Part shown: positions 1 through 64,000 of the stretch, one piece after another
Numbering within the stretch: position 1 is the first letter of the stretch
Layout of the letters: each line of letters begins with the position of its first letter
Assembly (NCBI RefSeq): GCF_014243445.1
Contig: NZ_JACLQD010000001.1
Span: forward strand, 1,054,001 to 1,118,000
DNA from: Paragemmobacter straminiformis
GTDB taxonomy: Bacteria > Pseudomonadota > Alphaproteobacteria > Rhodobacterales > Rhodobacteraceae
Length of the DNA: 64,000 nucleotides
Direction: 5' to 3'
Notes under the pieces: model-generated
Database searches by the model: none
Seen by the model: the letters and a program-made list of their open reading frames with translations, nothing else
Told to the model about the DNA's origin: nothing
Position numbers and translations under genes: made by a program

Positions 1-1
1 C

Positions 2-133
2 GGTCCCGCGCTTGAATCGCATCTTTCCGCCACGCGCCGCTTGACCGACCCGTCGGAAATGGGTTCGCTATTCAAGGCGCTCGCCCTGCATCCCTCACGC
101 CACCCGCCGCCACCCGGATTTGACCTTGCTTGA
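2..133 (+). CDS. C-terminal fragment of a COG1565-type SAM-dependent methyltransferase
   Basis: Only the last 43 codons are inside the window. The tail contains RLTDPSEMGSLFKALAL and ends in a proline-rich stretch, which resembles the C-terminus of the COG1565 (NDUFAF7/MidA-like) class I methyltransferases that often precede pgeF in Rhodobacterales. The stop codon overlaps the start of the next gene by 14 nt, so the two are probably co-transcribed and translationally coupled. The assignment rests on a short tail and on gene order, so function is only suggestive. Confidence 0.55.
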   Translation, partial: GPALESHLSATRRLTDPSEMGSLFKALALHPSRHPPPPGFDLA

Positions 134-875
134 AATCATCACCACCGATGCGATTCCCGTCCGGCACGGCTTCTTCACCCGCAAGGGCGGGGCATCCTCG
201 GGCATATTCGCCGGGCTGAACTGCGGGCCCGGCTCGTCCGACCTGTCCGAGGTGGTGGCGATCAACCGCGCCCGCGTGGCCGATGCGCTCGGCGTGGCGC
301 AGGACCATCTCTTGTCGGTGAACCAGATCCATTCGCCCGATGTGCTGCATGTCACGGCCCCCTTGGCCGACCGTCCCCGCGCGGATGCGATGGTTACCAC
401 CACCCCCGGCCTTGCGCTGGGCATCCTCACCGCCGATTGCCAGCCCGTGCTGTTCTGCGACGCAAAGGCAGGCGTGATCGGCGCGGCCCACGCCGGATGG
501 CGCGGCACCCGCGACGGCGTGCTCGAAGCCACCGTTGCCGCGATGGAAAGCCTCGGCGCGAAACGGGCCGACATCTCTGCCGTGATCGGCCCCACCATCA
601 GCCAGCGCAATTACGAGGTCGGCCCCGAATTCTTCGAGGCCTTTACCGACGACGACCCCGCCAATGCCCGCTTCTTCGCCAATGGCACGGGCGACCGGAT
701 GCTTTTCGACCTGCCGGCCTTCGGCCTGTCGCGGCTGCGCGCGGCAGGGGTGGGCCATGCCGAATGGACGCGGCACTGCACCTATGCCGACCCTGCGCGA
801 TTCTTTTCCTTCCGCCGCACCACCCACGCGGCCGAGGCCGATTACGGCCGCCTGATCTCGGCCATCCGCCTCTGA
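120..875 (+). CDS. pgeF: Peptidoglycan editing factor PgeF / polyphenol oxidase (laccase) family, YfiH-like
   Basis: A 251-residue cytoplasmic protein of the DUF152/YfiH family. Visible signatures are HGFFTRKGGASSG near the N-terminus, NQIHSPDV, ADCQPVLF, the His-containing AAHAGWRGTRDG and the C-terminal CTYADPARFFSFRR, covering the conserved His/Cys zinc or copper ligands. Family members act as multicopper-like oxidases, purine nucleoside phosphorylases, or correct L-Ser misincorporation into peptidoglycan precursors. No ATG is available: the start is TTG at 120, or TTG at 126, inside the end of the preceding methyltransferase gene. A short hairpin follows the stop by 2 nt. Confidence 0.9.
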   Translation: MTLLEIITTDAIPVRHGFFTRKGGASSGIFAGLNCGPGSSDLSEVVAINRARVADALGVAQDHLLSVNQIHSPDVLHVTAPLADRPRADAMVTTTPGLALGILTADCQPVLFCDAKAGVIGAAHAGWRGTRDGVLEATVAAMESLGAKRADISAVIGPTISQRNYEVGPEFFEAFTDDDPANARFFANGTGDRMLFDLPAFGLSRLRAAGVGHAEWTRHCTYADPARFFSFRRTTHAAEADYGRLISAIRL

Positions 876-877
876 CG

Positions 878-896
878 CGGAATTGTCGCAATTCCG
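878..896 (+). repeat. Short hairpin with 3-nt loop directly after the pgeF stop
   Basis: CGGAATTG, loop TCG, CAATTCCG: a perfect 8-bp stem beginning 2 nt after the stop codon. It has no U tract. The arm CGGAATT and the 3-nt loop match the hairpin at 12396-12416, so I place it in the same class of 3'-flanking hairpins seen elsewhere in the window. Confidence 0.6.
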
Positions 897-1083
897 GCAA
901 CGATCCCCGGGCCTGCACCGCTCATTGTCAACAAAACAAGACCGCCACCGCCCGGGGGCGCAGCCACAATTGCGGCCCGCCCCGCCGATTCATGTCCAGA
1001 TGATGCACAATCAGGGCCAAATCCCCGCCGCAAATTCCCGCCAGATTGGCCCCATCAAACGCCTGCCACTTGGGGAGCGAACC

Positions 1084-1230
1084 ATGAAAAAAGACCGCCG
1101 CTGGCTGAAATCCGTGATCGCCGCCAGCCTCGAGCCGCAAATCGCCCTGCCGTGGCAGCGCGGCAACCGCAAAAAGCCCGCCGCGATGAAGCCGGCGGCG
1201 ACCAAAGCTTCGGCCATTGCTGCCCGCTGA
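1084..1230 (+). CDS. Small basic protein, 48 aa, uncharacterised
   Basis: A 48-codon reading frame starting MKKDRRWLKSVIAAS and continuing through a conserved-looking PQIALPWQRG segment into a Lys/Ala-rich tail. A purine-rich ribosome binding site (GGGGAG) lies 6 nt before the ATG. From memory, similar 40-50-residue proteins occur in Rhodobacteraceae genomes annotated as hypothetical. There is no signal peptide or membrane segment; the high Lys/Arg content suggests nucleic acid or ribosome contact, but that is only inference. It stands alone between pgeF and a convergent Lrp regulator. Confidence 0.65.
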   Translation: MKKDRRWLKSVIAASLEPQIALPWQRGNRKKPAAMKPAATKASAIAAR

Positions 1231-1559
1231 CCGAAGCGCGCGGGGCCCCGGTGGCCCCGCTCACCATCTTTGATTCGCCGCACGATCCGGCCGATTGGCC
1301 CCCCGTTTGCGACAATCCGGCCGAGCGGCCCCAAATCCGCCACCTTTCCCGCGCCAATCGCGGCCAAAGTTTGACGCAAGACACGCAGCCCGCCATATTA
1401 CGAACATGGTCGACCCGAAGAAGTGTAGGCAATTGCGCTTCGGTCCCGGGTCCGGTCTTGCTTCGGTAAAGCGGCCCCCGGCGTGTTCCTCTGCGCGCCA
1501 CTCGGGGCCGCTTATCACTTTGGGGGTCAGGCAGATCGCGGCGCGGCGCGCGCGCCCTC
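1231..1559. other. Intergenic region between convergent genes, no gene seen
   Basis: This 329-bp stretch separates the small basic protein gene from the convergent Lrp gene. Immediately after the small gene, 1240-1260 forms GCGGGGCC, loop CCGGT, GGCCCCGC, an 8-bp GC-rich hairpin without a clear U run that may act as a terminator. I see no convincing start codon with a ribosome binding site in the remainder. Confidence 0.6.
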
Positions 1560-2060
1560 TCAGGCCGATTTCGCCAGCCGCGCTTCCAGCACGTCAAAGG
1601 GAACGCCCGGCTCATCCTTGGCGCAGCGGATCACAAGGCTGGTCTTGACCGTCGCCACATTCTCGGCTTTCAGCAATTCGCCCGTCAGAAAGCTCTGGAA
1701 CGACGACAGGTCAGGCGCCACGCATTTCAGGATGAAATCGATCTCGCCATTCAGCATATGGCACTCGCGCACAAGCGGCCAGTTGCGGCAGCGTTCCTCA
1801 AAGATCGCCAGATCCGCCTCGGCCTGACTTTGCAGCCGCACCATCGCAAAGACCTGCACCTCGAACCCCAGCTCGCGCGCGTCGATATCGGCATGGTAGC
1901 CGCGCACGTATCCCGCCTCCTCCAGCGTCCTGACCCGCCGCAGGCAGGGGGGCGCGGAAATCCCCACGCGGCTGGCAAGTTCGACGTTCGTCATCCGCCC
2001 GTCGGCTTGCAGCTCGGCAAGAATCTGGCGGTCAATCGGGTCGAGCTTCGATCCGGCCAT
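1560..2060 (-). CDS. Lrp/AsnC family transcriptional regulator
   Basis: A 166-residue protein with the usual Lrp layout. Residues about 6-60 form the winged helix-turn-helix (LDPIDRQILAELQADGRMTN, then VELASRVGISAPPCLRRV). Residues about 70-150 form the RAM/AsnC effector-binding domain, with VRECHMLNGEIDFILK. Such regulators assemble as octamers and sense amino acids. The gene is divergent from trxB, 254 nt apart, an arrangement common in Rhodobacterales; whether it controls trxB cannot be told. Start ATG at 2060 matches the family N-terminus. Confidence 0.92.
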   Translation of the reverse strand: MAGSKLDPIDRQILAELQADGRMTNVELASRVGISAPPCLRRVRTLEEAGYVRGYHADIDARELGFEVQVFAMVRLQSQAEADLAIFEERCRNWPLVRECHMLNGEIDFILKCVAPDLSSFQSFLTGELLKAENVATVKTSLVIRCAKDEPGVPFDVLEARLAKSA

Positions 2061-2195
2061 GTCGGTCCCCTTTGCTCCGGTCGTTGCGCCGGAATTTTCG
2101 ACTATGTAGGCCCGACCCGCCTTTTGCGCAATAATGTTTCAACGCCGCGCAAGAAAAAGACCCGCCTCCCCTGCCGCCCGCGCGCGGTTCCCCTG

Positions 2196-3253
<1,058 letters not shown>

Positions 3254-3519
3254 GCGACAGGTTTCCTGCCGCAAATCCGCGCGGCTTCTTGAAAACTTTC
3301 ACCTGTCCCCCACCCGGTCAGGCCGGCTCCGGCGGGCAGGGCAAACGGCCTTTCTTCCTCCCGTGCTGCGGAACGGCATTCCGGCGGCGGCCGAAAGCGC
3401 GGCATTTCCGCCCTTTTTCGGCCCCCTATACCCTTGTTTGCTGGAAATCCTTCCGCCAAAGCGATAAGCCCCGCCGCGACTGCGGGTTGCCCCGCATATT
3501 CCGCAAACCCCGAGGCCCC

Positions 3520-5226
3520 ATGACCCTTTCGCACCACGCCCCGATCCCCGAGCTTTATGTTTCGGCCGACAGCGCCCAGAAACTGAAGATCGAAGCCGCC
3601 ACCCTTCCGTCGTGGGATCTTACCGCGCGTCAGGTCTGCGACCTCGAACTGCTGATGAACGGCGGCTTCTTCCCGCTGCGCGGCTTCCAGTCCGAGGCCG
3701 ATTACAACGGCACCGTCGAGAACATGCGCACCGCCGACGGCACGCTCTGGCCGATCCCGGTCACCCTCGACGTGTCGGAAAAATTCGCCGAAACCGTCGC
3801 CGCCGGACAGGACATCGCCCTGCGCGACCAAGAAGGCGTGATCCTCGCCATCCTGTCGATTTCCGACAAATGGGTGCCGAACAAGTCCAAGGAAGCCGAA
3901 CATGTCTTCGGCGCCGACGATCTTGCCCACCCCGCCGTGAACTACCTGCACAACGTGGCCGGCCCCGTCTATCTCGGCGGCGCGATCACCGGCATCCAGC
4001 AGCCCGTGCATTACGACTTCAAGGCCCGCCGCGACACGCCCAACGAACTGCGCGCCTTCTTCCGCAAGATGGGCTGGCGCCGCATCGTCGCCTTCCAGAC
4101 CCGCAACCCGCTGCACCGCGCGCATCAGGAACTGACCTTCCGCGCCGCGAAAGAGGCGGAAGCCAACCTCCTCATCCACCCCGTCGTCGGCATGACCAAG
4201 CCGGGCGATGTCGACCACTTCACCCGCGTGCGCTGCTATGAAGCCGTGCTTGACCAATACCCCGCCTCGACCACGCATCTGTCGCTCTTGAACCTTGCCA
4301 TGCGCATGGGCGGCCCGCGCGAGGCGCTCTGGCACGCGATCATCCGCAAGAACCACGGCCTGACCCATTTCATCGTGGGCCGCGACCACGCCGGTCCGGG
4401 CAAGAATTCGGCCGGCAAGGATTTCTACGACCCCTACGCCGCGCAGACGCTGGTGGCCGAGCACCAGAAAGAAATCGGCATCGAGATGGTCGATTTCAAA
4501 CAGATGGTCTACGTTCAGGAAAAGTCGCAATACTACCCCGTCGACGAGGTTCCCGAAGGTTCGACCGTGCTCGACATTTCCGGCACCGAACTGCGCCGCC
4601 GCCTGCGCGAAGGGCTGGAAATCCCCGACTGGTTCAGCTTCCCGCAGGTCGTGACCGAACTCCGCCGCACCTCGCCCCCGCGGGCCAAACAGGGCTTCAC
4701 CGTGTTCTTCACGGGCCTGTCCGGCTCGGGCAAATCGACCATCGCCAACGCGCTCATGGTCAAGCTGATGGAGATGGGCGGCCGCCCCGTGACGCTGCTT
4801 GACGGTGATGTGGTGCGCAAGCATCTGTCCTCGGAACTCGGCTTCTCGAAAGAGCACCGCGACATCAACATCAAGCGCATCGGCTATGTGGCGTCTGAAA
4901 TCACCAAGAACGGCGGCATCGCCATCTGCGCGCCGATCGCCCCCTACACCGCGACCCGCCGCGCCGTGCGCGAAATGATCGAAGCGTTCGGCGCCTTCAT
5001 CGAGGTGCATGTGGCAACCTCGATCGAGGAATGCGAACGCCGCGACCGCAAGGGCCTCTACAAACTCGCCCGCGAAGGCAAGATCAAGGAATTCACCGGC
5101 ATCTCCGACCCCTACGAGGCACCGACCAAGGCCGAGCTTGTGGTCGATACCGAAGGCACCGACGTGGATTACTGCGCCCAGCAGGTGATCCTGAAACTGG
5201 AAAGCATGGGCCTCATCAAGGCCTGA
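3520..5226 (+). CDS. Bifunctional sulfate adenylyltransferase / adenylylsulfate kinase
   Basis: A 568-residue fusion that activates sulfate to APS and phosphorylates it to PAPS. The N-terminal ~385 residues are a homo-oligomeric-type ATP sulfurylase with QTRNPLHRAH (193-202) and GRDHAGPG (287-294). Residues ~390-568 are APS kinase with Walker A GLSGSGKST (399-407), LLDGDVVR and the ICAPIAPY region. This Sat-CysC fusion is typical of Rhodobacterales and replaces CysD/CysN plus CysC. The start is the ATG at 3520, matching the Sat N-terminus; there is no strong Shine-Dalgarno. No APS/PAPS reductase is nearby. A strong terminator follows. Confidence 0.96.
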   Translation: MTLSHHAPIPELYVSADSAQKLKIEAATLPSWDLTARQVCDLELLMNGGFFPLRGFQSEADYNGTVENMRTADGTLWPIPVTLDVSEKFAETVAAGQDIALRDQEGVILAILSISDKWVPNKSKEAEHVFGADDLAHPAVNYLHNVAGPVYLGGAITGIQQPVHYDFKARRDTPNELRAFFRKMGWRRIVAFQTRNPLHRAHQELTFRAAKEAEANLLIHPVVGMTKPGDVDHFTRVRCYEAVLDQYPASTTHLSLLNLAMRMGGPREALWHAIIRKNHGLTHFIVGRDHAGPGKNSAGKDFYDPYAAQTLVAEHQKEIGIEMVDFKQMVYVQEKSQYYPVDEVPEGSTVLDISGTELRRRLREGLEIPDWFSFPQVVTELRRTSPPRAKQGFTVFFTGLSGSGKSTIANALMVKLMEMGGRPVTLLDGDVVRKHLSSELGFSKEHRDINIKRIGYVASEITKNGGIAICAPIAPYTATRRAVREMIEAFGAFIEVHVATSIEECERRDRKGLYKLAREGKIKEFTGISDPYEAPTKAELVVDTEGTDVDYCAQQVILKLESMGLIKA

Positions 5227-5246
5227 GCCTTGGCGTGACCCAATGG

Positions 5247-5275
5247 AAAAGCCCCGCTCCGGCGGGGCTTTTTCG
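5247..5275 (+). terminator. Rho-independent terminator of the sat-cysC gene
   Basis: GCCCCGC (5251-5257), loop TCCG, GCGGGGC (5262-5268) followed by TTTTT. It starts about 20 nt after the stop codon; A residues before the stem extend pairing with the T run. Confidence 0.92.
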
Positions 5276-5342
5276 TTCTGCTCACAGAGTGGCCGCAGAA
5301 TGTGGGCGCAAGGTGGGGGCGAAAAACGGCGGCAGGAATCCT

Positions 5343-5963
5343 CTACCGCTCCTGCGCCCCCTTGCCCGCCAGAATCCTGCTCCGGAACCCCGCAATCCGG
5401 CGGATGCGCGTTTGCGCCGCTTTGGCCCCCGCAAGGTTGATGACGTAACTCCGCTGCCGCCCCGGTGTCAGCGCATGAAAGGCTTCGGCCAGCTCCGGGT
5501 CGGCCTCCAGCGATTCGGCCAATTCCGCGGGCAGGTCCACCTCGCCCGCCTCGCGCGGGGCGCGGCGGCCCGCTTCGGCATGGGCCTTGGCCTCGGCCAG
5601 ATAGGCGGCAACCGTCGCCGCCATCGCCGCCACCTGCCCATTCTCCGTGAACTTGATCGAGTCGGGATGCCGCGTGTTCGGCCCCTGCCGTTCCATCACG
5701 CCCGCAGGGTCGGCCATCAGGGCGGCTTCAAAGAAATTCAGCCGGAAATCCCCGTTCAACGCCCCGATCAGCGCCACGTTGCGCCCGCCCGCCATATAGC
5801 AGGGATGGCCCCATTTCGCCGTCTCGACCAACCCCGCCCCAAGGCACAGGCGGCGCAGCGCCTCCAGCCCCGCCGCCCATTTCCGCGTCACGCAGGCATC
5901 GCTGTCGAACCGCGCACAACGCCCGCACCCGCGGGCAAAATAGTCGTCGGGATCGGTGATCAT
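5343..5963 (-). CDS. YdeI/OmpD-associated (OmdA) family protein with DUF1801-like domain
   Basis: A 206-residue soluble protein. The N-terminal half contains ETAKWGHPCYMAGGRNVALI, typical of the DUF1801/YdhG fold. The C-terminal part, LPAELAESLEADPELAEAF followed by ALTPGRQRSYVINLAGAKAA and an RRI motif, matches the OmdA (bacteriocin-protection, YdeI/OmpD-associated) domain. The biochemical role of the family is unknown. The start ATG at 5963 has GGGAGG 8 nt upstream, which decides against longer in-frame starts. It is convergent with sat-cysC, sharing the intervening terminator. Confidence 0.8.
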   Translation of the reverse strand: MITDPDDYFARGCGRCARFDSDACVTRKWAAGLEALRRLCLGAGLVETAKWGHPCYMAGGRNVALIGALNGDFRLNFFEAALMADPAGVMERQGPNTRHPDSIKFTENGQVAAMAATVAAYLAEAKAHAEAGRRAPREAGEVDLPAELAESLEADPELAEAFHALTPGRQRSYVINLAGAKAAQTRIRRIAGFRSRILAGKGAQER

Positions 5964-6148
5964 CGCGGAGCCTCCCAGCCTGCAAGCCTGCAAGCCTAGC
6001 CGACAGCCGCGCGGGTGCCAATCAGGCGTCAGTCCGGCCAGCATCCCGCGCCCGTTTCCCGCCCGATCCATGTGGCAAAGGCCGATCCGGCCGCCCCGCG
6101 ACAGCGCTCACCGTGGCAGCATGCGCCCCGCCAGCGGGACCGCCCCTG

Positions 6149-6376
6149 TCAATGCACGTTCACCGGCGCCATGTCATTGGCCCGCGCCAGCGCAAAGGCC
6201 ATCGCCCGATCCCTGACCAGCGCCAAACGGTCGCCGTCCACGTCATGCAGCGCATAGATCGTGGTCAGCCTGCCCGCATGGGCCTGCACCTCGGCGGGCA
6301 GGTCCGCCACCGCGACGGGGCGCACATAGACGATCTTGCCTTCGCCCTCGGGCAATCCTGCGAATTTCGTATCCAT
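6149..6376 (-). CDS. DUF1150 family small protein
   Basis: A 75-residue acidic protein with IVYVRPVAVADLP, then ALHDVDGDRLALVRDRAMAF and a C-terminal ARAND segment. This is the DUF1150 family, almost always found immediately behind a small heat shock protein gene in Rhodobacterales. Here it follows hsp20 with a 7-nt gap and a GAGGGAAAG ribosome binding site. Co-transcription from the sigma-32-like promoter at 6867-6895 is likely, so it is probably heat induced. Function is unknown; a partner or regulator of the small chaperone is an inference from gene order. Confidence 0.85.
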   Translation of the reverse strand: MDTKFAGLPEGEGKIVYVRPVAVADLPAEVQAHAGRLTTIYALHDVDGDRLALVRDRAMAFALARANDMAPVNVH

Positions 6377-6383
6377 CTTTCCC

Positions 6384-6800
6384 TCACTTCCGACGAGAAC
6401 TGATCGCGATGGTCTGAACCACCGTTTCCGGCACCGACCGGCGCAGGTCGATATGCAGCAGGCCATGCTCCATGCTCGCCCCCGCCACCTCGACCCCGTC
6501 AGCCAGCACAAAGCTGCGCTGGAAGGCGCGGGCCGCGATGCCGCGATGCAGGAACACCCGCTCGGCCCCGTCATCGCCCTGACGGCCACGGATCACCAAT
6601 TGCCGGTCCTCGACCGTGATCGACAGGTCCTCCTCGCGGAACCCCGCCACCGCAAGCGTGATGCGATAGGCGTTTTCCGACGTGGCCTCGATGTTGAACG
6701 GAGGATAGCCTTCCGCGGTCTTGGCGGTGCGTTCCACCAGCCGTTCCAACTGCTCGAACCCCAACAGGAACGGGTGCGTGCCAAAGCTCAGTTTCGTCAT
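6384..6800 (-). CDS. Small heat shock protein, Hsp20/IbpA family
   Basis: A 138-residue holdase chaperone. The N-terminal arm is short (FLLGFEQLERLVERTAK). The alpha-crystallin domain spans about residues 33-125, with YPPFNIEATSENAYRITLAV, GFREEDLSI, and the signature region AFQRSFVLADGVEVAGASME, GLLHIDLRR. The C-terminal extension carries the IAIS variant of the I-x-I/V anchor. It is followed by the DUF1150 gene. A sigma-32-type promoter and a possible hairpin over its Shine-Dalgarno lie upstream, so heat control at both transcription and translation is suggested. Confidence 0.95.
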   Translation of the reverse strand: MTKLSFGTHPFLLGFEQLERLVERTAKTAEGYPPFNIEATSENAYRITLAVAGFREEDLSITVEDRQLVIRGRQGDDGAERVFLHRGIAARAFQRSFVLADGVEVAGASMEHGLLHIDLRRSVPETVVQTIAISSRRK

Positions 6801-6807
6801 AGGTCAT

Positions 6808-6838
6808 GCCCTTAAGCCAAGCGACATTCGGCAAGGGC
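6808..6838 (-). promoter_or_regulatory. Possible RNA thermometer hairpin masking the hsp20 ribosome binding site
   Basis: In the hsp20 5' UTR the only Shine-Dalgarno-like run, AAGGGC (6808-6813 on the minus strand), can pair with GCCCTT at 6833-6838. A second GCC/GGC helix lies inside, separated by a 2-nt UU bulge, with a loop of about 11 nt. A weak helix over the ribosome binding site of a small heat shock gene is the arrangement of ROSE-like or fourU-like thermometers. This is inferred from base pairing only. Confidence 0.4.
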
Positions 6839-6866
6839 CCCGTCATGGCGGCCCCCGCTACCGTGA

Positions 6867-6895
6867 ATATGGGGCGGCGTCCGCAGCCCTGCAAG
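6867..6895 (-). promoter_or_regulatory. Sigma-32 (RpoH) type promoter for hsp20-DUF1150
   Basis: Reading on the minus strand: CTTGCAG (6889-6895), 14-nt spacer, CCCCATAT (6867-6874). This matches the RpoH consensus CTTGAAA-N11-16-CCCCATNT closely. The expected start of transcription is near 6860, giving an approximately 60-nt leader that contains the possible thermometer hairpin. Confidence 0.8.
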
Positions 6896-6950
6896 ACCCG
6901 ACGAAACAGGCAAATTTCGTCGCTTTTCGCGGCTTCGCGGGGCAGAAATC

Positions 6951-6979
6951 TTCCCCGAATCCTCTTGGTGCCCTATACT
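6951..6979 (+). promoter_or_regulatory. Candidate promoter for ydcH
   Basis: TTCCCC (6951-6956), 17-nt spacer, TATACT (6974-6979). The -10 is good and the -35 weak. Similar TATAC -10 elements precede purE (7516) and sat-cysC (3427). Confidence 0.35.
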
Positions 6980-7041
6980 CTCTCCCAGCAAACAGAAACG
7001 ACTCAGGCCGCCAAGGTCTGGGCAACAGGTCCGCAGGTTCC

Positions 7042-7260
7042 ATGAACGCGCCCAGCGAGATGAACTTCGAAGACATGCTCCGCATCCGGCTCGAGGTGCT
7101 GCGGCGCGAGCATCGTGATCTGGACGAGGCTATTTTTGCCCTCGAAACCGGCGGTCGCCCCGACCAGCTGACCCTGCGCCGCCTGAAAAAGCAGAAGCTG
7201 GCGCTGAAAGACCAGATCGTGAAACTGGAAGACCAGCTCATCCCCGACATCATCGCCTGA
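7042..7260 (+). CDS. YdcH family (DUF465) small coiled-coil protein
   Basis: A 72-residue charged, helical protein (MLRIRLEVLRREHRDLDEAI, then LTLRRLKKQKLALKDQIVKL) of the DUF465/YdcH family. These form short antiparallel coiled coils; no function is established. ATG at 7042 is the first start that yields the family length; a second Met at codon 7 is possible. It is a single-gene unit, followed by a 290-bp GC-rich spacer containing repeat B. Confidence 0.88.
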   Translation: MNAPSEMNFEDMLRIRLEVLRREHRDLDEAIFALETGGRPDQLTLRRLKKQKLALKDQIVKLEDQLIPDIIA

Positions 7261-7360
7261 CGGCGGCCCCTCGCGCCCGCCGCGCCCCACCTGCCGCGCC
7301 CAGCCCGCCGCGCCCTGTTCCCCGCCTCGCCCCGCGCGGTATCGCCGCCCCGCGCCTTGT

Positions 7361-7432
7361 CGCTTCCTCTTGCCGGAAATATCCTCGGGGGGTGGCGCGC
7401 AGCGCCAAGGGGGGCAGACAGCCCCCCTGCGA
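7361..7432 (+). repeat. Dispersed repeat B, copy 2
   Basis: CGCTTCCTCTTGCCGGAAAT then ATCCTCGGGGGG, a hairpin TGGCGC/GCGCCA (7393-7407), then GGGGGGC, loop AGACA, GCCCCCC (7409-7427). The last 19 nt are identical in copy 3. The surrounding 7261-7550 spacer between ydcH and purE is otherwise low-complexity C/G-rich DNA with no gene. Confidence 0.75.
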
Positions 7433-7493
7433 CGGTGGCGCCTGAAAAGCCCGCCCAAATCCCGCCCCCGCATCCGCGCGGCAACCCTTGCGC

Positions 7494-7521
7494 TTGCCCT
7501 GACGGCCCAATCCTCTATACC
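7494..7521 (+). promoter_or_regulatory. Candidate promoter for purEK
   Basis: TTGCCC (7494-7499), 16-nt spacer, TATACC (7516-7521), about 30 nt before the purE ATG. It fits a housekeeping sigma factor promoter with a short leader. Confidence 0.45.
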
Positions 7522-7550
7522 CGACCGCAACCGCAGGAACGGGGGCAGGC

Positions 7551-8036
7551 ATGGCCGCAAGCGTTGGAATCATCATGGGGTCGCAGTCCGACTGGCCGAC
7601 CATGAAAGAAGCCGCCCTGATCCTCGACGCGCTCGGCATTCCGTACGAGGCGAAGATCGTCTCGGCCCACCGCACCCCTGACCGTCTGTGGACCTACGGC
7701 AAGACCGCCGCCGAACGCGGCTTGCAGGTCATCATCGCGGGCGCGGGTGGCGCAGCCCACCTGCCCGGCATGATGGCATCGAAGACCCGCATCCCCGTCA
7801 TCGGCGTGCCCGTGCAGACCAAGGCGCTCTCGGGGGTCGACAGCCTCTATTCCATCGTCCAGATGCCCAAGGGCTACCCCGTGGCCACGATGGCCATCGG
7901 CGCCGCAGGGGCGGCCAATGCGGGCCTTCTGGCCGCAGGCATCCTCGCGCTGCAAGACCCCGCCCTCGCCGCCCGTCTCGACGCATGGCGCGACGCCCTT
8001 TCCGCCTCCATCCCTGACGAGCCCAAAGATGACTGA
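7551..8036 (+). CDS. purE: N5-carboxyaminoimidazole ribonucleotide mutase
   Basis: A 161-residue class I PurE that converts N5-CAIR to CAIR in purine synthesis. GSQSDW near the N-terminus, SAHRTPDRL and [10 protein letters not shown] are the substrate-binding motifs of the octameric enzyme; the C-terminal [18 protein letters not shown] helix is also typical. It overlaps purK by 8 nt, so the mutase and the synthetase that makes its unstable substrate are translationally coupled. The ATG at 7551 is preceded by GGGGGCAGGC. Confidence 0.97.
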
Positions 8037-9096
8037 CATGCTTCCCGCCGGTTCCACCATCGGCATCCTCGGCGGCGGGCAACTGGGCCGGATGCTTTCG
8101 GTCGCGGCCTCGCGCCTCGGCTATCTGACGCATATCTTCGAACCGGCCGCCAACCCTCCGGCGGAACATGTCGCCCATCGCCTGACGACCGCCTTCTATG
8201 ACGACCTCGATGCGCTGGCCCGTTTCGCCGCCTCGGTCGATGTCATCACCTATGAATTCGAGAACATTCCCACCGCAGCACTTGATGTGCTGGAAAAGAC
8301 CCATCCCATCCGCCCCAACCGCCGCGCGCTGGCCATCAGCCAGGAACGGATCGCCGAGAAAGATTTCCTCACCGGCCTCGGGCTGACCACGGCACCCTAT
8401 GCCCGCGTGCAAACGCTGGCCGACCTGACAGCCGCAATCGACCGCATCGGCACCCCCGCCATCCTCAAGACCACGCGTCTGGGCTATGATGGCAAAGGTC
8501 AGGCCCGCATCATGTCGCGCGTCGATGCCGAAGCGGCGCATGCCGCGATGGGCGGGGCCGAAGCCGTGCTCGAAGGCTTCATCGACTTCACGCACGAGGT
8601 CAGCGTCATCGCCGCCCGCGGCCTCGACGGCTCGGTCGCCTGCTATGATCCGGGCGAGAACGTCCACAGGAACGGCATCCTCTCGACCACGACCATCCCC
8701 GCCCGCCTCAGCGCCTCGCAGCGCACCGACGCCATCCTGATCGCCGCCCGCATCCTGAACGCGCTCGATTACGTGGGGGTCATGGGGGTCGAGCTGTTCG
8801 TTACCCCCGCAGGGCTGATCGTCAACGAAATCGCCCCGCGCGTCCACAATTCGGGCCACTGGACGCAGAACGGCTGCGCGGTCGACCAGTTCGAACAGCA
8901 CATCCGCGCCGTGACGGGCTGGCCGCTGGGCGACGGGTCGCGCCATTCCGATGTGGTGATGGAAAACCTGATCGGCGACGACATCCTGCGCGTGCCCGCC
9001 ATCGCCCGCGAAAAGAACGCAGCCCTCCACCTCTACGGCAAGGCCGAGGCGCGGGCAGGCCGCAAGATGGGCCACGTCAACCGCGTGGTCGGCTAG
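8029..9096 (+). CDS. purK: 5-(carboxyamino)imidazole ribonucleotide synthase
   Basis: A 355-residue ATP-grasp enzyme that carboxylates AIR with bicarbonate and [15 protein letters not shown] near residue 10 is the N-terminal Rossmann motif. [17 protein letters not shown] (ATP-grasp lysine and Gly-rich loop), [13 protein letters not shown] and [14 protein letters not shown] (metal and substrate site) follow in order. The ATG at 8029 overlaps the purE stop (ATGACTGA). An imperfect GGCCTT/AAGGCC hairpin at 9104-9121 may end the operon. Confidence 0.97.
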
Positions 9097-9226
9097 GCCG
9101 CCGGGCCTTGCGGCAAAGGCCGCTCGCTGCCACCCGCGCCGAACCGGCGCAGGCCATCCCGACCGGCGCGCCCAGACCTGCGCGCCCCCACCGGCGCGCA
9201 CTAGCCTTGGCCGCCCTGCGCTTGCG

Positions 9227-9952
9227 TCAGTCCTTGCCCTCGATCAGCTCCTCGACCGCGCCGCCATAGCCCAGATCGGGGTCGAACCGTCCGCGCTCGA
9301 GAAAGGTCAGGACTTCGGCAATGACCAGCGGGTTGAACATCAGAAAGGTATGGGTGACCGGCAGCACGATATGGTCGGTCATCCCCGCCACCCGCGTGCT
9401 TTCCACGCTGACCTTGCCGTCATCCGGTCCGGGGATCACCTCGGAATAGACGGGGTTGAGCGAGCGGTCCCCCGCGATCACGCCAAGTTCGTAATCCGGC
9501 AGCGGCAATCCTGCGGGCACCGATGCCGGATCGGTCCCCAGTTCCATCCCCGCAGGCCCGTTGACCCAGGCAAACAGCCCGATCCCCGAAAAGGCATCCA
9601 CCAGTTCCGACCCGCCGTTGGGCGGGGCCAGCATCACCACCCGCCCCATCCGCTTCGGCCGGTTCCCGGCCAACCAGGCCCGCGCCAATATCCCGCCCAT
9701 CGAATGGGTGACGAAATCCACGCGGGCATCGCCGCAACGCGCCACGGCCTCTCCCACACGCGGCACCAGATCCTCGATCCGCGCCTCGGTCGAGGGATAG
9801 CCCTCGTTCACCACCGAATAGCCCTTTGCCTCAAGCGCCGCCTGCATCGCCAGAAGCGAATCCTCGCTGCGCGCCAGGCCGTGCAGCAGCACCACGCACT
9901 CGGCCCGCAGGGGTGTGGCAAGCATCAGGAACAGGAAAATCCAGCGCATCAT
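9227..9952 (-). CDS. Exported alpha/beta hydrolase, lipase-like
   Basis: A 241-residue protein with a short signal peptide ([17 protein letters not shown]). [10 protein letters not shown] gives the oxyanion-loop HG motif and [15 protein letters not shown] the nucleophile elbow (Ser in HSMGG). A late His in [10 protein letters not shown] is a plausible catalytic base. It resembles secreted esterases/lipases related to the PGAP1/Lip families. Substrate is unknown. It is convergent with purK and divergent from the NUDIX gene 63 bp away. Confidence 0.8.
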
Positions 9953-10015
9953 GCGCCAACCCTAGCCCCTTCGCAGCCAATGGACAAATCACGCCCCCTC
10001 GCGCACCTTCACGGC

Positions 10016-10462
10016 ATGAGCTATCGCCCCACCCGCCTTGCCACCCGCGCGCTGATCCTGCATCAGGACCGTCTTTTGCTGGTCAACGCCTATGGCGGCA
10101 CCAAGTCCGACCTCTGGTGCGCCCCCGGCGGCGGCGTGAACCCCGGCACCTCGCTGCCCGAAAACCTGATGCGCGAGGTGTATGAGGAAACAGGCCTCAC
10201 CATCGCCGTCGGCGCTCCGGTGCTGGTCAACGAATTCCACGACCCCGCGCGCGGCTTCCATCAGGTGGAAATCTTCTTCCGCTGCACCATCACCGGCGGC
10301 GCGATCGACCAGGGCTGGCAAGACCCCGAAGGCGTCGTCACCCGCCGCGCCTTCTTTTCCCGTCATGATCTGGCGACGATCCGCGTCAAGCCCGACAGCA
10401 TCGCGCAGGCTGCATGGGATGATGCCATGCTTTACGACCCGCTCGAACGGATCGTGCCATGA
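10016..10462 (+). CDS. NUDIX hydrolase with an atypical Nudix box
   Basis: A 148-residue Nudix-fold protein. The Nudix box region reads GGGVNPGTSLPENLMREVYE and continues ETGL. The REVYEETGL half with its metal-binding Glu residues is intact, but the upstream conserved Glu (G-x5-E-x7-REU) is replaced by Thr. These enzymes cleave nucleoside diphosphate derivatives; the substrate cannot be inferred. Start ATG at 10016 (MSYRPTRLATRALIL) begins just before the first beta strand; an ATG at 9980 is possible. The stop overlaps the next gene by ATGA. Confidence 0.85.
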   Translation: MSYRPTRLATRALILHQDRLLLVNAYGGTKSDLWCAPGGGVNPGTSLPENLMREVYEETGLTIAVGAPVLVNEFHDPARGFHQVEIFFRCTITGGAIDQGWQDPEGVVTRRAFFSRHDLATIRVKPDSIAQAAWDDAMLYDPLERIVP

Positions 10463-10950
10463 GCCGCGCCTTCGTCAAAGAGGGCGACGGCGCGCTCGAC
10501 CCGCTGCCCGACCTGCCCGTCTCGGCCCACCCGAACCACGTCACGCCTGCGGGCCTTGCCGCTTTGCAAGCCCGCCTGCACGAGGCACAGTCGCGGCTCT
10601 CCGCCCTCAAGGCTCGCCCCGACCGGCTCGACAAACTGCCCGAAGCGGCGGCGGAACGCGACATCCGCTACATCGAAGCCCGCCTGCGCACCGCCATCCT
10701 GACCGATCCTGCAGGCTTTCCCCTGACCGAGGTTGCCTTCGGCCTTGTCGTCACCGTCGCCGACGCCGATGGGCATGAAACCCGCTTCCAGATCACGGGC
10801 GAGGACGAGGCCAACGCCGCCTTGGGCCGGATCACCCCGCAATCCCCCCTCGCCCGCGCGCTGCTGGGCGCGGCGGTCGGCGATGTGGTGAAATGGAAGA
10901 AACCTTCGGGTATCGTCGAGCTGGAAATCCTGTCGATAGACCATCCATGA
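10459..10950 (+). CDS. GreA/GreB family transcription factor-like protein
   Basis: A 163-residue protein. An N-terminal helical hairpin (VTPAGLAALQARLHEAQSRL) is followed by a C-terminal FKBP-like Gre domain (TEVAFGLVVTVADADGHE, TPQSPLARALLGAAVGDVV). In canonical GreA the coiled-coil tip carries the acidic GDLSENAEY segment that enters the RNA polymerase secondary channel. Here that region reads RLDKLPEAAAERDIRYIEAR, shorter and without SENAEY, so cleavage stimulation is uncertain. It is coupled by ATGA overlaps to both the NUDIX and the GNAT gene. Confidence 0.82.
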   Translation: MSRAFVKEGDGALDPLPDLPVSAHPNHVTPAGLAALQARLHEAQSRLSALKARPDRLDKLPEAAAERDIRYIEARLRTAILTDPAGFPLTEVAFGLVVTVADADGHETRFQITGEDEANAALGRITPQSPLARALLGAAVGDVVKWKKPSGIVELEILSIDHP

Positions 10951-11423
10951 TCCGCGACCTGCACCCCGAATCCGACCTTGCCGCCGTGGCCGCCTTCCTT
11001 GACGAGTCCGCCGATTACTGGCTTCTGGCCGATGGTCATGCCCCCGGCCCGACCGCCGCCGCCGAATTCTTCACCGATTGCCCGCCGAACTGCGACCCCG
11101 CCGCCTCGCGCCGCCTCGGGCTTTTCGTAGGCGGGCGGCTGTCCGGACTTGCCGAACTCGCCTTCGGCTTTCCAGTGGCGGGCGACGCCTTTCTCGGCCT
11201 GATGATCCTCGCCCCGCGCATGCGCGGCCAGGGGCAGGGCCAAAGGCTGCTGGCCCATGTCGAATCCCTTGCCCGCGCCGCAAAGGCGCCCGCCCTCTAC
11301 CTTGGCGTGATCGAAGCAAATCCCCGTGGCCGCGCCTTTTGGGACCGCCACGGCTTTCGCCCGACCGGAGTCACCCGCACCGACGCGCGCAACACCTTCC
11401 ACCGCCTCGTCAAGGCACTCTAG
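10947..11423 (+). CDS. GNAT family N-acetyltransferase
   Basis: A 158-residue GCN5-related acetyltransferase. The acetyl-CoA loop is LAPRMRGQGQGQRLL (R/Q-x-x-G-x-G/A), followed by the family's late strand ALYLGVIEANPRGRAFWDRHGF. Substrate is unknown; the tail NTFHRLVKAL is typical of small-molecule acetyltransferases. It is the third gene of the NUDIX/Gre-like/GNAT unit, joined by an ATGA overlap, and faces the EamA transporter with a 9-bp gap. Confidence 0.88.
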   Translation: MIRDLHPESDLAAVAAFLDESADYWLLADGHAPGPTAAAEFFTDCPPNCDPAASRRLGLFVGGRLSGLAELAFGFPVAGDAFLGLMILAPRMRGQGQGQRLLAHVESLARAAKAPALYLGVIEANPRGRAFWDRHGFRPTGVTRTDARNTFHRLVKAL

Positions 11424-11432
11424 CGGCTTGCC

Positions 11433-12323
11433 TCAGCCCCGGCTGACCGTCGCCCAAAGCACACCCCCCAGCGCCACGGGAAAGCCGATCAGGTGATAAA
11501 AGGCGATCTTCTCGCCAAGAAACACCACAGCCAGCCCCGCGCCAAAGACCGGCATCAGATGCAGGAAGAACACCGACCGCGAAGGCCCGATCCGCGCCAC
11601 CGCCGCGTTGTAACTCAGCAAGGCGACGACCGAGGCGAAAACCCCCGTATAGGCCACCGCACCCAGCCCCGCCGCCGTCAGCGGCACATGCAGGCCCCGC
11701 GACACCTCCCACAGGTGAAAGGGCAGCATGAACCCCGCCCCGCCCAGCGCGATGAAAAAGGTCAGCCCCACCGCCGACAACCCCTTGGGCCTGAACTTCA
11801 GCAGCACCGAATACAGGCCCCAGACCACCAGCGCCGCCAGAATCCACGCATCCCCCACATTGAAATGCAGGTCCAGCAGCCGCGCCGGTTCACCCCGCGC
11901 GATGATAAAGGCGACGCCGCAGAAACTGACCCCGATCCCCGCCGCCTGCCGCAGGCCCAGCCGCTCGCGCAGCACGATCCAGGCGATGATGACCACAAAG
12001 ACGGGCATGGTGGCCGACACGAGCAGCGCGTTGATCGCTTCGGTCGAATGCAGCCCGATATAGGTCATCGACTGGAACATCCCCGCCGACAGCACCGCCA
12101 TCGCCGCGACCAGCGGCAGATGCGCCCGCACCTCGGCCCAGTCGGCCCGCAGCCGCCGCCATTCAAAGGGCAGCAGGATCACCGCCGCCAGCGCCCAGCG
12201 CCAGAAGGTCAGGCCAAAGGGCGGCACATCGGCACGTATCGCGCGCCCCAGCACCCAGTTGCCCGCCCAACACAGCGAAGCAAGGGCCGCAAGCCCCGCA
12301 GCAATGGCAAAATTCTTGTTCAT
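11433..12323 (-). CDS. EamA family (DMT superfamily) transporter
   Basis: A 296-residue inner membrane protein with about ten hydrophobic segments in two EamA repeats. The first repeat contains WAGNWVLGRAIRADVPPFGL, typical of the family; the second begins near WILAALVVWGLYSVLL. Such proteins export metabolites or amino acids; the substrate cannot be told. ATG at 12323 is preferred over an in-frame TTG two codons upstream. Upstream lies an inverted-repeat pair and the 83-bp array behind groL, so expression from groESL read-through would have to pass the groL terminator. Confidence 0.88.
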   Translation of the reverse strand: MNKNFAIAAGLAALASLCWAGNWVLGRAIRADVPPFGLTFWRWALAAVILLPFEWRRLRADWAEVRAHLPLVAAMAVLSAGMFQSMTYIGLHSTEAINALLVSATMPVFVVIIAWIVLRERLGLRQAAGIGVSFCGVAFIIARGEPARLLDLHFNVGDAWILAALVVWGLYSVLLKFRPKGLSAVGLTFFIALGGAGFMLPFHLWEVSRGLHVPLTAAGLGAVAYTGVFASVVALLSYNAAVARIGPSRSVFFLHLMPVFGAGLAVVFLGEKIAFYHLIGFPVALGGVLWATVSRG

Positions 12324-12369
12324 GGCCAAAGGCTAAGCCGCCCCGACCCAAAGGGCAATCCGCCAACCC

Positions 12370-12416
12370 CGCGATTTCTGACGCAGAAATCGCGCCGGAA
12401 TTTGGCGCAAATTCCG
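12370..12416. repeat. Pair of perfect hairpins with 3-nt loops between eamA and the array
   Basis: Hairpin one: CGCGATTTCTG, loop ACG, CAGAAATCGCG (12370-12394, 11 bp). Hairpin two: CGGAATTTG, loop GCG, CAAATTCCG (12396-12416, 9 bp). They have the same design as the two hairpins in each 83-bp unit that starts 20 bp away and look like a diverged relative. Confidence 0.8.
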
Positions 12417-12435
12417 CGCGCCCGACACTTGCCCC

Positions 12436-12914
12436 CGATTTTTGTGTCAAAAATCGTCGCGATATCTGCGTCAGATTTCGCCGCGCGGCCCAAAAGAAAC
12501 GCGCCCGACCCTCGCCTCCGATTTTTGCGCCAAAAATCGTCGCGAAATCTGCATCAGATTTCGCCGCCCGGCCCAAAAGAAACGCGCCCGACCCTCGCCC
12601 ACGATTTTTGCGTCAAAATTCGTCGCGATATCTGCGTCAGATTTCGCCGCCCGGCCCAAAAGAAACGCGCCCGACCCTCGCCTCCGATTTTTGCGTCAAA
12701 ATTCGTCGCGATATCTGCGTCAGATTTCGCCGCCCGGCCCAAAAGAAACGCGCCCGACCCTCGCCTCCGATTTTTGCGCCAAAGATCGTCGCGATATCTG
12801 CGTCAGATTTCGCCGCCCGGCCCAAAAGAAACGCGCCCGACCCTCGCCCCCGATTTTTGCGTCAAAAATCGTCGCGAAATCTGCGTCAGATTTCGCCGCC
12901 CGGCCCAAAAGAAA
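12436..12914. repeat. Tandem array of six 83-bp units, each with two 3-nt-loop hairpins
   Basis: Units begin at 12436, 12519, 12602, 12685, 12768 and 12851, an exact 83-bp period; the last unit is cut after about 64 bp where the groL terminator begins. Units 3 and 4 are identical as read; others differ by a few substitutions. Each unit holds hairpin A (CGATTTTTG, 3-nt loop, CAAAAATCG) and hairpin B (GA[A/T]ATCTG, CGT, CAGATTTC), then a GC-rich spacer with GGCCCAAAAGAAACGCGCCC. Because 83 is not a multiple of 3, the frame shifts at every unit, so it is not a protein repeat. It lies between groL and eamA. Confidence 0.97.
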
Positions 12915-12940
12915 AAGGGGCGCAGCTTTCGCCACGCCCC
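12911..12940 (-). terminator. groESL operon terminator
   Basis: On the minus strand GGGGCGTGGC, tetraloop GAAA, GCTGCGCCCC, then TTTTTC. It forms ten base pairs, two of them G-U, closed by a GNRA loop. It lies 27 nt after the groL stop and directly abuts the 83-bp array. Confidence 0.88.
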
Positions 12941-12966
12941 CCGTTTCTGCCGGATGGCAGGGATGA

Positions 12967-14646
<1,680 letters not shown>

Positions 14647-14682
14647 TCACGGGTGCGCCGCAGGGGCACACCGCAAGCGTCC

Positions 14683-14970
14683 TCAGGCGATGATGCCGAG
14701 GATGTCGCTTTCTTTCATGATCAGCAGTTCCTGACCGTCGAGCGTCACTTCGGTGCCCGACCATTTGCCGAACAGGATGCGGTCGCCAGCTTTCACCGAC
14801 GGTGCGATCAGCTCGCCCGAATCCTTGCGCGCGCCTGCACCGACAGCGACGATCTCGCCCTCGGCGGGCTTTTCTTTCGCGGTGTCGGGGATGATCAGAC
14901 CGCCCTTGGTCTTGTCTTCGCCTTGAATGCGCTTGACGAGCACGCGGTCATGCAGCGGTTTGAATGCCAT
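14683..14970 (-). CDS. groS: Co-chaperonin GroES
   Basis: A 95-residue heptameric lid of the GroEL chamber. [20 protein letters not shown] and the mobile-loop region [15 protein letters not shown] are diagnostic; the C-terminal [20 protein letters not shown] is also standard. ATG at 14970 has AGGGAG upstream; an in-frame ATG at 15012 lies inside the CIRCE element and is rejected. It is the first gene of the groESL operon. Confidence 0.98.
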
Positions 14971-15005
14971 CTGAGAACACTCCCTAGGTTCCAGGTTGAA
15001 TACGA

Positions 15006-15032
15006 TTAGCACTCATATTGGACGAGTGCTAA
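15006..15032. promoter_or_regulatory. CIRCE operator (HrcA binding site) of groESL
   Basis: TTAGCACTC, 9-nt spacer ATATTGGAC, GAGTGCTAA: a perfect match to the CIRCE inverted repeat. It sits just downstream of the predicted transcription start and about 36 nt before the groS start, where the HrcA repressor would block transcription or act in the leader. Confidence 0.97.
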
Positions 15033-15041
15033 CGACGCCTC

Positions 15042-15069
15042 AGATAGGCCCGCCCGCCGCCCGTGTCAA
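15042..15069 (-). promoter_or_regulatory. groESL promoter
   Basis: On the minus strand TTGACA (15064-15069), 16-nt GC-rich spacer, CTATCT (15042-15047). Read as CTTGACA...CCTATCT it also resembles the RpoH promoters of Rhodobacter, so both housekeeping and heat-shock sigma factors may use it. Confidence 0.75.
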
Positions 15070-15167
15070 GAACTCGGCCGCCGCTAAAGTTGCGCGCGGG
15101 TGCCGCCGCGCCCCTTGGCAGCCCGCCCCCGCGATGCCACCTTTGCCCTGCCCCCAAGGATATGCCG

Positions 15168-16163
15168 ATGAACCCGCTGAAACGCCTCGCCCTGCTGGCC
15201 CTGTGCCTTCCCGCCGCCGCTCAGGCCGAATGTCGGGGTGCCAATCTGTTCACCGCGCTGCCGCCTGCGGAACAGGCGGAAATCCGCGCCGCGACCGATG
15301 CCGCCCCCTTCGCGCGCGGCCTGCTCTGGCAAGCGACACGCGGGGACGAATCGATCACCCTGCTCGGCACCTACCATTTCGACGACCCGCGCCATGATGC
15401 CATCATGGCCCGCGTCACCCCGCTGCTCGACGCCGCCACGACCCTGCTGGTCGAGGCAGGCCCCGCCGAGGAAGCCGCCCTCAAATCCGACCTTGCAAAG
15501 AACCCCGCCCTGATGGTCTCGACCAACGGGCCGACCCTGCCCGAATCCCTTCCCGCCAAGGAATGGGAGGCGCTTTCCGCCGCGATGAATGCCCGCGGCA
15601 TGCCCGCCTTCATGGCCGCCAAGCTGCGCCCCTGGTATGTGACGATGCTGCTCGCCCTGCCGCCCTGCGCTATGGCCGATCAGGCAGCACTTGCCTCAGG
15701 CGGTCTCGACCAGCGGCTGATCCGCCACGCCACGGACCGCGCCCTTCCCGTCGCGGCACTCGAACCGCATGACACGGTCTTGCGCATGTTCGACACCATG
15801 CCACCCGCCGACCAGCTGGCGATGATCCGCTCCGCCCTCGCAACCGAGGCGCAGGCCGAGGATTACTCCGCCACCCTTGCCACAGCCTATTTCGACGAGG
15901 ACGCCCGCCTGATCTGGGAACTCAGCCGCCACTTGGCGCTGAAGCTGCCGGACTACGGCCCCGAACAGGTCGCCCGCGACTTCGACGCGATGGAAACCGC
16001 GCTGATGACCTCGCGCAACCGCGCATGGAGTCCCGTCCTGCAAGCCGCCGGCGCCAAGGGCCCCGTCTTCGCCGCCTTCGGCGCGCTGCACCTGTCGGGG
16101 GAAAACGGCGTGCTGGCGCTGTTGCAGGCCGATGGCTGGAAGATCGAACGCCTGCCGCTCTGA
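15168..16163 (+). CDS. Exported TraB/GumN family protein
   Basis: A 331-residue protein with a signal peptide (MNPLKRLALLALCLPAAAQA, then E). The mature part has the TraB/GumN hallmarks: ITLLGTYHFDDPRH, LLVEAGPAE, and the late PVFAAFGALHLSGENGVLAL (GxLHL-x-G). The fold is related to Tiki/PrgY proteins, proposed metalloproteases; activity here is unproven. The ATG at 15168 is preferred because AAGGA lies 7 nt upstream, while an ATG two codons earlier is too close to it. Hairpins follow the gene. Confidence 0.85.
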   Translation: MNPLKRLALLALCLPAAAQAECRGANLFTALPPAEQAEIRAATDAAPFARGLLWQATRGDESITLLGTYHFDDPRHDAIMARVTPLLDAATTLLVEAGPAEEAALKSDLAKNPALMVSTNGPTLPESLPAKEWEALSAAMNARGMPAFMAAKLRPWYVTMLLALPPCAMADQAALASGGLDQRLIRHATDRALPVAALEPHDTVLRMFDTMPPADQLAMIRSALATEAQAEDYSATLATAYFDEDARLIWELSRHLALKLPDYGPEQVARDFDAMETALMTSRNRAWSPVLQAAGAKGPVFAAFGALHLSGENGVLALLQADGWKIERLPL

Positions 16164-16215
16164 CGTCTTCCGCAAAGCATTCGCAAACCGGTCTTTCCGC
16201 GAAACCTCCCCCACC

Positions 16216-16265
16216 CGATCTTTCGCGGAAAGATCGCCCGACGGATTCTTCGCAGAAAAATCCGT
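16216..16265. repeat. Hairpin pair downstream of the TraB/GumN gene
   Basis: CGATCTTTC, loop GCG, GAAAGATCG (16216-16236, perfect 9 bp) followed at 16241-16265 by ACGGATT...AATCCGT with an inner TTCT/AGAA helix. A weaker GTCTTTCCGCGAAAC inverted repeat precedes them. It has the same two-hairpin layout as the elements at 12370, 19911 and 29088. Confidence 0.65.
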
Positions 16266-16313
16266 GCCCGCCCCGTTAGCTGCCGCGTCAGAAAAAGCCG
16301 CACTTGCCCCGTG

Positions 16314-16342
16314 GTGACAAACGCCGCGCCGCAGCATATACA
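16314..16342 (+). promoter_or_regulatory. Promoter of the Mn-pyrophosphatase gene
   Basis: GTGACA (16314-16319), 17-nt spacer, TATACA (16337-16342), 35 nt before the ATG. One mismatch to TTGACA and two to TATAAT, with ideal spacing. Confidence 0.55.
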
Positions 16343-16377
16343 GCGCGCCAAAGTTCACCCTCGCACAGGCACCTCCC

Positions 16378-17295
16378 ATGACCACGCTCGTCTTCGGCCA
16401 CAAATCCCCCGACACCGATTCCACCGGCTCGCCCATCATCTGGGCCTGGTATCTGACCCAATCCGGCACCCCCGCAAAACCCGTCCTTCTGGGCGAGCCG
16501 AACACCGAAGCCGCCTTCGTCCTCAAGCACTGGGACCTTGCCAAGCCCGAGATCATCGCCGACGTCTCGGCCGATGACACCGTCGTCATCGTCGACACCA
16601 ACAACCCCGCCGAACTGCCCCCCTCGATCAATGACGCCAAGATCACCGGCATCATCGACCATCACATGCTGGTCGGCGGCATCAAGACCAAGACCCCGAT
16701 CGACATCACCATCCGCCCGCTCGCCTGCACCGCCACCATCATGCACGACCTGATGGGCGACGCCGTGGCCAAGGCTCCGCGCGGCATCAAGGGCGCGATG
16801 CTGTCCTGCATCCTTTCCGACACGCTGGAGTTCCGCTCGCCCACCACCACGCCGCATGACCGCGCCGTGGCCGAGAAACTCGCCGCCGATCTGGGCGTGA
16901 ACCTGAACGACCTCGCCACCAGGATGTTCGAGGCCAAGTCCGACGTTTCCGCCTTCTCCGACGCCGAACTGCTGCGCATGGACTCCAAGGAATACACCGT
17001 CGCGGGCAAGGAGTTGCGCGTCTCGGTCCTCGAAACCACCGCACCCAAGGTCGTGCTCGACCGCAAGGCCAGCCTGATGGCCTCGATGGAGGGCGTCGCG
17101 AAAGAGGACGGGGCCGATCAGGTTCTGCTCTTCGTCGTCGATATCATCAAGGAAGAGGCCACGCTGCTGGTCCCCAACGATCTGGTGAAGCAACTGGCCG
17201 AAGCCTCGTTCGGCGCCAAGGTCACCGGTGACACCGTCGTCCTTCCGGGCATCATGAGCCGCAAGAAGCAGATCATCCCCGCGCTCAAGCTCTGA
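16378..17295 (+). CDS. ppaC: Manganese-dependent inorganic pyrophosphatase (family II, DHH)
   Basis: A 305-residue DHH-superfamily enzyme that hydrolyses pyrophosphate. FGHKSPDTDSTGSPI supplies the first metal ligands, VIVDTNNPAELP the second site, ITGIIDHHMLVGGI the DHH motif, and the C-terminal PGIMSRKKQIIPAL the SRKKQ substrate-binding motif. Length and motif order match family II enzymes. ATG at 16378. It has its own promoter and terminator, so it is monocistronic. Confidence 0.95.
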   Translation: MTTLVFGHKSPDTDSTGSPIIWAWYLTQSGTPAKPVLLGEPNTEAAFVLKHWDLAKPEIIADVSADDTVVIVDTNNPAELPPSINDAKITGIIDHHMLVGGIKTKTPIDITIRPLACTATIMHDLMGDAVAKAPRGIKGAMLSCILSDTLEFRSPTTTPHDRAVAEKLAADLGVNLNDLATRMFEAKSDVSAFSDAELLRMDSKEYTVAGKELRVSVLETTAPKVVLDRKASLMASMEGVAKEDGADQVLLFVVDIIKEEATLLVPNDLVKQLAEASFGAKVTGDTVVLPGIMSRKKQIIPALKL

Positions 17296-17312
17296 CAGGC
17301 CCGAACGCCGCG

Positions 17313-17340
17313 CCAAGGCCCCCGCAAGGGGGCCTTTTTC
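17313..17340 (+). terminator. Terminator of ppaC
   Basis: AAGGCCCCC (17315-17323), loop GCAA, GGGGGCCTT running into TTTTTC. Nine-bp stem with a GNRA-type loop and U run. Confidence 0.92.
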
Positions 17341-17489
17341 ATGCGCCCGAACTCACAAACGCCAGCCCCTTTCCATCGCCCCGCCCTGTCAGGGCAAGGG
17401 AAACGGGGGCGCGGCCATTTGGAACCACCGCCCGCATTCCCTCTTTCCTCCCGCTGCGCTATCACTCCGCGCAAGCCAAGGAGAACCCC

Positions 17490-18377
17490 ATGACCGACCT
17501 GATCGACAGCCTCGCCAGCATTTCCGACCGCTACGATGCCGTCTTCTGCGACCTCTGGGGCTGCCTGCACAACGGCAAGACGGCCTTCCCCGCCGCGGTC
17601 GAGGCTCTGCGCGCCTTCAAGGCCCGTGGCGGCACCGTGCTTCTGCTCACCAACTCGCCCCGCCCCAAATCCAGCGTGGCGGCCCAGCTTCTCGGCATGA
17701 ACGTGCCTGCCGACTGCTGGCATGACATCGTCTCATCCGGCGACGCCGCGCAATATGCGCTGTTTTCCGGCGCGGTCGGCACGCGCGTCCACCACATCGG
17801 CGCACCGAAGGACCTGACCTTCTTCTCCGACATCTCGCCCGACCTCGCCCCCCTCGCCGCCAGGACGAACATCACCCGCGTCCCCTTGGCCGAGGCCGAG
17901 GGCGTCGTCTGCACCGGCCTTGCCGATGACCTGACCGAAACGCCCGACGACTATCGCGCCACCCTGCTTGCGATGAAGGCGAACGGCCTGCCCATGCTGT
18001 GCGCCAACCCCGACCTCATCGTCGACCTCGGCGACCGCCGCCTCTATTGCGCAGGCGCACTGGCCGCCGCCTATGAACAGATGGGCGGCACCGCCCTTTA
18101 CTTCGGCAAGCCCCACCCGCCGATCTACGACCTTGCCCGCCGCCGCCTTGCCCTGCTGAACGACTCGCCCGACCCGCGCATCCTGTGCATCGGCGACGGG
18201 GTGAACACCGATGTGCAGGGCGGGCTGTCCGAAGGGCTCGACACGCTTTTCGTCACAGGGGGAATCGCCGCAGACGAATTCGGCCCCGATGCCGCCTCGC
18301 CCGATCCGGCGCTGCTGGCCGCGTGGCTGGGCGCGAAACAGCAGTATTCGACCTTTGCCATCCCTTTCCTGCGCTGA
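17490..18377 (+). CDS. TIGR01459 family HAD-type hydrolase
   Basis: A 295-residue class IIA HAD phosphatase-like protein. FCDLWGCLHNGKTAFP gives motif I, though the canonical D-x-D reads D-L-W, i.e. the second Asp is absent, as is usual in this subfamily. VLLLTNSPRP is motif II, GKPHPPIYDLA motif III and CIGDGVNTDVQGG motif IV. The substrate is unknown. AAGGAG lies 6 nt before the ATG. It precedes maoC by about 110 bp of unusually AT-rich sequence. Confidence 0.9.
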   Translation: MTDLIDSLASISDRYDAVFCDLWGCLHNGKTAFPAAVEALRAFKARGGTVLLLTNSPRPKSSVAAQLLGMNVPADCWHDIVSSGDAAQYALFSGAVGTRVHHIGAPKDLTFFSDISPDLAPLAARTNITRVPLAEAEGVVCTGLADDLTETPDDYRATLLAMKANGLPMLCANPDLIVDLGDRRLYCAGALAAAYEQMGGTALYFGKPHPPIYDLARRRLALLNDSPDPRILCIGDGVNTDVQGGLSEGLDTLFVTGGIAADEFGPDAASPDPALLAAWLGAKQQYSTFAIPFLR

Positions 18378-18490
18378 TCCAGCAACATAATTACGTCAAA
18401 TAGTCGCAAGGCGAATATTTATTACCCAACCGATTGCGCCGCGCCGCAGCATCGGCTATGGTCCTGCCAAGCCCAAGCAGGACCAGACCC

Positions 18491-18946
18491 ATGTTCGCAC
18501 GCGCCATCGACAACCAGCCCCGCGGCACGATCTGCATCGAAGATCTCGAAATCGGGATGACCCGCTATCTGCTGAAAACCGTCACTGACCGCGACATCGA
18601 AATGTTCGCCGAGGTGTCGACCGACCGCAACCCCGTCCACCTCGACGATTCCTACGCCCAAGACACCATATTCGAGGGGCGCATCGCCCACGGCATGCTG
18701 ACCGCCGGCCTGATTTCCGCTGTGATCGGCGAACAGCTTCCCGGCCACGGCACGGTCTATCTGGGCCAAAGCCTGCGCTTCATGGCCCCCGTCCGCCCCG
18801 GCGATACCGTGCGGGCCGAGGTGAAGGTGACCGCGATCGACCACGCCAAGCGCCGCGTCACCCTTGAAACCCACTGCGCCGTGGGTAATACGGTTGTCCT
18901 GAAGGGCGAGGCGCTGGTTCTGGCGCCCAGCCGCAAGTTCGACTGA
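18491..18946 (+). CDS. MaoC family dehydratase
   Basis: A 151-residue hot-dog-fold protein of the (R)-specific enoyl-CoA hydratase type. The catalytic Asp/His segment is EVSTDRNPVHLDDSYAQDTI followed by EGRIAHGMLTAGLISAV. YLGQSLRFMAPVRPGDTVRA is the conserved second half. Such proteins hydrate enoyl-CoAs, often feeding polyhydroxyalkanoate or fatty acid routes. ATG at 18491 matches the family start although the ribosome binding site is poor. The spacer upstream (18378-18430) is locally AT-rich and may hold the promoter. Confidence 0.9.
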   Translation: MFARAIDNQPRGTICIEDLEIGMTRYLLKTVTDRDIEMFAEVSTDRNPVHLDDSYAQDTIFEGRIAHGMLTAGLISAVIGEQLPGHGTVYLGQSLRFMAPVRPGDTVRAEVKVTAIDHAKRRVTLETHCAVGNTVVLKGEALVLAPSRKFD

Positions 18947-18983
18947 CAGCCACGGGCGCGCCCCGTGCGCGCCTTGGGGTAAG

Positions 18984-19907
18984 ATGCGTATTCACCATCA
19001 CTGGCAGGGACTTCCCCGCGATGCACAGGGCGCTTCCGTCGCCATGGGCAATTTCGACGGCGTCCACCTCGGCCACCGCTCGGTGATCGACCGCGCGCGC
19101 GGCGCGGCCCCCTTGGGTGTCGTGACCTTCGAACCCCATCCGCGTCAGGTCTTTGCCCCCGACGCATCCCCCTTCCGCCTGATGAACGCCGAAGCCCGCG
19201 CCAACCGTCTTGCGAAACTTGGCGTGGCCGAGCTTTACGAACTTCCCTTCGATGCCACCCTGTCCGGCCTGTCCCCTGCCGAATTCGCAAGCCAGGTGCT
19301 GGTGCAGGGATTGGGCATCTCGCATGTCGTCGTCGGCGCCGACTTCCGCTTCGGCAAGGGCCGCGCGGGCACGGCCGAAGACCTCGCCACGCTGGGCCGC
19401 GACCTCGGCTTTGCGGTCACCATCGCCCCCCTCTTGGCCATCGACGGGCAAGAGGTGTCATCCACCGCCATCCGCGCCGCGCTGGCCGAGGGCCGCCCCC
19501 GCGCGGCGGCCGCCATGCTCGGCCACTGGCACCGGATCGAGGGCGAGGTGATCCACGGCGAGAAGCGCGGCCGCGAACTGGGCTACCCCACAGCCAACAT
19601 GTCGGTAGACGGGCTGCACCTGCCCCGCCTCGGTGTCTATGCCGTGCGCGCCGATGTCCTGACGGGCCCGCAGGCGGGCAGCTACATGGGGGCCGCCAGC
19701 CTTGGCGTGCGGCCGATGTTCGGGGTGAACCGGCCCAACCTCGAAACCTTCCTTCTCGATTTCAAGGGCGATCTTTACGGCCAGCACATCTCGATCGGTT
19801 TCGTCGACTACCTCCGCCCCGAACTGAAATTCGACGGCCTCCCCGCCCTCATCACCCAGATGGACGCCGACTGCGTCAAGGCGCGCGAAATCCTCTCCGC
19901 GCTCTGA
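18984..19907 (+). CDS. ribF: Bifunctional riboflavin kinase / FAD synthetase
   Basis: A 307-residue enzyme that makes FMN and FAD from riboflavin. The N-terminal nucleotidyltransferase domain (to about residue 180) has AMGNFDGVHLGH (20-31) and VVGADFRFGKGRAG. The C-terminal riboflavin kinase domain begins near GEVIHGEKRGRELGYPTANM, with the P-T-A-N metal motif, and ends IGFVDYLRPELKFDGL. The ATG at 18984 is preceded by GGGGTAAG. A two-hairpin element begins 3 nt after the stop. Confidence 0.97.
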   Translation: MRIHHHWQGLPRDAQGASVAMGNFDGVHLGHRSVIDRARGAAPLGVVTFEPHPRQVFAPDASPFRLMNAEARANRLAKLGVAELYELPFDATLSGLSPAEFASQVLVQGLGISHVVVGADFRFGKGRAGTAEDLATLGRDLGFAVTIAPLLAIDGQEVSSTAIRAALAEGRPRAAAAMLGHWHRIEGEVIHGEKRGRELGYPTANMSVDGLHLPRLGVYAVRADVLTGPQAGSYMGAASLGVRPMFGVNRPNLETFLLDFKGDLYGQHISIGFVDYLRPELKFDGLPALITQMDADCVKAREILSAL

Positions 19908-19910
19908 CAG

Positions 19911-19955
19911 GCAAATTTCTTCGAAGAAATTTGCAAATCCGTCCGAACGGATTTG
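19911..19955. repeat. Two-hairpin element C, copy 1, directly after the ribF stop
   Basis: Hairpin one is a perfect 24-nt palindrome, arm GCAAATTTCTTC (19911-19934). Hairpin two is CAAATCCGT, loop CCGA, ACGGATTTG (19934-19955). The same 24-nt palindrome recurs at 29109-29132 next to a near-identical second hairpin. It lies 3 nt after a stop codon and 43 bp before the next gene; there is no clean U tract. Confidence 0.9.
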
Positions 19956-19997
19956 GCCCCCCTTCCCTTCCGCCCGCCAAACGGGCACCTTTCCCCC

Positions 19998-20453
19998 ATG
20001 ACCGAAAAACTCCGCCCGCGCTTTTGGGAAACCGTTCCCCTGAACAAGATGACCGCCCCCGAATGGGAGGCGCTCTGCGACGGCTGCGGCAAATGCTGCC
20101 TGAACAAGATCGAATACGAAGACACGGGCGAGGTGGAATACACCCGCGTCGCCTGCCGCCTGCTCGACGGCGAAACCTGCCGCTGCACGCAATACCCGAT
20201 CCGCCACCAGTTCGTGCCCGATTGCGTGCGCCTCACGCCCAAGACCTTGCCGAAAATCGCCTATTGGATGCCCGCAAGCTGCGCCTACAAACTGCTTCAT
20301 CAGGGCAAGACCCTTCCCGACTGGCACCCCCTCGTCACCGGCGACCCCGACAGCACGCACAAGGCGGGCCGCTCGGTCCGTGGCCTGACCGTGCCGGAGT
20401 TCGAGGTCGACGAGGAAGATTGGGACGATTACATCATCGAGGACCAGACCTGA
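19998..20453 (+). CDS. YcgN family cysteine cluster protein (UPF0260)
   Basis: A 151-residue cytosolic protein with a zinc/iron-sulfur-like cysteine cluster, CDGCGKCCLNK, followed by TRVACRLLDGETCRCTQY and VPDCVRL. Family function is unknown (UPF0260). The ATG at 19998 fits the family N-terminus WETVPLNKMTAPEWEALCDG. Its stop overlaps the next start (TGATG), so it is coupled to the threonine aldolase-like gene. Confidence 0.92.
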   Translation: MTEKLRPRFWETVPLNKMTAPEWEALCDGCGKCCLNKIEYEDTGEVEYTRVACRLLDGETCRCTQYPIRHQFVPDCVRLTPKTLPKIAYWMPASCAYKLLHQGKTLPDWHPLVTGDPDSTHKAGRSVRGLTVPEFEVDEEDWDDYIIEDQT

Positions 20454-21487
20454 TGTTCTTTGCCTCCGACAACACCTCCGGCGCTCCGGCCGAGGTGATG
20501 AACGCCCTGCTCCGCGCCAACGAAGGCTATGACCGCAGCTACGGCAACGACCGCATCATGGCCGATGTCACCGCCCGCATCCGCGACCTTTTCGAAGCGC
20601 CCGAGGCTGCGGTCTACCTCGTCCCCACCGGCACCGCCGCCAATGCCCTCGCCATCGCCACCCTCACCCCGCCCTGGGGTGCCGTGTTCTGCCACCGCCA
20701 CGCCCATATCGCCGAGGATGAATGCGGCGCGCCGGAATTCTACGCCTCGGGCGCGAAGCTCGTCCTCGTCGAAGGCGCGCATGGCCGCATGACACCCGAA
20801 ACCCTGGCCGCCGCCCTTGCCACCACGGGGGCAAGCGGCGTCCACGGCGTGCAGCGCGGCATGCTCTCGCTCACCAACGTGACCGAGGCGGGAACCCTCT
20901 ACACCCCCGCCGAGATCGCCGCCCTCACCGCCTTGGCCAAGGCCCACGGCCTGCCCTGCCACCTCGACGGCGCGCGCTTTGCCAATGCCATCGTGGCAAC
21001 GAAATCCTCCCCCGCCGAAATGACATGGCGCGCGGGCATCGACGTGCTTTCCTTCGGCGGCACCAAGAACGGCCTTCTCGGTGTCGAGGCGGTGGTTTTC
21101 TTCGACCCCGCCAAGGCGTGGGAGTTCGAGCTGCGCCGCAAACGCGGCGGTCACCTCTTTTCCAAGCACCGTTTCCTGTCGGCCCAGATGCAGGCCTATC
21201 TGGCCGACAACCTCTGGCTCCGCCTCGCCGTCCACGCCAACGACATGGCCGCACGGCTCTGGCAGGGCATCGCGGCCTTGCCCCATGCGGCGCTGACCCA
21301 TCCCTCGCAAGCGAACATCGTCTTCGCCAATTGGGAAGCGGGCGGCCACGACCGGCTGCAAGCCGCAGGGGCCATCTACTACGATCTGCGCCCCACGCCC
21401 GAAGGCCGCGAAACCGCCCGCATGGTCACAAGCTGGAACACCACCACCGACCACGTCGACGATTTCGTCACAGCCCTCAGGGGCTGA
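20453..21487 (+). CDS. Low-specificity L-threonine aldolase / beta-eliminating lyase family
   Basis: A 344-residue fold type I PLP enzyme. FASDNTSGAP opens the protein; LVPTGTAANALAI is the PLP phosphate loop; CHLDGARFANAI provides the ring-stacking Asp; SFGGTKNG places the Schiff-base lysine at residue 205. The family cleaves threonine or allo-threonine to glycine and acetaldehyde. The ATG overlaps the YcgN stop by 1 nt. It is followed by repeat B copy 3. Confidence 0.92.
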   Translation: MFFASDNTSGAPAEVMNALLRANEGYDRSYGNDRIMADVTARIRDLFEAPEAAVYLVPTGTAANALAIATLTPPWGAVFCHRHAHIAEDECGAPEFYASGAKLVLVEGAHGRMTPETLAAALATTGASGVHGVQRGMLSLTNVTEAGTLYTPAEIAALTALAKAHGLPCHLDGARFANAIVATKSSPAEMTWRAGIDVLSFGGTKNGLLGVEAVVFFDPAKAWEFELRRKRGGHLFSKHRFLSAQMQAYLADNLWLRLAVHANDMAARLWQGIAALPHAALTHPSQANIVFANWEAGGHDRLQAAGAIYYDLRPTPEGRETARMVTSWNTTTDHVDDFVTALRG

Positions 21488-21501
21488 CGCGCCCGCCCCC
21501 G

Positions 21502-21573
21502 CTTTCACACCCGCTCAAATATCCTCGGGGGGACGCCGCCCCCTTGGCGGCGCGGGGGGCAGACAGCCCCCCG
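21502..21573 (+). repeat. Dispersed repeat B, copy 3
   Basis: GCTTTCACACCCGCTCAAAT then ATCCTCGGGGGG, hairpin CGCCGCC/GGCGGCG, then GGGGGGC, AGACA, GCCCCCC, the last 19 nt identical to copy 2. It lies 15 bp after the threonine aldolase stop, in the spacer before a convergent gene. Confidence 0.8.
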
Positions 21574-21639
21574 TCGCACCCGTTCACCCCGCGCCACGCC
21601 CAGAGGCCCCGCACAGGGCAAAGTCGCCCGCCGCCAAGG

Positions 21640-22233
21640 CTAGGCCCCCGCCAGATGCGCCTCCAGATCGTCCAGCCGGTCCTGCCCCCAGAACCGCGCG
21701 CCTTCCGTCACGAAGAACGGCACGCCGAAAACGCCCTTTGACACCGCCTCTTCCAGATTTCCGGCATAGGTCTCGGCCGCCATCAGCATCCCCCGATCCG
21801 CGACCTTGGGATCGAAACCGTTCTCTGCCAGCGCCGCATGGATCACCTCGTCCTCCGAGATGTCCTTGCCTTCGGCCCACATCGCCCGCCCGATGGCCAG
21901 AACATAGCCCGCCAGATCGCCGCCCCCCGCCGCCTGCGCCGCAATCAGCGCATAGGCCGCAGGCGCAGGGTTCGCCCCGCGAAACAACGGGTCTGCCGTC
22001 ATCCTGACACCCAGCTTCCTGGCCTGCCGCGCGAGATCCTCGGCGGAATAGCTCACCCGTGACGGATGCCGATCGGCCCGCACCTTGCCCCCCGTGCGCG
22101 GAAACAGCGCCAGCGCATCAAGCGGCTTGTAGACCAGCGTCGCCCCGTGCAGTGCCGCAATCTCGGCAGGCCGCCGTCCGGCCAGATAGACCCACGGCGA
22201 TTGCAGCGCCAAAAAGTACTCAATCTGCGCCAT
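21640..22233 (-). CDS. 2-hydroxychromene-2-carboxylate isomerase / DsbA-fold glutathione transferase (kappa) family
   Basis: A 197-residue DsbA-like thioredoxin-fold protein. [20 protein letters not shown] carries the kappa-class SPW-x-Y catalytic serine region instead of CxxC. GAVFGVPFF-type ending appears as [19 protein letters not shown] (cis-Pro) and the C-terminus has [13 protein letters not shown]. Members act in aromatic degradation or glutathione transfer; no other aromatic genes are nearby. ATG at 22233; longer in-frame starts add unrelated sequence. It is divergent from prs. Confidence 0.88.
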
Positions 22234-22322
22234 TTCCGCACCCCGCCCTTCGCCCGTGTTTCCAAGAGCGTAACGCGGTGCTAAGGCACAACCAACCCGA
22301 ATCCGAGCCCACCGGAGTAACC

Positions 22323-23342
22323 ATGCCCGCAATCACCGAGCCGAAACTCATTTCCGGCAACGCGAACCTGTCTCTCGCCAAATCCATCGCCCGCCGCATG
22401 TCGATGCATCGCGGCATGTCGGTGAACCTCGTCGACGCCCGCGTCGAACGGTTCAACGACCAAGAGATTTTCGTCGAGGTGTTCGAGAACGTGCGGGGCG
22501 AGGACATGTATGTCATCCAGCCCACCTCGAACCCCGCAAACGACAACCTGATGGAACTGCTGATCATGGTCGATGCGCTCCGCCGCTCCTCGGCCAGCCG
22601 CATCACCGCCGTGATCCCCTATTTCGGCTACGCGCGGCAAGACCGCCGCGCCAAGGCCCGCACGCCGATCAGCGCCAAGCTCGTCGCCAACCTGATCGCC
22701 GAGGCAGGCGTTGACCGCGTCCTCACCCTCGACCTGCACGCCGCGCAAATTCAGGGTTTCTTCGACCTTCCGGTCGACAACCTCTACGCCTCGCCGGTGT
22801 TCGCGCTCGACATCGAACACAACTTCAAGGGCCAGATGGATGACCTCATGGTCGTCTCGCCCGACGTGGGCGGCGTGGCCCGCGCGCGCGAACTCGCCAA
22901 GCGCATCCATGCCCCGCTCGCCATCGTCGACAAGCGCCGCGAAAAGGCGGGCGAAGTCGCGGAAATGACCGTGATCGGCAATGTCGCGGGCAAGAAATGC
23001 ATCATCGTCGATGACATCTGCGACACCGCCGGCACGCTGTGCAAAGCGGCCGAAGTCCTTATGGAAAACGGCGCGACCGAGGTGCATTCCTACATCACCC
23101 ACGGCGTGCTGTCCGGCCCCGCCGTGGAACGCATCACCAAATCGGTGATGAAATCGCTCGTCATCACCGACAGCATCGAACCGACCGACAAGGTCAAGGC
23201 CGCGCCCAATATCCGCATCGTGCCCACCGCACCGATGTTCGCCCAAGCCATCCTGAACATCTGGAACGGCACCTCGGTCTCGTCGCTGTTCGAAACCGAC
23301 ACCCTCGTTCCGATCTACGAAGGCATGTACCAGCGCGCCTGA
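22323..23342 (+). CDS. prs: Ribose-phosphate pyrophosphokinase
   Basis: A 339-residue PRPP synthase, making the precursor of purines, pyrimidines, His and Trp. [19 protein letters not shown] is the flexible ATP region, [20 protein letters not shown] the catalytic loop, [17 protein letters not shown] the ribose phosphate region and [14 protein letters not shown] the PRPP motif. It is somewhat longer than the approximately 315-residue enterobacterial enzyme, as usual in alphaproteobacteria. ATG at 22323 follows CCGGAGTAACC. An imperfect GC-rich stem at 23370-23400 may terminate it. Confidence 0.97.
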
Positions 23343-23423
23343 CAGGGGGCGCGGCCCGTCCCGCCAAGCGCCCCTCCTCCCTTTGCAAAGCGGGGGGGCT
23401 GCGGCGCGGCGGGACTTGGCCGC

Positions 23424-23789
23424 CTACTCGACCTCCCACAAATCCTCGTCCCGCACGGGGCCGATCGCCGTCCAGTCCGCCCGCAATTGCGCAACGCGCG
23501 TATCGCTCCATGTGCGAAAGACCAGGTGGAACCCCGTCGCGGTCACCTCTTCCGCCGACAGATCGGCGCGGATGTTCGACTTGTGGTCCATATCCCAAAG
23601 CGAAATGCCGACCATCACCGCGGGCTTTGCAAGGAACGGTTCGGCAAAGACAATCACATGGCGGCTTTCCCGCCGCCCTTCGCCGGTCCACATCGGCCCG
23701 TCCGTCGCGTAATCCGAAAACAGCATCCGGCTTCCCTGCTGGATACCCATCGGCCCGCTGATCACCTGTCGCTTCGGTTTCGAACTCAT
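23424..23789 (-). CDS. H-type lectin domain protein, small
   Basis: A 121-residue protein almost entirely occupied by an H-type lectin-like domain: SGPMGIQQGSRMLFSDYATD, then RRESRHVIVFAEPFLAKPAV and the closing NIRADLSAEEVTATGFHLVF. No signal peptide is visible. In animals the fold binds GalNAc; bacterial stand-alone copies, common in Rhodobacteraceae, are uncharacterised. The start is ATG at 23789 (or GTG at 23795). A TATAAT box lies only 8 nt before the ATG on its strand, so the message may be leaderless or nearly so. Confidence 0.78.
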   Translation of the reverse strand: MSSKPKRQVISGPMGIQQGSRMLFSDYATDGPMWTGEGRRESRHVIVFAEPFLAKPAVMVGISLWDMDHKSNIRADLSAEEVTATGFHLVFRTWSDTRVAQLRADWTAIGPVRDEDLWEVE

Positions 23790-23835
23790 GGTCACTCATT
23801 ATACGGCTTTCGGGACGAAACATTGACCGAAAACA

Positions 23836-23870
23836 ACGAAAAAGGGCCCTGCCAGACGGCAGAGCCCCAA
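23836..23870 (-). terminator. Terminator of the atpHAGDC operon
   Basis: On the minus strand GGGGCTCTGCC, loop GTCT, GGCAGGGCCC, then TTTTTC, about 35 nt after atpC. A separate 10-bp inverted repeat, AAAGCGTTAA/TTAACGCTTT (23880-23906), overlaps the atpC stop codon just before it. Confidence 0.9.
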
Positions 23871-23904
23871 TTTTCGCCCAAAGCGTTAAGGAACGCTTAA
23901 CGCT

Positions 23905-24297
23905 TTACAGCCCAGCTGCCGCGCGCAGGGCCGCCATATCGGCGACCAGCTTGTCGGCAACGTCCTTGTCCTCGGTCGCGGCAGCGGCCTCGCGGGCCTC
24001 GACCATCAACGCGTCGAACAGGGCGGCGTTGGCTTCTTCCACCGGAACCGCGCGCTCGGCCAGAACCGAAACGCCCGCCGCCGTGATCTCGGCGAAACCG
24101 CCGGTGACCACATAGGCTTTGGTGCCGTCAGCGCCCAGCGCCTTCAGGATGCCGGGCCGCAGCGTGGTGATGGTCGGGGCATGCCCCTCCATCGCCGTCA
24201 GGTCGCCATCGGCGCCCGGAATCTGCACCTCGGTCGCGGCGACAGAGGCAAGCCTCCGTTCCGGCGAGACGAGGTCGAATTGCAGCGTGCCTGCCAT
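23905..24297 (-). CDS. atpC: F1 ATP synthase epsilon subunit
   Basis: A 130-residue rotor subunit. The N-terminal beta-sandwich has [13 protein letters not shown] and [19 protein letters not shown]; the C-terminal helical hairpin ends in RAAAGL. It couples catalysis to the c-ring and inhibits idle hydrolysis. Last gene of the operon, 9 nt after atpD. Confidence 0.97.
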
Positions 24298-24306
24298 GTC
24301 GCCCCC

Positions 24307-26633
<2,327 letters not shown>

Positions 26634-26655
26634 CGTTTATCTCCCTGCCCCGCCC

Positions 26656-28194
26656 TCAGGCGAAGTCTTTCGCGAACTTGTCCAGCTCGGCCCGGATCGC
26701 CTTCTCCAGATCGCCCGCAACCTTGCGGTCGTTCTTGGTGATGTCTTCCAGAAGGGCCTTGCCCGTGGTCCGCAGATGCTTCAGCAGGCCCGCTTCGAAC
26801 CGGCCAACGTCCTTCACCGCGATCTTGTCGAGGTAGCCGTTGGTGCCCGCGAAGATCACGCAGACGATCTCGGCGTTGGTCATGGGCGAATACTGGTTCT
26901 GCTTCATCAGCTCGGTCAGACGCGCGCCGCGGTTCAGCAGCTGCTGGGTCGAAGCGTCAAGGTCCGAACCGAACTGCGCAAAGGCCGCCATTTCGCGGTA
27001 CTGCGCCAGTTCGAGCTTCACCTTGCCGGCAACCGACTTCATCGCGTTCGTCTGCGCCGAAGAGCCGACGCGCGACACCGACAGACCGGTGTTCACAGCG
27101 GGGCGGATGCCCTGATAGAACAGTTCGGTTTCAAGGAAGATCTGCCCGTCGGTGATCGAGATCACGTTCGTCGGAATAAAGGCCGACACGTCGCCGCCCT
27201 GCGTTTCGATGATCGGCAGCGCGGTCAGCGAACCGGCACCGAAATCCTCGTTCAGCTTGGCCGACCGCTCCAGAAGGCGCGAGTGGAGGTAGAAAACGTC
27301 GCCCGGATAGGCTTCACGTCCCGGCGGACGGCGCAGCAGCAGCGACATCTGGCGGTAAGCCACGGCCTGCTTGGAAAGGTCATCATAGATGATCAGCGCA
27401 TGGCGGCCGTTGTCGCGGAAGAATTCCGCCATCGCGGTCGCCGAATAGGGCGCGAGGAACTGCATGGGCGCCGGGTCCGAAGCGGTCGCGGCCACGACGA
27501 TCGTGTAGTCGATCGCGCCGGTTTCTTCCAGCTTCTTCACAAGCTGCGCCACGGTCGAACGCTTCTGGCCGATGGCGACGTAGATGCAATACAGCTTCTT
27601 GCTCTCGTCGTTGCCAGCCGCTTCGTTGTACGACTTCTGGTTCAGAATGGTGTCGAGCGCCACGGCGGTCTTGCCGGTCTGGCGGTCGCCGATGATCAGT
27701 TCGCGCTGGCCACGGCCTACGGGGATCATCGCGTCCACGGCTTTCAGGCCGGTTGCCATCGGCTCGTGAACCGATTTGCGCGGGATGATGCCGGGGGCCT
27801 TCACGTCAGCGACGCGACGCTCGGTCGCCGCGATCGGGCCTTTGCCGTCGATCGGGTTGCCAAGGCCGTCAACGACACGGCCCAGCAGCGCGTTGCCGGC
27901 GGGCACGTCCACGATGGACTTGGTGCGCTTGACGGTGTCGCCTTCCTTGATGTCCTGGTCGGAACCGAAGATCACGACGCCGACGTTGTCGACTTCGAGG
28001 TTCAGCGCCATCCCGCGGATACCGCCGGGGAATTCCACCATTTCACCGGCCTGGACGTTGTCCAGCCCGTGCACACGGGCGATCCCGTCACCAACCGAAA
28101 TAACGCGGCCCACTTCGGCCACTTCGGCATCCTTGCCGAAGTTCTTGATCTGCTCTTTCAGGATCGCAGAGATCTCAGCAGCCTGAATTCCCAT
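26656..28194 (-). CDS. atpA: F1 ATP synthase alpha subunit
   Basis: A 512-residue non-catalytic nucleotide-binding subunit. Walker A GDRQTGKT is at 169-176; the arginine-finger region reads [17 protein letters not shown]. The ATG at 28194 overlaps the atpH stop (TGATG), and gives the standard MGIQAAEIS start; an upstream in-frame GTG is rejected. F0 genes are not in the window, as usual for alphaproteobacteria, where F0 and F1 operons are separate. Confidence 0.99.
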
Positions 28195-28754
28195 CACCCA
28201 ACCTCTTTCATTGCATTCTGGAGAGCCGCGAGCTTCGACCGCACCGAAGTGTCGATCATGGTCGAGCCCAGCTTGACGACAAGACCACCGATAAGTGTCT
28301 CATCGACGGCGGTTTTCAATTTCACGTCCTTGCCCACCCGCGCTTTCAGCGTGTCGGCCAGTTTCTTCGCCTGATCGGCGGTCAGCGCCGCGGCGCTGGT
28401 CACTTCGGCGGTCACCTCGCCCTTTTCGGCGGCGATGCGCGCCAAAAGGTCGGTGACAAGCTGCGGCAGCACGAACAGGCGCCGCTTCTGCGCCATCAGC
28501 GCCAGCGTGTTTGCGACCAGCACAGACACGCCCATCTTGGCGGCGATGGCGGCAATGGCACCTGCCTGTTCGTCACGCGACACGACCGGCGAGCCGATCA
28601 TCGCGACAAGTTCGGGGCTTGCGGCCAAAGCCGCTGCAAGCGCGTCGGCATCCCGTTCCAGCGCCTTGAGGCCGCCTTCTTCCTTAGCAAGGTCGAAAAG
28701 CGCCGTGGCGTAGCGTGCGGCGATGCCGGAGGAGATCGAAGCTGGTTCGGACAC
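28194..28754 (-). CDS. atpH: F1 ATP synthase delta subunit
   Basis: A 186-residue peripheral stalk protein (OSCP-like). [20 protein letters not shown] is the N-terminal helical bundle; [20 protein letters not shown] followed by [16 protein letters not shown] is the conserved C-terminal region. The start is GTG at 28754, preceded by GGAAGGG; no suitable ATG exists. It is the first gene of the F1 operon. Confidence 0.97.
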
Positions 28755-29136
28755 GTCAACCCTTCCGCTGTTTTCGCCCCGTCCCGCTGACCCGCAGGCA
28801 AAGGCTTCCCAAGGCGCACGCTGTTGCGCGCGTCGGTGTGAATTTGCGGCGTCATTAGCAGAGGTGCAGGAACCCCGCAACCGTCAAGGAAGCGTGAACG
28901 TGACTGATTTGGTCATGATTTTCTGGGGGTTTCGCCAAAGCGCCCGCCCCTGCGACTCTTTGCGCGGGGCGGGGGCGGCAAAGCGGGGTGCAAACCGCCA
29001 GAATCAGCGCGCTTTCCAGACCGTGCAACACCGTGCCCGACCCTGCGGCCCGCCCCTGCCGCCGCCGCCCCTGCCGGACAGCCGCGCCAAATCCGTCCGA
29101 ACGGATCTGCAAATTTCTTCGAAGAAATTTGCCCGC
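28755..29136. other. Upstream region of the F1-ATPase operon, no gene seen
   Basis: A 382-bp spacer between atpH and the methyltransferase gene. It should contain the F1 operon promoter; a TTGACG lies on the minus strand near 28885-28890 but no well-spaced -10 stands out. A GC-rich inverted repeat (GCGCCCGCCCC with GGGGCGGGGGC, about 28938-28976) and element C copy 2 occupy the distal half. Confidence 0.55.
29088..29132. repeat. Two-hairpin element C, copy 2, directly after the methyltransferase stop
   Basis: In the direction of the minus-strand gene the stop is followed after 4 nt by the same 24-nt palindrome as at 19911 (arm GCAAATTTCTTC, 29109-29132), then a CAGATCCGT/ACGGATTTG hairpin with one mismatch (29088-29109). 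Order relative to the upstream gene is the same as in copy 1. Confidence 0.9.
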
Positions 29137-29898
29137 TCAGTCGCCTTGCGTCATCGCAGGTTCCGGCACGCCCTTGCCCACGCCTTCCAGCACCCGCAAG
29201 GGCCGCCGCACCACCGCCCCCAGCCCCCCGCGCGTGGGGGCATAGACCTGCTTTGATGCCTCGACCATCAGCACCCCGCCCGCCAGCCACGGCCCGAAGC
29301 GCCGCCCGAAGCCTTCCCAGTAATCCGCCGTCCGCAGCCAGAACCGCCCCTGCGCGGGGGGCGAGAACAGCGCGGCGCAGGTGCGCTCCGGCGTAAAGCC
29401 GTGCCGCTTCAGCTGCGTTTCCAGCTGCGACATCGAATAGGGCCGGCCAAAGCCAAAGGGCGTTCCGTCCCGCCGCGACCACAGGCCCGACCGGTTCGGC
29501 ACGATGAACATCGCCTTCCCCCCCGGCCCCAGCACGCGATGCGCCTCTTGCAGCACCTCCGAAGGGTGTTCCGACGTTTCCAGCCCGTGCATCAGCACCA
29601 GCCGGTCGATGAACCCCGTCGAGATCGGCCAATGCTCCTCCTCGCACAGCACCGACACGTTCTCCAGTCCCGCAGGCCAGGGCATCACCCCCTGCGGCCC
29701 CGGCATCAGCCCGATTACCCGCCGCGCCTCGGTCAGGTAGGGTCGCAGCAGCGGCACGGCAAAACCGAAGCCCGCCACCGTCTGCCCCGCCTGCACCGGC
29801 CACAGCTTGACCACCTGATCGCGGATCGCCCGCTGCGCCACGCGGCCCAGCTGCGTGCGGTAATAGAAATTGCGAAGGTCGAGCACGTCGAGGTGCAT
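29137..29898 (-). CDS. SAM-dependent methyltransferase (class I, UbiE/UbiG-like)
   Basis: A 253-residue cytosolic protein. [20 protein letters not shown] replaces the usual E/D-x-G-x-G SAM loop, and [20 protein letters not shown] plus [17 protein letters not shown] are the post-I and motif III regions of class I methyltransferases. The altered SAM loop (GFGFA) is unusual. Target unknown. It is divergent from gloB (62-bp gap), a conserved pairing in Rhodobacterales. Start ATG at 29898. Confidence 0.82.
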
Positions 29899-29960
29899 TG
29901 CACTTGGCTTTCCTGCCGGTCCAGACTGGCGACAGCATACCCAAGACAGGGACAAAGACC

Positions 29961-30728
29961 ATGCCGCTCGAACTCGTCACCATCCCCTGCCTCAAGGACA
30001 ATTACGCCTACCTGATCCACGACCCCGAAACCGGCGAAACCGCCGTTGTCGACGTGCCCGAGGCCGCCCCCATCCTCGCGGCGCTCGGGCAGCGCGGCTG
30101 GCGGCTGACCGACATCTGGCTTACCCACCATCACTGGGACCATATCGACGGCGTCCCCGCCCTGCGCGACGCGACGGGCGCTCTGGTCACCGGGGCTGCG
30201 GCCGATGCCCACCGCCTGCCCCCGCTCGATTTGTCCCTGCCCGCGGACGGCAGCTTCACCCTCGGCCGCCACAGCGTCGAAACCCTCGAGGTTCCCGGCC
30301 ATACCGTCGGCCACATCGCCTTTCACATCCCCGCCGCAGGGCTTGCCTTCACCGGCGACAGCCTGATGGCCGCGGGCTGCGGCCGCCTGTTCGAAGGCAC
30401 CCCCGACCAGATGCACGCCAGCTTGCAGAAACTGGCGCGGCTGGCCCCCGGCACGCTGATCTGCTCGGGCCATGAATACACCGCCGCGAACATCCGCTTC
30501 GCCCTGACCCTTGAACCTTCCAACGCTGCGCTTATCTCTCGTGCAGACAAGGTGGCGACGCTGCGCGCAGGCGGGCATCCCACCGTTCCCGTCACCCTTG
30601 CCGAAGAACTGGCAACCAACCCCTTCCTCCGCACCCACAGCGCGGAAATAAGGGCCAACACCGCCCTTGGCACCGCCCCCGACGCCAAGGTTTTTGCCGA
30701 AATCCGGTCCCGCAAGGACAGCTTCTAG
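29961..30728 (+). CDS. gloB: Hydroxyacylglutathione hydrolase (glyoxalase II)
   Basis: A 255-residue metallo-beta-lactamase-fold enzyme that releases D-lactate and glutathione from S-lactoylglutathione. [11 protein letters not shown] is the THxHxDH metal motif, [12 protein letters not shown] the next ligand, [17 protein letters not shown] the bridging Asp, and [15 protein letters not shown] the glutathione-site His. The ATG at 29961 follows AGGGAC; a longer in-frame start would overlap the divergent methyltransferase gene. Confidence 0.96.
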
Positions 30729-30897
30729 GCATCCACCGCCACCAAACGATCACTTTTTCCGGTCCTTTGGCGGCAAAGCGAAATTAGCGCCAATTTGTCC
30801 TTGAAGTGCGGCGAATAAAGCCGAAGTCTAAGGGCATGAGGCCACGGCTGGATCGGGTCCGTCGACCCGTCCGGCCCGCAGGACAGGAGCACCCAAC

Positions 30898-33216
30898 GTG
30901 CCGTCATTTTCGACCACACTCGAGCAGGCCATCCACGGCGCACTCGCTTTGGCGAATGCACGCCGCCATGAACTCGCAACGCTGGAGCATCTGCTTCTGG
31001 CGCTGATCGACGAACCCGATGCAGCCCGCGTGATGAAGGCCTGCTCGGTCAACCTCGACGATCTCAGGAAAACCCTGATCGAATTCATCGACGACGACCT
31101 CTCCACCCTCGTCACCGATGTCGAAGGGTCCGAGGCCGTGCCGACCGCAGCCTTCCAGCGCGTGATCCAGCGCGCCGCGATCCACGTCCAGTCCTCGGGC
31201 CGGACCGAGGTGACGGGGGCCAATGTCCTCGTGGCCATCTTCGCCGAACGCGAATCCAACGCCGCCTATTTCCTGCAAGAGCAGGACATGACGCGCTATG
31301 ATGCGGTGAACTTCATCGCCCACGGCGTCGCCAAAGACCCGTCCTACGGCGAATCCCGCCCCGTCTCCGGTGCCGAAGAACATCAGGAAACACCGAAAGC
31401 CGAAGCCGGCGAGGCGAAGGAATCCGCCCTGTCGAAATACTGCGTCGACCTCAACGTCAAAGCCCGCAAGGGCGATGTCGACCCCCTGATCGGCCGCGAT
31501 GCCGAAGTCGAGCGCGCGATTCAAGTCCTGTGCCGCCGCCGCAAGAACAACCCGCTTCTGGTGGGCGATCCGGGCGTGGGCAAAACCGCCATCGCCGAAG
31601 GTCTGGCGTGGAAGATCGTCAAGAAAGAGGTTCCCGAAGTTCTGGCCCATGCCACGATCTTCAGCCTCGACATGGGCGCGCTTCTGGCCGGCACCCGCTA
31701 CCGTGGCGATTTCGAAGAGCGTCTGAAAGCCGTCGTCAAAGAGATGGAGGATCACCCCGACGCGATCCTGTTCATCGACGAAATCCACACCGTCATCGGT
31801 GCGGGCGCCACTTCGGGCGGGGCGATGGATGCCTCGAACCTTCTCAAGCCCGCGCTTCAGGGCGGCAAACTGCGCTGCATGGGTTCGACCACCTACAAGG
31901 AATTCCGCCAGCACTTCGAAAAAGACCGCGCCCTCTCGCGCCGCTTCCAGAAGATCGACGTGAACGAACCTTCGGTCCCCGATGCCATCAAGATCCTGAT
32001 GGGCCTCAAACCGCATTTCGAGGAACATCACGACCTGCGCTACACCTCCGACGCCATCAAATCGGCGGTGGAACTTGCCGCGCGCTACATCCACGACCGC
32101 AAACTGCCCGACAGCGCGATCGACGTGATCGACGAGGCGGGCGCCGCCCAGCACCTTCTGCCCGAAGGCAAGAAGCGCAAAACCCTTGGCACCAAGGAAA
32201 TCGAGGCTGTCGTGGCGAAAATCGCCCGCATCCCCCCGAAGAACGTGTCCAAGGACGATGCCGAAACCCTGCGCGATCTGGAAAAAACCCTCAAACGCGT
32301 CGTGTTCGGTCAGGACAAGGCGGTTGAAGCACTCTGCTCGGCGATCAAACTCGCCCGCGCCGGCCTGCGCGAGCCTGAAAAGCCCATCGGCAACTACCTC
32401 TTTGCCGGTCCGACAGGCGTCGGCAAGACCGAAGTCGCCAAACAGCTTGCAAGCTCGCTCGGCGTGGAACTGCTGCGCTTCGACATGTCGGAATACATGG
32501 AGAAGCACGCCGTTTCCCGCCTCATCGGCGCGCCTCCGGGCTATGTCGGCTTCGATCAGGGCGGCATGCTCACCGATGGCGTCGACCAGCACCCCCATTG
32601 CGTCCTGCTCTTGGACGAAATGGAAAAGGCGCACCCCGATGTCTACAACATCCTGCTTCAGGTCATGGACCACGGCAAACTGACCGACCACAACGGTCGC
32701 ACGGTCGATTTCCGCAACGTGATCCTGATCATGACATCGAACGCCGGCGCGCAGGAAATGTCGAAATCGGCCATCGGCTTCGGGCGCGAGCGGCGCACGG
32801 GCGAAGACACCGCCGCCATCGAGCGGACCTTCACCCCCGAATTCCGCAACCGTCTGGATGCGGTGATCTCCTTCGCCCCGCTTGGCAAGGAAGTGATCCT
32901 GCAAGTCGTCGAGAAGTTCGTCCTGCAACTCGAAGCGCAGCTCATGGACCGTGGCGTTCACATCGAACTCACCCCCGAAGCCGCCGCTTGGCTGGGCGAC
33001 AAGGGCTATGATGACAAGATGGGCGCCCGCCCGCTTGGCCGCGTGATCCAGGAACACATCAAGAAGCCGCTGGCCGAAGAACTGTTGTTCGGCAAGCTGG
33101 TCAAGGGTGGCGTGGTCAAGGTCGCGGTCAAGGATGACGGCATCGTGCTGAACATCGAAGAACCGGCCAAGCCGCGCCTGACAGGCTCGAAGCCGCCGCT
33201 GCTGACCGCCGAGTAA
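30898..33216 (+). CDS. clpA: ATP-dependent Clp protease ATP-binding subunit ClpA
   Basis: A 772-residue AAA+ unfoldase that feeds substrates to ClpP. The N-terminal Clp_N repeats span about 1-145, including the [16 protein letters not shown] segment. Walker A of ring 1 is GDPGVGKT (223-230), of ring 2 GPTGVGKT (504-511); the IGF loop that docks ClpP is at 626-628. Start is GTG at 30898 with AGGAG upstream. No clpS precedes it here. A strong terminator follows. Confidence 0.98.
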
Positions 33217-33238
33217 GGCGCGACCCCGACACAAGACC

Positions 33239-33272
33239 AAAGGCCCCTGCCGCAAGGCGGGGGCCTTTTTCT
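33239..33272 (+). terminator. Terminator of clpA
   Basis: AAAGGCCCCTGCC, loop GCAA, GGCGGGGGCCTTT, then further T residues; 13 base pairs including one G-U. Confidence 0.93.
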
Positions 33273-33342
33273 TTGCCGCACGGGTGAAGAAAGTCTTAAG
33301 CCGCCGTGTCAAACCTGTGCATCAGATGTGCATCCGCACCAT

Positions 33343-34914
33343 TTAACGCTCGGTCAATTTCAACTCGATCCGACGGTTCTGCGCGCGGCTCGCCTCGTCG
33401 TCGCCCGCCGCTACGGGGCGGTATTCCCCGAACCCCGTCGCGGCCATCCGCTCGGGCGGGAAACCAAGGGCCGTCTGCATGTAGCGAACCACCGAAAGCG
33501 CCCGCGCCTGCGACAGCTCCCAATTGTCCTTGAACAGCCCCGTTCCCAGCAGCGGGATATTGTCGGTATGGCCGTCCACGCGGATGATCCAGTCAATCTC
33601 GGGCGGGATATCTCCCTTGATTTCATTCAATATTTTCACCACTCCGGCAATCTGCGCCTGCCCTTCCGGGGCCAGATCGGCCGCCCCCGGTTTGAACAGG
33701 ACCTCGCTGGAAAACACGAAGCGGTCACCCACCACGCGCACCCCTTCGCGCCCGTCCAGCAGCGACGACAGCTTGCCAAAGAATTCCGACCGGTATCGCG
33801 CCAGATCGGCGTTTTCCGCCTGCAAACGCAGCTTTTCCGCCTCTTCCAGTTCGGCCCTTTTCCGCTGCTCGGACGCCACCTGCGCCAAGGCCGCGTTCAA
33901 CTGCGACCCAAGGTTTTCAAGCTGCACCTTGGCCTTGGCATCCTTGTCCGCCGCCTCGTTCAGCACCGCCTGAAGGCTGGCCAACTGCCCACGAAGCGAG
34001 GCGATCTGCTCATTCAGCAGCGCCATTTTCCGCTGCGCTTCCAAGGACTTGGCCTGTTCCTCGCTCAGGGCTTGCTTCGCCGCCTCAAGCGCCGCGTCCT
34101 TGCCGGTCAACCCCTCGGCCCGCTTCGCCGCCTCGGATTTGGCAGCCGCCAAAAGGGTCAGCGTATCCTCGGCGCGCTGCCGCTCTTCTTCCAATGCAAG
34201 CGTCATCGCGGTGATCTCGTCATCGGATGATTTCAGCTTGTTTCGCAATTCTTCCAAGGCCTTGGCATCCACCAGCCGTGCCGCCTCGGCATCGCCCAGC
34301 TTGGCGGTGGCTTCGGTCGATTGCCGCCGCAACGTCTCGACCAGCGCGGCCATCGCCTCGCGCCGCGCCGCCGCAAGCCGCGCCTCTTCCGCCTGCTTGT
34401 CGATCTCGGACCGCGCCTTGGCCAGCGCCAGTTGCGCGGCCTCTTGCTCGGTCAGCAGTTTTTGTTGTGCGGTTTCAAGCTCTTGGACAGTGCCTGTCAG
34501 CTTGTTCTTTTCCGCCAGAAGCGATGCGACCTGCGCTTCAAAGCTGACGATCTTGCCTTGCGCGGTCGCCAAATCTCCCTGCGCCGTCGCCAACTGCCCC
34601 GAAAGCGAGGCGATCAGCGACGCCTGTTTCTCTCCCTCGGCCTTTGCCGCCGCAAGCGAGGCGTCCAGTTCCCCCACCTGCGCCGTCAGCTCGGCAGCCT
34701 TCTTCTTTTCCAGCCCCAAGGCATCGGCCAATTGCGCGATCTGGTCGGTCAGGCTGTCCAACTCGTTCGACTGCGCCGTGATCGTGTCGCGCAGCACCAC
34801 CTGCATCACGGTAAAGATGGTCAGAATGAACATCATGACCATCAAAAGCGTGGTCACGGCGTCCACAAAGCCGGGCCAGATCATCGCAGTATCTCGGCGC
34901 GACCGAAGGCCCAT
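33343..34914 (-). CDS. MotB/OmpA-like peptidoglycan-binding protein with long coiled coil
   Basis: A 523-residue protein. A single transmembrane helix, IWPGFVDAVTTLLMVMMFIL, spans about residues 12-40; Asp18 stands where MotB, ExbD and TolR have the ion-binding Asp. Residues ~45-380 are an almost uninterrupted Ala/Glu/Lys/Gln-rich coiled coil. Residues ~390-523 are an OmpA C-terminal domain (VDGHTDNIPL, NWELSQARALSVVRYM, ASRAQNRRIELKL). It follows its probable partner, the MotA-like gene, by 3 nt. Likely a stator-type protein linking an inner membrane ion channel to peptidoglycan; the driven process is unknown. Confidence 0.88.
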   Translation of the reverse strand: MGLRSRRDTAMIWPGFVDAVTTLLMVMMFILTIFTVMQVVLRDTITAQSNELDSLTDQIAQLADALGLEKKKAAELTAQVGELDASLAAAKAEGEKQASLIASLSGQLATAQGDLATAQGKIVSFEAQVASLLAEKNKLTGTVQELETAQQKLLTEQEAAQLALAKARSEIDKQAEEARLAAARREAMAALVETLRRQSTEATAKLGDAEAARLVDAKALEELRNKLKSSDDEITAMTLALEEERQRAEDTLTLLAAAKSEAAKRAEGLTGKDAALEAAKQALSEEQAKSLEAQRKMALLNEQIASLRGQLASLQAVLNEAADKDAKAKVQLENLGSQLNAALAQVASEQRKRAELEEAEKLRLQAENADLARYRSEFFGKLSSLLDGREGVRVVGDRFVFSSEVLFKPGAADLAPEGQAQIAGVVKILNEIKGDIPPEIDWIIRVDGHTDNIPLLGTGLFKDNWELSQARALSVVRYMQTALGFPPERMAATGFGEYRPVAAGDDEASRAQNRRIELKLTER

Positions 34915-34917
34915 GAT

Positions 34918-36087
34918 CTACCCCCGCCCGACCGTGCCACGCGACAGCGTGCGGATCGCGGCCGTCAACGCAGCGATGTCGCCGCGCAGATCGGCCGTGC
35001 TTTCCTGACGTCCGGCCGAAATTTCTTCAAGTATCCTAAGCAGTTGCACGTCGATCGACCGCAGGCGCATCCGGCTTTCGGCATCCGAATGCGCGCCTCC
35101 CTCGGCCCCCGTCAGTGCCGCGACCAGCCGGTCCTGCCCTTCGGCGATCCGGTTCAGGGCCGCCGCCTGTCCGGTTTCGGCCTCCATCCGCTCGGCCAGC
35201 TTGGTGATGGCGCGGGCAAGATCGTCGATCTTGTCTTCGACCATGACACGCGTGATATCGGATTGGGTATAAAGGGATTGCAGCGCATCCATCTGCGCCG
35301 CCATCTGGTCGACCACAGCCGCCATCGCATTGCTGTCGCCGCCTTCGCCATCAGAAGCAAGGCTCACGCGGGTGATCGACGACAGCCACTCTTCCAACTC
35401 GCGGTAGAAGCGGTTCTGCCCGTGTCCGGCAAAAAGTTCGAGCAACCCCACAACCAAAGATCCGGCAAGGCCCAGCAAGGACGAGGAAAACGCCGTCCCC
35501 ATCCCGCCCAACTGGTTCTCGAGGCCCCCCATCAACTTCGTGAAAACCTGTATGCCCGTTTCACCCTCTTGCGGGGCAAGCGAGCGAATGGTTTCGACCA
35601 CCGCCGGAACCGTGGTGGCAAGGCCGTAGAATGTGCCGAGAAGCCCCAGAAAAATCAGCAGGTTGGTCAGATAGCGGGTGATATCCCGCGCCTCGTCGAT
35701 GCGGGTGGCGACCGATTCAAGGATGGACCGCGACGAGGAATTCGAGATCTGCATCTTTTTCCCGCGCGATCGCAAAAGCGAGGCGAGCGGCGCCAGCAAA
35801 CGCGGCGGGCGGGTGTTTTCGTGCCCCGGAATATGGCGCACGAAATCCTCGATCCAGCTGACCGACTGCATCAGGATGAACACCTGCCAGAAGCAGGTCA
35901 GCACCCCGAGGAAAAAGACGCCCGCAATGAAACCGTTCAGCAACGGGTTTGTCTGGAAAATGCCCGCCACCTGCGCATGGATCACCCAGGCACCCGTGGC
36001 GACCAGCACGACAACGACCAGCATGAACACCAGTTGCCGGATCGGCTGGCTGAAGGTGGTGGCCGGCTCGGCCCGGAACTTGTCCAT
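34918..36087 (-). CDS. MotA/TolQ/ExbB family proton channel protein with long cytoplasmic tail
   Basis: A 389-residue membrane protein. Predicted membrane helices lie near 17-42, 50-74, 140-165 and 195-220. The conserved channel segments read NLLIFLGLLGTFYGLATTVP and GMGTAFSSSLLGLAGSLVVG, the TolQ/ExbB helices that surround the partner's Asp-bearing helix. Residues ~221-389 form a charged helical cytoplasmic tail rich in Asp/Glu/Arg. The start MDKFRAEP at 36087 is chosen because longer in-frame starts add basic non-homologous sequence. It forms a two-gene unit with the MotB/OmpA-like gene. Confidence 0.9.
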   Translation of the reverse strand: MDKFRAEPATTFSQPIRQLVFMLVVVVLVATGAWVIHAQVAGIFQTNPLLNGFIAGVFFLGVLTCFWQVFILMQSVSWIEDFVRHIPGHENTRPPRLLAPLASLLRSRGKKMQISNSSSRSILESVATRIDEARDITRYLTNLLIFLGLLGTFYGLATTVPAVVETIRSLAPQEGETGIQVFTKLMGGLENQLGGMGTAFSSSLLGLAGSLVVGLLELFAGHGQNRFYRELEEWLSSITRVSLASDGEGGDSNAMAAVVDQMAAQMDALQSLYTQSDITRVMVEDKIDDLARAITKLAERMEAETGQAAALNRIAEGQDRLVAALTGAEGGAHSDAESRMRLRSIDVQLLRILEEISAGRQESTADLRGDIAALTAAIRTLSRGTVGRG

Positions 36088-36160
36088 CAGGTCACATCCA
36101 CAAGGTTCTGCTGCGCGATCACCATAACAGCCCGACGCCCCATGCCAAGGGGAAGCCCGT

Positions 36161-36697
36161 TCACGAACACAGTTGCCGGACCCTTGCGGCCAACCAGTCG
36201 AGGTCGGCATCGGCGATGCCAAGTGCTGCAAGATGTTCCGCGGTCGAATAGAGGTAGTCGCGGTTCGGCCCACGTCCGCCTGTCGCATGGGCAATGATTT
36301 CGGCCTGCTCCTCGAGCGGCAGGCCACCGCAATACTGTTCATGCACGGGGTCGATGACATAGGCCAGCGCCGTGACCTGACGGCCATCCGACAGGGTCAC
36401 ATCAAGCCATTCCTCGATATATGCGGAAGATATGAGCTCTCTTTCCCGCAATGCCGCCAGCGTTTCGTCTTCGGCGCCTTCCGCCACGCGAAAGGCGACG
36501 CCGTCGCAATGCACGCCCGTGGCCCTGTCCAGCGCCAGCACCAGACCCGGCGCTTCGACCGAGCCGCGATGGTGGATCGAGCGCATGCAGAAACTGCGGT
36601 GCCAGCCCGCCAGCCGCGCCACATGGCGTTCGGCCACGGGAAATTCCGGATGCCAGATCAGCGACCCATAGCCGAAGACCCAAAGCGCAGCTTTCAT
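36161..36697 (-). CDS. Gamma-glutamylcyclotransferase, ChaC family
   Basis: A 178-residue enzyme that degrades glutathione to 5-oxoproline and Cys-Gly. WVFGYGSLIWHPEF is the Y-G-S-L substrate loop; RSIHHRGSVEAPGLVLALD and the catalytic-Glu region AFRVAEGAEDETLAALREREL are ChaC-type. The C-terminus carries YLYSTAEHLAALGI. ATG at 36697. It is divergent from the DUF2125 gene by 63 bp. Confidence 0.92.
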   Translation of the reverse strand: MKAALWVFGYGSLIWHPEFPVAERHVARLAGWHRSFCMRSIHHRGSVEAPGLVLALDRATGVHCDGVAFRVAEGAEDETLAALRERELISSAYIEEWLDVTLSDGRQVTALAYVIDPVHEQYCGGLPLEEQAEIIAHATGGRGPNRDYLYSTAEHLAALGIADADLDWLAARVRQLCS

Positions 36698-36760
36698 TGA
36701 CTGGCCCTCATGTTGCCGCACCTGTAGACAACAGGGCGTTGAACTTGGAAAGGGCGTCCG

Positions 36761-37750
36761 ATGCGGGCATTGCTTGTCGCGGTTCTGATCGCGGCCATTC
36801 TTTGGGCCGGTTACTGGGTCGTCGGTTCGCGTCTTGTCGAACGCGAGGTGACGGCTTGGTTCGCGGCACCGCATGGCGATGTGACGGCAGCGCAAAGCGA
36901 TATCACGGTTCTGGGCTTTCCCAACCGCTTCGACCTGACCGTGACGGACCCCGCCCTTGCCGATACGGCCCGTGGCTGGGGCTGGCGTGCGCCCTTTGCG
37001 CAGGTGTTCATGATGACGTGGAAGCCGTGGCACCTGATCGCGGCCTTGCCGCAAGAGCAGGAAATCGACACGCCTTTCGGCCCCTTCCGCCTGACGTCGA
37101 GCCAGTTCGAAGGCAGCCTCGTGATGATCCCCGGCACGGCATTGGCGCTCGACCGGACGGTTGTTTCCGCCGACAATCCGGCCTTGCTGCGCGCCGACGG
37201 GTGGGAGGTTTCGGCCACCAAGGCGACATTCGCCACGCGCCTCGCGCCCGATGACGCCAAGGCGCACGAAATCGGGATCGAGGTCACGACCCTGACACCG
37301 CCCGCAGAGTTCCGCATGGCGCTGGCGAACCGGTCCGCCCTGCCCGAACAGGTCGAAAAGGTGCGGCTTGACATGGTTGCAACCTTTACCGCGCCGATTG
37401 ACCGTTTTGCCGCCGTGGCCCGGCCGCGTTTGTCCGCACTACGGGTGAAGGAAGGGCTTTTGCGCTGGGGCGATATGGTCATTTCCGCCAATGGCGAGGT
37501 AAGCCCCGCCGCCGATGGCACCGCCGAAGGCCGGATCGAGCTAAGGGTGCAAAACTGGCGCGAACTGGTTCCCGTGCTGGTCGCGGCGGGGTTGGTGACA
37601 GCCGAAGTGTCGCCAACCGTAACACGCGCCATGGAATTGCTGTCGGAACAGGGCGCGAACCCCGACGTGCTGGACATTCCGCTGGTCATGCAATCGGGGC
37701 GCATGACGCTGGGGCCGCTCCCCCTCGGGCCGGCGCCGCAGATGTTCTAG
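36761..37750 (+). CDS. DUF2125 domain protein, membrane-anchored
   Basis: A 329-residue protein with an N-terminal signal-anchor (MRALLVAVLIAAILWAGYWV) and a large periplasmic domain of the DUF2125 family: GFPNRFDLTVTDPAL, APFAQVFMMTWKPWHLIAAL and a repetitive beta-strand pattern. Function is unknown; the fold is AsmA-like in appearance, with many short beta segments. The stop codon overlaps the stop of the convergent extensin-like gene (4-nt overlap). Confidence 0.88.
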   Translation: MRALLVAVLIAAILWAGYWVVGSRLVEREVTAWFAAPHGDVTAAQSDITVLGFPNRFDLTVTDPALADTARGWGWRAPFAQVFMMTWKPWHLIAALPQEQEIDTPFGPFRLTSSQFEGSLVMIPGTALALDRTVVSADNPALLRADGWEVSATKATFATRLAPDDAKAHEIGIEVTTLTPPAEFRMALANRSALPEQVEKVRLDMVATFTAPIDRFAAVARPRLSALRVKEGLLRWGDMVISANGEVSPAADGTAEGRIELRVQNWRELVPVLVAAGLVTAEVSPTVTRAMELLSEQGANPDVLDIPLVMQSGRMTLGPLPLGPAPQMF

Positions 37751-38781
37751 CGGCAGTAGGGGCCGTTGCGGTAACCGGCGGTGTCGAAATGCAGATGGTC
37801 TTCGTGGTAGCCATCCGATCCGGGGCCGAGCGTCGTGCCGAAGATGCCGCAGGCGGCCTTGTGCGCCTTGCGGATCTGCCGATTGTAGTCTGATTTGACC
37901 GTCCATTCGCTGCCATCGGAAAAGACGAAGGCCGAAATATCCACCGCCTTGCCGCGCCCGTGTTCGCTGATCTTGTTGCCGCGAATGTTGTTACGCGGAC
38001 GGCAGACGTAGCTTCCGGCAATCTGCAACTCGACCACATCTTTGGAGAAGGCGGGCTGCATGCCCTTGTCGATCCATGTCTTGAGGGCCGTTGCCGTGTT
38101 GCAGTCGATCGTCGCCCCGCCCCGCAGGCGTATGCCGTCGATCGACGTGACGCGGACCGGTTCCTCGACCCCGCAGCCTTTGACTTTCGACGTTATCGGC
38201 GCCAGCTCGTCGCCGCGAATGTCGGGGTCGCCGCAGACATAACCGTCGGTCGGGACCGGCTTTTTCGGTTTGCGGTTGCCGAAAAGCGCCCCGAGGCCGC
38301 CGCCACGCGCGGGTTCGTCGGCTGGTGCTGCTTCGACCGGCGCCGAAGCCAGCAGAACGTCGGGGCGTTTCCTGGGGCGCAGGGTGCCATCGGTCGCGGG
38401 TGACACGGTGACCGCCAAAAGTGCAGGAACCGGCATCGCAAGGCTTGCAGGACGCGGCAGGGGGCGCGGTATCTGACCGCTCAGGGCAGGCGGCAGCGCG
38501 GCAAGACCGGCGGCCGGGCTTGCTGTCGGCAGGGCAATCGTCGCAGGTCGCGGCTTGGGTCGCGGCCCCTGCAGGGCCTGCGGAACCGTTGCAAGCGCCG
38601 CGACTGGCACCGCTTGCGGCAGGGCGGCTGTTGCCGGGCGCGGGCGCGGCCGAACCGGGGCTGCGACTGGCTGGGCAGATGCCATGTCCATCGGGCGCGG
38701 CAGAGGGCGCAGCGAGGTCGTCATTTCAGCCTGCGCGGCACTGCCTGCCACCAACAGGGCAGCAAGGGCCAGACGGATCAC
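37747..38781 (-). CDS. Extensin-like C-terminal domain protein, secreted
   Basis: A 344-residue protein with signal peptide (IRLALAALLVAGSAAQA). Residues ~20-170 are a Pro/Arg/Ala-rich low-complexity stalk with repeated RPRPRPAT-like blocks. Residues ~175-344 are the Extensin-like_C domain: CGVEEPVRV, CNTATALKTWIDKGMQ, EHGRGKAVDISAF and DGYHEDHLHFD. The His/Asp/HxH pattern resembles D,D-carboxypeptidase-type metallopeptidases, so cell-wall trimming is plausible. Start is GTG at 38781, immediately after the stop of the prephenate dehydrogenase gene. Confidence 0.85.
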   Translation of the reverse strand: MIRLALAALLVAGSAAQAEMTTSLRPLPRPMDMASAQPVAAPVRPRPRPATAALPQAVPVAALATVPQALQGPRPKPRPATIALPTASPAAGLAALPPALSGQIPRPLPRPASLAMPVPALLAVTVSPATDGTLRPRKRPDVLLASAPVEAAPADEPARGGGLGALFGNRKPKKPVPTDGYVCGDPDIRGDELAPITSKVKGCGVEEPVRVTSIDGIRLRGGATIDCNTATALKTWIDKGMQPAFSKDVVELQIAGSYVCRPRNNIRGNKISEHGRGKAVDISAFVFSDGSEWTVKSDYNRQIRKAHKAACGIFGTTLGPGSDGYHEDHLHFDTAGYRNGPYCR

Positions 38782-39720
38782 CTAGGCATCTTTCTTGGCG
38801 GCCACGCGGCCGAAATCGGGGGCGGCAGTATCCTGTCCGGCCTCGATGATCCCGCGACGGATCGCGCGGGTGCGGGTGAAATAGGCATGCAACTCGTCAC
38901 CATCTCCCATCCGGATGGCCCGCTGCAGGACGAACAATTCCTCGGTAAAACGGCCGAGGATATCCAGCACGGCATCCTTGTTGGTCAAAAACACATCCCG
39001 CCACATCGTCGGGTCCGACGCCGCGATACGGGTAAAGTCCCGAAACCCCGACGCGGAATACTTGATCACTTCCGAATTCGACACGCGCCGCAAATGATCG
39101 GCCACGCCCACCATGGTGTAGGCGATCAGGTGCGGGGTATGCGACACGACTGCCAGCACGAGATCATGGTGGGCGGCGTCCATTTCATCGACATTCGCCC
39201 CCATACCCTCCCACAAGGCGCGCAGGCGCGAGGTCGCTTCCGGGGTCGAGGTTTCGGTCGGCGTCAAAAGGCACCAGCGGTTCTGGAACAGGGTCGCGAA
39301 GCCCGACCTTGGGCCGGAATGTTCCGTTCCTGCAAGCGGATGGGCGGGCACAAAGGCCACGTCGGCGGGAATATGCGGAGCAACGGCTGCAATCACCGCC
39401 TGCTTCACCGAGCCGACGTCGCTGACGCAGGCACCCGCCTTCAGGCGAGGGGCGATTTCGGCGGCAATTTCGCCCATAGCACCCACGGGCACGCAAAGCA
39501 CGACCAGATCGGCACCGTCGACGGCTTGCGCCGCTGTGTCGAACACCTTGTCGCAAAGGCCGATTTCCAACGCCGTCGCCCGCGTTTCCGCCGACTTTGC
39601 GTGGCCGGTGATCTCGCGTGCCAATCCGAATTGGCGGATCGCCAGTGCCATCGAGGAAGCGATAAGCCCAAGCCCGATGAAAGCTACACGGTCATAGATC
39701 GGCGCGGGCTTGGCAGTCAT
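38782..39720 (-). CDS. Prephenate/arogenate dehydrogenase family protein
   Basis: A 312-residue NAD(P)-dependent dehydrogenase for tyrosine synthesis. [20 protein letters not shown] is the dinucleotide-binding segment; [10 protein letters not shown] and [13 protein letters not shown] are the substrate-site motifs with catalytic His; [20 protein letters not shown] is typical. ATG at 39720 overlaps the hisC stop by 4 nt, so the two aromatic/imidazole aminotransfer-dehydrogenation genes are coupled; HisC-type enzymes can also transaminate prephenate or aromatic keto acids. Confidence 0.94.
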
Positions 39721-40802
39721 TTCACACCTTTGAACTGCGCCACGGCATGTGCAACGCGGCGGCAAGCGGCCTCGTCACCGATGGTGATGCGCAGACAATG
39801 CGGCAGCTTGTAACCCGCAACGCGCCGCACGATCAGCCCTTGGGCCTGAAGGAAGGTATCGCAGGCGGCGGCTTCCTCGTCAGAGGCAAAGCGGGCGAGG
39901 ACAAAATTCGCCATCGAGGTATCCGAGGGCACACCCAATTCGGCCAGCGCCTCGGACAGCCAGTGCCGCATGCGGGCGTTTTCGGAACGGCACTTGGCGA
40001 CGAATTCCTGATCGCGGACCGCAGCTTCTGCGGTTTCAAGCTGCGTGTTCGACAGGTTGAACGGGCCGCGGATGCGGTTCAAGACGTCGATGATCGCCTT
40101 TGGCCCGTAGCCCCAACCGATCCGCAATCCGCCCAGACCATAGATTTTCGAGAAGGTCCGCGTCATGACGACATTGCTGCGGCTTTCGATCAGGGCAAGA
40201 CCGCCGTCGTAGCCGTCGACATATTCGGCATAGGCCCCGTCGAGAACGAGGATGGCTTGCTTTGGCATCCCTTCGGCCAGACGCTGGACATCGGCCATCG
40301 AAATCATCGTGCCGGTCGGATTGTTCGGGTTGGCGATGAACACCAGTTTTGTGCGCCGGTTGCAGGCGGCAAGGATCGCATCGACATCGGTCGTGCGTTC
40401 ACGCTCGGCCACCTCGACGGGCGTGGCCCCGACCGCAAGCGCCGAAATCCGATACATAAGAAAGCCGTGTTCGGTGAAGACCACCTCGTCCTTGGGGCCG
40501 GCATAGGCCTGACAGAGGAATGTGATGATCTCGTCGGAACCCACGCCGCAGATCACCCGCTCGGGGTCGAGGCGATGCACTTCGGCAATCGCCTCGCGCA
40601 AGGCGGCGTGGTCGGTGTTGGGGTAGCGATGCAGCGAATGGACCGTGCGGGCAAAGGCTTCCTTGGCCTTGTCCGAAGGGCCGAAGGGGTTTTCGTTCGA
40701 TGACAGCTTGACCGCATTCTGCACGCCCGCCACATGCGCCTTGCCGCCCTGATACAGAGCAATGTCAAGGATGCCGGGCTGCGGTTTGATGGCGTCGGTC
40801 AT
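39717..40802 (-). CDS. hisC: Histidinol-phosphate aminotransferase
   Basis: A 361-residue fold type I aminotransferase. [48 protein letters not shown] and [17 protein letters not shown] are the class I/II motifs; the PLP lysine is residue 219. It converts imidazole-acetol phosphate to histidinol phosphate, and with its coupled neighbour may also serve in Tyr/Phe synthesis. ATG at 40802 fits the family start. Confidence 0.95.
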
Positions 40803-40885
40803 GGAACTCCCCCCTGTCACGCGGCTTCTAACGATGGCGCAGCCGCAAGGCCAGTGGGTTTCTCCGGTTGAATCGCCGCAGCCTT

Positions 40886-41407
40886 TTATTTGCTGCGCGA
40901 TTGCAGCCAGTCCATCAGCGCCATGAGAACGCCGGAAACGACAAAGGTCAGATGGATGCCCGTCAGCCACATCAGTGTCCGGTCATCGACAGGCGGGGAA
41001 CCCGGATTTCCGATTTCCATGAAGCGCTTCAGAAGATGGATACCCGAAATCGCGACGATCGAGGCGATGAGCTTCATTTTCAGGCCGCCGAAGTCGACCT
41101 TGCCCATCCATTCCGGACGGTCCGCCCCCGCGTCGAAATCGAATTTCGAAACGAAATTCTCGTAACCCGAAAACATCACGATCAACAAAAGATTTGCCGC
41201 CAGCGTCAGGTCGATCAGCGTGAGGACGACCAGAATGGTCTTTTCGGGGGACAGCGTCAGGATTTGCGGCGCGTAATAGACAAGCTCGCGCAGGAAAATC
41301 ACGGTGAGCATGCCCAGCGCGACCACCAGACCAAGATACATCGGCGCCATCAGCCAGCGCGATGCGAACAAGCCGCGTTCGAAACGATCTTCCAATGTGT
41401 TTTTCAT
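40886..41407 (-). CDS. YqhA family (UPF0114/TIGR00645) membrane protein
   Basis: A 173-residue inner membrane protein with three or four hydrophobic segments: [40 protein letters not shown], and [31 protein letters not shown] near the N-terminus and [11 protein letters not shown] are family signatures. Function is unknown. It lies downstream of rpsD, separated by the rpsD terminator. Confidence 0.9.
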
Positions 41408-41432
41408 GCCAAGCGAAATGGACCGCAGCGCG

Positions 41433-41469
41433 CAAAAAGCAAGAGGCCCGCCACAAGGGGCGGGCCTTT
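41433..41469 (-). terminator. Terminator of rpsD
   Basis: On the minus strand AGGCCCGCC, loop CCTTGT, GGCGGGCCT, followed by CTTGCTTTTTG. Nine-bp GC stem 20 nt after the rpsD stop. Confidence 0.85.
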
Positions 41470-41489
41470 CGTAGCACAAGAAGCGAAGA

Positions 41490-42110
41490 TCAGTTCTTCG
41501 CGTAGTATTCGACGACGAGGTTCGGTTCCATCTGGACCGGATAGGGCACATCGCCCAGCGACGGCGTGCGCACGAAGGTCGCGACCATTTTCGAGTGGTC
41601 GACTTCGATGTAGTCGGGAACGTCACGCTCGGTCAGGGCGACGGCTTCCAGAACCAGAGCCATCTGCTTCGACTTCTGGCGCACTTCGACGACATCGCCT
41701 TCCTTGACGCGGTAGGACGCGATGTTGACGCGCTTGCCGTTCACGGTGACGTGGCCGTGGTTCACGAACTGGCGCGCGGCAAAGATCGTCGGGACGAATT
41801 TCGCGCGGTAGACGACCGCATCGAGACGACGCTCGAGCAGGCCAACCAGCATCTCGCCGGTGTCGCCCTTGACGCGTTCAGCTTCGCCGTAGATTTTGCG
41901 GAACTGCTTTTCGGTCAGGTCGCCGTAGTAACCCTTGAGTTTCTGCTTGGCGCGCAGCTGCGTACCGAAGTCCGACAGCTTGTTCTTGCGGCGCTGGCCG
42001 TGCTGGCCGGGGCCGTATTCGCGCTTGTTCACCGGAGACTTCGGACGTCCCCAGATGTTTTCGCCCATGCGGCGGTCGATCTTGTGCTTGGCAGAGGTGC
42101 GTTTGGTCAC
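41490..42110 (-). CDS. rpsD: 30S ribosomal protein S4
   Basis: A 206-residue primary 16S rRNA-binding protein. [20 protein letters not shown] opens it, and the S4 RNA-binding domain ([38 protein letters not shown]) is intact. The start is GTG at 42110 with the strong site AAGGAG. Upstream there is a promoter-like sequence partly overlapped by a terminator hairpin (42199-42260). Confidence 0.98.
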
Positions 42111-42198
42111 CGCTGATCTCCTTCTAAGTTACGAAGGGCGTTGTCCTTTTCCCCGGGGGGACGACAGGCTTCCCCTTGCGGGGGCCACCAACACCAAT

Positions 42199-42224
42199 GA
42201 AAAACCCCGACCTTTCGGCCGGAG
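42199..42224 (-). terminator. Terminator between the Hint gene and rpsD
   Basis: On the minus strand CTCCGGCC, tetraloop GAAA, GGTCGGGG, then TTTTTC. Eight pairs including two G-U. It lies 42 nt after the Hint stop but also immediately after the start point expected for the promoter at 42233-42260. Confidence 0.8.
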
Positions 42225-42232
42225 TTGAGGGG

Positions 42233-42260
42233 CTTATACAGCCCGTTGAAGCAGAGTCAA
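42233..42260 (-). promoter_or_regulatory. Strong sigma-70-like promoter upstream of rpsD
   Basis: On the minus strand TTGACT (42255-42260), 16-nt spacer, TATAAG (42233-42238). It is one of the best consensus matches in the window and begins 6 bp after the Hint stop. Its expected start point (around 42226) sits on the edge of a terminator hairpin. Confidence 0.6.
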
Positions 42261-42266
42261 CCAGCC

Positions 42267-43337
42267 TCAGGCCGCAACATCGTGCCGCAGGATCGAGGCT
42301 TCGGACGCCGAAAGGTTGCGCCGCGCGTAATCGCCGTAGCTTTGCGGATTGACCGCGATCTGCGGCAAGAGGCCAAGCAAGCCCTCGCGCTGGTCGGGAT
42401 CGATCGTGTCGAGCGCGGTATTCGACGGGTGAAAGCTTTCCGTCTCGATCCCGTTGGCGAAAACGATGTTGTGCCGTTCCAACAGGATGTGAACGTAGGT
42501 CACCTCGCGCAGGGCATAGTCGACGGTCACGGTGGTGTCGTTCAACAGGTCCTGCGCCCGCACGAGGACTTCGGGCGTGTTGAACAGGGCCTGCGCCGCA
42601 GGCCCGCGCAACAGCATACGGTGTTGCGGCGAAACCAGAAGGTCAGGCTCGGGCCGCCCGACGCCATAGGCCCCCGCGCGGAACCGGACGGGCCGGAGGT
42701 GCGGCATGGCGTAGAGCCGCGCGCCGGTCATGCGGCGGCTTCCGGTCCACAGAATCTCTTGCGGGCCGTTGTCCTTGGTCAGCACCCTGTCTCCTGCACG
42801 GAGCGAGCGGATCAAGCGCGGGCCAACCGGTGTCGCGATGCGCGTTTCAGGCGTGAAGCAGATCACACCGCCGGCCTCGACCGCGCCCGCACCGGAATGC
42901 GTGCGATCTATCTGGGTGCGCACGACCCAAAGATCGGCGTCTTTCGGCGGCAACTCGCCATAGAACATCAGAAGTCGCGCCGAACTTGACGGCACGTCTA
43001 TCACCGTCACGGAAAAGCTTTGGTGACCGTCGGTCACGATGAAGCCCTGGTCGGGTTCGTCCTCGTCCTGTTCCGAAGCGGCTTCGTCGGCGGACGCGCG
43101 TTCCATCGCAGCGCCGACAAGGCGGCGCACCATGCGCGCCGCACGTTTTTGCATGTCTGCCTTGCCCTCGTGCCCTTCCAGAAGAAGCGTATCCTGCGTG
43201 CGATCAACCCGGACGGCTTCCCCCGTCCAGCGCCAAGCCACACCCACGGTCAGCGAGTCGAGTGTCGACGCCGCCAAACCATCCACTTCCGTCTGCGCCC
43301 AAGAGATGACAAACGTGCCGCGAGAGCCCGTTTTCAT
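42267..43337 (-). CDS. Hint (Hedgehog/intein) domain protein
   Basis: A 356-residue protein. Residues ~1-150 are a variable N-terminal part with an acidic patch (EQDEDEPDQG). The Hint domain starts at Cys160 in ICFTPETRIATPVGP, continues through LRAGDRVLTKDNGPQEILW, and includes SPQHRMLLRGP and the late HILLERHNIVFANGIETESF. Such Hint proteins are abundant in Rhodobacteraceae and may self-cleave at the Gly-Val-Ile/Cys junction. Their role is unknown. A terminator lies just downstream. Confidence 0.85.
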   Translation of the reverse strand: MKTGSRGTFVISWAQTEVDGLAASTLDSLTVGVAWRWTGEAVRVDRTQDTLLLEGHEGKADMQKRAARMVRRLVGAAMERASADEAASEQDEDEPDQGFIVTDGHQSFSVTVIDVPSSSARLLMFYGELPPKDADLWVVRTQIDRTHSGAGAVEAGGVICFTPETRIATPVGPRLIRSLRAGDRVLTKDNGPQEILWTGSRRMTGARLYAMPHLRPVRFRAGAYGVGRPEPDLLVSPQHRMLLRGPAAQALFNTPEVLVRAQDLLNDTTVTVDYALREVTYVHILLERHNIVFANGIETESFHPSNTALDTIDPDQREGLLGLLPQIAVNPQSYGDYARRNLSASEASILRHDVAA

Positions 43338-43449
43338 TGCCTGTTACCGTCTGCTCGTTTTTTCTTGTTTATGACGAAAGGCTAGCAGGCTTACAGACCT
43401 TTGGCTATATCCCAAGCGCAACACTGCGCAGCGAAGTTTCGGAATTCGT

Positions 43450-44361
43450 TCAGAAGTTCAGCCGCAGGTTCACCGAGCCGATCATCTGCGATTCGGGCTG
43501 GGTGGTGAATTCCTTGCCAAGCCATGTCACGCCATAGAACACCTCGGACCGGTCGCCCTGCCAATGCACGCCCGCGCGCAGGCGGCTGCGCGTGTCATTG
43601 GGCTGCGCGGCGTCGCCATCCTCGAAATAATGGCTGTCGAACACGCGCGCGATGTCGCCGCCCATGACAAGGCTCAGGCCCGAAGTCCGGCTTCCGGCGA
43701 CGGCGCGGTAACGCTGGCCGCTCGGGCCGTCGCGCAGCATCAGCGCCTCGCGGGTGAAGCCGCCGAAGCTGAGGTCGGCACCGACACGGACGAAGGTTTC
43801 GACACCGGCCTGCGCCTCGACGAAGGGGCGCAATTCGGCGTTGGAAAGCGCGATGCGTCTGCCCATCTCGGCCTGGGCGGTCGGATAGAAGGCATCGTCG
43901 ATCTGGGTGTCGTAGACTTGCGGTTCACCAAGGCCGAGCAGATCATGGATGTTGGATTGAAGATCGCTCGCTCCGGTCTGGGGGCCGGTAATCACGATGT
44001 TTGCGCCAAGGCTGGTTTCGATCCCGTGCCAGTCGAAATGGGTGTGCAATCCGAAGGTCAACGCGCCGACGAAGCGGCGGTCGTTCGGATCGGCAACAAG
44101 CAGATCGGCGGGGGCGATCGTCTCGCCGACGGCGCGGAATTCGAGGATTTGACCTGCGGTCGCGGGCAGCGCGCCCGACCATTCCGTGCCCCGCACGCGC
44201 GACAGGCTGTACGAGCCTGACCGCCAGCGGTCGCGGCCGTCGCCGAGAATGTCATTTGTCAGAAGCCGGCCCCATCCAAGGGTGACACGTTGTTCCTGTG
44301 CGGAAAGCGAGGCGGGGATCAGGGACAAAAACGCGCAAAGCGCAAGCAAGGGCTTGTTCAT
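43450..44361 (-). CDS. LpxR-like outer membrane protein (lipid A deacylase family, DUF2219)
   Basis: A 303-residue protein with a signal peptide (MNKPLLALCAFLSLIPASLSA). The mature part alternates beta strands typical of a 12-strand barrel; LGWGRLLTNDILGDGRDRWR matches the conserved N-terminal LpxR segment with the N-D catalytic region, and GLHTHFDWHG follows. The C-terminus ends in an aromatic residue (VNLRLNF), the outer membrane insertion signal. LpxR removes the 3'-acyloxyacyl chain of lipid A; activity here is inferred from family. Confidence 0.82.
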   Translation of the reverse strand: MNKPLLALCAFLSLIPASLSAQEQRVTLGWGRLLTNDILGDGRDRWRSGSYSLSRVRGTEWSGALPATAGQILEFRAVGETIAPADLLVADPNDRRFVGALTFGLHTHFDWHGIETSLGANIVITGPQTGASDLQSNIHDLLGLGEPQVYDTQIDDAFYPTAQAEMGRRIALSNAELRPFVEAQAGVETFVRVGADLSFGGFTREALMLRDGPSGQRYRAVAGSRTSGLSLVMGGDIARVFDSHYFEDGDAAQPNDTRSRLRAGVHWQGDRSEVFYGVTWLGKEFTTQPESQMIGSVNLRLNF

Positions 44362-44511
44362 ATAAGGTCCATCGATATCAAGCCCCCAAGCTTGTGACCA
44401 ATTTATATCCTGCAGTCGCTTCGGGCCAGCCTTCGGGATGGCCTGACGATACCTTGGTCACAAACCGTTGCATAAACGCCGGATGTGATGCCGTTCGGAC
44501 AGAAAAACTGT

Positions 44512-44586
44512 GCAAATTCGTCATCGGCCGTGTCGATTTCGTCAAATGACGAATTTGCAGATCCGTCCAAACTCGACAAATTCGTC
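44512..44586. repeat. Diverged two-hairpin element C, copy 3
   Basis: GCAAATTCGTCAT (44512-44524) pairs perfectly with ATGACGAATTTGC (44546-44558) around a 21-nt loop. AATTTGCAGATCCGT then follows, 15 nt identical to the junction of element C copy 2 read on the minus strand. A third AAATTCGTC is at 44578-44586. Confidence 0.65.
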
Positions 44587-44802
44587 AGTTTCGTCCGCTT
44601 GGTAACCAAATCATCACCTTTATGAACGCCTCGTCACCCCGCCGTTTCGGCGCCGCACAGCCGGATGTATACCGATATTCGACCGCCGCTGGTGAGTTTT
44701 ACGAGTGGCTGAGTATCGTGTGTGTGTAACGAGTGTGTCGGTACTGGTTGTTACCTTGTTCGCGTAACGAGTTAAGCTGGCGGCGGTCTTTCTATCGGGT
44801 TT

Positions 44803-44829
44803 AAGGGGCGCAGGGTTTGCGCCCCTTTA
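44803..44829. terminator. Bidirectional terminator-like hairpin after the PAS protein gene
   Basis: AAGGGGCGCA, loop GGGTT, TGCGCCCCTT, a 10-bp stem 3 nt from the stop codon of the minus-strand PAS gene; short T/A runs flank both sides. Confidence 0.6.
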
Positions 44830-44831
44830 CC

Positions 44832-46058
44832 TTATGTGCCGATCAGATCGGCTTCCTCCCTTACCGACTGTGCGGCGCCCGCGATCTTGTAGAGATGGGC
44901 ATCCAGACCCGAATGGAACCCGTCGAGCGCCGTGATCAGCGAGGCCAGCCCCTCGTGCGGTTTCGGCATCCGTCCGCATTCGACACGGCTCATGATACGG
45001 ATCGAATCAAGCGCAACGATGGCGCGGCGAAGCGAACCGATATCGGCCACCAGCCGCCCCGAGATGCGCGCCAGACCGACAAGCGCCTCGGAGGCTTGGG
45101 CGTCGTAGTCGGCGGCCAAGGCTGCAAGCGCGCTGCGCTCTGCGGCGATGTCGATGCCGTCGCCGGCCATCGTCTGACGGGCGAATTGCCGTTCGGCCAT
45201 CCGCATCAGGCGCGAGGCTCCATGCTGGAACAAGGCCGCCTCTTCACCCGCCATCACGAAGGGTGAAGCGGCATCGCCATCGCCCAAGAGACGGTTGAGT
45301 TCGCGCATGACGGTGCCCGCAAGGTCGCGGTAATTGTCGGCGATTGCGCCAAGCGGTCCACCCGAGCGTTCGATCCTTGCCGAGATGATGCGCATGTTGA
45401 CCGGCACAAGCTGCAAGCGCCGCAGATCGGCCGTAACCCGTGCCTTCTGGGCGCGAATGGTTTCGGCCTGCTCTGCAAGGCGCAGCATCGCCGCGATGCG
45501 CCCGTCAGGCTCTGCGCGCAGGGCGGCGTCATGCGCGACAAATTCGCTTGCAAGGGCGCGGGCCTGAAAGTTGGCATACCGCGCAAAGCCAAGTTCGGTC
45601 AGCCGCCCCAGCAGCCGCGCCGCCGATTGCGGCGGGGTCAGCTTTTCATCGCGCTCGGCCGCGAGCAGGGCCGCATATTCGGCCACGACCTGCGCGAAAA
45701 GGCCGCTTGTGGGTTTCATCCGGACCGAGAGATAGCCGCCGTTGCACGGCGTCACCAAGGCAAGCACCCAGTAGTATCGCCCGTCCTTGGCCTTGTTCTT
45801 CACATAGGCCGCGACGGGATAGCCCGACTGGATCCCGTCCCACAACAGCTGGAACACCCCCTTGGGCATGTCGGGATGCCGGATCAGGCGGTGCGGCGCG
45901 TTGCGCAGTTCTGCCGCCGGAAAGCCGCTGATGCGCATGAACACATCGTTATAGGCCCGGATCACGCCGCGCCCGTCGGTCCGCGAGAAGAAGGTCTCGT
46001 CCAAGCCAAATGGCGCCTCACCCGTCCGCACATCACCCGTTTGAAAAACCGCCGTCAT
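44832..46058 (-). CDS. PAS domain sensor protein, Aer-like, without an MCP signalling domain
   Basis: A 408-residue soluble protein. Residues ~15-125 form a PAS domain close to those of Aer-type aerotaxis receptors: FSRTDGRGVIRAYNDVFMRI, the LIRHPDMPKGVFQLLWDGIQ segment and GRYYWVLALVTPCNGGYLSV. The remaining ~280 residues are alpha-helical, Ala/Arg/Glu-rich, with no HAMP, transmembrane or methyl-accepting hairpin that I recognise. It may sense redox through a flavin or small ligand and pass the signal by protein contact. Next upstream is the EAL gene, same strand. Confidence 0.8.
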   Translation of the reverse strand: MTAVFQTGDVRTGEAPFGLDETFFSRTDGRGVIRAYNDVFMRISGFPAAELRNAPHRLIRHPDMPKGVFQLLWDGIQSGYPVAAYVKNKAKDGRYYWVLALVTPCNGGYLSVRMKPTSGLFAQVVAEYAALLAAERDEKLTPPQSAARLLGRLTELGFARYANFQARALASEFVAHDAALRAEPDGRIAAMLRLAEQAETIRAQKARVTADLRRLQLVPVNMRIISARIERSGGPLGAIADNYRDLAGTVMRELNRLLGDGDAASPFVMAGEEAALFQHGASRLMRMAERQFARQTMAGDGIDIAAERSALAALAADYDAQASEALVGLARISGRLVADIGSLRRAIVALDSIRIMSRVECGRMPKPHEGLASLITALDGFHSGLDAHLYKIAGAAQSVREEADLIGT

Positions 46059-46155
46059 GGGATGCCCCTTTGCGATAGGCGGCGCCGTTCTGGCGCTACG
46101 CCGCAAGGTGCAAAACGGCAAATGACGTGCCACCGTTAGTTGATCGAACGGTTTT

Positions 46156-46977
46156 TCACACCGTCGCCTTGGCGGCCGCCTCCCAACTCGGCAGAACGGA
46201 TGGTGCGGCGAAGTAATATCCCTGCAGACAATCGACGCCGAGCGCCGTCAGCCACGCGGCCTCGGCCTCATGCTCGACCCCTTGCGCAACGCAGATCATG
46301 TCGAATTGCCGCGCGATGGACAGGAAAGCCGCCATCAGCACCTGATTGTCGGCATCCAGATGGATGGCGCGGGTGAACTGGCTATCGACCTTGAGGACAT
46401 CGAAGGAAAATTCGCGGAAGTGGCGAAGGGCCGTCTGGCCTGCGCCGAAACCGTCAAGCGCAAAGGATATCCCCTTGCGCCGCAGGTCTACCATGAAGGC
46501 CGCCACGACCTCGGGCACGGTCATTGCACTGGTTTCGGTGATTTCGAGGATGAGACGCTCGCCCACGCCATCGGTGCCCTGCAAGCCGTTTTGCAGAATC
46601 CGCATCCAGCGTGGCCATCCGATAGACCGCGCCGACATGTTGACAGACAGGCGCAGGTCGCGATGGCGTCGCAGAGCATCCAGCCCCATGGCAAGCGCGG
46701 CACAGTCGATTTCGCGCCCGAGTTCCTGCTGTTCGACCACAGACATGAAATCGCGCGCCGGAATCACGCGCCCCGTCCGGTCAAGCACGCGCATAAGCCC
46801 CTCGTGAAAGCCGTTCCGTCCCGGATTGGCCGCCACGACGACCGGCTGGTAAGCCAGACGCAGGCGCCGTTCCTTTACCGCTTCCGCGACCATTCCCAGA
46901 ACCTGCCGGTCATTTTCGGCAACGGCCCATGACAGCGGGCTTTCGCCGGCGCTGTCGATTGTCTTTTGCATCTGCAT
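46156..46977 (-). CDS. EAL domain protein, probably catalytically inactive
   Basis: A 273-residue cytosolic single-domain EAL protein. The signature EAL is EGL (59-61), SVN is kept (111-113), EITE is kept (145-148), but the D-D-F-G metal motif reads D-G-F-G (175-178) and the E-G-V-E region reads Q-G-V-E (232-235). Loss of the second Asp and of that Glu should cripple metal binding, so it is more likely a c-di-GMP receptor or a protein-binding regulator than a phosphodiesterase. The ATG at 46977 has GGGGG upstream. Confidence 0.85.
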   Translation of the reverse strand: MQMQKTIDSAGESPLSWAVAENDRQVLGMVAEAVKERRLRLAYQPVVVAANPGRNGFHEGLMRVLDRTGRVIPARDFMSVVEQQELGREIDCAALAMGLDALRRHRDLRLSVNMSARSIGWPRWMRILQNGLQGTDGVGERLILEITETSAMTVPEVVAAFMVDLRRKGISFALDGFGAGQTALRHFREFSFDVLKVDSQFTRAIHLDADNQVLMAAFLSIARQFDMICVAQGVEHEAEAAWLTALGVDCLQGYYFAAPSVLPSWEAAAKATV

Positions 46978-47058
46978 TCGGTCACCCCCATGACACCCCT
47001 TTGTCGACAAAGATGCGCCCCAGCCGTAAACACGGGGTGAATGCGGATAGGAAATAGC

Positions 47059-47628
47059 ATGTCAGACCGTTGCCCCTGGTGCGGGACCGACCCGCTCTAT
47101 GTCACCTATCATGATCAAGAATGGGGCATTCCGCAGCGCGACCCGCGGGCCTTGTGGGAATGCCTGATGCTCGAGGGGTTTCAGGCCGGTCTGTCGTGGA
47201 TCACCATCTTGCGGCGGCGCGAGACGTTCCGCGCCGCCTTCGCGGGGTTCGATCCGGCAACCATCGCGCAGTGGGGCGAGCCCGAGGTGACGCGCCTGCT
47301 TGGCGATCCGGGGATCATACGCCACCGCGGCAAGATCGAAGGAACGATCCTGTCAGCCCGCGCCTACCTGCGGATCGAGGCGGACGAGGGTTTCTCACCT
47401 TATCTGTGGAAGCATGTGGGCCACCGCCCGCAACAGAACCAACCCCGAAGCGGGGCCGATATTCCCGCGCAAACGCCCGCCTCGGTCGCCCTGTCAAAAC
47501 AGCTCAGGCAAGACGGGTTCAAATTCTGCGGCCCGACGATCGTCTACGCCTTCATGCAGGCCGTCGGCATGGTGAACGACCACCTCGTCACCTGCCCGTC
47601 GCATGGACATGCGGCTTCTTTCGCCTGA
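47059..47628 (+). CDS. tag: DNA-3-methyladenine glycosylase I
   Basis: A 189-residue base excision repair enzyme. CPWCGTDPLYVTYHDQEWG holds the N-terminal zinc ligand Cys and conserved YHD; FQAGLSWITILRRRETFRAA is the helix-hairpin region; FCGPTIVYAFMQAVGMVNDH and the terminal CPSHGH provide the remaining zinc ligands. ATG at 47059 has AGGA 8 nt upstream and is preferred over 47041. Repeat B copy 4 follows. Confidence 0.96.
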   Translation: MSDRCPWCGTDPLYVTYHDQEWGIPQRDPRALWECLMLEGFQAGLSWITILRRRETFRAAFAGFDPATIAQWGEPEVTRLLGDPGIIRHRGKIEGTILSARAYLRIEADEGFSPYLWKHVGHRPQQNQPRSGADIPAQTPASVALSKQLRQDGFKFCGPTIVYAFMQAVGMVNDHLVTCPSHGHAASFA

Positions 47629-47680
47629 TTTCACCTTTGCCCAAATACTCTGGGGGGTGCGGGGGGCTAGCCCCCCGCCG
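47629..47680 (+). repeat. Dispersed repeat B, copy 4, overlapping a gene end
   Basis: TTTCACCTTTGCCCAAATAC then TCTGGGGGG and the perfect 20-nt palindrome GCGGGGGGCTAGCCCCCCGC (47659-47678). The central CTAG contains the stop codon of the convergent thioredoxin-like gene, so the repeat encodes that protein's last residues. Confidence 0.85.
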
Positions 47681-48218
47681 CTTCCGACATCATGGCCGCC
47701 AGCACGGCCTTGGCATTGTCGCTGTCCCATTCGGCATCGCCGATCAGCCGCGCCACTTCCTGCCCTTGCGGGTTCAGGATCACCGTCACGGGCAGGGCCA
47801 GCACACCCATCGCCCGCGCAAGGTCGGATTTCGGGTCGCGCAGGATCGGCAGGCCGGTCACGCCTGCCTCTTCATAGAACCGCTGGATACCCTCGACAGC
47901 ATTGCGTCCGGTCGCCACGGGCACAACTGCCAGCCCGGGCATCGCGGCCTGCAAACGGTCGAGCGACGGCATCTCCTTGCGGCAGGGCGCGCACCATGTG
48001 GCCCAGAAATTCAGCACGACCCATTTGCCGCGCCAGTCGGCCAGCGGATGGGGAGTGTCGGCCTCGTCCAGAAACACCGCCTCGGGCAGATCGACCGGCG
48101 TTTCGTGAAGCGCCAGTTTCTTCATGTCGCCCTCGCGCAGGGCGGCCACATCGGCGGCAGCCGGATTTGCACCAAGCATCAAGGCCGTATAAAGAACCGC
48201 CAACCAGATCTGCCGCAT
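47667..48218 (-). CDS. TlpA/ResA-like exported thioredoxin-fold protein
   Basis: A 183-residue protein with a signal peptide ([22 protein letters not shown]) and a redoxin domain whose active site is [15 protein letters not shown]. The cis-Pro segment is [14 protein letters not shown]. It probably reduces disulfides in the periplasm, e.g. for cytochrome c maturation. ATG at 48218 follows GAGGTG; an upstream in-frame ATG would overlap argH. Its C-terminal SEAAGG and stop lie inside the palindrome of repeat B copy 4. Confidence 0.9.
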
Positions 48219-48240
48219 ATCACCTCGCAAAGGCCGCATC

Positions 48241-49644
48241 ATGACCGATACCGCGACATCCAAAGCCGCCAACCAGATGTGGGGCGGGCGTTTCGCCGAA
48301 GGTCCGGATGCCATCATGACGGCGATCAACGCCTCAATCGGCTTCGACAAACGGCTTTACGCGCAGGATATCGCAGGCTCTCGTGCCCATGCGGCCATGC
48401 TTGCCGCCACGGGTATCCTGACCAATAAGGATGCCGAGGCGATCGGGAAAGGGCTTCTCACGGTCTTGTCAGAGATCGAAGGCGGGAATTTCCCGTTCCG
48501 CACCGATCTGGAAGACATTCACATGAATGTCGAGTCGCGGCTGAAAGAGATCATCGGCGAGCCGGCGGGGCGGTTGCACACGGCGCGGTCGCGCAATGAT
48601 CAGGTCGCGGTGGATTTCCGGCTATGGGTGCGCGACCAGTGCGACGCGGCCATCTCCGGCCTGACGGAACTGATGAAGGCCTTTCTTTCGCAGGCCGAAG
48701 CCGGTGCCGACTGGGTCATGCCGGGCTTCACCCACCTGCAAACGGCGCAGCCCGTGACATGGGGTCACCACATGATGGCCTATGTCGAGATGCTCGCCCG
48801 TGACCGCAGCCGTTTTGCGGATGCGCGGGCGCGGATGAACGAATGCCCCCTTGGTGCTGCCGCCTTGGCGGGCACGTCCTTTCCCATCGACCGCCACGCG
48901 ACGGCACAGGCGCTGGGGTTCGACCGGCCCACGGCGAACAGCCTCGATTCGGTATCGGACCGCGACTTTGCCCTAGAGTTCCTTTCCGCCTCGAGCATCT
49001 GCGCGATGCACCTGTCGCGTTTTGCCGAGGAACTGGTGATCTGGTCGAGCGCACAGTTCCGCTTCGTCCGGCTTTCGGACAAGTGGACCACCGGCTCGTC
49101 GATCATGCCGCAGAAGAAGAACCCCGACGCGGCGGAACTGCTGCGCGCCAAGCTGGGCCGCATCCTTGGCGCGACGGTGGCGCTTTTCACCATCATGAAG
49201 GGTCTGGCGCTGACCTATTCCAAGGATATGCAAGAGGACAAGGAACAGGTGTTCGACGCCGCCGATACGCTGATGCTGGCGTTGGCCGCCATGACCGGCA
49301 TGGTCACCGACATGACAGCCAACCGCGAGGTTCTGGCGCAGGCGGCGGCTTCGGGTTTCTCGACCGCGACCGATCTTGCGGATTGGCTGGTGCGCGCGCT
49401 TGGTTTGCCCTTCCGCGAAGCGCATCATGTGACGGGAACGCTGGTCGCACTGGCCGAATCCAAGGGCTGCGACCTGCCGGACCTGTCGCTTGCCGATATG
49501 CAATCGGTGCATACGGGCATCCGCGCGGAGGTGTTCGATGTTCTTGGTGTGGAGAATTCGGTCCGCTCGCGGACATCCTATGGCGGGACGGCGCCCGAAC
49601 AGGTTCGCGGGCAGGTGGCGCGCTGGAAGGCGGCATTGGCCTGA
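48241..49644 (+). CDS. argH: Argininosuccinate lyase
   Basis: A 467-residue fumarase/aspartase superfamily enzyme, last step of arginine synthesis. [47 protein letters not shown] and the signature [12 protein letters not shown] are present. It is divergent from the TlpA-like gene by 22 bp. Two tiny lipoprotein genes and lysA follow, an arrangement seen in other proteobacteria. Confidence 0.98.
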
Positions 49645-49645
49645 G

Positions 49646-49789
49646 GTGGCCCCGCGTGCTTTACTCGTGCTGCTTTCGGTCTCGGCCTGCGGATATCCGG
49701 TGAACGGCGTAATCCACATTGGCGGCGCCGATCTGCGGGTCTATCCTTCCATCTCGATCAAGGCGCATGACGGCGCCGCAACCCGTTGA
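49646..49789 (+). CDS. Small lipoprotein 1, 47 aa
   Basis: A frame starting at GTG 49646, 1 nt after the argH stop, encoding a short hydrophobic signal (ALLVLLSVSAC) with a lipobox V-S-A-C near residue 15 and a tail GYPVNGVIHIGGADLRVYPS. The start lacks a good ribosome binding site, so translation probably depends on argH. Argues for coding: the clean lipobox and the position between argH and lysA. Function is unknown. Confidence 0.6.
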   Translation: MAPRALLVLLSVSACGYPVNGVIHIGGADLRVYPSISIKAHDGAATR

Positions 49790-49803
49790 ACCAGAGGCGA
49801 TTC

Positions 49804-49932
49804 ATGAAACATCTTATCCTACTGGCCGTTTTTGCGCTGACCGCCTGCGGGGCCGATGGCGCGCCCGAGAAGCCGCAGACCGGTGTTGCCATCACGGGCG
49901 AAGCGCGCGTCGGCGTGACCGGTTCGCTCTAG
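49804..49932 (+). CDS. Small lipoprotein 2, 42 aa, LptM/LppL-like position
   Basis: MKHLILLAVFALTACGADGA gives a lipoprotein signal with lipobox L-T-A-C; only about 27 residues follow. LptM (YifL, LppL in Pseudomonas) is a tiny lipoprotein gene beside lysA or dapF in many proteobacteria, with an LTGCG-x-K-G-P start; the placement before lysA and LTACGADGAPEKP fit that idea, but the homology is too short to be certain. A hairpin GCGGGCA/TGCCCGC follows at 49963-49981. Confidence 0.7.
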   Translation: MKHLILLAVFALTACGADGAPEKPQTGVAITGEARVGVTGSL

Positions 49933-49986
49933 GGCCGACAGGGCCGATGTGATCGTGGCCGTGCGGGCAAACCCTGCCCGCGCGAA

Positions 49987-50014
49987 TTGCGCCACGCGTT
50001 CCATCTGATATAGC
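49987..50014 (+). promoter_or_regulatory. Candidate promoter for lysA
   Basis: TTGCGC (49987-49992), 16-nt spacer, TATAGC (50009-50014), 36 nt before the lysA ATG and after a hairpin that may end the argH-lipoprotein transcript. Confidence 0.45.
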
Positions 50015-50049
50015 ACGCGGCAAGCGTATTGGCGGCAAGGGCGTGTGCG

Positions 50050-51315
50050 ATGGATCATTTCCTTTACAAGAACGGCACCCTTCATGCCGAGGATGTGCCG
50101 ATCAGCGAGATCGCGGCCGAGGTCGGCACGCCGTTCTATGTCTATTCCGCCGCCACGCTGACACGGCATTACCACCTGTTTACCGAGGCCCTGTCGCCCC
50201 TGCCGCACATGGTGTGCTTTGCGATCAAGTCGCTGTCCAATGTGGCGGTGCTGAAACTGCTTGGCGACCTTGGCGCAGGAATGGATGTGGTTTCGGGCGG
50301 CGAGTACCGTCGCGCCCGCGCCGCCGGTGTGCCGGGAAACCGCATCGTGTTTTCCGGCGTGGGCAAGACACGGGACGAGATGCGTCTGGCGCTGACCGGC
50401 GGGATCAGGCAATTCAACGTGGAAAGCGAGCCTGAATTGCACGCCCTGTCCGAGGTTGCGACCTCGCTCGGCCTGACCGCGCCCATCACCATCCGCGTCA
50501 ACCCCGATGTCGATGCCAAGACCCATGCCAAGATCGCGACGGGCAAATCCGAAAACAAGTTCGGCATCCCCATTGCCCGCGCGCGCGAGGTCTATGCCGA
50601 AGCGGCACGCTTGCCCGGCATCGAGGTGATCGGGGTCGATGTGCATATCGGCAGCCAGTTGACCGACCTTGCGCCCTTCGAGCAGGCCTATCTCAAGGTG
50701 GCGGATCTGACACGGCAGTTGCGCGCCGACGGGCATGATATCCGCCGTCTCGATCTGGGCGGGGGGCTAGGCATCCCCTACACCCGTTCGAACGAAGCGC
50801 CGCCCCTGCCGCTGGATTATGGCGCGCTTATCAAGCGCACCGTGGGCGATCTGGGCTGCGAGATCGAAATCGAACCGGGTCGGCTGATTTCGGGAAATGC
50901 GGGATTGCTGGTCGCCTCGGTCGTCTATGTGAAGAATGGCGAGGGGCGTGATTTCCTGATCCTCGACGCGGCGATGAACGATCTGGTCCGGCCGTCGATG
51001 TATGACGCGCATCATGACATCGTTCCGGTCGTCGAGCCTGCCGCCGCGACCGAGGCTGCGGTCTATGACGTGGTCGGCCCCGTCTGCGAAACGGGCGATA
51101 CCTTTGCCAAGGCCCGCCCCGTCGCCCCGATGCACGAGGGCGATCTGGTCGCCTTTCGTTCGGCGGGTGCCTATGGCGCGGTGATGGCGTCGGAATACAA
51201 CACCCGCCCGCTTGTGCCCGAGGTTCTGGTGAAGGGGGATCACTTCGCCGTCATTCGCCAAAGACCGACCTTTGACGAAATCCTGAACCGCGATACCATC
51301 CCCGAATGGTTGTGA
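50050..51315 (+). CDS. lysA: Diaminopimelate decarboxylase
   Basis: A 421-residue fold type III PLP enzyme making L-lysine. Lys60 in HMVCFAIKSLSN is the Schiff-base residue; DVVSGGEYRRA, DVHIGSQLTDL, LDLGGGLGIPY (phosphate loop) and CETGDTFAKAR (active-site Cys) are all present. ATG at 50050. It is followed by the TIGR02302 gene 40 nt later. Confidence 0.98.
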   Translation: MDHFLYKNGTLHAEDVPISEIAAEVGTPFYVYSAATLTRHYHLFTEALSPLPHMVCFAIKSLSNVAVLKLLGDLGAGMDVVSGGEYRRARAAGVPGNRIVFSGVGKTRDEMRLALTGGIRQFNVESEPELHALSEVATSLGLTAPITIRVNPDVDAKTHAKIATGKSENKFGIPIARAREVYAEAARLPGIEVIGVDVHIGSQLTDLAPFEQAYLKVADLTRQLRADGHDIRRLDLGGGLGIPYTRSNEAPPLPLDYGALIKRTVGDLGCEIEIEPGRLISGNAGLLVASVVYVKNGEGRDFLILDAAMNDLVRPSMYDAHHDIVPVVEPAAATEAAVYDVVGPVCETGDTFAKARPVAPMHEGDLVAFRSAGAYGAVMASEYNTRPLVPEVLVKGDHFAVIRQRPTFDEILNRDTIPEWL

Positions 51316-51355
51316 TCCGGCCGGTCCCAAAGGGCCGCCCAAGCGGCGGAGGCCG

Positions 51356-53839
51356 ATGACAGACGACAGTGCCAGCATGTTCAAGGCCATTGCCCGCCCC
51401 CTACGGCTTACGCTGCTGGGGCTGTGGGCTGAACGGCTTGTGCGGTGCCTTTGGCCGCTCTGGACGGTTCTGATCGCCACGCTTTCCGCGCTTGCCTTCG
51501 GGTTGCAGGATCTTTTGCCGATCGAGGTGGCTTGGCCTGCGCTGATTCTGGCGGGGCTTGCAGCACTTGGCTTTCTTTGGCGCGGGTTCCGGCAGTTCCG
51601 GCGCCCGACACGGACCGAGGCGCTGATCCGGCTTGACCAGCGGCTTCCCGGACGCCCGCTTGCGGCCTTGACCGATACGCAGGCGATTGGCGCGGGCGAT
51701 CCGGCCTCGTTGGCGGTATGGCAAGCGCACCGCGCCCGCATGGCAGCCCGCGCGGCGGGTGCAAGCGCCGTCGAACCCGACCTGCGTCTTGCCAGCCGCG
51801 ACCCGTTTGCCCTGCGCTATGTCGCGCTGACGGCCTTTGTCATGGCGCTGATGTTCGGCTCGCTCTGGCGCGTCACGTCGGTCGAGGCGCTTGCTCCGGG
51901 ATCGGGTGCGAATATCGCGGCAGGGCCGACATGGGAGGGATGGGCCCAGCCGCCCGCCTATACCGGAAAACCGACGATCTATCTGAACGAGGTCGACCAG
52001 ACCGCGCTGTCCTTGCCGGTCGGCACCCGCCTGCAATTCCGGCTATACGGCGAAGTGGGCGATCTGACGCTTTCGGAAACCGTCTCGCAGCGGACCGAGG
52101 TTCCGGCGGCGTCAGAGCCTGTGCATGATTTCACCCTGCGCCAGTCGGGCAAGGTTTCGGTCGATGGTCCGGGCGGTCGCGCCTGGGAGTTCACCGCCAC
52201 ACCGGATGCCGCGCCGAGCGTCACGCCGGACAAGACGGTTGCGCGGGAAGCCGACGGCAAGCTGAAGCAGAAGTTCAGCGCCAAGGACGATTACGGCATC
52301 GCCTCGGGTCAGGTGAGCATCGCGCTCGACCTTGCCGCCGTGCAGCGGGTTTACGGGCTGACGGTCGACCCCGAACCGCGCGAGGCTGCCGTTCTGGACC
52401 TGCCCTTGCCGGTGCATGGCAGCCGCGCCGAGTTCACCGAGACATTGGTCGATGACCTGTCGAAGCACCCCTTTGCCAACCTGCCCGTCACCATGACCTT
52501 TTCGGTCACGGACGGGGCCAACCAGACCGGCCGGGCCGAAGCCCTGCATATTACCCTTCCGGGCAAGCGTTTCTTCGACCCCTTCGCCGCTGCCCTGATC
52601 GAAATGCGCCGCGATCTTTTGTGGAACCGCAGCAATGCGCCGCAGGTCGCGCAGATCCTGAAAGCGGTCACCCATCGCCCCGAAGATATGATCCGGAACC
52701 AGCGCGCCTATTTGCGGCTGCGCGTGTTGATGCGCGATCTTGACACGCAGGCCGCCACGCTGACGCCCGAAGCCCGCGACACGATGGCCGAGGAGCTTTG
52801 GCAAATCGCGTTGATGGTCGATGAAGGCGACCTTGCCTCGGCGCTTGAAAACCTGCGTCGCGCGCAGGACCGGCTGGACGAGGCGATCAGGAACGGGGCG
52901 GACAAATCCGAAATCGACCAGCTGATGAAAGAGCTGCGTCAGGCGATGAACGATTACATGCGCCAGTTGGCGCAAGAGGCGGAAAAGAACCCCGACCAGC
53001 AGCAGTCGCAGAATATGGACGGCATGCAGATGTCGGCCGACCAGTTGCAGCAGATGCTGGACGAGCTGCAAAAGCTGATGGAAGAGGGCAAGACCGCCGA
53101 GGCCCAGCAGCTGATGGAGATGCTGCGCCAGCTGATGGAAAACATGCAGGTGGTGCAGGGGCAGGGCCAAGGTCAGGGTCAGGGCGGCCCCGGGCAGCAG
53201 GCGATGCGCGATTTGCAGGATACGCTGCGCAACCAGCAGGGCCTGTCGGACGATGCCTTCCGCGATCTGCAGGACGGGCAGGAAGGCGAGGGCGAGCAAG
53301 GGCAGGATCAGGGTGAGGGCAAGGGCGAAGGCAAGGGCGGACAAAGCCTTGCCGACCGCCAGCGCGAGCTGCGCGACAAACTTGGCCAGTTGCAGGGCGG
53401 GCAGCTTCCCGGTGACGGCAGCGAGCAGGGCGAGGAAGGCCGCCGCCAGCTTGACCGTGCCGGCCGCGCCATGGACGAGGCCGAAGATGCCCTGCGCGAC
53501 GGCGACTTGCCGCGCGCACTGGACCGGCAGGCCGAGGCGATGGAAGCGATGCGCGACGGGATGCAGAATTTCGGCGACGCCCTTGCCGAGACCCAGCGGC
53601 AGGGCGATGCGGCGCAGGGCGAAGAATTCGGTCAGGCCGATCCGAATGGCCAGCGCGATCCCCTGGGCCGCGAACCGGGCAATTCGGCGCGCATCGGTTC
53701 GGACCGGAACATGCTGCAAGGGCAGGATGTCTATCGCCGCGCACAAGACCTGCTTGACGAAATCCGCCGCCGTTCAGGCGAACAGGCGCGGCCCGAAGGC
53801 GAGCGCAACTATCTGCGCCGCCTTCTGGATATGTTCTGA
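51356..53839 (+). CDS. TIGR02302 (DUF4175) family large membrane protein
   Basis: An 827-residue protein. Two or three membrane helices lie in the first ~190 residues (RLTLLGLWAERLVRCLWPLW, ILAGLAALGFLW, and YVALTAFVMALMFGSLWRVT). A periplasmic beta-rich region follows, then from about residue 480 a long helical part. Residues ~540-770 are extremely Gln/Gly/Glu-rich (repeated QGQGQGQ and GEGKGEGKG blocks) and coiled-coil forming. The family is restricted to alphaproteobacteria and uncharacterised. The C-terminal PEGERNYLRRLLDMF is conserved in the family. Start ATG 51356. Confidence 0.9.
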   Translation: MTDDSASMFKAIARPLRLTLLGLWAERLVRCLWPLWTVLIATLSALAFGLQDLLPIEVAWPALILAGLAALGFLWRGFRQFRRPTRTEALIRLDQRLPGRPLAALTDTQAIGAGDPASLAVWQAHRARMAARAAGASAVEPDLRLASRDPFALRYVALTAFVMALMFGSLWRVTSVEALAPGSGANIAAGPTWEGWAQPPAYTGKPTIYLNEVDQTALSLPVGTRLQFRLYGEVGDLTLSETVSQRTEVPAASEPVHDFTLRQSGKVSVDGPGGRAWEFTATPDAAPSVTPDKTVAREADGKLKQKFSAKDDYGIASGQVSIALDLAAVQRVYGLTVDPEPREAAVLDLPLPVHGSRAEFTETLVDDLSKHPFANLPVTMTFSVTDGANQTGRAEALHITLPGKRFFDPFAAALIEMRRDLLWNRSNAPQVAQILKAVTHRPEDMIRNQRAYLRLRVLMRDLDTQAATLTPEARDTMAEELWQIALMVDEGDLASALENLRRAQDRLDEAIRNGADKSEIDQLMKELRQAMNDYMRQLAQEAEKNPDQQQSQNMDGMQMSADQLQQMLDELQKLMEEGKTAEAQQLMEMLRQLMENMQVVQGQGQGQGQGGPGQQAMRDLQDTLRNQQGLSDDAFRDLQDGQEGEGEQGQDQGEGKGEGKGGQSLADRQRELRDKLGQLQGGQLPGDGSEQGEEGRRQLDRAGRAMDEAEDALRDGDLPRALDRQAEAMEAMRDGMQNFGDALAETQRQGDAAQGEEFGQADPNGQRDPLGREPGNSARIGSDRNMLQGQDVYRRAQDLLDEIRRRSGEQARPEGERNYLRRLLDMF

Positions 53840-53840
53840 A

Positions 53841-54614
53841 TCATTCTCCGCTGTCGGCGGTCAGCCCCTGAATCGCCGCCGTCGCACGACGCATCGCGCC
53901 GTCAAGCCACAGCCGGCCGGCATCGACGGTCTGGACATAGCCATCCATCGCACCCTTCGAGGCGGGGATCTGTTCGGAAATCTTCGGCGCCATCGCATAG
54001 GCCCCGGCAGCCCCTGCGGCGATCAGAAGCGACAGGACGAAACCGCTGCGAAAACCGCTGCGCGCGGCGGGTTCGTCGGCGCTTGCCGCATCGACATCGG
54101 CCGCGCCGGACCGGAGCGACGAGTTGATTTCCTCGATATCGGGCAGCAATCCGCGGCGTGACGGCGGCTTGGCCGGTTCGGGCGGGGGTGCGGCTTCGGG
54201 GTCCGCGCCCTTGAGCCGCGCGATGCGTCGCGCTGCCGCCGCCGCAAGCCCGCCACCTGCCGCGACATCGGGTGCGGAAAGCGGCATCTCGGTCTGGGTT
54301 TCGATGGGGGCGGCTTCGGCCCTGCGGGCGGCGGCTTCGCGTTCGGCCTCTTCGCGCAGAACCGCCATCAGGTTTTCGTCAAGCGTCCGGCGGGCGGGCG
54401 TTTGCGGCAGGCTTTCGGGTTCGGGCGCTTCGTCCAGATCGGGGCCGGACTCTCCGAACAGCGCCTCTTCATCGGCTATCGCAGCCTCGACTTCGGCCGG
54501 CAGCTGGAACCAGGCGTGGCCGCAGTTTGAACATTGCACATCACGTCCCCCTTCGGGAATCGCGGCATCATCCACTTCGTATTCGGCGTCACAATTCGGA
54601 CAGATCAGGCGCAT
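53841..54614 (-). CDS. MJ0042-type zinc-ribbon protein with a membrane helix
   Basis: A 257-residue protein. The N-terminal zinc ribbon is CPNC (5-8) ... CSNC (28-31) with the MJ0042 context EYEVDDAAIPEGGRDVQC. A long disordered, Ala/Glu/Pro-rich linker leads to one transmembrane helix near residues 190-210 (GFVLSLLIAAGAAGAYAMAP) and a short periplasmic tail. In Rhodobacterales it commonly sits divergent to ftsEX; function is unknown. It is convergent with the TIGR02302 gene, 1 nt apart. Confidence 0.85.
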   Translation of the reverse strand: MRLICPNCDAEYEVDDAAIPEGGRDVQCSNCGHAWFQLPAEVEAAIADEEALFGESGPDLDEAPEPESLPQTPARRTLDENLMAVLREEAEREAAARRAEAAPIETQTEMPLSAPDVAAGGGLAAAAARRIARLKGADPEAAPPPEPAKPPSRRGLLPDIEEINSSLRSGAADVDAASADEPAARSGFRSGFVLSLLIAAGAAGAYAMAPKISEQIPASKGAMDGYVQTVDAGRLWLDGAMRRATAAIQGLTADSGE

Positions 54615-54656
54615 TCCGTCATGGTCCCCACTGAATCAGGCCCTGCGCATTCCGCC

Positions 54657-54685
54657 TTGACCCGACACACCCTGTTTTACATACC
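54657..54685 (+). promoter_or_regulatory. Candidate promoter for ftsEX-plsC
   Basis: TTGACC (54657-54662), 17-nt spacer, CATACC (54680-54685), about 85 nt before the ftsE GTG in the divergent spacer. Confidence 0.45.
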
Positions 54686-54772
54686 CCATGGCAGCAAGCG
54701 GACCCACTCCGATTGCAACCGACACCACCTTGGGCAATGCTGCGCCCGCAAGCAAGGGCAGAAGAGGCATCC

Positions 54773-55444
54773 GTGATCGCGTTTGACAATGTCGCCTACA
54801 ACTACGGAGGGGGCGAGCTTTTGTCCGAGGTCAGCCTGCGCCTTGCGCCGGGATCGTTCCACTTTCTGACCGGCCCTTCGGGTGCGGGCAAATCGACCCT
54901 GCTGAAGCTTGCCTATGCCGAGCTTTTGCCGACCGCAGGACATGTCACGATCTTCGACAAGGACGTGCGCAGCCTTGGTCGCAACGATGTCGCGCTGACG
55001 CGCCGCCGGATCGGTGTGGTGCATCAGGATGTGCAGTTCCTCGACCATCTGCCGCTTGCGGCGAATGTGTCCCTGCCGCTGACCGTTTCGGGCAAGCAAG
55101 GAAATCCGCGCGATCTGACCGACCTTTTGCAATGGGTCGGTCTGGGCAAGCTGGCCGATGCGCTGCCGCCTTCGCTGTCGGGCGGCGAGAGGCAAAGGGC
55201 GGCACTGGCGCGGGCCATCATCATGGGGCCCGACGTGATACTTGCCGACGAGCCGACGGGTAACCTCGATTGGGAAATGTCGCTGCGACTTCTGACACTT
55301 CTGGCCGAGTTGAACCGGATGGGTAAGACGATTCTGGTGGCCACCCATGACCTGAACCTGATCCGCCAGGCCAAGGCGCAGGTGGCCGCCCGTGTGCTGC
55401 GCATCCGCAACCGCCGTATCCAGCTTGCGGGGGCCGATCTGTGA
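54773..55444 (+). CDS. ftsE: Cell division ATP-binding protein FtsE
   Basis: A 223-residue ABC ATPase that with FtsX controls septal peptidoglycan hydrolases. Walker A TGPSGAGKSTLLKLAY, Q-loop VHQDVQFLDHLP, signature LSGGERQRAALARAI and Walker B VILADEPTGNLD are complete. Start is GTG at 54773 with GAGG upstream. The stop overlaps ftsX by 4 nt (GTGA). Confidence 0.95.
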   Translation: MIAFDNVAYNYGGGELLSEVSLRLAPGSFHFLTGPSGAGKSTLLKLAYAELLPTAGHVTIFDKDVRSLGRNDVALTRRRIGVVHQDVQFLDHLPLAANVSLPLTVSGKQGNPRDLTDLLQWVGLGKLADALPPSLSGGERQRAALARAIIMGPDVILADEPTGNLDWEMSLRLLTLLAELNRMGKTILVATHDLNLIRQAKAQVAARVLRIRNRRIQLAGADL

Positions 55445-56337
55445 TTGCGTCCTTTCAGGCCCTGCTCTTCTCGGACCGGGCGGCGGACCGCGTGGTGCCA
55501 CCCACGGGCCATACCGCATGGCTGACCACGTTCACCGCCGCAGCGATGACCTTCCTTGCGGTCTTTGCGCTGGCGCTTTCGCTTGCATCGGGCCGGCTGG
55601 CTGCGCGGTGGTCGGAGGCTTTGGCAAACACCGCGACGATACGCATTTCGGCCCCGGCAGACCAGATGCAGCAGCAAACCGACGCCGTGCTTGCCGTGTT
55701 GTCGGGCACCCCGGGCATCGCCAGTTCGCGCGCCCTGACGAATGACGAGCAAAAGGCGCTTCTGGCGCCGTGGTTCGGCCCGGATTTGCCGGTCGAGGCA
55801 TTGCCGCTTCCGCGGCTTATCGAGGTGACGGAAACCGGCGAGGGCTATGACAGCGAAGGCCTGCGCCAGCGCCTGTTGGCCGAAGCTCCGGGGGCCGTGC
55901 TTGACGACCATACACGCTGGCGCCGCCCGCTTGCCACGGCTGCCGCGCGGCTCAATCTGTTGGGGGGGCTGTCGATCGTGCTGATCGGTGCGACGATGGC
56001 CGCGATGATCACGCTTGCGGCCAATGCCGCGCTTGCGGCCAATGCACAGGTGATACGCGTGTTGCGTCTTGTCGGGGCGCAGGACGATTACATCGCTGCC
56101 GCTTTCGTCCGCAGGTTCACCCTGCGCGCGGTGGCCGGATCGGCCATAGGGGCCGCGCTGGGGCTTGTGGGCGTGTTCCTTCTGCCGCCGGTCGACGAGG
56201 CGGGCGGTTTCCTGACGGGGCTTGGCTTTCAGGGGACGGGCTGGCTGTTGCCGCTGCTTCTTCCGCCCATAGCAGGGGCGGTCGCGCTGATCGCAACACG
56301 CGCCGCCGCGTTCCGCAAATTGCGAGAGGTGCAATGA
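55441..56337 (+). CDS. ftsX: Cell division protein FtsX
   Basis: A 298-residue permease-like protein with four membrane helices: one near TAWLTTFTAAAMTFLAVFAL, then an extracytoplasmic PLD (~60-160), then three helices beginning GGLSIVLIGATMAAMITLAA. ANAQVIRVLRLVGAQDDYIA is the conserved cytoplasmic loop of the FtsX/MacB class. GTG start at 55441 overlaps ftsE; the stop overlaps plsC by ATGA. Confidence 0.93.
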   Translation: MIASFQALLFSDRAADRVVPPTGHTAWLTTFTAAAMTFLAVFALALSLASGRLAARWSEALANTATIRISAPADQMQQQTDAVLAVLSGTPGIASSRALTNDEQKALLAPWFGPDLPVEALPLPRLIEVTETGEGYDSEGLRQRLLAEAPGAVLDDHTRWRRPLATAAARLNLLGGLSIVLIGATMAAMITLAANAALAANAQVIRVLRLVGAQDDYIAAAFVRRFTLRAVAGSAIGAALGLVGVFLLPPVDEAGGFLTGLGFQGTGWLLPLLLPPIAGAVALIATRAAAFRKLREVQ

Positions 56338-57068
56338 CCAATCCTGTCCGCTGGCTTTTGTCGTTGCTTTTCATCGCGCAGATGTATCTGGCGATGCTGG
56401 TTCTTGCGGTGGTCTATCTGGTCCCGGCCCTTGTCTCGCGCAGCGGGGCATGGGCGGGCGTTCATGCCTATTGCCGCTGGGTGCGTTTCACTGCCCGCAT
56501 CCTTGTCGGCCTGCGGTCGGAAATCAGGGGCGAGGTGCCGCAGGGCGAGGTGTTGATCGCGTCGAAGCACCAGAGTTTCTTTGACATCATCCTGATCTGC
56601 TCGGCGGTTCCGCGCCCGAAGTTCATCATGAAGAAAGAGCTGAAATGGGCCCCCCTGCTGGGCTGGTATGCGCTGCGCATCGGCTGCATTCCGGTGGATC
56701 GCGGCAAGAAGGGCCGCGCCATCGCCGAAATGAAGCGCGCGGTGGCAGAGGGCGCCAAGATACCCGGCCAGTTGATCATCTATCCGCAAGGCACGCGCGT
56801 CGCACCCGGAGCGACGCTGCCCTACAAGGTCGGCACGGGGATCATCTATGCCCAGATGAACCGTCCCTGCGTTCCGGCGGCGACGAATGTCGGCGTGTTC
56901 TGGCCGCGCCACGGCATCTTGCGCAAGCCCGGATTGGCCGTTGTCGAATTCCTTCCCGCCATCGCGCCGGGCAGATCGATTTCAGAATTCATGGCCGAAA
57001 TCGAAGCCGTGATCGAACCCGCATCGGACCGCTTGATGCAAGAGGCGGGGTTCGTCGCGGCAGGGTGA
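56334..57068 (+). CDS. plsC: 1-acyl-sn-glycerol-3-phosphate acyltransferase
   Basis: A 244-residue membrane enzyme that makes phosphatidic acid. An N-terminal hydrophobic anchor precedes the catalytic HX4D motif SKHQSFFDIIL; GCIPVDRGKKGRAIAEMKRA and IIYPQGTRVAPGA are motifs II and III. It is coupled to ftsX by ATGA, so membrane lipid synthesis and division genes share a transcript. Confidence 0.93.
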   Translation: MTNPVRWLLSLLFIAQMYLAMLVLAVVYLVPALVSRSGAWAGVHAYCRWVRFTARILVGLRSEIRGEVPQGEVLIASKHQSFFDIILICSAVPRPKFIMKKELKWAPLLGWYALRIGCIPVDRGKKGRAIAEMKRAVAEGAKIPGQLIIYPQGTRVAPGATLPYKVGTGIIYAQMNRPCVPAATNVGVFWPRHGILRKPGLAVVEFLPAIAPGRSISEFMAEIEAVIEPASDRLMQEAGFVAAG

Positions 57069-57123
57069 TTGCCGAACGGCGACGCAAGACATTCGCCAAT
57101 GTGGCCCGGCGACTGACGACGCG

Positions 57124-59097
57124 TCAGATCGCGAGGCCAGTCTTGCGCCCATCGTGAAAGGCATAGGGTGCCTGCCTCGGGGCGGCGCAATCGCCGATCC
57201 GGTGCAGCAGCTTGCCCGCGATGGCTTCGGGAAACGGGTCAAAGGCGATGTTCGTCGTTGCCATCACAAGGGCCGAAGCCGCAAGTGTCTGCTCGCTTCC
57301 ATCCAGCATGGACCGCACCGATACGCCGTTGCCGTGCCAGCGGGTGATGACATGTTCGGTCAGCATCACGGCGCCGGCCTGCGCCAGACGCTTGCGCGCC
57401 GGACCATCGGCCGAGGTGCGGGCAATTTCCTTGCCGACGAACGGGTCGGGGGTGACCACGATCACCTTCTTGCCCTGTTCGGCCAAGGCCCATGCCGTTC
57501 CAACGCCGCGCCAGTTGCCGCCCTCGTCATAGACGACCACGGTGCCGCCAAGCCGCGCCTCGCGCCGCAGCACCTCTTCCGGCGACCAGACGCCGCCGGC
57601 TTCGATTCCCGGAAGGGTCGCGGCCTCGGGCATCCACCGCTGCCGTCCCGTGCCATCGGGCAGCGAGCCTGTGGCGATCACCACCTCGTCCGCATCGTGT
57701 GAAGCGACCTCGGTCTCGTCGAGATAGGTGTTCAATCGCACCGTCACGCCCAGCTTTTCGAGTTGGCGTTCATACCAGCCGATCAGGTCCATGATCTGCC
57801 CGCGCCGCGGCTGCATGCCTGCCAGCCGGAACTGCCCGCCCAGTTGCGGCGCTGCCTCGACCAGTTCGACCCGATGTCCGCGCTCGGCCGCGACCCGCGC
57901 CGCCTCTAGTCCCGCAGGGCCACCCCCGACGACCAGCACCGATTTCTTCACAGCCGCAGGGGTGAAACGGTCCCCGCCCCATTCCCATTCGCGCCCCGCG
58001 CTCGGGTTGATCAGGCAGGAAATCCAGTAGTCGCGCGATCTTCGCCCCCAGCACATCTGGTTGCAGGAAATGCAGCCCCGCACGTCCTCGGCCCGCCCCT
58101 CGGCCGTCTTGCGCGCAAGGTGCGGGTCGGCGATTTGCCCCCGCACGATGGAAACCATATCGGCCTGACCCGAAGCGATGACGCTTTCGGCATTCTCGGG
58201 CGTGCGGACATGGGCTTCCGACGTCACCTTGGCATGCGTCACGACGCCCTTGATCTGCTCGGTCACGGGGGCGGTGAGTTTTTCGCCGAACAGGAAGGTC
58301 GGCATCAGCCGTTCAAAGTCGAGATAGCCGCCATGCCCGCAGGTGACATAATCGACATGTCCCGTGGCATCGTGCAACGCCACGCATTCGAGAAGGCTTT
58401 CCACCGACAGCGTCACGGCAGTCGCATCCGAGGTGCTGACCGCCAAGCCGATGATGAAATCCTCGCCACAGGCGCGGCGGATGCGTTCGATGATGGTGCG
58501 CGAGAACCGCGTGCGGTTTTCGAGTGAACCACCCCATTGATCGTCGCGCTTGTTGGACCAGGGTGTCCAGAACTGGTCGAGAAGCGAGTGATAGGCCGCC
58601 CAGACCTCGACCCCCTGAAACCCCGCCTTCTGGCACCGCACGGCGGCGGCGACATGGGCGTCGATCAACTCCCAGATCTCGGCTTCGGTCAACTTATGCG
58701 ACCCGTCCGAGTCGTGATAGCTCGGCTCGCCCGAGGGTGACCAGTGCGGCTGGAAACTCAGATCGGAATCGCCATGCGCGCCGATGTGGTAAAGCTGTTG
58801 CAGGATCACGGCCCCCGCCTCTTTCACAGGTTCCGTCACCTTGCGAAAATGGGGGATCACCTCATCCGTGCCATGCCGGAAATTGCCCCGCGTCAGAACG
58901 CCGGTCCGGTGTACCGGCATCGGCTCGCAGACGATCATCGCCGCCCCGCCCAGCGCCCGCTCGAGCAGATATCCCGCCGTCCTCTGCCCCGGCAGGCCGT
59001 TCTCGGCCATGTTGTTGGTATGGGCGCCAAAGACGATCCGGTTGCGCAATGTCTGGCCGCGCAATTCGATGGGCGAGAGAAGATGGCGGTGGTTCAT
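57124..59097 (-). CDS. FMN/FAD 4Fe-4S oxidoreductase, Old Yellow Enzyme-type demethylase family
   Basis: A 657-residue two-part flavoenzyme. Residues ~1-365 are an FMN TIM barrel of the Old Yellow Enzyme class. A [4Fe-4S] site is formed by Cys342, Cys345, Cys349 and Cys361. Residues ~385-657 bind FAD/NAD(P), with GGGPAG at 391-396. This is the architecture of trimethylamine dehydrogenase, 2,4-dienoyl-CoA reductase and the N-methylproline (stachydrine) demethylases; opening IVFGAHTNNMAENGLPG favours the latter by recollection. Substrate unproven. The start ATG is 59097. Confidence 0.88.
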   Translation of the reverse strand: MNHRHLLSPIELRGQTLRNRIVFGAHTNNMAENGLPGQRTAGYLLERALGGAAMIVCEPMPVHRTGVLTRGNFRHGTDEVIPHFRKVTEPVKEAGAVILQQLYHIGAHGDSDLSFQPHWSPSGEPSYHDSDGSHKLTEAEIWELIDAHVAAAVRCQKAGFQGVEVWAAYHSLLDQFWTPWSNKRDDQWGGSLENRTRFSRTIIERIRRACGEDFIIGLAVSTSDATAVTLSVESLLECVALHDATGHVDYVTCGHGGYLDFERLMPTFLFGEKLTAPVTEQIKGVVTHAKVTSEAHVRTPENAESVIASGQADMVSIVRGQIADPHLARKTAEGRAEDVRGCISCNQMCWGRRSRDYWISCLINPSAGREWEWGGDRFTPAAVKKSVLVVGGGPAGLEAARVAAERGHRVELVEAAPQLGGQFRLAGMQPRRGQIMDLIGWYERQLEKLGVTVRLNTYLDETEVASHDADEVVIATGSLPDGTGRQRWMPEAATLPGIEAGGVWSPEEVLRREARLGGTVVVYDEGGNWRGVGTAWALAEQGKKVIVVTPDPFVGKEIARTSADGPARKRLAQAGAVMLTEHVITRWHGNGVSVRSMLDGSEQTLAASALVMATTNIAFDPFPEAIAGKLLHRIGDCAAPRQAPYAFHDGRKTGLAI

Positions 59098-59190
59098 GGG
59101 CGTTTTCCTGCGTTGCAAGACCAGCCTAGCGCGCCGTTCCGCCTGCATCCGCCTTCAGCCGCGACACGGAATGGTCAAGTTCCGCCCTGC

Positions 59191-59217
59191 GCTTTCATCC
59201 TTGCCCAAATACTCATC
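59191..59217 (+). repeat. Dispersed repeat B, copy 5, truncated
   Basis: GCTTTCATCCTTGCCCAAAT then ACTCATC: matches copies 1 and 4 up to ACTC and then loses the G-rich hairpin. It lies in the 202-bp spacer between the rluA-like gene and the flavoprotein gene, where nothing else is recognised. Confidence 0.7.
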
Positions 59218-59299
59218 TTGCAACCGCAGCCAGGCACGGCACATCGGCCGCCAAGGCGCCGTTCTGCCGCTTCCTTGTCGCGGGAAAGGGGATCTTCGG

Positions 59300-59959
59300 T
59301 CAGAATGGACAGGCGGCCGAAAACTCGACCCATGCCTTCGTTTCGGGATGGTGCAGCGCCAATGTCTCGGCATGCAGCATCAGACGGGGGTAATCCCGCG
59401 CCGATCCCTCTGCGTAGATCGGATCGCCAAGGATCGCATGGCCCAGTTCGCGCATATGCACCCGCAACTGGTGGCTGCGGCCGGTGTGGGGAAACATCCG
59501 CACCCGGGTCTCGCCGTTGCTGCGGCTGACGACTTCCCAATCCGTCACCGCCGGACGCCCGCGTTCATGGTCTACCTTTTGGCGCGGGCGATATTCCCAG
59601 TCGGCGCAAAGCGGCAGGTCGACCGTGCCGCGATCTTCGGCCATCAGCCCTGCCACACGGGCGATGTAGCTTTTCCGCGCCCGCCGCTTTTCGAATTCCT
59701 GCCCCAGAAAGCCCTGCGCCGCCTTGTCCCGCGCGAAGATCATCACGCCCGAGGTGTCGCAATCAAGCCGATGCACCAGAAGCGCGCCGGGGCGGAACAG
59801 TTCGAGCCGCGTCATGAGGCAATCTTCGCGTCCCTCCAGCTTGCCCGGAACCGACAGCAGGCCCGACGGCTTGTCCACCACGATGATCCGCGCATCCTCG
59901 AAAAGGATCACGGGGTCGCCCGGGGGCGGGCTGTAGCTGAAATCGGGAAGCAGGCTCAC
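59300..59959 (-). CDS. RluA family pseudouridine synthase
   Basis: A 219-residue tRNA/rRNA pseudouridine synthase without an S4 domain. IIVVDKPSGLLSVPG is motif I, LVHRLDCDTSGVMIFARDKA holds the catalytic Asp in HRLD, and MFPHTGRSHQLRVHMRELGH is motif III. The short length resembles RluA rather than RluC/D. Start GTG at 59959 overlaps the stop of the upstream homocysteine methyltransferase gene (GTGA), so it is the last gene of that coupled run. Confidence 0.9.
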   Translation of the reverse strand: MSLLPDFSYSPPPGDPVILFEDARIIVVDKPSGLLSVPGKLEGREDCLMTRLELFRPGALLVHRLDCDTSGVMIFARDKAAQGFLGQEFEKRRARKSYIARVAGLMAEDRGTVDLPLCADWEYRPRQKVDHERGRPAVTDWEVVSRSNGETRVRMFPHTGRSHQLRVHMRELGHAILGDPIYAEGSARDYPRLMLHAETLALHHPETKAWVEFSAACPF

Positions 59960-60852
59960 ACGACCCGATGCCCCGCCGCCCGCAACGCTGCCGCAAGCGC
60001 GCTGATATGGGCGGGACCGACATCGCAGCAACCGCCGACGATTGTGGCCCCCTGCGCCACCCAGCCCATCGCGAAGCCCACGTATTTCTCGGGCGTCAGG
60101 TCGTGGCGATGCGTCAGGGCGGCTACGGTGGGCTGGTCTTCGAGGAAGCCGTCCGAGATGTGGGTGAACCCGTTGGCATAGGCGCCGAAGGGAAGTCCGA
60201 ACCCCTTGACCACCGCCATCGCCGCCGCCATCGCTTCGGGCACCGAACAATTCACCAGCACTGCCGCCGGATGGTAGGTATCGACCAGCCGCTTCAGATC
60301 GGCCAGCGCCTCGCCCGAGCGCAGTTTCGTGCCGTCGCGGTCATCGACCGTCACCGACAGCCACACGGGCTTGCCCGCCGCCTGCGCCCCGCGCAGCGCG
60401 CCTTCGGCCTGCATCACGCTGGCCATCGTCTCGAGCAGGATGACATCGACCTGCGGGCCAAGGATGCGGGCGATTTCGGCGTATTTCGGCTCTGCCTCGG
60501 CCAGAGGAAGGGTGACATCGGTGCGATAGGTTGCCACGAGCGGCCCCATCGACCCCGCGATCCGGCCCGACCCATGCGCATCCCGCGCAGCCCGCGCCTC
60601 GGCCAGCGCGCGCGCGTGCAGGTCTGCGAACAGGTGGTCGAGGTTGAACGGCTCGAGCCGGTCGTGGTGGATGGCATAGGTGTTGGTCGTCGCCACCGTC
60701 GCCCCTGCGGCGAAGTAGTCGTCATGGATCGCGCGGACCAGATGCGGATGGTCAAGCATGACCCGCGTGGCCCAAAGGGGTGTCGGCTCGTCACCCGAAC
60801 GCGCCACCAGTTCCTGCCCCATGCCACCGTCGAGCAGCGTGATCTCGGCCAT
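59956..60852 (-). CDS. bmt: Homocysteine S-methyltransferase / betaine-homocysteine methyltransferase family
   Basis: A 298-residue zinc methyltransferase forming methionine from homocysteine. LLDGGMGQELV opens the barrel; the zinc ligands are the Cys in VLVNCSVPEAM and the Cys pair in IVGGCCDVGPAHI. ETMASVMQAEGAL is also conserved. The methyl donor (betaine or S-methylmethionine) cannot be decided. ATG at 60852 is favoured by GGGAGAG upstream. It belongs to a run ggt-msrC-GFA-bmt-rluA. Confidence 0.88.
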   Translation of the reverse strand: MAEITLLDGGMGQELVARSGDEPTPLWATRVMLDHPHLVRAIHDDYFAAGATVATTNTYAIHHDRLEPFNLDHLFADLHARALAEARAARDAHGSGRIAGSMGPLVATYRTDVTLPLAEAEPKYAEIARILGPQVDVILLETMASVMQAEGALRGAQAAGKPVWLSVTVDDRDGTKLRSGEALADLKRLVDTYHPAAVLVNCSVPEAMAAAMAVVKGFGLPFGAYANGFTHISDGFLEDQPTVAALTHRHDLTPEKYVGFAMGWVAQGATIVGGCCDVGPAHISALAAALRAAGHRVV

Positions 60853-60866
60853 CTTCATCTCTCCCA

Positions 60867-61250
60867 TCAGGATTCGCGGTCGAACTGCGGCAGACCGTCG
60901 TTCAATTCGTAATAATCGCCCTTGTCGGCCACATACCAGTGACACTCGACCGAAACGCCGGTTTCTCCGTCGATCGTGCCTGCGCCGATCGAGGTGGTAT
61001 CGCCGCCGACCGGTTCCCAGAACAGGCTTGACCCGCAGGTTCTGCAAAAACCGCGCCTTGCACTGTCGCTGGACCGGAACCACGCCAGACCGTCATCGCG
61101 CACCATCCGCAGCGCGGCTGTGGGAACCGATGTGGCGGCCCAGAAATGCCCGCTCGTCTTGCGGCACTGCGTGCAATGGCAGGCGATGACGGGGCGCAGG
61201 GGTGTGTCGGCTTCGAACACCACCGCACCGCAAAGACAAGAGCCGCGCAT
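60867..61250 (-). CDS. GFA family protein (glutathione-dependent formaldehyde-activating-like)
   Basis: A 127-residue zinc protein with the GFA/CENP-V cysteine pattern: C-x-C at 5 and 7, Cys24, Cys26 and Cys29 (ACHCTQCRK), and Cys69/Cys72 (FCRTC). These bind two zinc ions; related proteins bind glutathione adducts. Its ATG overlaps the msrC stop by one base (TGATG). Next to a gamma-glutamyltransferase-type gene, a glutathione-linked role is plausible but inferred. Confidence 0.9.
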   Translation of the reverse strand: MRGSCLCGAVVFEADTPLRPVIACHCTQCRKTSGHFWAATSVPTAALRMVRDDGLAWFRSSDSARRGFCRTCGSSLFWEPVGGDTTSIGAGTIDGETGVSVECHWYVADKGDYYELNDGLPQFDRES

Positions 61251-61708
61251 CAGGCGGCGTCCCTGAACACTTCGGCCAGCAGGGGCACGATCCAATCTTC
61301 GTCCGCACGGGTGAAGGCGGCGGGCGTGTTGCTGTCCAGATCAAGCACCCCAAGCAGCGCCCCCGCGCCGTTCCAGACCGGCACCACCAGTTCCGACCGC
61401 GTGGTCGAGGAACAGGCGATGTGGTCGGGGAAAGCATCGACATCCGGCACGTTCAGCACCTTGCCCGACCGTGCCGCGGCACCACAGACCCCGCGGCTGA
61501 AGGGAATGACCAGACAGCCATGCCCGCCCTGATAGGGCCCGATTTTCAACAACTCTGGCCCCACGACGCGGTAAAAGCCCGTCCAGTTGGAATAGGGATG
61601 CCGGTTGTGGATTTCACAGACCACCGTGGCCATCAGCGCGACCGCATCCGTTTCGCCATGACACAGGGCGCGGATTGCCGCTGTGATATCATCGTAATCA
61701 ATAGCCAA
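61250..61708 (-). CDS. msrC: Free methionine (R)-sulfoxide reductase, GAF-domain MsrC type
   Basis: A 152-residue single GAF domain. IPFSRGVCGAAARSGKVLNV followed by PDVDAFPDHIACSSTTRSEL matches fRMsr, and the three catalytic cysteines are at 65, 75 and 99, the same spacing (10 and 24) as E. coli MsrC Cys84, Cys94 and Cys118. It reduces free Met-(R)-sulfoxide. No ATG fits; TTG at 61708 is used, inside the last codons of the ggt gene (11-bp overlap), implying coupled translation. Confidence 0.9.
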   Translation of the reverse strand: MAIDYDDITAAIRALCHGETDAVALMATVVCEIHNRHPYSNWTGFYRVVGPELLKIGPYQGGHGCLVIPFSRGVCGAAARSGKVLNVPDVDAFPDHIACSSTTRSELVVPVWNGAGALLGVLDLDSNTPAAFTRADEDWIVPLLAEVFRDAA

Positions 61709-63275
61709 GGGCGCACCCGTCTTTTCTCGGGTCCGATCCGCCGACCAGAACCCCGTCCTCGCCAATGAAAATGGCTTGCGACCCGCCGATCGGCTCGTCG
61801 GGAACCGATACGTCATGGCCCATTTCCGCCAAACGGGCGCGCACCTCGGGCGCATAGCCGCGTTCCACCTTCATCCCGTCAAGCGCGCCGAAACTGCGCG
61901 GCGCGTCCATCGCGGCCTGAATGTCCATTCCGAAATCGACGAGGTTCGACAGGAAGCGGATATGGCCGTTGGGCTGATAGGCGCCGCCCATGACGCCAAA
62001 GGGCATGGTCACGCGACCAGCTTGCCGCAACATGCCCGGAATGATCGTGTGCATGGGTCGCTTGCCGCCTGCCGCCTCGTTCGCGTGGCCTTCGACCAGC
62101 GAGAAACCGGCGCCGCGATTCTGGAAGTTGATGCCGAACTTGTCCGAGGCGAGGCCTGCGCCAAACCCCCAGAACACAGAGTAGATCAGGCTGACCGCCA
62201 TACGGTCACGGTCGACCACGGTGATGTAGACCGTGTCTTTATGCACCGCCTCGGACAGGGGGGCCGGGGCGGCCATCGCACGCGCGGGGTCGATCAGCGC
62301 GGCGAGTTTTGCTGCCGTCTCGGGGGAAAGCATTTGCCCCAGCCGCGTGACATGGTCGGCATCGGCCAGAAAACGGTTGCGGGCATCGTATGCCAGCTTT
62401 GCCGCCTCAGCCTCGATATGCGCACGCGCGGCGCCCCAAGGGTCCATCGCGGCGATGTCGAAATGCTTCAGGATATTGGCCAGCAGGATCGCCGTCGCGC
62501 CCTGCCCGTTCGGCGGATGCTCGACCAGCTCCACACCCTTGTATTCGCCCGAGACCGGCTCGGCGTAGTCGCAGGTCACGCCGGCGAAATCCTCGAGCGT
62601 ATGCGTCCCGCCCAGAGCGCGTAACGAGGCGACCATATCCTCGGCCACTTCGCCCTCGTAAAAGCCTTTGCGCCCTTCGCGGGCCACGCGGCGCAGAACC
62701 TCGGCCTGTCCGGGGGCGCGGAACATCTGGCCGGCTTTGGGAACCTGTCCGTCGACCAGATAGAAGCGCCGCGCGGCGCCCCTGAGGGCTTCTGCGTCAA
62801 CGGCCCAGTCGAAGGCCACGCGGGGGGCCACGGGAACGCCTTCGTCCGCATAGCGGATGGCAGGGGCCAGCACGGCATCAAGCCCGAGCTTTCCCCAATC
62901 TTCCGACAGCTTGCAAAAGGCGTTCACCGCGCCGGGCAAGGTCACAGCCTCGATCCCCTGGATGGGCACGGTGGCAAGACCGCGCGACCGCATTTCCGCG
63001 GCTGAATAATCACGCGGGGCGCGGCCGGAACCGTTCAGCGCGACGATCTTTTCGGAACCGGCCGGTTTCAGCAGAACGAAGCAGTCGCCGCCGATACCGG
63101 TCATTTGCGGTTCGCAAATTCCCAGAAGGACGGCACCGGCAATCGCGGCGTCGACGGCATTGCCGCCCGCCTTCAACACATCGACCGCGACGGATGCCGC
63201 GAGCGGATGCGATGTCGCGCACATGCCATTGGCCGCAAATGTCGCTGAACGACCCGGCCTGTGAAAATCGCGCAT
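61698..63275 (-). CDS. Gamma-glutamyltransferase family protein, apparently cytosolic
   Basis: A 525-residue Ntn-hydrolase. The autocleavage nucleophile is Thr348 in HKDTVYITVVDRD, giving large and small subunits; GGNAVDAAIAGAVLLGI, TGIGGDCF and HTIIPGMLRQAGRVTMPFGV are family motifs. No signal peptide is visible (MRDFHRPGRSATFAANGM), unlike periplasmic glutathione-degrading GGTs, so a cytosolic role with other gamma-glutamyl compounds is likely. First gene of the coupled run toward rluA. Confidence 0.92.
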   Translation of the reverse strand: MRDFHRPGRSATFAANGMCATSHPLAASVAVDVLKAGGNAVDAAIAGAVLLGICEPQMTGIGGDCFVLLKPAGSEKIVALNGSGRAPRDYSAAEMRSRGLATVPIQGIEAVTLPGAVNAFCKLSEDWGKLGLDAVLAPAIRYADEGVPVAPRVAFDWAVDAEALRGAARRFYLVDGQVPKAGQMFRAPGQAEVLRRVAREGRKGFYEGEVAEDMVASLRALGGTHTLEDFAGVTCDYAEPVSGEYKGVELVEHPPNGQGATAILLANILKHFDIAAMDPWGAARAHIEAEAAKLAYDARNRFLADADHVTRLGQMLSPETAAKLAALIDPARAMAAPAPLSEAVHKDTVYITVVDRDRMAVSLIYSVFWGFGAGLASDKFGINFQNRGAGFSLVEGHANEAAGGKRPMHTIIPGMLRQAGRVTMPFGVMGGAYQPNGHIRFLSNLVDFGMDIQAAMDAPRSFGALDGMKVERGYAPEVRARLAEMGHDVSVPDEPIGGSQAIFIGEDGVLVGGSDPRKDGCALGY

Positions 63276-63478
63276 GTCATCCTCCCTTGGTTAGGGCGGA
63301 AGGTAGGCGGCACCGATCCGATTGCCAAGCGTGGGGCGCAAGACCATGGAAACCCCGACATCGCCAGCTAGGTGGGGGCTGTCGCCAGCGATGCCGGGGT
63401 GAAGCTTTCAGTGCAGCTACTGCTCTGTTATCGGCACGGCTACGGGCAAGTTTAGGGGGGGATTCCGGCCTTTCTGCG
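63276..63478. other. Intergenic spacer upstream of the ggt gene
   Basis: About 200 bp with an imperfect repeat of GCTGGCGA and a G-run near 63457-63463 but no reading frame, RNA gene or clear promoter that I can defend. Confidence 0.4.
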
Positions 63479-63919
63479 TCAATTGTGACGAATCAGAAAC
63501 GAATCACCCGTGTCTTGCGCATTGTGTCCGGCAAGACGGAAGTCGAGAACGTTGCAGCCCAGACGGCGGCGCTGGACGAGTCTTTCGGTCAGCACACGAA
63601 TCAGGCCAAGGCCGAACCCGCCTTCGGGCAAGGTGGCCGGATCGTAGCGGTTCCCGCGGGTAAAGACCGGGGGCACGACGCCCTTGTCGAGAACCCTGCC
63701 GCACAACTGGCCGTGGCAGAGCCACAGGCTTGCGCTGACCGGCCCGTGCCCGCCGCCATAGGCATGTTCGGCGACGTTGTTCAGCACCTCGGCCATCACC
63801 AGAAGCGCGGTTTCCCGCTGCGCCGGAGCCAGCACGGCAAGGGGGCCACCCTCGATCCGCACAAGAGCTGCCCGCACCGCGAGGGGATCGGCAAGGAATT
63901 TTTCATGTGCGAGAAGCAC
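63479..63919 (-). CDS. RsbW-like serine kinase / anti-sigma factor (HATPase)
   Basis: A 146-residue GHKL ATPase. ALLVMAEVLNNVAEHAYGGG is the N-box (E-x-x-x-N), LDKGVVPPV the G1 region and PEGGFGLGLIRVLTERL the G2 box. It starts at GTG 63919, 3 nt after the stop of a STAS gene. Anti-sigma kinase and STAS antagonist genes side by side form partner-switching modules controlling sigma factors or secretion/chemotaxis outputs; the target is off the window. Confidence 0.88.
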   Translation of the reverse strand: MLLAHEKFLADPLAVRAALVRIEGGPLAVLAPAQRETALLVMAEVLNNVAEHAYGGGHGPVSASLWLCHGQLCGRVLDKGVVPPVFTRGNRYDPATLPEGGFGLGLIRVLTERLVQRRRLGCNVLDFRLAGHNAQDTGDSFLIRHN

Positions 63920-63922
63920 GGT

Positions 63923-64000
63923 TCAATGCGCCGTTGCCGGACCAATCGGAACGACGGGATGAATGGTGAAAACGCTGTCCATGCGCGTCAGGCGAAACAC
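63923..64000 (-). CDS. C-terminal fragment of a STAS domain anti-sigma factor antagonist
   Basis: Only 25 codons are inside the window: FRLTRMDSVFTIHPVVPIG and a short tail. The L-x-R-x-x-S-V-F-x-I end is typical of the last helix and strand of STAS antagonists (RsbV/SpoIIAA-like). It is 3 nt upstream of the RsbW-like gene and the start lies beyond the right edge. Confidence 0.75.
   Translation of the reverse strand: MFRLTRMDSVFTIHPVVPIGPATAH

Follow-up and report, generated by a model that had tools for sequence, protein, structure and literature searches.

A tandem array behind groL as a local expansion of one half of a dispersed, REP-like four-palindrome element

The region considered here lies between groL and an eamA-type transporter gene in the window, by which we mean the whole 64-kb stretch of DNA that was analysed. 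The genes groL, groS and eamA are all on the minus strand, and directly behind the groESL terminator, where the preliminary description had placed it, stands an array of six 83-bp units (12417-12914; 94% matches, 6.0 copies, no indels) that TRF finds as the single long tandem array of the window. The features of the locus are as follows.

11433-12329, minus strand: eamA-type transporter gene, the downstream neighbour.
12370-12394: H1, left outer hairpin, GCGATTTCTG-ACG-CAGAAATCGC and one more pair, apex TGACGCA; its position is constant in all dispersed copies.
12396-12416: H2, left inner hairpin, CGGAATTTG-GCG-CAAATTCCG, apex TGGCGCA; the left half scores 72.9 bits on the minus strand.
12417-12914: tandem array of six 83-bp units, each made of 19 bp of spacer, a 46 bp right half (H3 and H4) and 18 bp of flank.
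12436-12481, plus strand: right half of unit 1 (H3 and H4), located, like the five below, by hairpin scan and covariance model.
12519-12564, plus strand: right half of unit 2.
12602-12647, plus strand: right half of unit 3.
12685-12730, plus strand: right half of unit 4.
12768-12813, plus strand: right half of unit 5.
12851-12896, plus strand: right half of unit 6, with perfect stems.
12942-12915, minus strand: groESL intrinsic terminator with a 12-bp stem and a T-rich tail, between groL and the array; it is kept in the genus and is not part of the element.
12967-14613, minus strand: groL (Cpn60), the upstream neighbour, whose stop codon is 70 nt from the last hairpin of the array.
14683-15012, minus strand: groS (Cpn10), a neighbouring gene.

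The region of the groL terminator (12907-12966, minus strand) also resembles BjrC68 of Rfam, with 22.1 bits where the gathering score is 39.

The hairpin pairs of the array start at 12436, 12519, 12602, 12685, 12768 and 12851. Each unit contains a stem of 9 bp and a stem of 10 bp, both with a 3-nt loop, and the centres of the two loops are 24 nt apart, in agreement with the earlier reading of six units with two inverted repeats each. The second stem carries one mismatch (GATATC/GATTTC) in units 1, 3, 4 and 5. In the TRF phase the units differ pairwise at 2-8 bases; in the phase that starts at 12436, the adjacent units 12602-12684 and 12685-12767 are identical, as had been noticed from the letters. 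The preliminary description had further proposed that the spacer is conserved as strongly as the hairpins, that the period breaks the reading frame and that the whole unit has been copied, and all of this stands: 5 of 39 columns vary in the spacer and 6 of 44 in the hairpins (about equal conservation), 83 is not divisible by 3, and the copied piece is larger than the right half, with 19 bp of the spacer between the halves and 18 bp of flank, neither of which belongs to the element proper.

To the left of the array, H1 and H2 are two further triloop hairpins with the opposite apex polarity. The unit of the array does not stand alone; it makes up half of a symmetric element of four palindromes that is dispersed in the genome. 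In the printed copies this element follows the plan H1, 2 nt, H2, spacer, H3, 2 nt, H4, with the apices in the order TGACGCA, TGACGCA, spacer, TGCGTCA, TGCGTCA. Simple copies are about 108-112 bp long, with stems of 9-10 bp around TG-ACG-CA or TG-CGT-CA; the stem vocabulary is limited to some 60 words and the apex TG-CGT-CA is nearly constant. Compared with its own genome by BLAST, the array has 34 matches. A covariance model built from the 46-nt double hairpin and searched across the same genome gives 31 element loci with about 74 half-modules. At 29 of the 31 loci there is at least one minus half and at least one plus half, the minus half always first and the two mostly 11-65 bp apart, and the same order is found in all 50 of the 50 two-half copies of the named relatives. 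Halves that seem to stand alone proved uninformative on which of the two is the important one, since most of them turn out to be partnered, with a spacing that differs slightly. According to a home-made codon-usage gene caller, which reproduces the stop codons of groL and eamA, the copies are intergenic in this genome and in the named relatives. Another dispersed palindrome, with hairpin repeats of the type TAGGATGGGCaatcCTGCCCATCC, is seen within the element spacer at L014 and L021, and repeats of this type lie within the element or replace it in the groL downstream flanks L128 and L132.

Searched for in related genomes as well as on its own chromosome, the unit proves to be dispersed. All 19 genomes searched of the genus (the Tabrizicola/"Rhodobacter" group, including Tabrizicola sp. 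TH137 and Rhodobacter amnigenus HSP-20) contain matches to the element. In an exact pattern scan of GTDB genomes, almost all of the matches listed are from Rhodobacteraceae, and the few scattered records of other phyla among them look like chance. Weaker hairpin pairs are present in 30 other genera (297 genomes of the family examined), and the plasmid and phage collections searched hold no DNA match to the element.

How did one half come to stand six times behind groL? In four relatives (G002, G016, G013 and G014) the element at the 3' end of groL has a single right half, and in the other relatives with a readable groL 3' flank no such element is seen. Because these four carry only one right half there, the groL array is a local tandem duplication (sixfold, 83 bp) of the right half with spacer and flank, and of the lineages sampled this is the only one with the sixfold state. 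A single right half in the relatives would also suit an artefact of assembly, but the units are not all alike, the array lies inside a 1.24-Mb contig and arrays of other periods are found at further loci of the genome, so that we hardly entertain this explanation. Four more loci of this genome are expanded, with periods of 110 bp (six right halves), 102 bp (four left halves), 155 bp (two left halves) and 62 bp (two right halves), and G002, G016 and G013 have the locus of the 102-bp array in unexpanded form. In two cases (L105 in this genome, and in G002 the L115 site) the duplicated piece reaches into the neighbouring gene and includes its tail. The duplication therefore ignores the borders of the element, as is easier to reconcile with slippage or template switching at a palindrome than with transposition.

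The mechanism that we infer from these end products across species would run as follows. The palindromes would form hairpins in single-stranded DNA during replication, and the polymerase would slip or switch template at these hairpins, by which one half may expand into an array; the same events may also keep the stems perfectly paired. The element would persist at gene ends where it is tolerated and where it perhaps helps to set transcript ends from both sides. The groL array is probably a slippage by-product of DNA copying and, given that the terminator of groESL itself already precedes it, most likely one without added function.

A REP-like expansion had been one of several options in the preliminary description, and this option is supported: what has been amplified in tandem is half of a symmetric palindromic element with dispersed copies. 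As with REPs and BIMEs (Nunvar et al. 2010, PMC2817692), we see extragenic dispersed palindromes, inverted pairs, doublets and arrays, and complementary changes that keep the palindrome. The differences lie in the number of hairpins (two per half and four per element, whereas a REP has one), in the arrays, which repeat one half in the same orientation while REP/BIME arrays alternate, and in copy number, about 31 loci against the more than 100 copies given there as usual. The GT(A/G)G head of REPs is missing as well, this constant tetranucleotide being absent from the 31 printed copies of this genome. A RAYT is likewise not found: in the 19 genomes of the genus (this one and 18 others) no match to Y1_Tnp (PF01797) exceeds the Pfam cut-off, while five control genomes are positive, and the single sub-threshold match is in Tabrizicola sp. 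TH137 (L278, G007:C22:135398-135694; 21.3 bits against a cut-off of 23). Because these two defining features were looked for and are lacking, we do not file the element under RAYT-linked REPs; it is a REP/BIME-like family without their two hallmarks. The array unit has only sub-threshold matches in Rfam at E<=1, none at the gathering score, and we find no description of the element in the literature on Rhodobacter REPs, Rhodobacteraceae intergenic repeats, small dispersed repeats or the apex sequences, a search that covered few subscription papers, so that an earlier description may have been missed. The initial impression that there is no named element like it has held so far, and the family looks undescribed.

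Being short, non-coding, intergenic, palindromic and multi-copy, the element can also be likened to MITEs and to other small palindromic repeats with dispersed copies, such as Bru-RS1/2 of Brucella (cited in PMC2267715). It could be a mobile REPIN- or MITE-like element spread by a putative enzyme that would recognise the TGACGCA hairpin apex, for which gene ends would be merely tolerated sites. The near-identity of dispersed copies, an apex that stays constant while the stems change, and the presence or absence of copies at orthologous junctions are all in keeping with mobility, as are the 8 gene ends (distance -11) at which the apex TGACGCA supplies the TGA stop codon, and a clean empty site, the L115 site in G016, where CTAG serves two convergent genes as a shared stop. 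At this single site (the others are too diverged), however, there is no target-site duplication, and unlike for MITEs no parent transposase is found in the Y1 family, the one searched. Many copies are moreover shared at orthologous places, which makes them old. We regard mobility of this kind as rather unlikely.

We now consider where the copies are placed relative to genes. The 31 loci of this genome fall into 14 convergent, 14 tandem and 3 divergent gene pairs. In the named relatives, 75 elements are distributed 30/37/8 over convergent, tandem and divergent pairs, compared with 84/390/109 background pairs, giving an about fourfold convergent enrichment (odds ratio 4.0, p 8e-7, which shared ancestry makes optimistic). 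A stop codon is within 15 nt of 56 of their 67 non-divergent copies, at a median distance of 3. For tandem pairs the count is 26 of 37, against 6.4 expected under uniform placement, a value that 0 of 200,000 simulations reached, with the kinship of the species again making p-values optimistic. In other genera, 22 of 26 of the weaker hairpin pairs are likewise no more than 15 nt away from a stop codon. The groL copy, far from the stop codon and behind a terminator, is atypical.

Such placement is what makes one think of a selected bidirectional RNA 3'-end element, in which hairpins after the stop codon would block 3'-5' exonucleases or mark Rho-trimmed ends on both convergent transcripts, and the array would strengthen the barrier that separates groESL from eamA. 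The abutment of stop codons, the convergent enrichment and the mirror symmetry speak for it, and so do stems that change while pairing stays. Canonical terminators are few at these ends (3 of 63 element-bearing gene ends against 29 of 314 elsewhere, in a simple scan), and the same convergent junction can be filled by other hairpins, since at the L108 site unrelated ones are found in three other species (G012, G011 and G007). What counts against it are stems of modest predicted RNA energy (medians of -8.6 and -12.3 kcal/mol), the absence of a U-tract on either side of the hairpins in the printed copies, the position of the groL array behind a functional-looking terminator, and a lack of wobble tolerance that is unlike Bacillus cereus terminators (PMC5381666). 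We doubt that the element is selected in just this manner; that it has some useful 3'-end role, setting transcript ends from both sides, we put forward as a tentative but serious suggestion. As a side observation, the hairpins at the L108 junction in those three genomes (L145, L146 and L148) are three in number and of a different kind, CCAAGATTTTT-cggg-AAAAATCTTGG being one of them.

Gene-end hairpins, convergent enrichment and repeated short motifs are shared with bidirectional intrinsic terminators, including paired uptake-sequence terminators (Kingsford et al. 2007, PMC1852404). The element differs from these in its missing U-tracts, in stem interiors that are A+T-rich and in a hairpin that starts at the stop codon or a few nt from it. 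The only T-runs past H4 (minus strand) begin about 4 nt on, within the arm of the next hairpin. Identity with intrinsic terminators is rejected because there is no U-tract and the stems are modest.

The pairing of the stems bears on whether RNA or DNA is the relevant level. Modules were picked by apex and outer bases only and the inner pairs then counted; earlier covariation counts are set aside, because modules there had been extracted partly by pairing, which overstated it. Among 1710 inner-pair cells, 1668 are Watson-Crick, 7 are G-U and 8 are A-C, and on the sense strand of tandem copies there are 0 G-U against 3 A-C, all of these being few events. Across six genomes the stem at the L091 site differs in sequence between species and its pairing is kept. 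Pairing that is kept while stems change argues that the hairpin form would matter, or that it may be regenerated. In Bacillus cereus terminators, by comparison, G-U makes up 4% of ancestral pairs and 89.5% of the resolved intermediates of AU-GC switches (PMC5381666). Used as a test of RNA-level selection, G-U tolerance gives an outcome opposite to the RNA expectation, resting on few events. The near-absence of G-U points to a palindrome favoured at the DNA level over one selected as RNA; the alternatives are that both strands matter and that the palindrome is maintained at the DNA level. Such upkeep could be due to a binder, to recent copying, or to template-switch correction of imperfect palindromes, a mutational process described in E. 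coli (PMC7202029). The structured RNA domain on read-through transcripts that had been suggested for the array is possible as a structure, and its selection at the RNA level is disfavoured by the near-absent G-U.

A DNA-level binding or topology element (gyrase, a nucleoid protein or a cruciform) could sit where the positive supercoils of convergent genes meet, and the array would then be a putative multi-site landing pad. The perfect palindromes without wobble, the convergent bias, and the strict 24-nt apex spacing with fixed polarity would suit such a function, and E. coli BIMEs are reported to be protein-binding (PMC2817692). With about 60 stem words, however, the stems apart from the apex are too variable for one duplex binder, and topology does not need the abutment of stop codons seen in tandem pairs; we consider a role of this type decidedly unlikely. 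A broader conjecture, unlikely in our judgement, is that perfect triloop palindromes on stop codons (with the TGA of the apex serving in some cases as the stop) are a Rhodobacteraceae-wide, RAYT-independent system, bound as hairpins by a putative protein and insulating gene ends from both sides, with TGACGCA as the apex in the Tabrizicola group and different apices in other genera.

Taking all of this together, the explanation that we favour, with fair though far from full confidence, is the local duplication of a REP-like element; gene ends tolerate this element and may profit from it, and the array is a by-product. If the gene-end role is true, the element would be a gene-end signal for a large family of environmental bacteria, one whose gene ends carry a canonical terminator in only about 1 in 10 cases by a simple scan. 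It would moreover be REP-like with no RAYT detectable, a system in which the spread of palindromes and their role at stop codons become separable for study. If that role is false, there is still a clean bacterial case of palindrome-linked tandem expansion, for which relatives preserve the unexpanded state.

Two other palindromic features of the window may be recorded. A second palindrome family, GCAAATTTCTTCGAAGAAATTTGC, is found at 19911-19934 and 29109-29132, in both cases 3-4 nt past a stop codon; its core occurs at 11 places in this genome with up to 2 mismatches, against 0 for the reversed control. At 16216-16265, 52 nt past a gene of the TraB/gumN family, there is a triloop hairpin pair (CGATCTTTC-GCG-GAAAGATCG and its neighbour).

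Follow-up and report, generated by a model that had tools for sequence, protein, structure and literature searches.

In the window analysed here, a stretch of 64,000 nucleotides from a Rhodobacteraceae genome, we found a pair of adjacent genes, A and B, whose products probably make up a non-flagellar motor driven by ions, a member of the MotA/TolQ/ExbB-MotB superfamily with, most likely, a 5:2 composition and engaged in constant work on the cell envelope (probability about 0.62). The reading that fits best is a housekeeping 5:2 motor that is sister to ZorAB; its stoichiometry, rotation, ion, direction of force and function are the parts that we infer, and the parts that we observed are gene order, conservation, distribution, the ranking of profiles, and the periodicity and register of the coil. 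Both open reading frames of the initial annotation are real and lie on the minus strand, with A upstream of B and three bases between the stop codon of A and the ATG of B:

34918..36087, minus strand: gene A, MotA/TolQ/ExbB-type channel protein, 389 aa
34921..35424, minus strand: predicted helical cytoplasmic tail of A, about 165 residues (about 222-389), holding the ESRMRLRSIDVQLLRILEE block
33343..34914, minus strand: gene B, OmpA-type wall anchor, 523 aa, NF006542 match
34861..34863, minus strand: codon for Asp18 of B (WPGFVD), presumed ion-carrying residue
33799..34785, minus strand: coiled coil of B, residues 44-372 (329 residues, no proline), with heptad signal
33373..33699, minus strand: OmpA-type peptidoglycan-binding domain of B, residues 406-514 (PF00691, E 6.5e-16)

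In the mechanism that we propose, most likely five copies of A would surround two of B in the inner membrane, and ions would pass between Asp18 of B and a ring of Thr/Ser residues in A (T152, S203), turning A relative to B. The OmpA domain of B would grip the peptidoglycan via the long coiled-coil arm. Since B would be held by the wall, the moving part would be A with its helical cytoplasmic tail, by analogy with MotAB and ZorAB. Moreover, the pair is chromosomal and core and, unlike Zorya, has no nuclease or helicase partners; its probable role is therefore steady work on the envelope, for example the coordination of wall and membrane in growth or division.

The anchor protein B belongs to a catalogued family

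B matches the NF006542 equivalog (PRK09039.1-1, 'peptidoglycan -binding protein') with a score of 723.5 bits (cut-off 388), so its family is already catalogued as PRK09039, yet uncharacterised. PRK09039, which comprises NF006542-NF006546, is a database name without an attached function; five B proteins from other groups match this set, four of them above a cut-off. B has one transmembrane helix and begins with the WPGFVD motif that contains Asp18. Of 95 B proteins read, 94 have WPGFVD or WPGYVD and the remaining one has WPAFVD; these proteins were collected with a motif expression that required the Asp, so its presence in 95/95 is no independent test. The same expression found no B in 8/80 Rhodobacterales loci and in 2/24 loci outside the order. 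In a separate alignment of 23 rows, W13-D18, D451 and R471 were invariant, the last two being presumably equivalent to the wall-binding D271 and R286 of OmpA. The pair looks like a complete ion motor: Asp18 and the OmpA anchor, key parts that the initial annotation recognised, are present, and the channel and wall-binding residues are conserved.

The channel protein A is probably nearest to ZorA III

Transmembrane helices of A are predicted at about 14-35, 48-72, 143-165 and 195-220, with cytoplasmic helices between the second and the third. The AlphaFold model, a single-chain prediction of middling quality (alignment of 38 rows, mean pLDDT 73.0, pTM 0.53), is all helical, with helices at 14-35, 48-83, 96-108, 116-169 and 178-244 and a segmented tail from 251. 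T152, in the LGLLGTF motif, and S203 are invariant in 25/25 rows of an alignment of A with 24 relatives at 35-66% identity. Both columns align with the ion-path Thr/Ser columns of TolQ, ExbB and ZorA, where we take the E. coli residues to have ion-path roles. In the tail, the ESRMRLRSIDVQLLRILEE block (residues 337-355) is nearly fixed in Rhodobacterales, with E337, R341-R343, D346 and E354 invariant across 38 Rhodobacterales rows; in some other groups it can be recognised in part, and short-tailed members lack it.

No cut-off was reached when A was compared with Pfam and NCBIfam. The MotA_ExbB family PF01618 gave 9.7 bits (E 0.93), below its gathering cut-off of 22.9 bits, with 22 of 25 relatives matched at E<=1 (best E 7.4e-6), and NF033917 (ZorA) gave 20.7 bits against a cut-off of 500. 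The PDB sequence search with A returned no relative, only chance coiled-coil matches. Residues of about 13-256 of the model, with a core of about 36-253, superpose on TolQ/ExbB (Z up to 11.8, reached with TolQ), ZorA (10.1) and MotA (9.9); Z values of 10-12 for a helical model are weak support, since unrelated helical bundles also score 8-10. The MotA alignment begins at residue 13 of the model and those with TolQ, ExbB and ZorA at 35-45 (with ZorA at 35-44), indicating that A has one extra N-terminal membrane helix and a MotA-like layout. The initial annotation had spoken of TolQ/ExbB-type channel helices, a description that we would replace, given this four-helix layout and the missed PF01618 cut-off.

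A is hit by the ZorA profile PDLC00597 (E 6.3e-13), which matches 168/398 genomes of the phylum, many of these matches being the family of this pair, and 0/14 control genomes, 8 of which are matched by PF01618. Of the long ORFs (690 aa or more) that match A in the phylum outside the class, eight were compared with PADLOC models; seven are ZorA III and one, L150, is not. In profile-profile comparison with hhalign, using 30 family members (L161 left out) against groups that are small and uneven, the A family scored highest with ZorA III (98.1%, E 9e-14) and with a group of relatives, f28/f47 (98.1%), followed by ZorA I (94.3%), TolQ (62.6%), ExbB (42.1%), MotA (12.8%) and PomA (7.4%). In a 76-row tree built on 108 columns, with long branches, from which L150 and L162 were omitted after misalignment, the A family forms one clade (90/93) beside ZorA III (95/85), with other ZorA next (95/95); it lies away from TolQ/ExbB and from MotA, which forms a separate clade (99/97). 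The AU test rejects neither a single ZorA clade (p 0.287) nor an A family joined with TolQ/ExbB (p 0.273), so a placement beside ZorA III is likely, not settled. Taken together, these comparisons suggest that A is likely nearest to ZorA III and the f28/f47 group, ahead of TolQ, ExbB and MotA. The resemblance to Zorya is thus closer than first proposed. The suggestion that the pair stands outside the characterised families holds for the profile ranking, which places it in none of MotAB, TolQR and ExbBD, and is left unsettled by the tree (AU p 0.27-0.29).

The similarity extends to particular features. Of the characterised families, type III ZorAB (PADLOC ZorA3/ZorB3) is the best profile match to A. 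ZorA and A have a common GxxxAFxxS pattern in the last transmembrane helix and both carry a cytoplasmic tail; ZorB and B are both peptidoglycan-binding with a W-x-x-F-x-D start, and such starts of ZorB III were seen beside ZorA III. The best PADLOC match of B is likewise ZorB III (E 1.2e-20), for which the shared OmpA domain accounts for much. On the other hand, A differs from ZorA in its extra N-terminal helix and in a tail of about 165 residues against several hundred, the coil of B is far longer than that of ZorB, and the pair is core rather than mobile, with no partner genes.

An energiser of the TolQR/ExbBD kind, in which the arm of B passes force to an outer-membrane partner while A stays fixed, is an unlikely alternative that draws on several of these results. 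Foldseek with the A model gave no match at E<=0.001, and its top match was TolQ (E 2.5e-3), not ZorA; the AU test tolerates a TolQ/ExbB clade, and the coil of B could span the periplasm. Furthermore, an extra protein is encoded upstream of A in 6/24 loci outside the order (OmpA-like in the one scanned). TolQ and ExbB have the membrane core fold in common with A but three transmembrane helices, and TolR and ExbD are not known to have a wall-binding domain of the type found in B. That B carries its own peptidoglycan-binding domain in place of a TolR/ExbD-type end speaks against an energiser, as do the low similarity to the TolQ profile and the presence of a separate TolQ elsewhere in the same genome.

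The pair is core in Rhodobacterales and has no defence partners nearby

The surroundings of the pair in the window comprise the following features:

36161..36751, minus strand: ChaC-like neighbour (gamma-glutamylcyclotransferase-type glutathione enzyme; PF04752, E 1.7e-43)
36121..36148, minus strand: weak promoter-like match upstream of A, the only one found (0.7 expected by chance)
33239-33268: terminator-like hairpin near clpA
30898..33216, plus strand: clpA, convergent (TIGR02639)

The neighbours originally named, clpA and a glutathione enzyme, are confirmed, the latter as ChaC. Among the 80 best matches to A, the best named relative is from Rhodobacter amnigenus (79%). Among 80 named Rhodobacterales loci, which were picked by similarity and are therefore close relatives (some cut by contig ends), B adjoins A downstream in 80/80, ChaC lies near the pair in 75/80 and clpA in 54/80. 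In G022 the stretch next to clpA lacks A and B, and both genes lie elsewhere in that genome. At 24 loci outside the order, A was found in 24/24 and B in 22/24, and homologues of clpA, ChaC, DUF2125, extensin-like, PDH and HisC in 0/24 (tblastn, E<=1e-8); the neighbours there include inositol monophosphatase (15/24 loci), elongation factor P (11/24) and an ABC transporter. We therefore rejected a functional operon of clpA/ChaC with the pair, as the neighbourhood is kept in Rhodobacterales only. In Sinorhizobium meliloti the two genes are annotated as 'MotA/TolQ/ExbB proton channel family protein' and 'peptidoglycan -binding protein'.

B, scored by NF006542 above its cut-off, was present in 100/101 genomes drawn from the order. 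The only genome without it, G006, also lacks A and has phage-tail-like ORFs beside clpA. A profile of A (A1) matched 84/299 genomes of the phylum: 14 of the same family, 45 of the same class and 25 others. These last comprise five that score as members of the pair's family (322 bits or more), ten with long ORFs (690-1117 aa, 38-62 bits) and ten with short distant relatives (18-36 bits), which brings the members of the pair's family to 64 among the 299 genomes. No TolQ, ExbB or MotA was matched by this profile at E<=0.001 in the 299 genomes. At least 19 genomes of the same class in this sample had no match, so the class can live without the pair, which we counted against a housekeeping motor. 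Plasmids gave 3 matches in 72,556 records, all of 3.5-4.6 Mb and non-mobilizable. A ZorA protein query returned nothing in the viral scan, and the same gene nothing in the E. coli scan. The pair is thus core in Rhodobacterales and widely distributed across the rest of the Alphaproteobacteria, with next to no copies on plasmids.

These data bear on another reading, in which the pair is a vertically inherited device for phage defence or surveillance: a sensor of wall damage of the ZorAB type whose cytoplasmic effectors would be encoded elsewhere in the genome. The nearest characterised relatives of both proteins, ZorA III and ZorB III, argue for such a device, as does the ZorA-like position of the tail of A. 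We nevertheless consider it quite improbable, because the pair is core in the order with almost no plasmid copies and lies in conserved housekeeping surroundings, with eight flanking proteins that include no defence gene. PADLOC models of Zorya and other defence systems gave no match at E<=0.001 in these eight proteins, bearing out the reported absence of Zorya partners, and none of ZorC/ZorD, ZorE or the type III partners was among the listed neighbours of the pair. A defence island was rejected, there being no defence neighbours and no scatter across plasmids. Being core, independent of the flagellum and without defence partners, the pair points to envelope upkeep.

The coiled coil of B varies in length and keeps its heptad register

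Over the 329 residues of the coil, heptad power at period 3.5 was 3.42, a value reached by none of 5000 shuffles (mean 0.17, maximum 1.47), and the a/d positions hold 53% ILMVF against 9% at other positions. The AlphaFold monomer, again of middling quality (pLDDT 70.1), has helices at 14-205, 215-264 and 273-386, separated by low-confidence breaks that make hinges or folding back possible. Among relatives, the length of the coil varies about fivefold. The spacing between the Asp and the GDRF motif in the OmpA part ranges over 297-1008 residues in 72/80 Rhodobacterales loci and over 191-440 residues in 22/24 loci outside the order. The long coil and the tail of A, initially noted as unusual, are present in the window and are normal for the order.

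The Asp-to-GDRF lengths, taken modulo 7, fall in classes 6, 2 and 3 in 61/72 Rhodobacterales and 20/22 outside-order loci; these classes correspond to whole heptads or to the a-d step of 3 or 4 residues. To control for kinship, we took 47 independent pairs from a 94-row tree; 40 of these pairs differ in length. Differences of 0, 3 or 4 modulo 7 were found in 29/40 pairs, against 17 expected (p = 1.4e-4), this class having been picked after seeing the distribution and being the one predicted by coiled-coil geometry; 11/40 differ by whole heptads (p = 0.02). Changes in the length of B therefore preserve the heptad register while the length itself is free. If straight, at 0.15 nm per residue, the coil would measure about 49 nm in the window and about 140 nm in its longest relative. 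The periplasm is 20-30 nm wide, and the extended arm far exceeds this in many members, so the coil has to fold or to run along the envelope.

A free length (191-1008 residues) with a kept register is also what would be expected if the pair were mainly a tether, structural or sensing, that links the inner membrane to the wall and in which ion flow is minor or has been lost. Such a tether would not need the ion-path Asp, Thr and Ser, which are invariant, and we find it very improbable.

Relation to flagellar stators and published pairs

MotAB and PomAB have in common with the pair the four-helix layout of the channel protein, the OmpA-type partner and the Asp in the helix of the latter. A second flagellar stator or flagellum-linked accessory motor, which the alignment of A with MotA from residue 13 and the MotB-type layout of B would allow, is nonetheless scarcely credible and was rejected on distribution and profile distance, since the pair is independent of flagellar genes (B is present in 11/11 of those among the 101 order genomes in which FlhA was unmatched, and G006, with two FlhA matches, lacks the pair) and MotA and PomA are the profiles most distant from A.

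A possible lead comes from non-flagellated Komagataeibacter hansenii, where, in the portions of two papers available to us, neighbouring genes are described as 'motA' (348 aa, four transmembrane helices) and 'motB' (321 aa, OmpA-like), whose overexpression gave longer cells and chains and whose GFP fusions were polar (PMC6570709; PMC6315621); the likeness to A and B is one of published description, not of sequence. A further family (f2, genus g58) was considered as a member of the Acetobacteraceae that might connect the pair with Komagataeibacter, and this assignment was dropped, its locus having matched Sinorhizobium, Rhizobium and other plasmids and one contig having matched nothing. The available part of a 2025 survey of stators leaves ZorAB out of its phylogeny (PMC12505986), and the A/B family does not come up in the available passages of a Zorya paper (PMC11890865). 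In the open-access literature, as far as its accessible passages go, we found no paper that treats the pair in Rhodobacterales and none that connects it with Zorya. The initial proposal of a new housekeeping motor thus keeps its housekeeping part, to which the distribution conforms, and has its novelty trimmed, since B is PRK09039 and a similar Komagataeibacter pair has been published.

Discussion

Going beyond the housekeeping motor itself, we hypothesise, tentatively and well short of even odds, that the pair could be a core envelope motor of Alphaproteobacteria of Zorya stock, with Zorya III as its defence offshoot (or the core pair as a domesticated Zorya). Its wall-anchored arm would evolve freely in length (about 20-140 nm in the extended state) with a kept rotational register; lying along the envelope or folded within it, such an arm would serve to pass on twist and not to fix a distance.

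If the reading as a housekeeping motor is true, A and B would be a third constitutive ion motor in a large bacterial class, beside Tol and the flagellar stators, and one that is retained even without flagella. Zorya would gain a housekeeping relative and with it a testable origin story, and the differing arm lengths within the family would form a natural series in which to study torque transmission by wall-anchored motors. At the same time, a match to a ZorA or ZorB profile in an alphaproteobacterial genome can stem from this core pair and not from a defence system.

Surroundings of the pair

The strong terminator-like hairpin found after clpA lies between this gene and the convergent gene for B, the OmpA-type wall anchor paired with the MotA/TolQ/ExbB-type channel protein A:

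33239-33268 of the window, terminator-like hairpin of 13 pairs

The usual site of the A/B pair in most relatives is downstream of clpA, and in one sampled genome, G006, in which neither A nor B was found anywhere, phage-tail-like ORFs lie at this place, 3' of clpA (about 9016-15277 of locus L316). A 3.7 Mb Sinorhizobium meliloti record labelled pSymB (CP090106.1, L295) carries rpmE, purE and gap among its housekeeping genes and looks like a mislabelled chromosome.

Relatives of A and a possible third component

A divergent A of 563 residues, with a longer tail, is encoded in locus L161 (7945-9633), and no B was recognised adjoining it. In G198, G221, G145, G172 and other genomes, the profile of the Zorya channel protein ZorA matches open frames that exceed 1200 residues and are far longer than known ZorA. 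In locus L150, a coiled-coil ORF of 672 residues (6625-8640) is a weak match of A; its best weak PADLOC matches are JetC and others, and it is not clearly ZorA. Outside Alphaproteobacteria, families f28 and f47 (L151-L157) hold an unnamed group of channel proteins of 330-380 aa, which by hhalign are as close to A as is type III ZorA, and for which a simple motif search of the fetched stretches found no OmpA-type partner.

Outside Rhodobacterales, a protein of about 400 aa is encoded directly upstream of A in 6 of 24 loci:

L270, 5846-7078
L272, 8269-9567
L273, 6116-7255
L274, 6017-7450
L275 and L287, cut in both loci

The L270 protein, the one of the six that was scanned, ends in an OmpA-like stretch. 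This upstream protein is possibly a third component.
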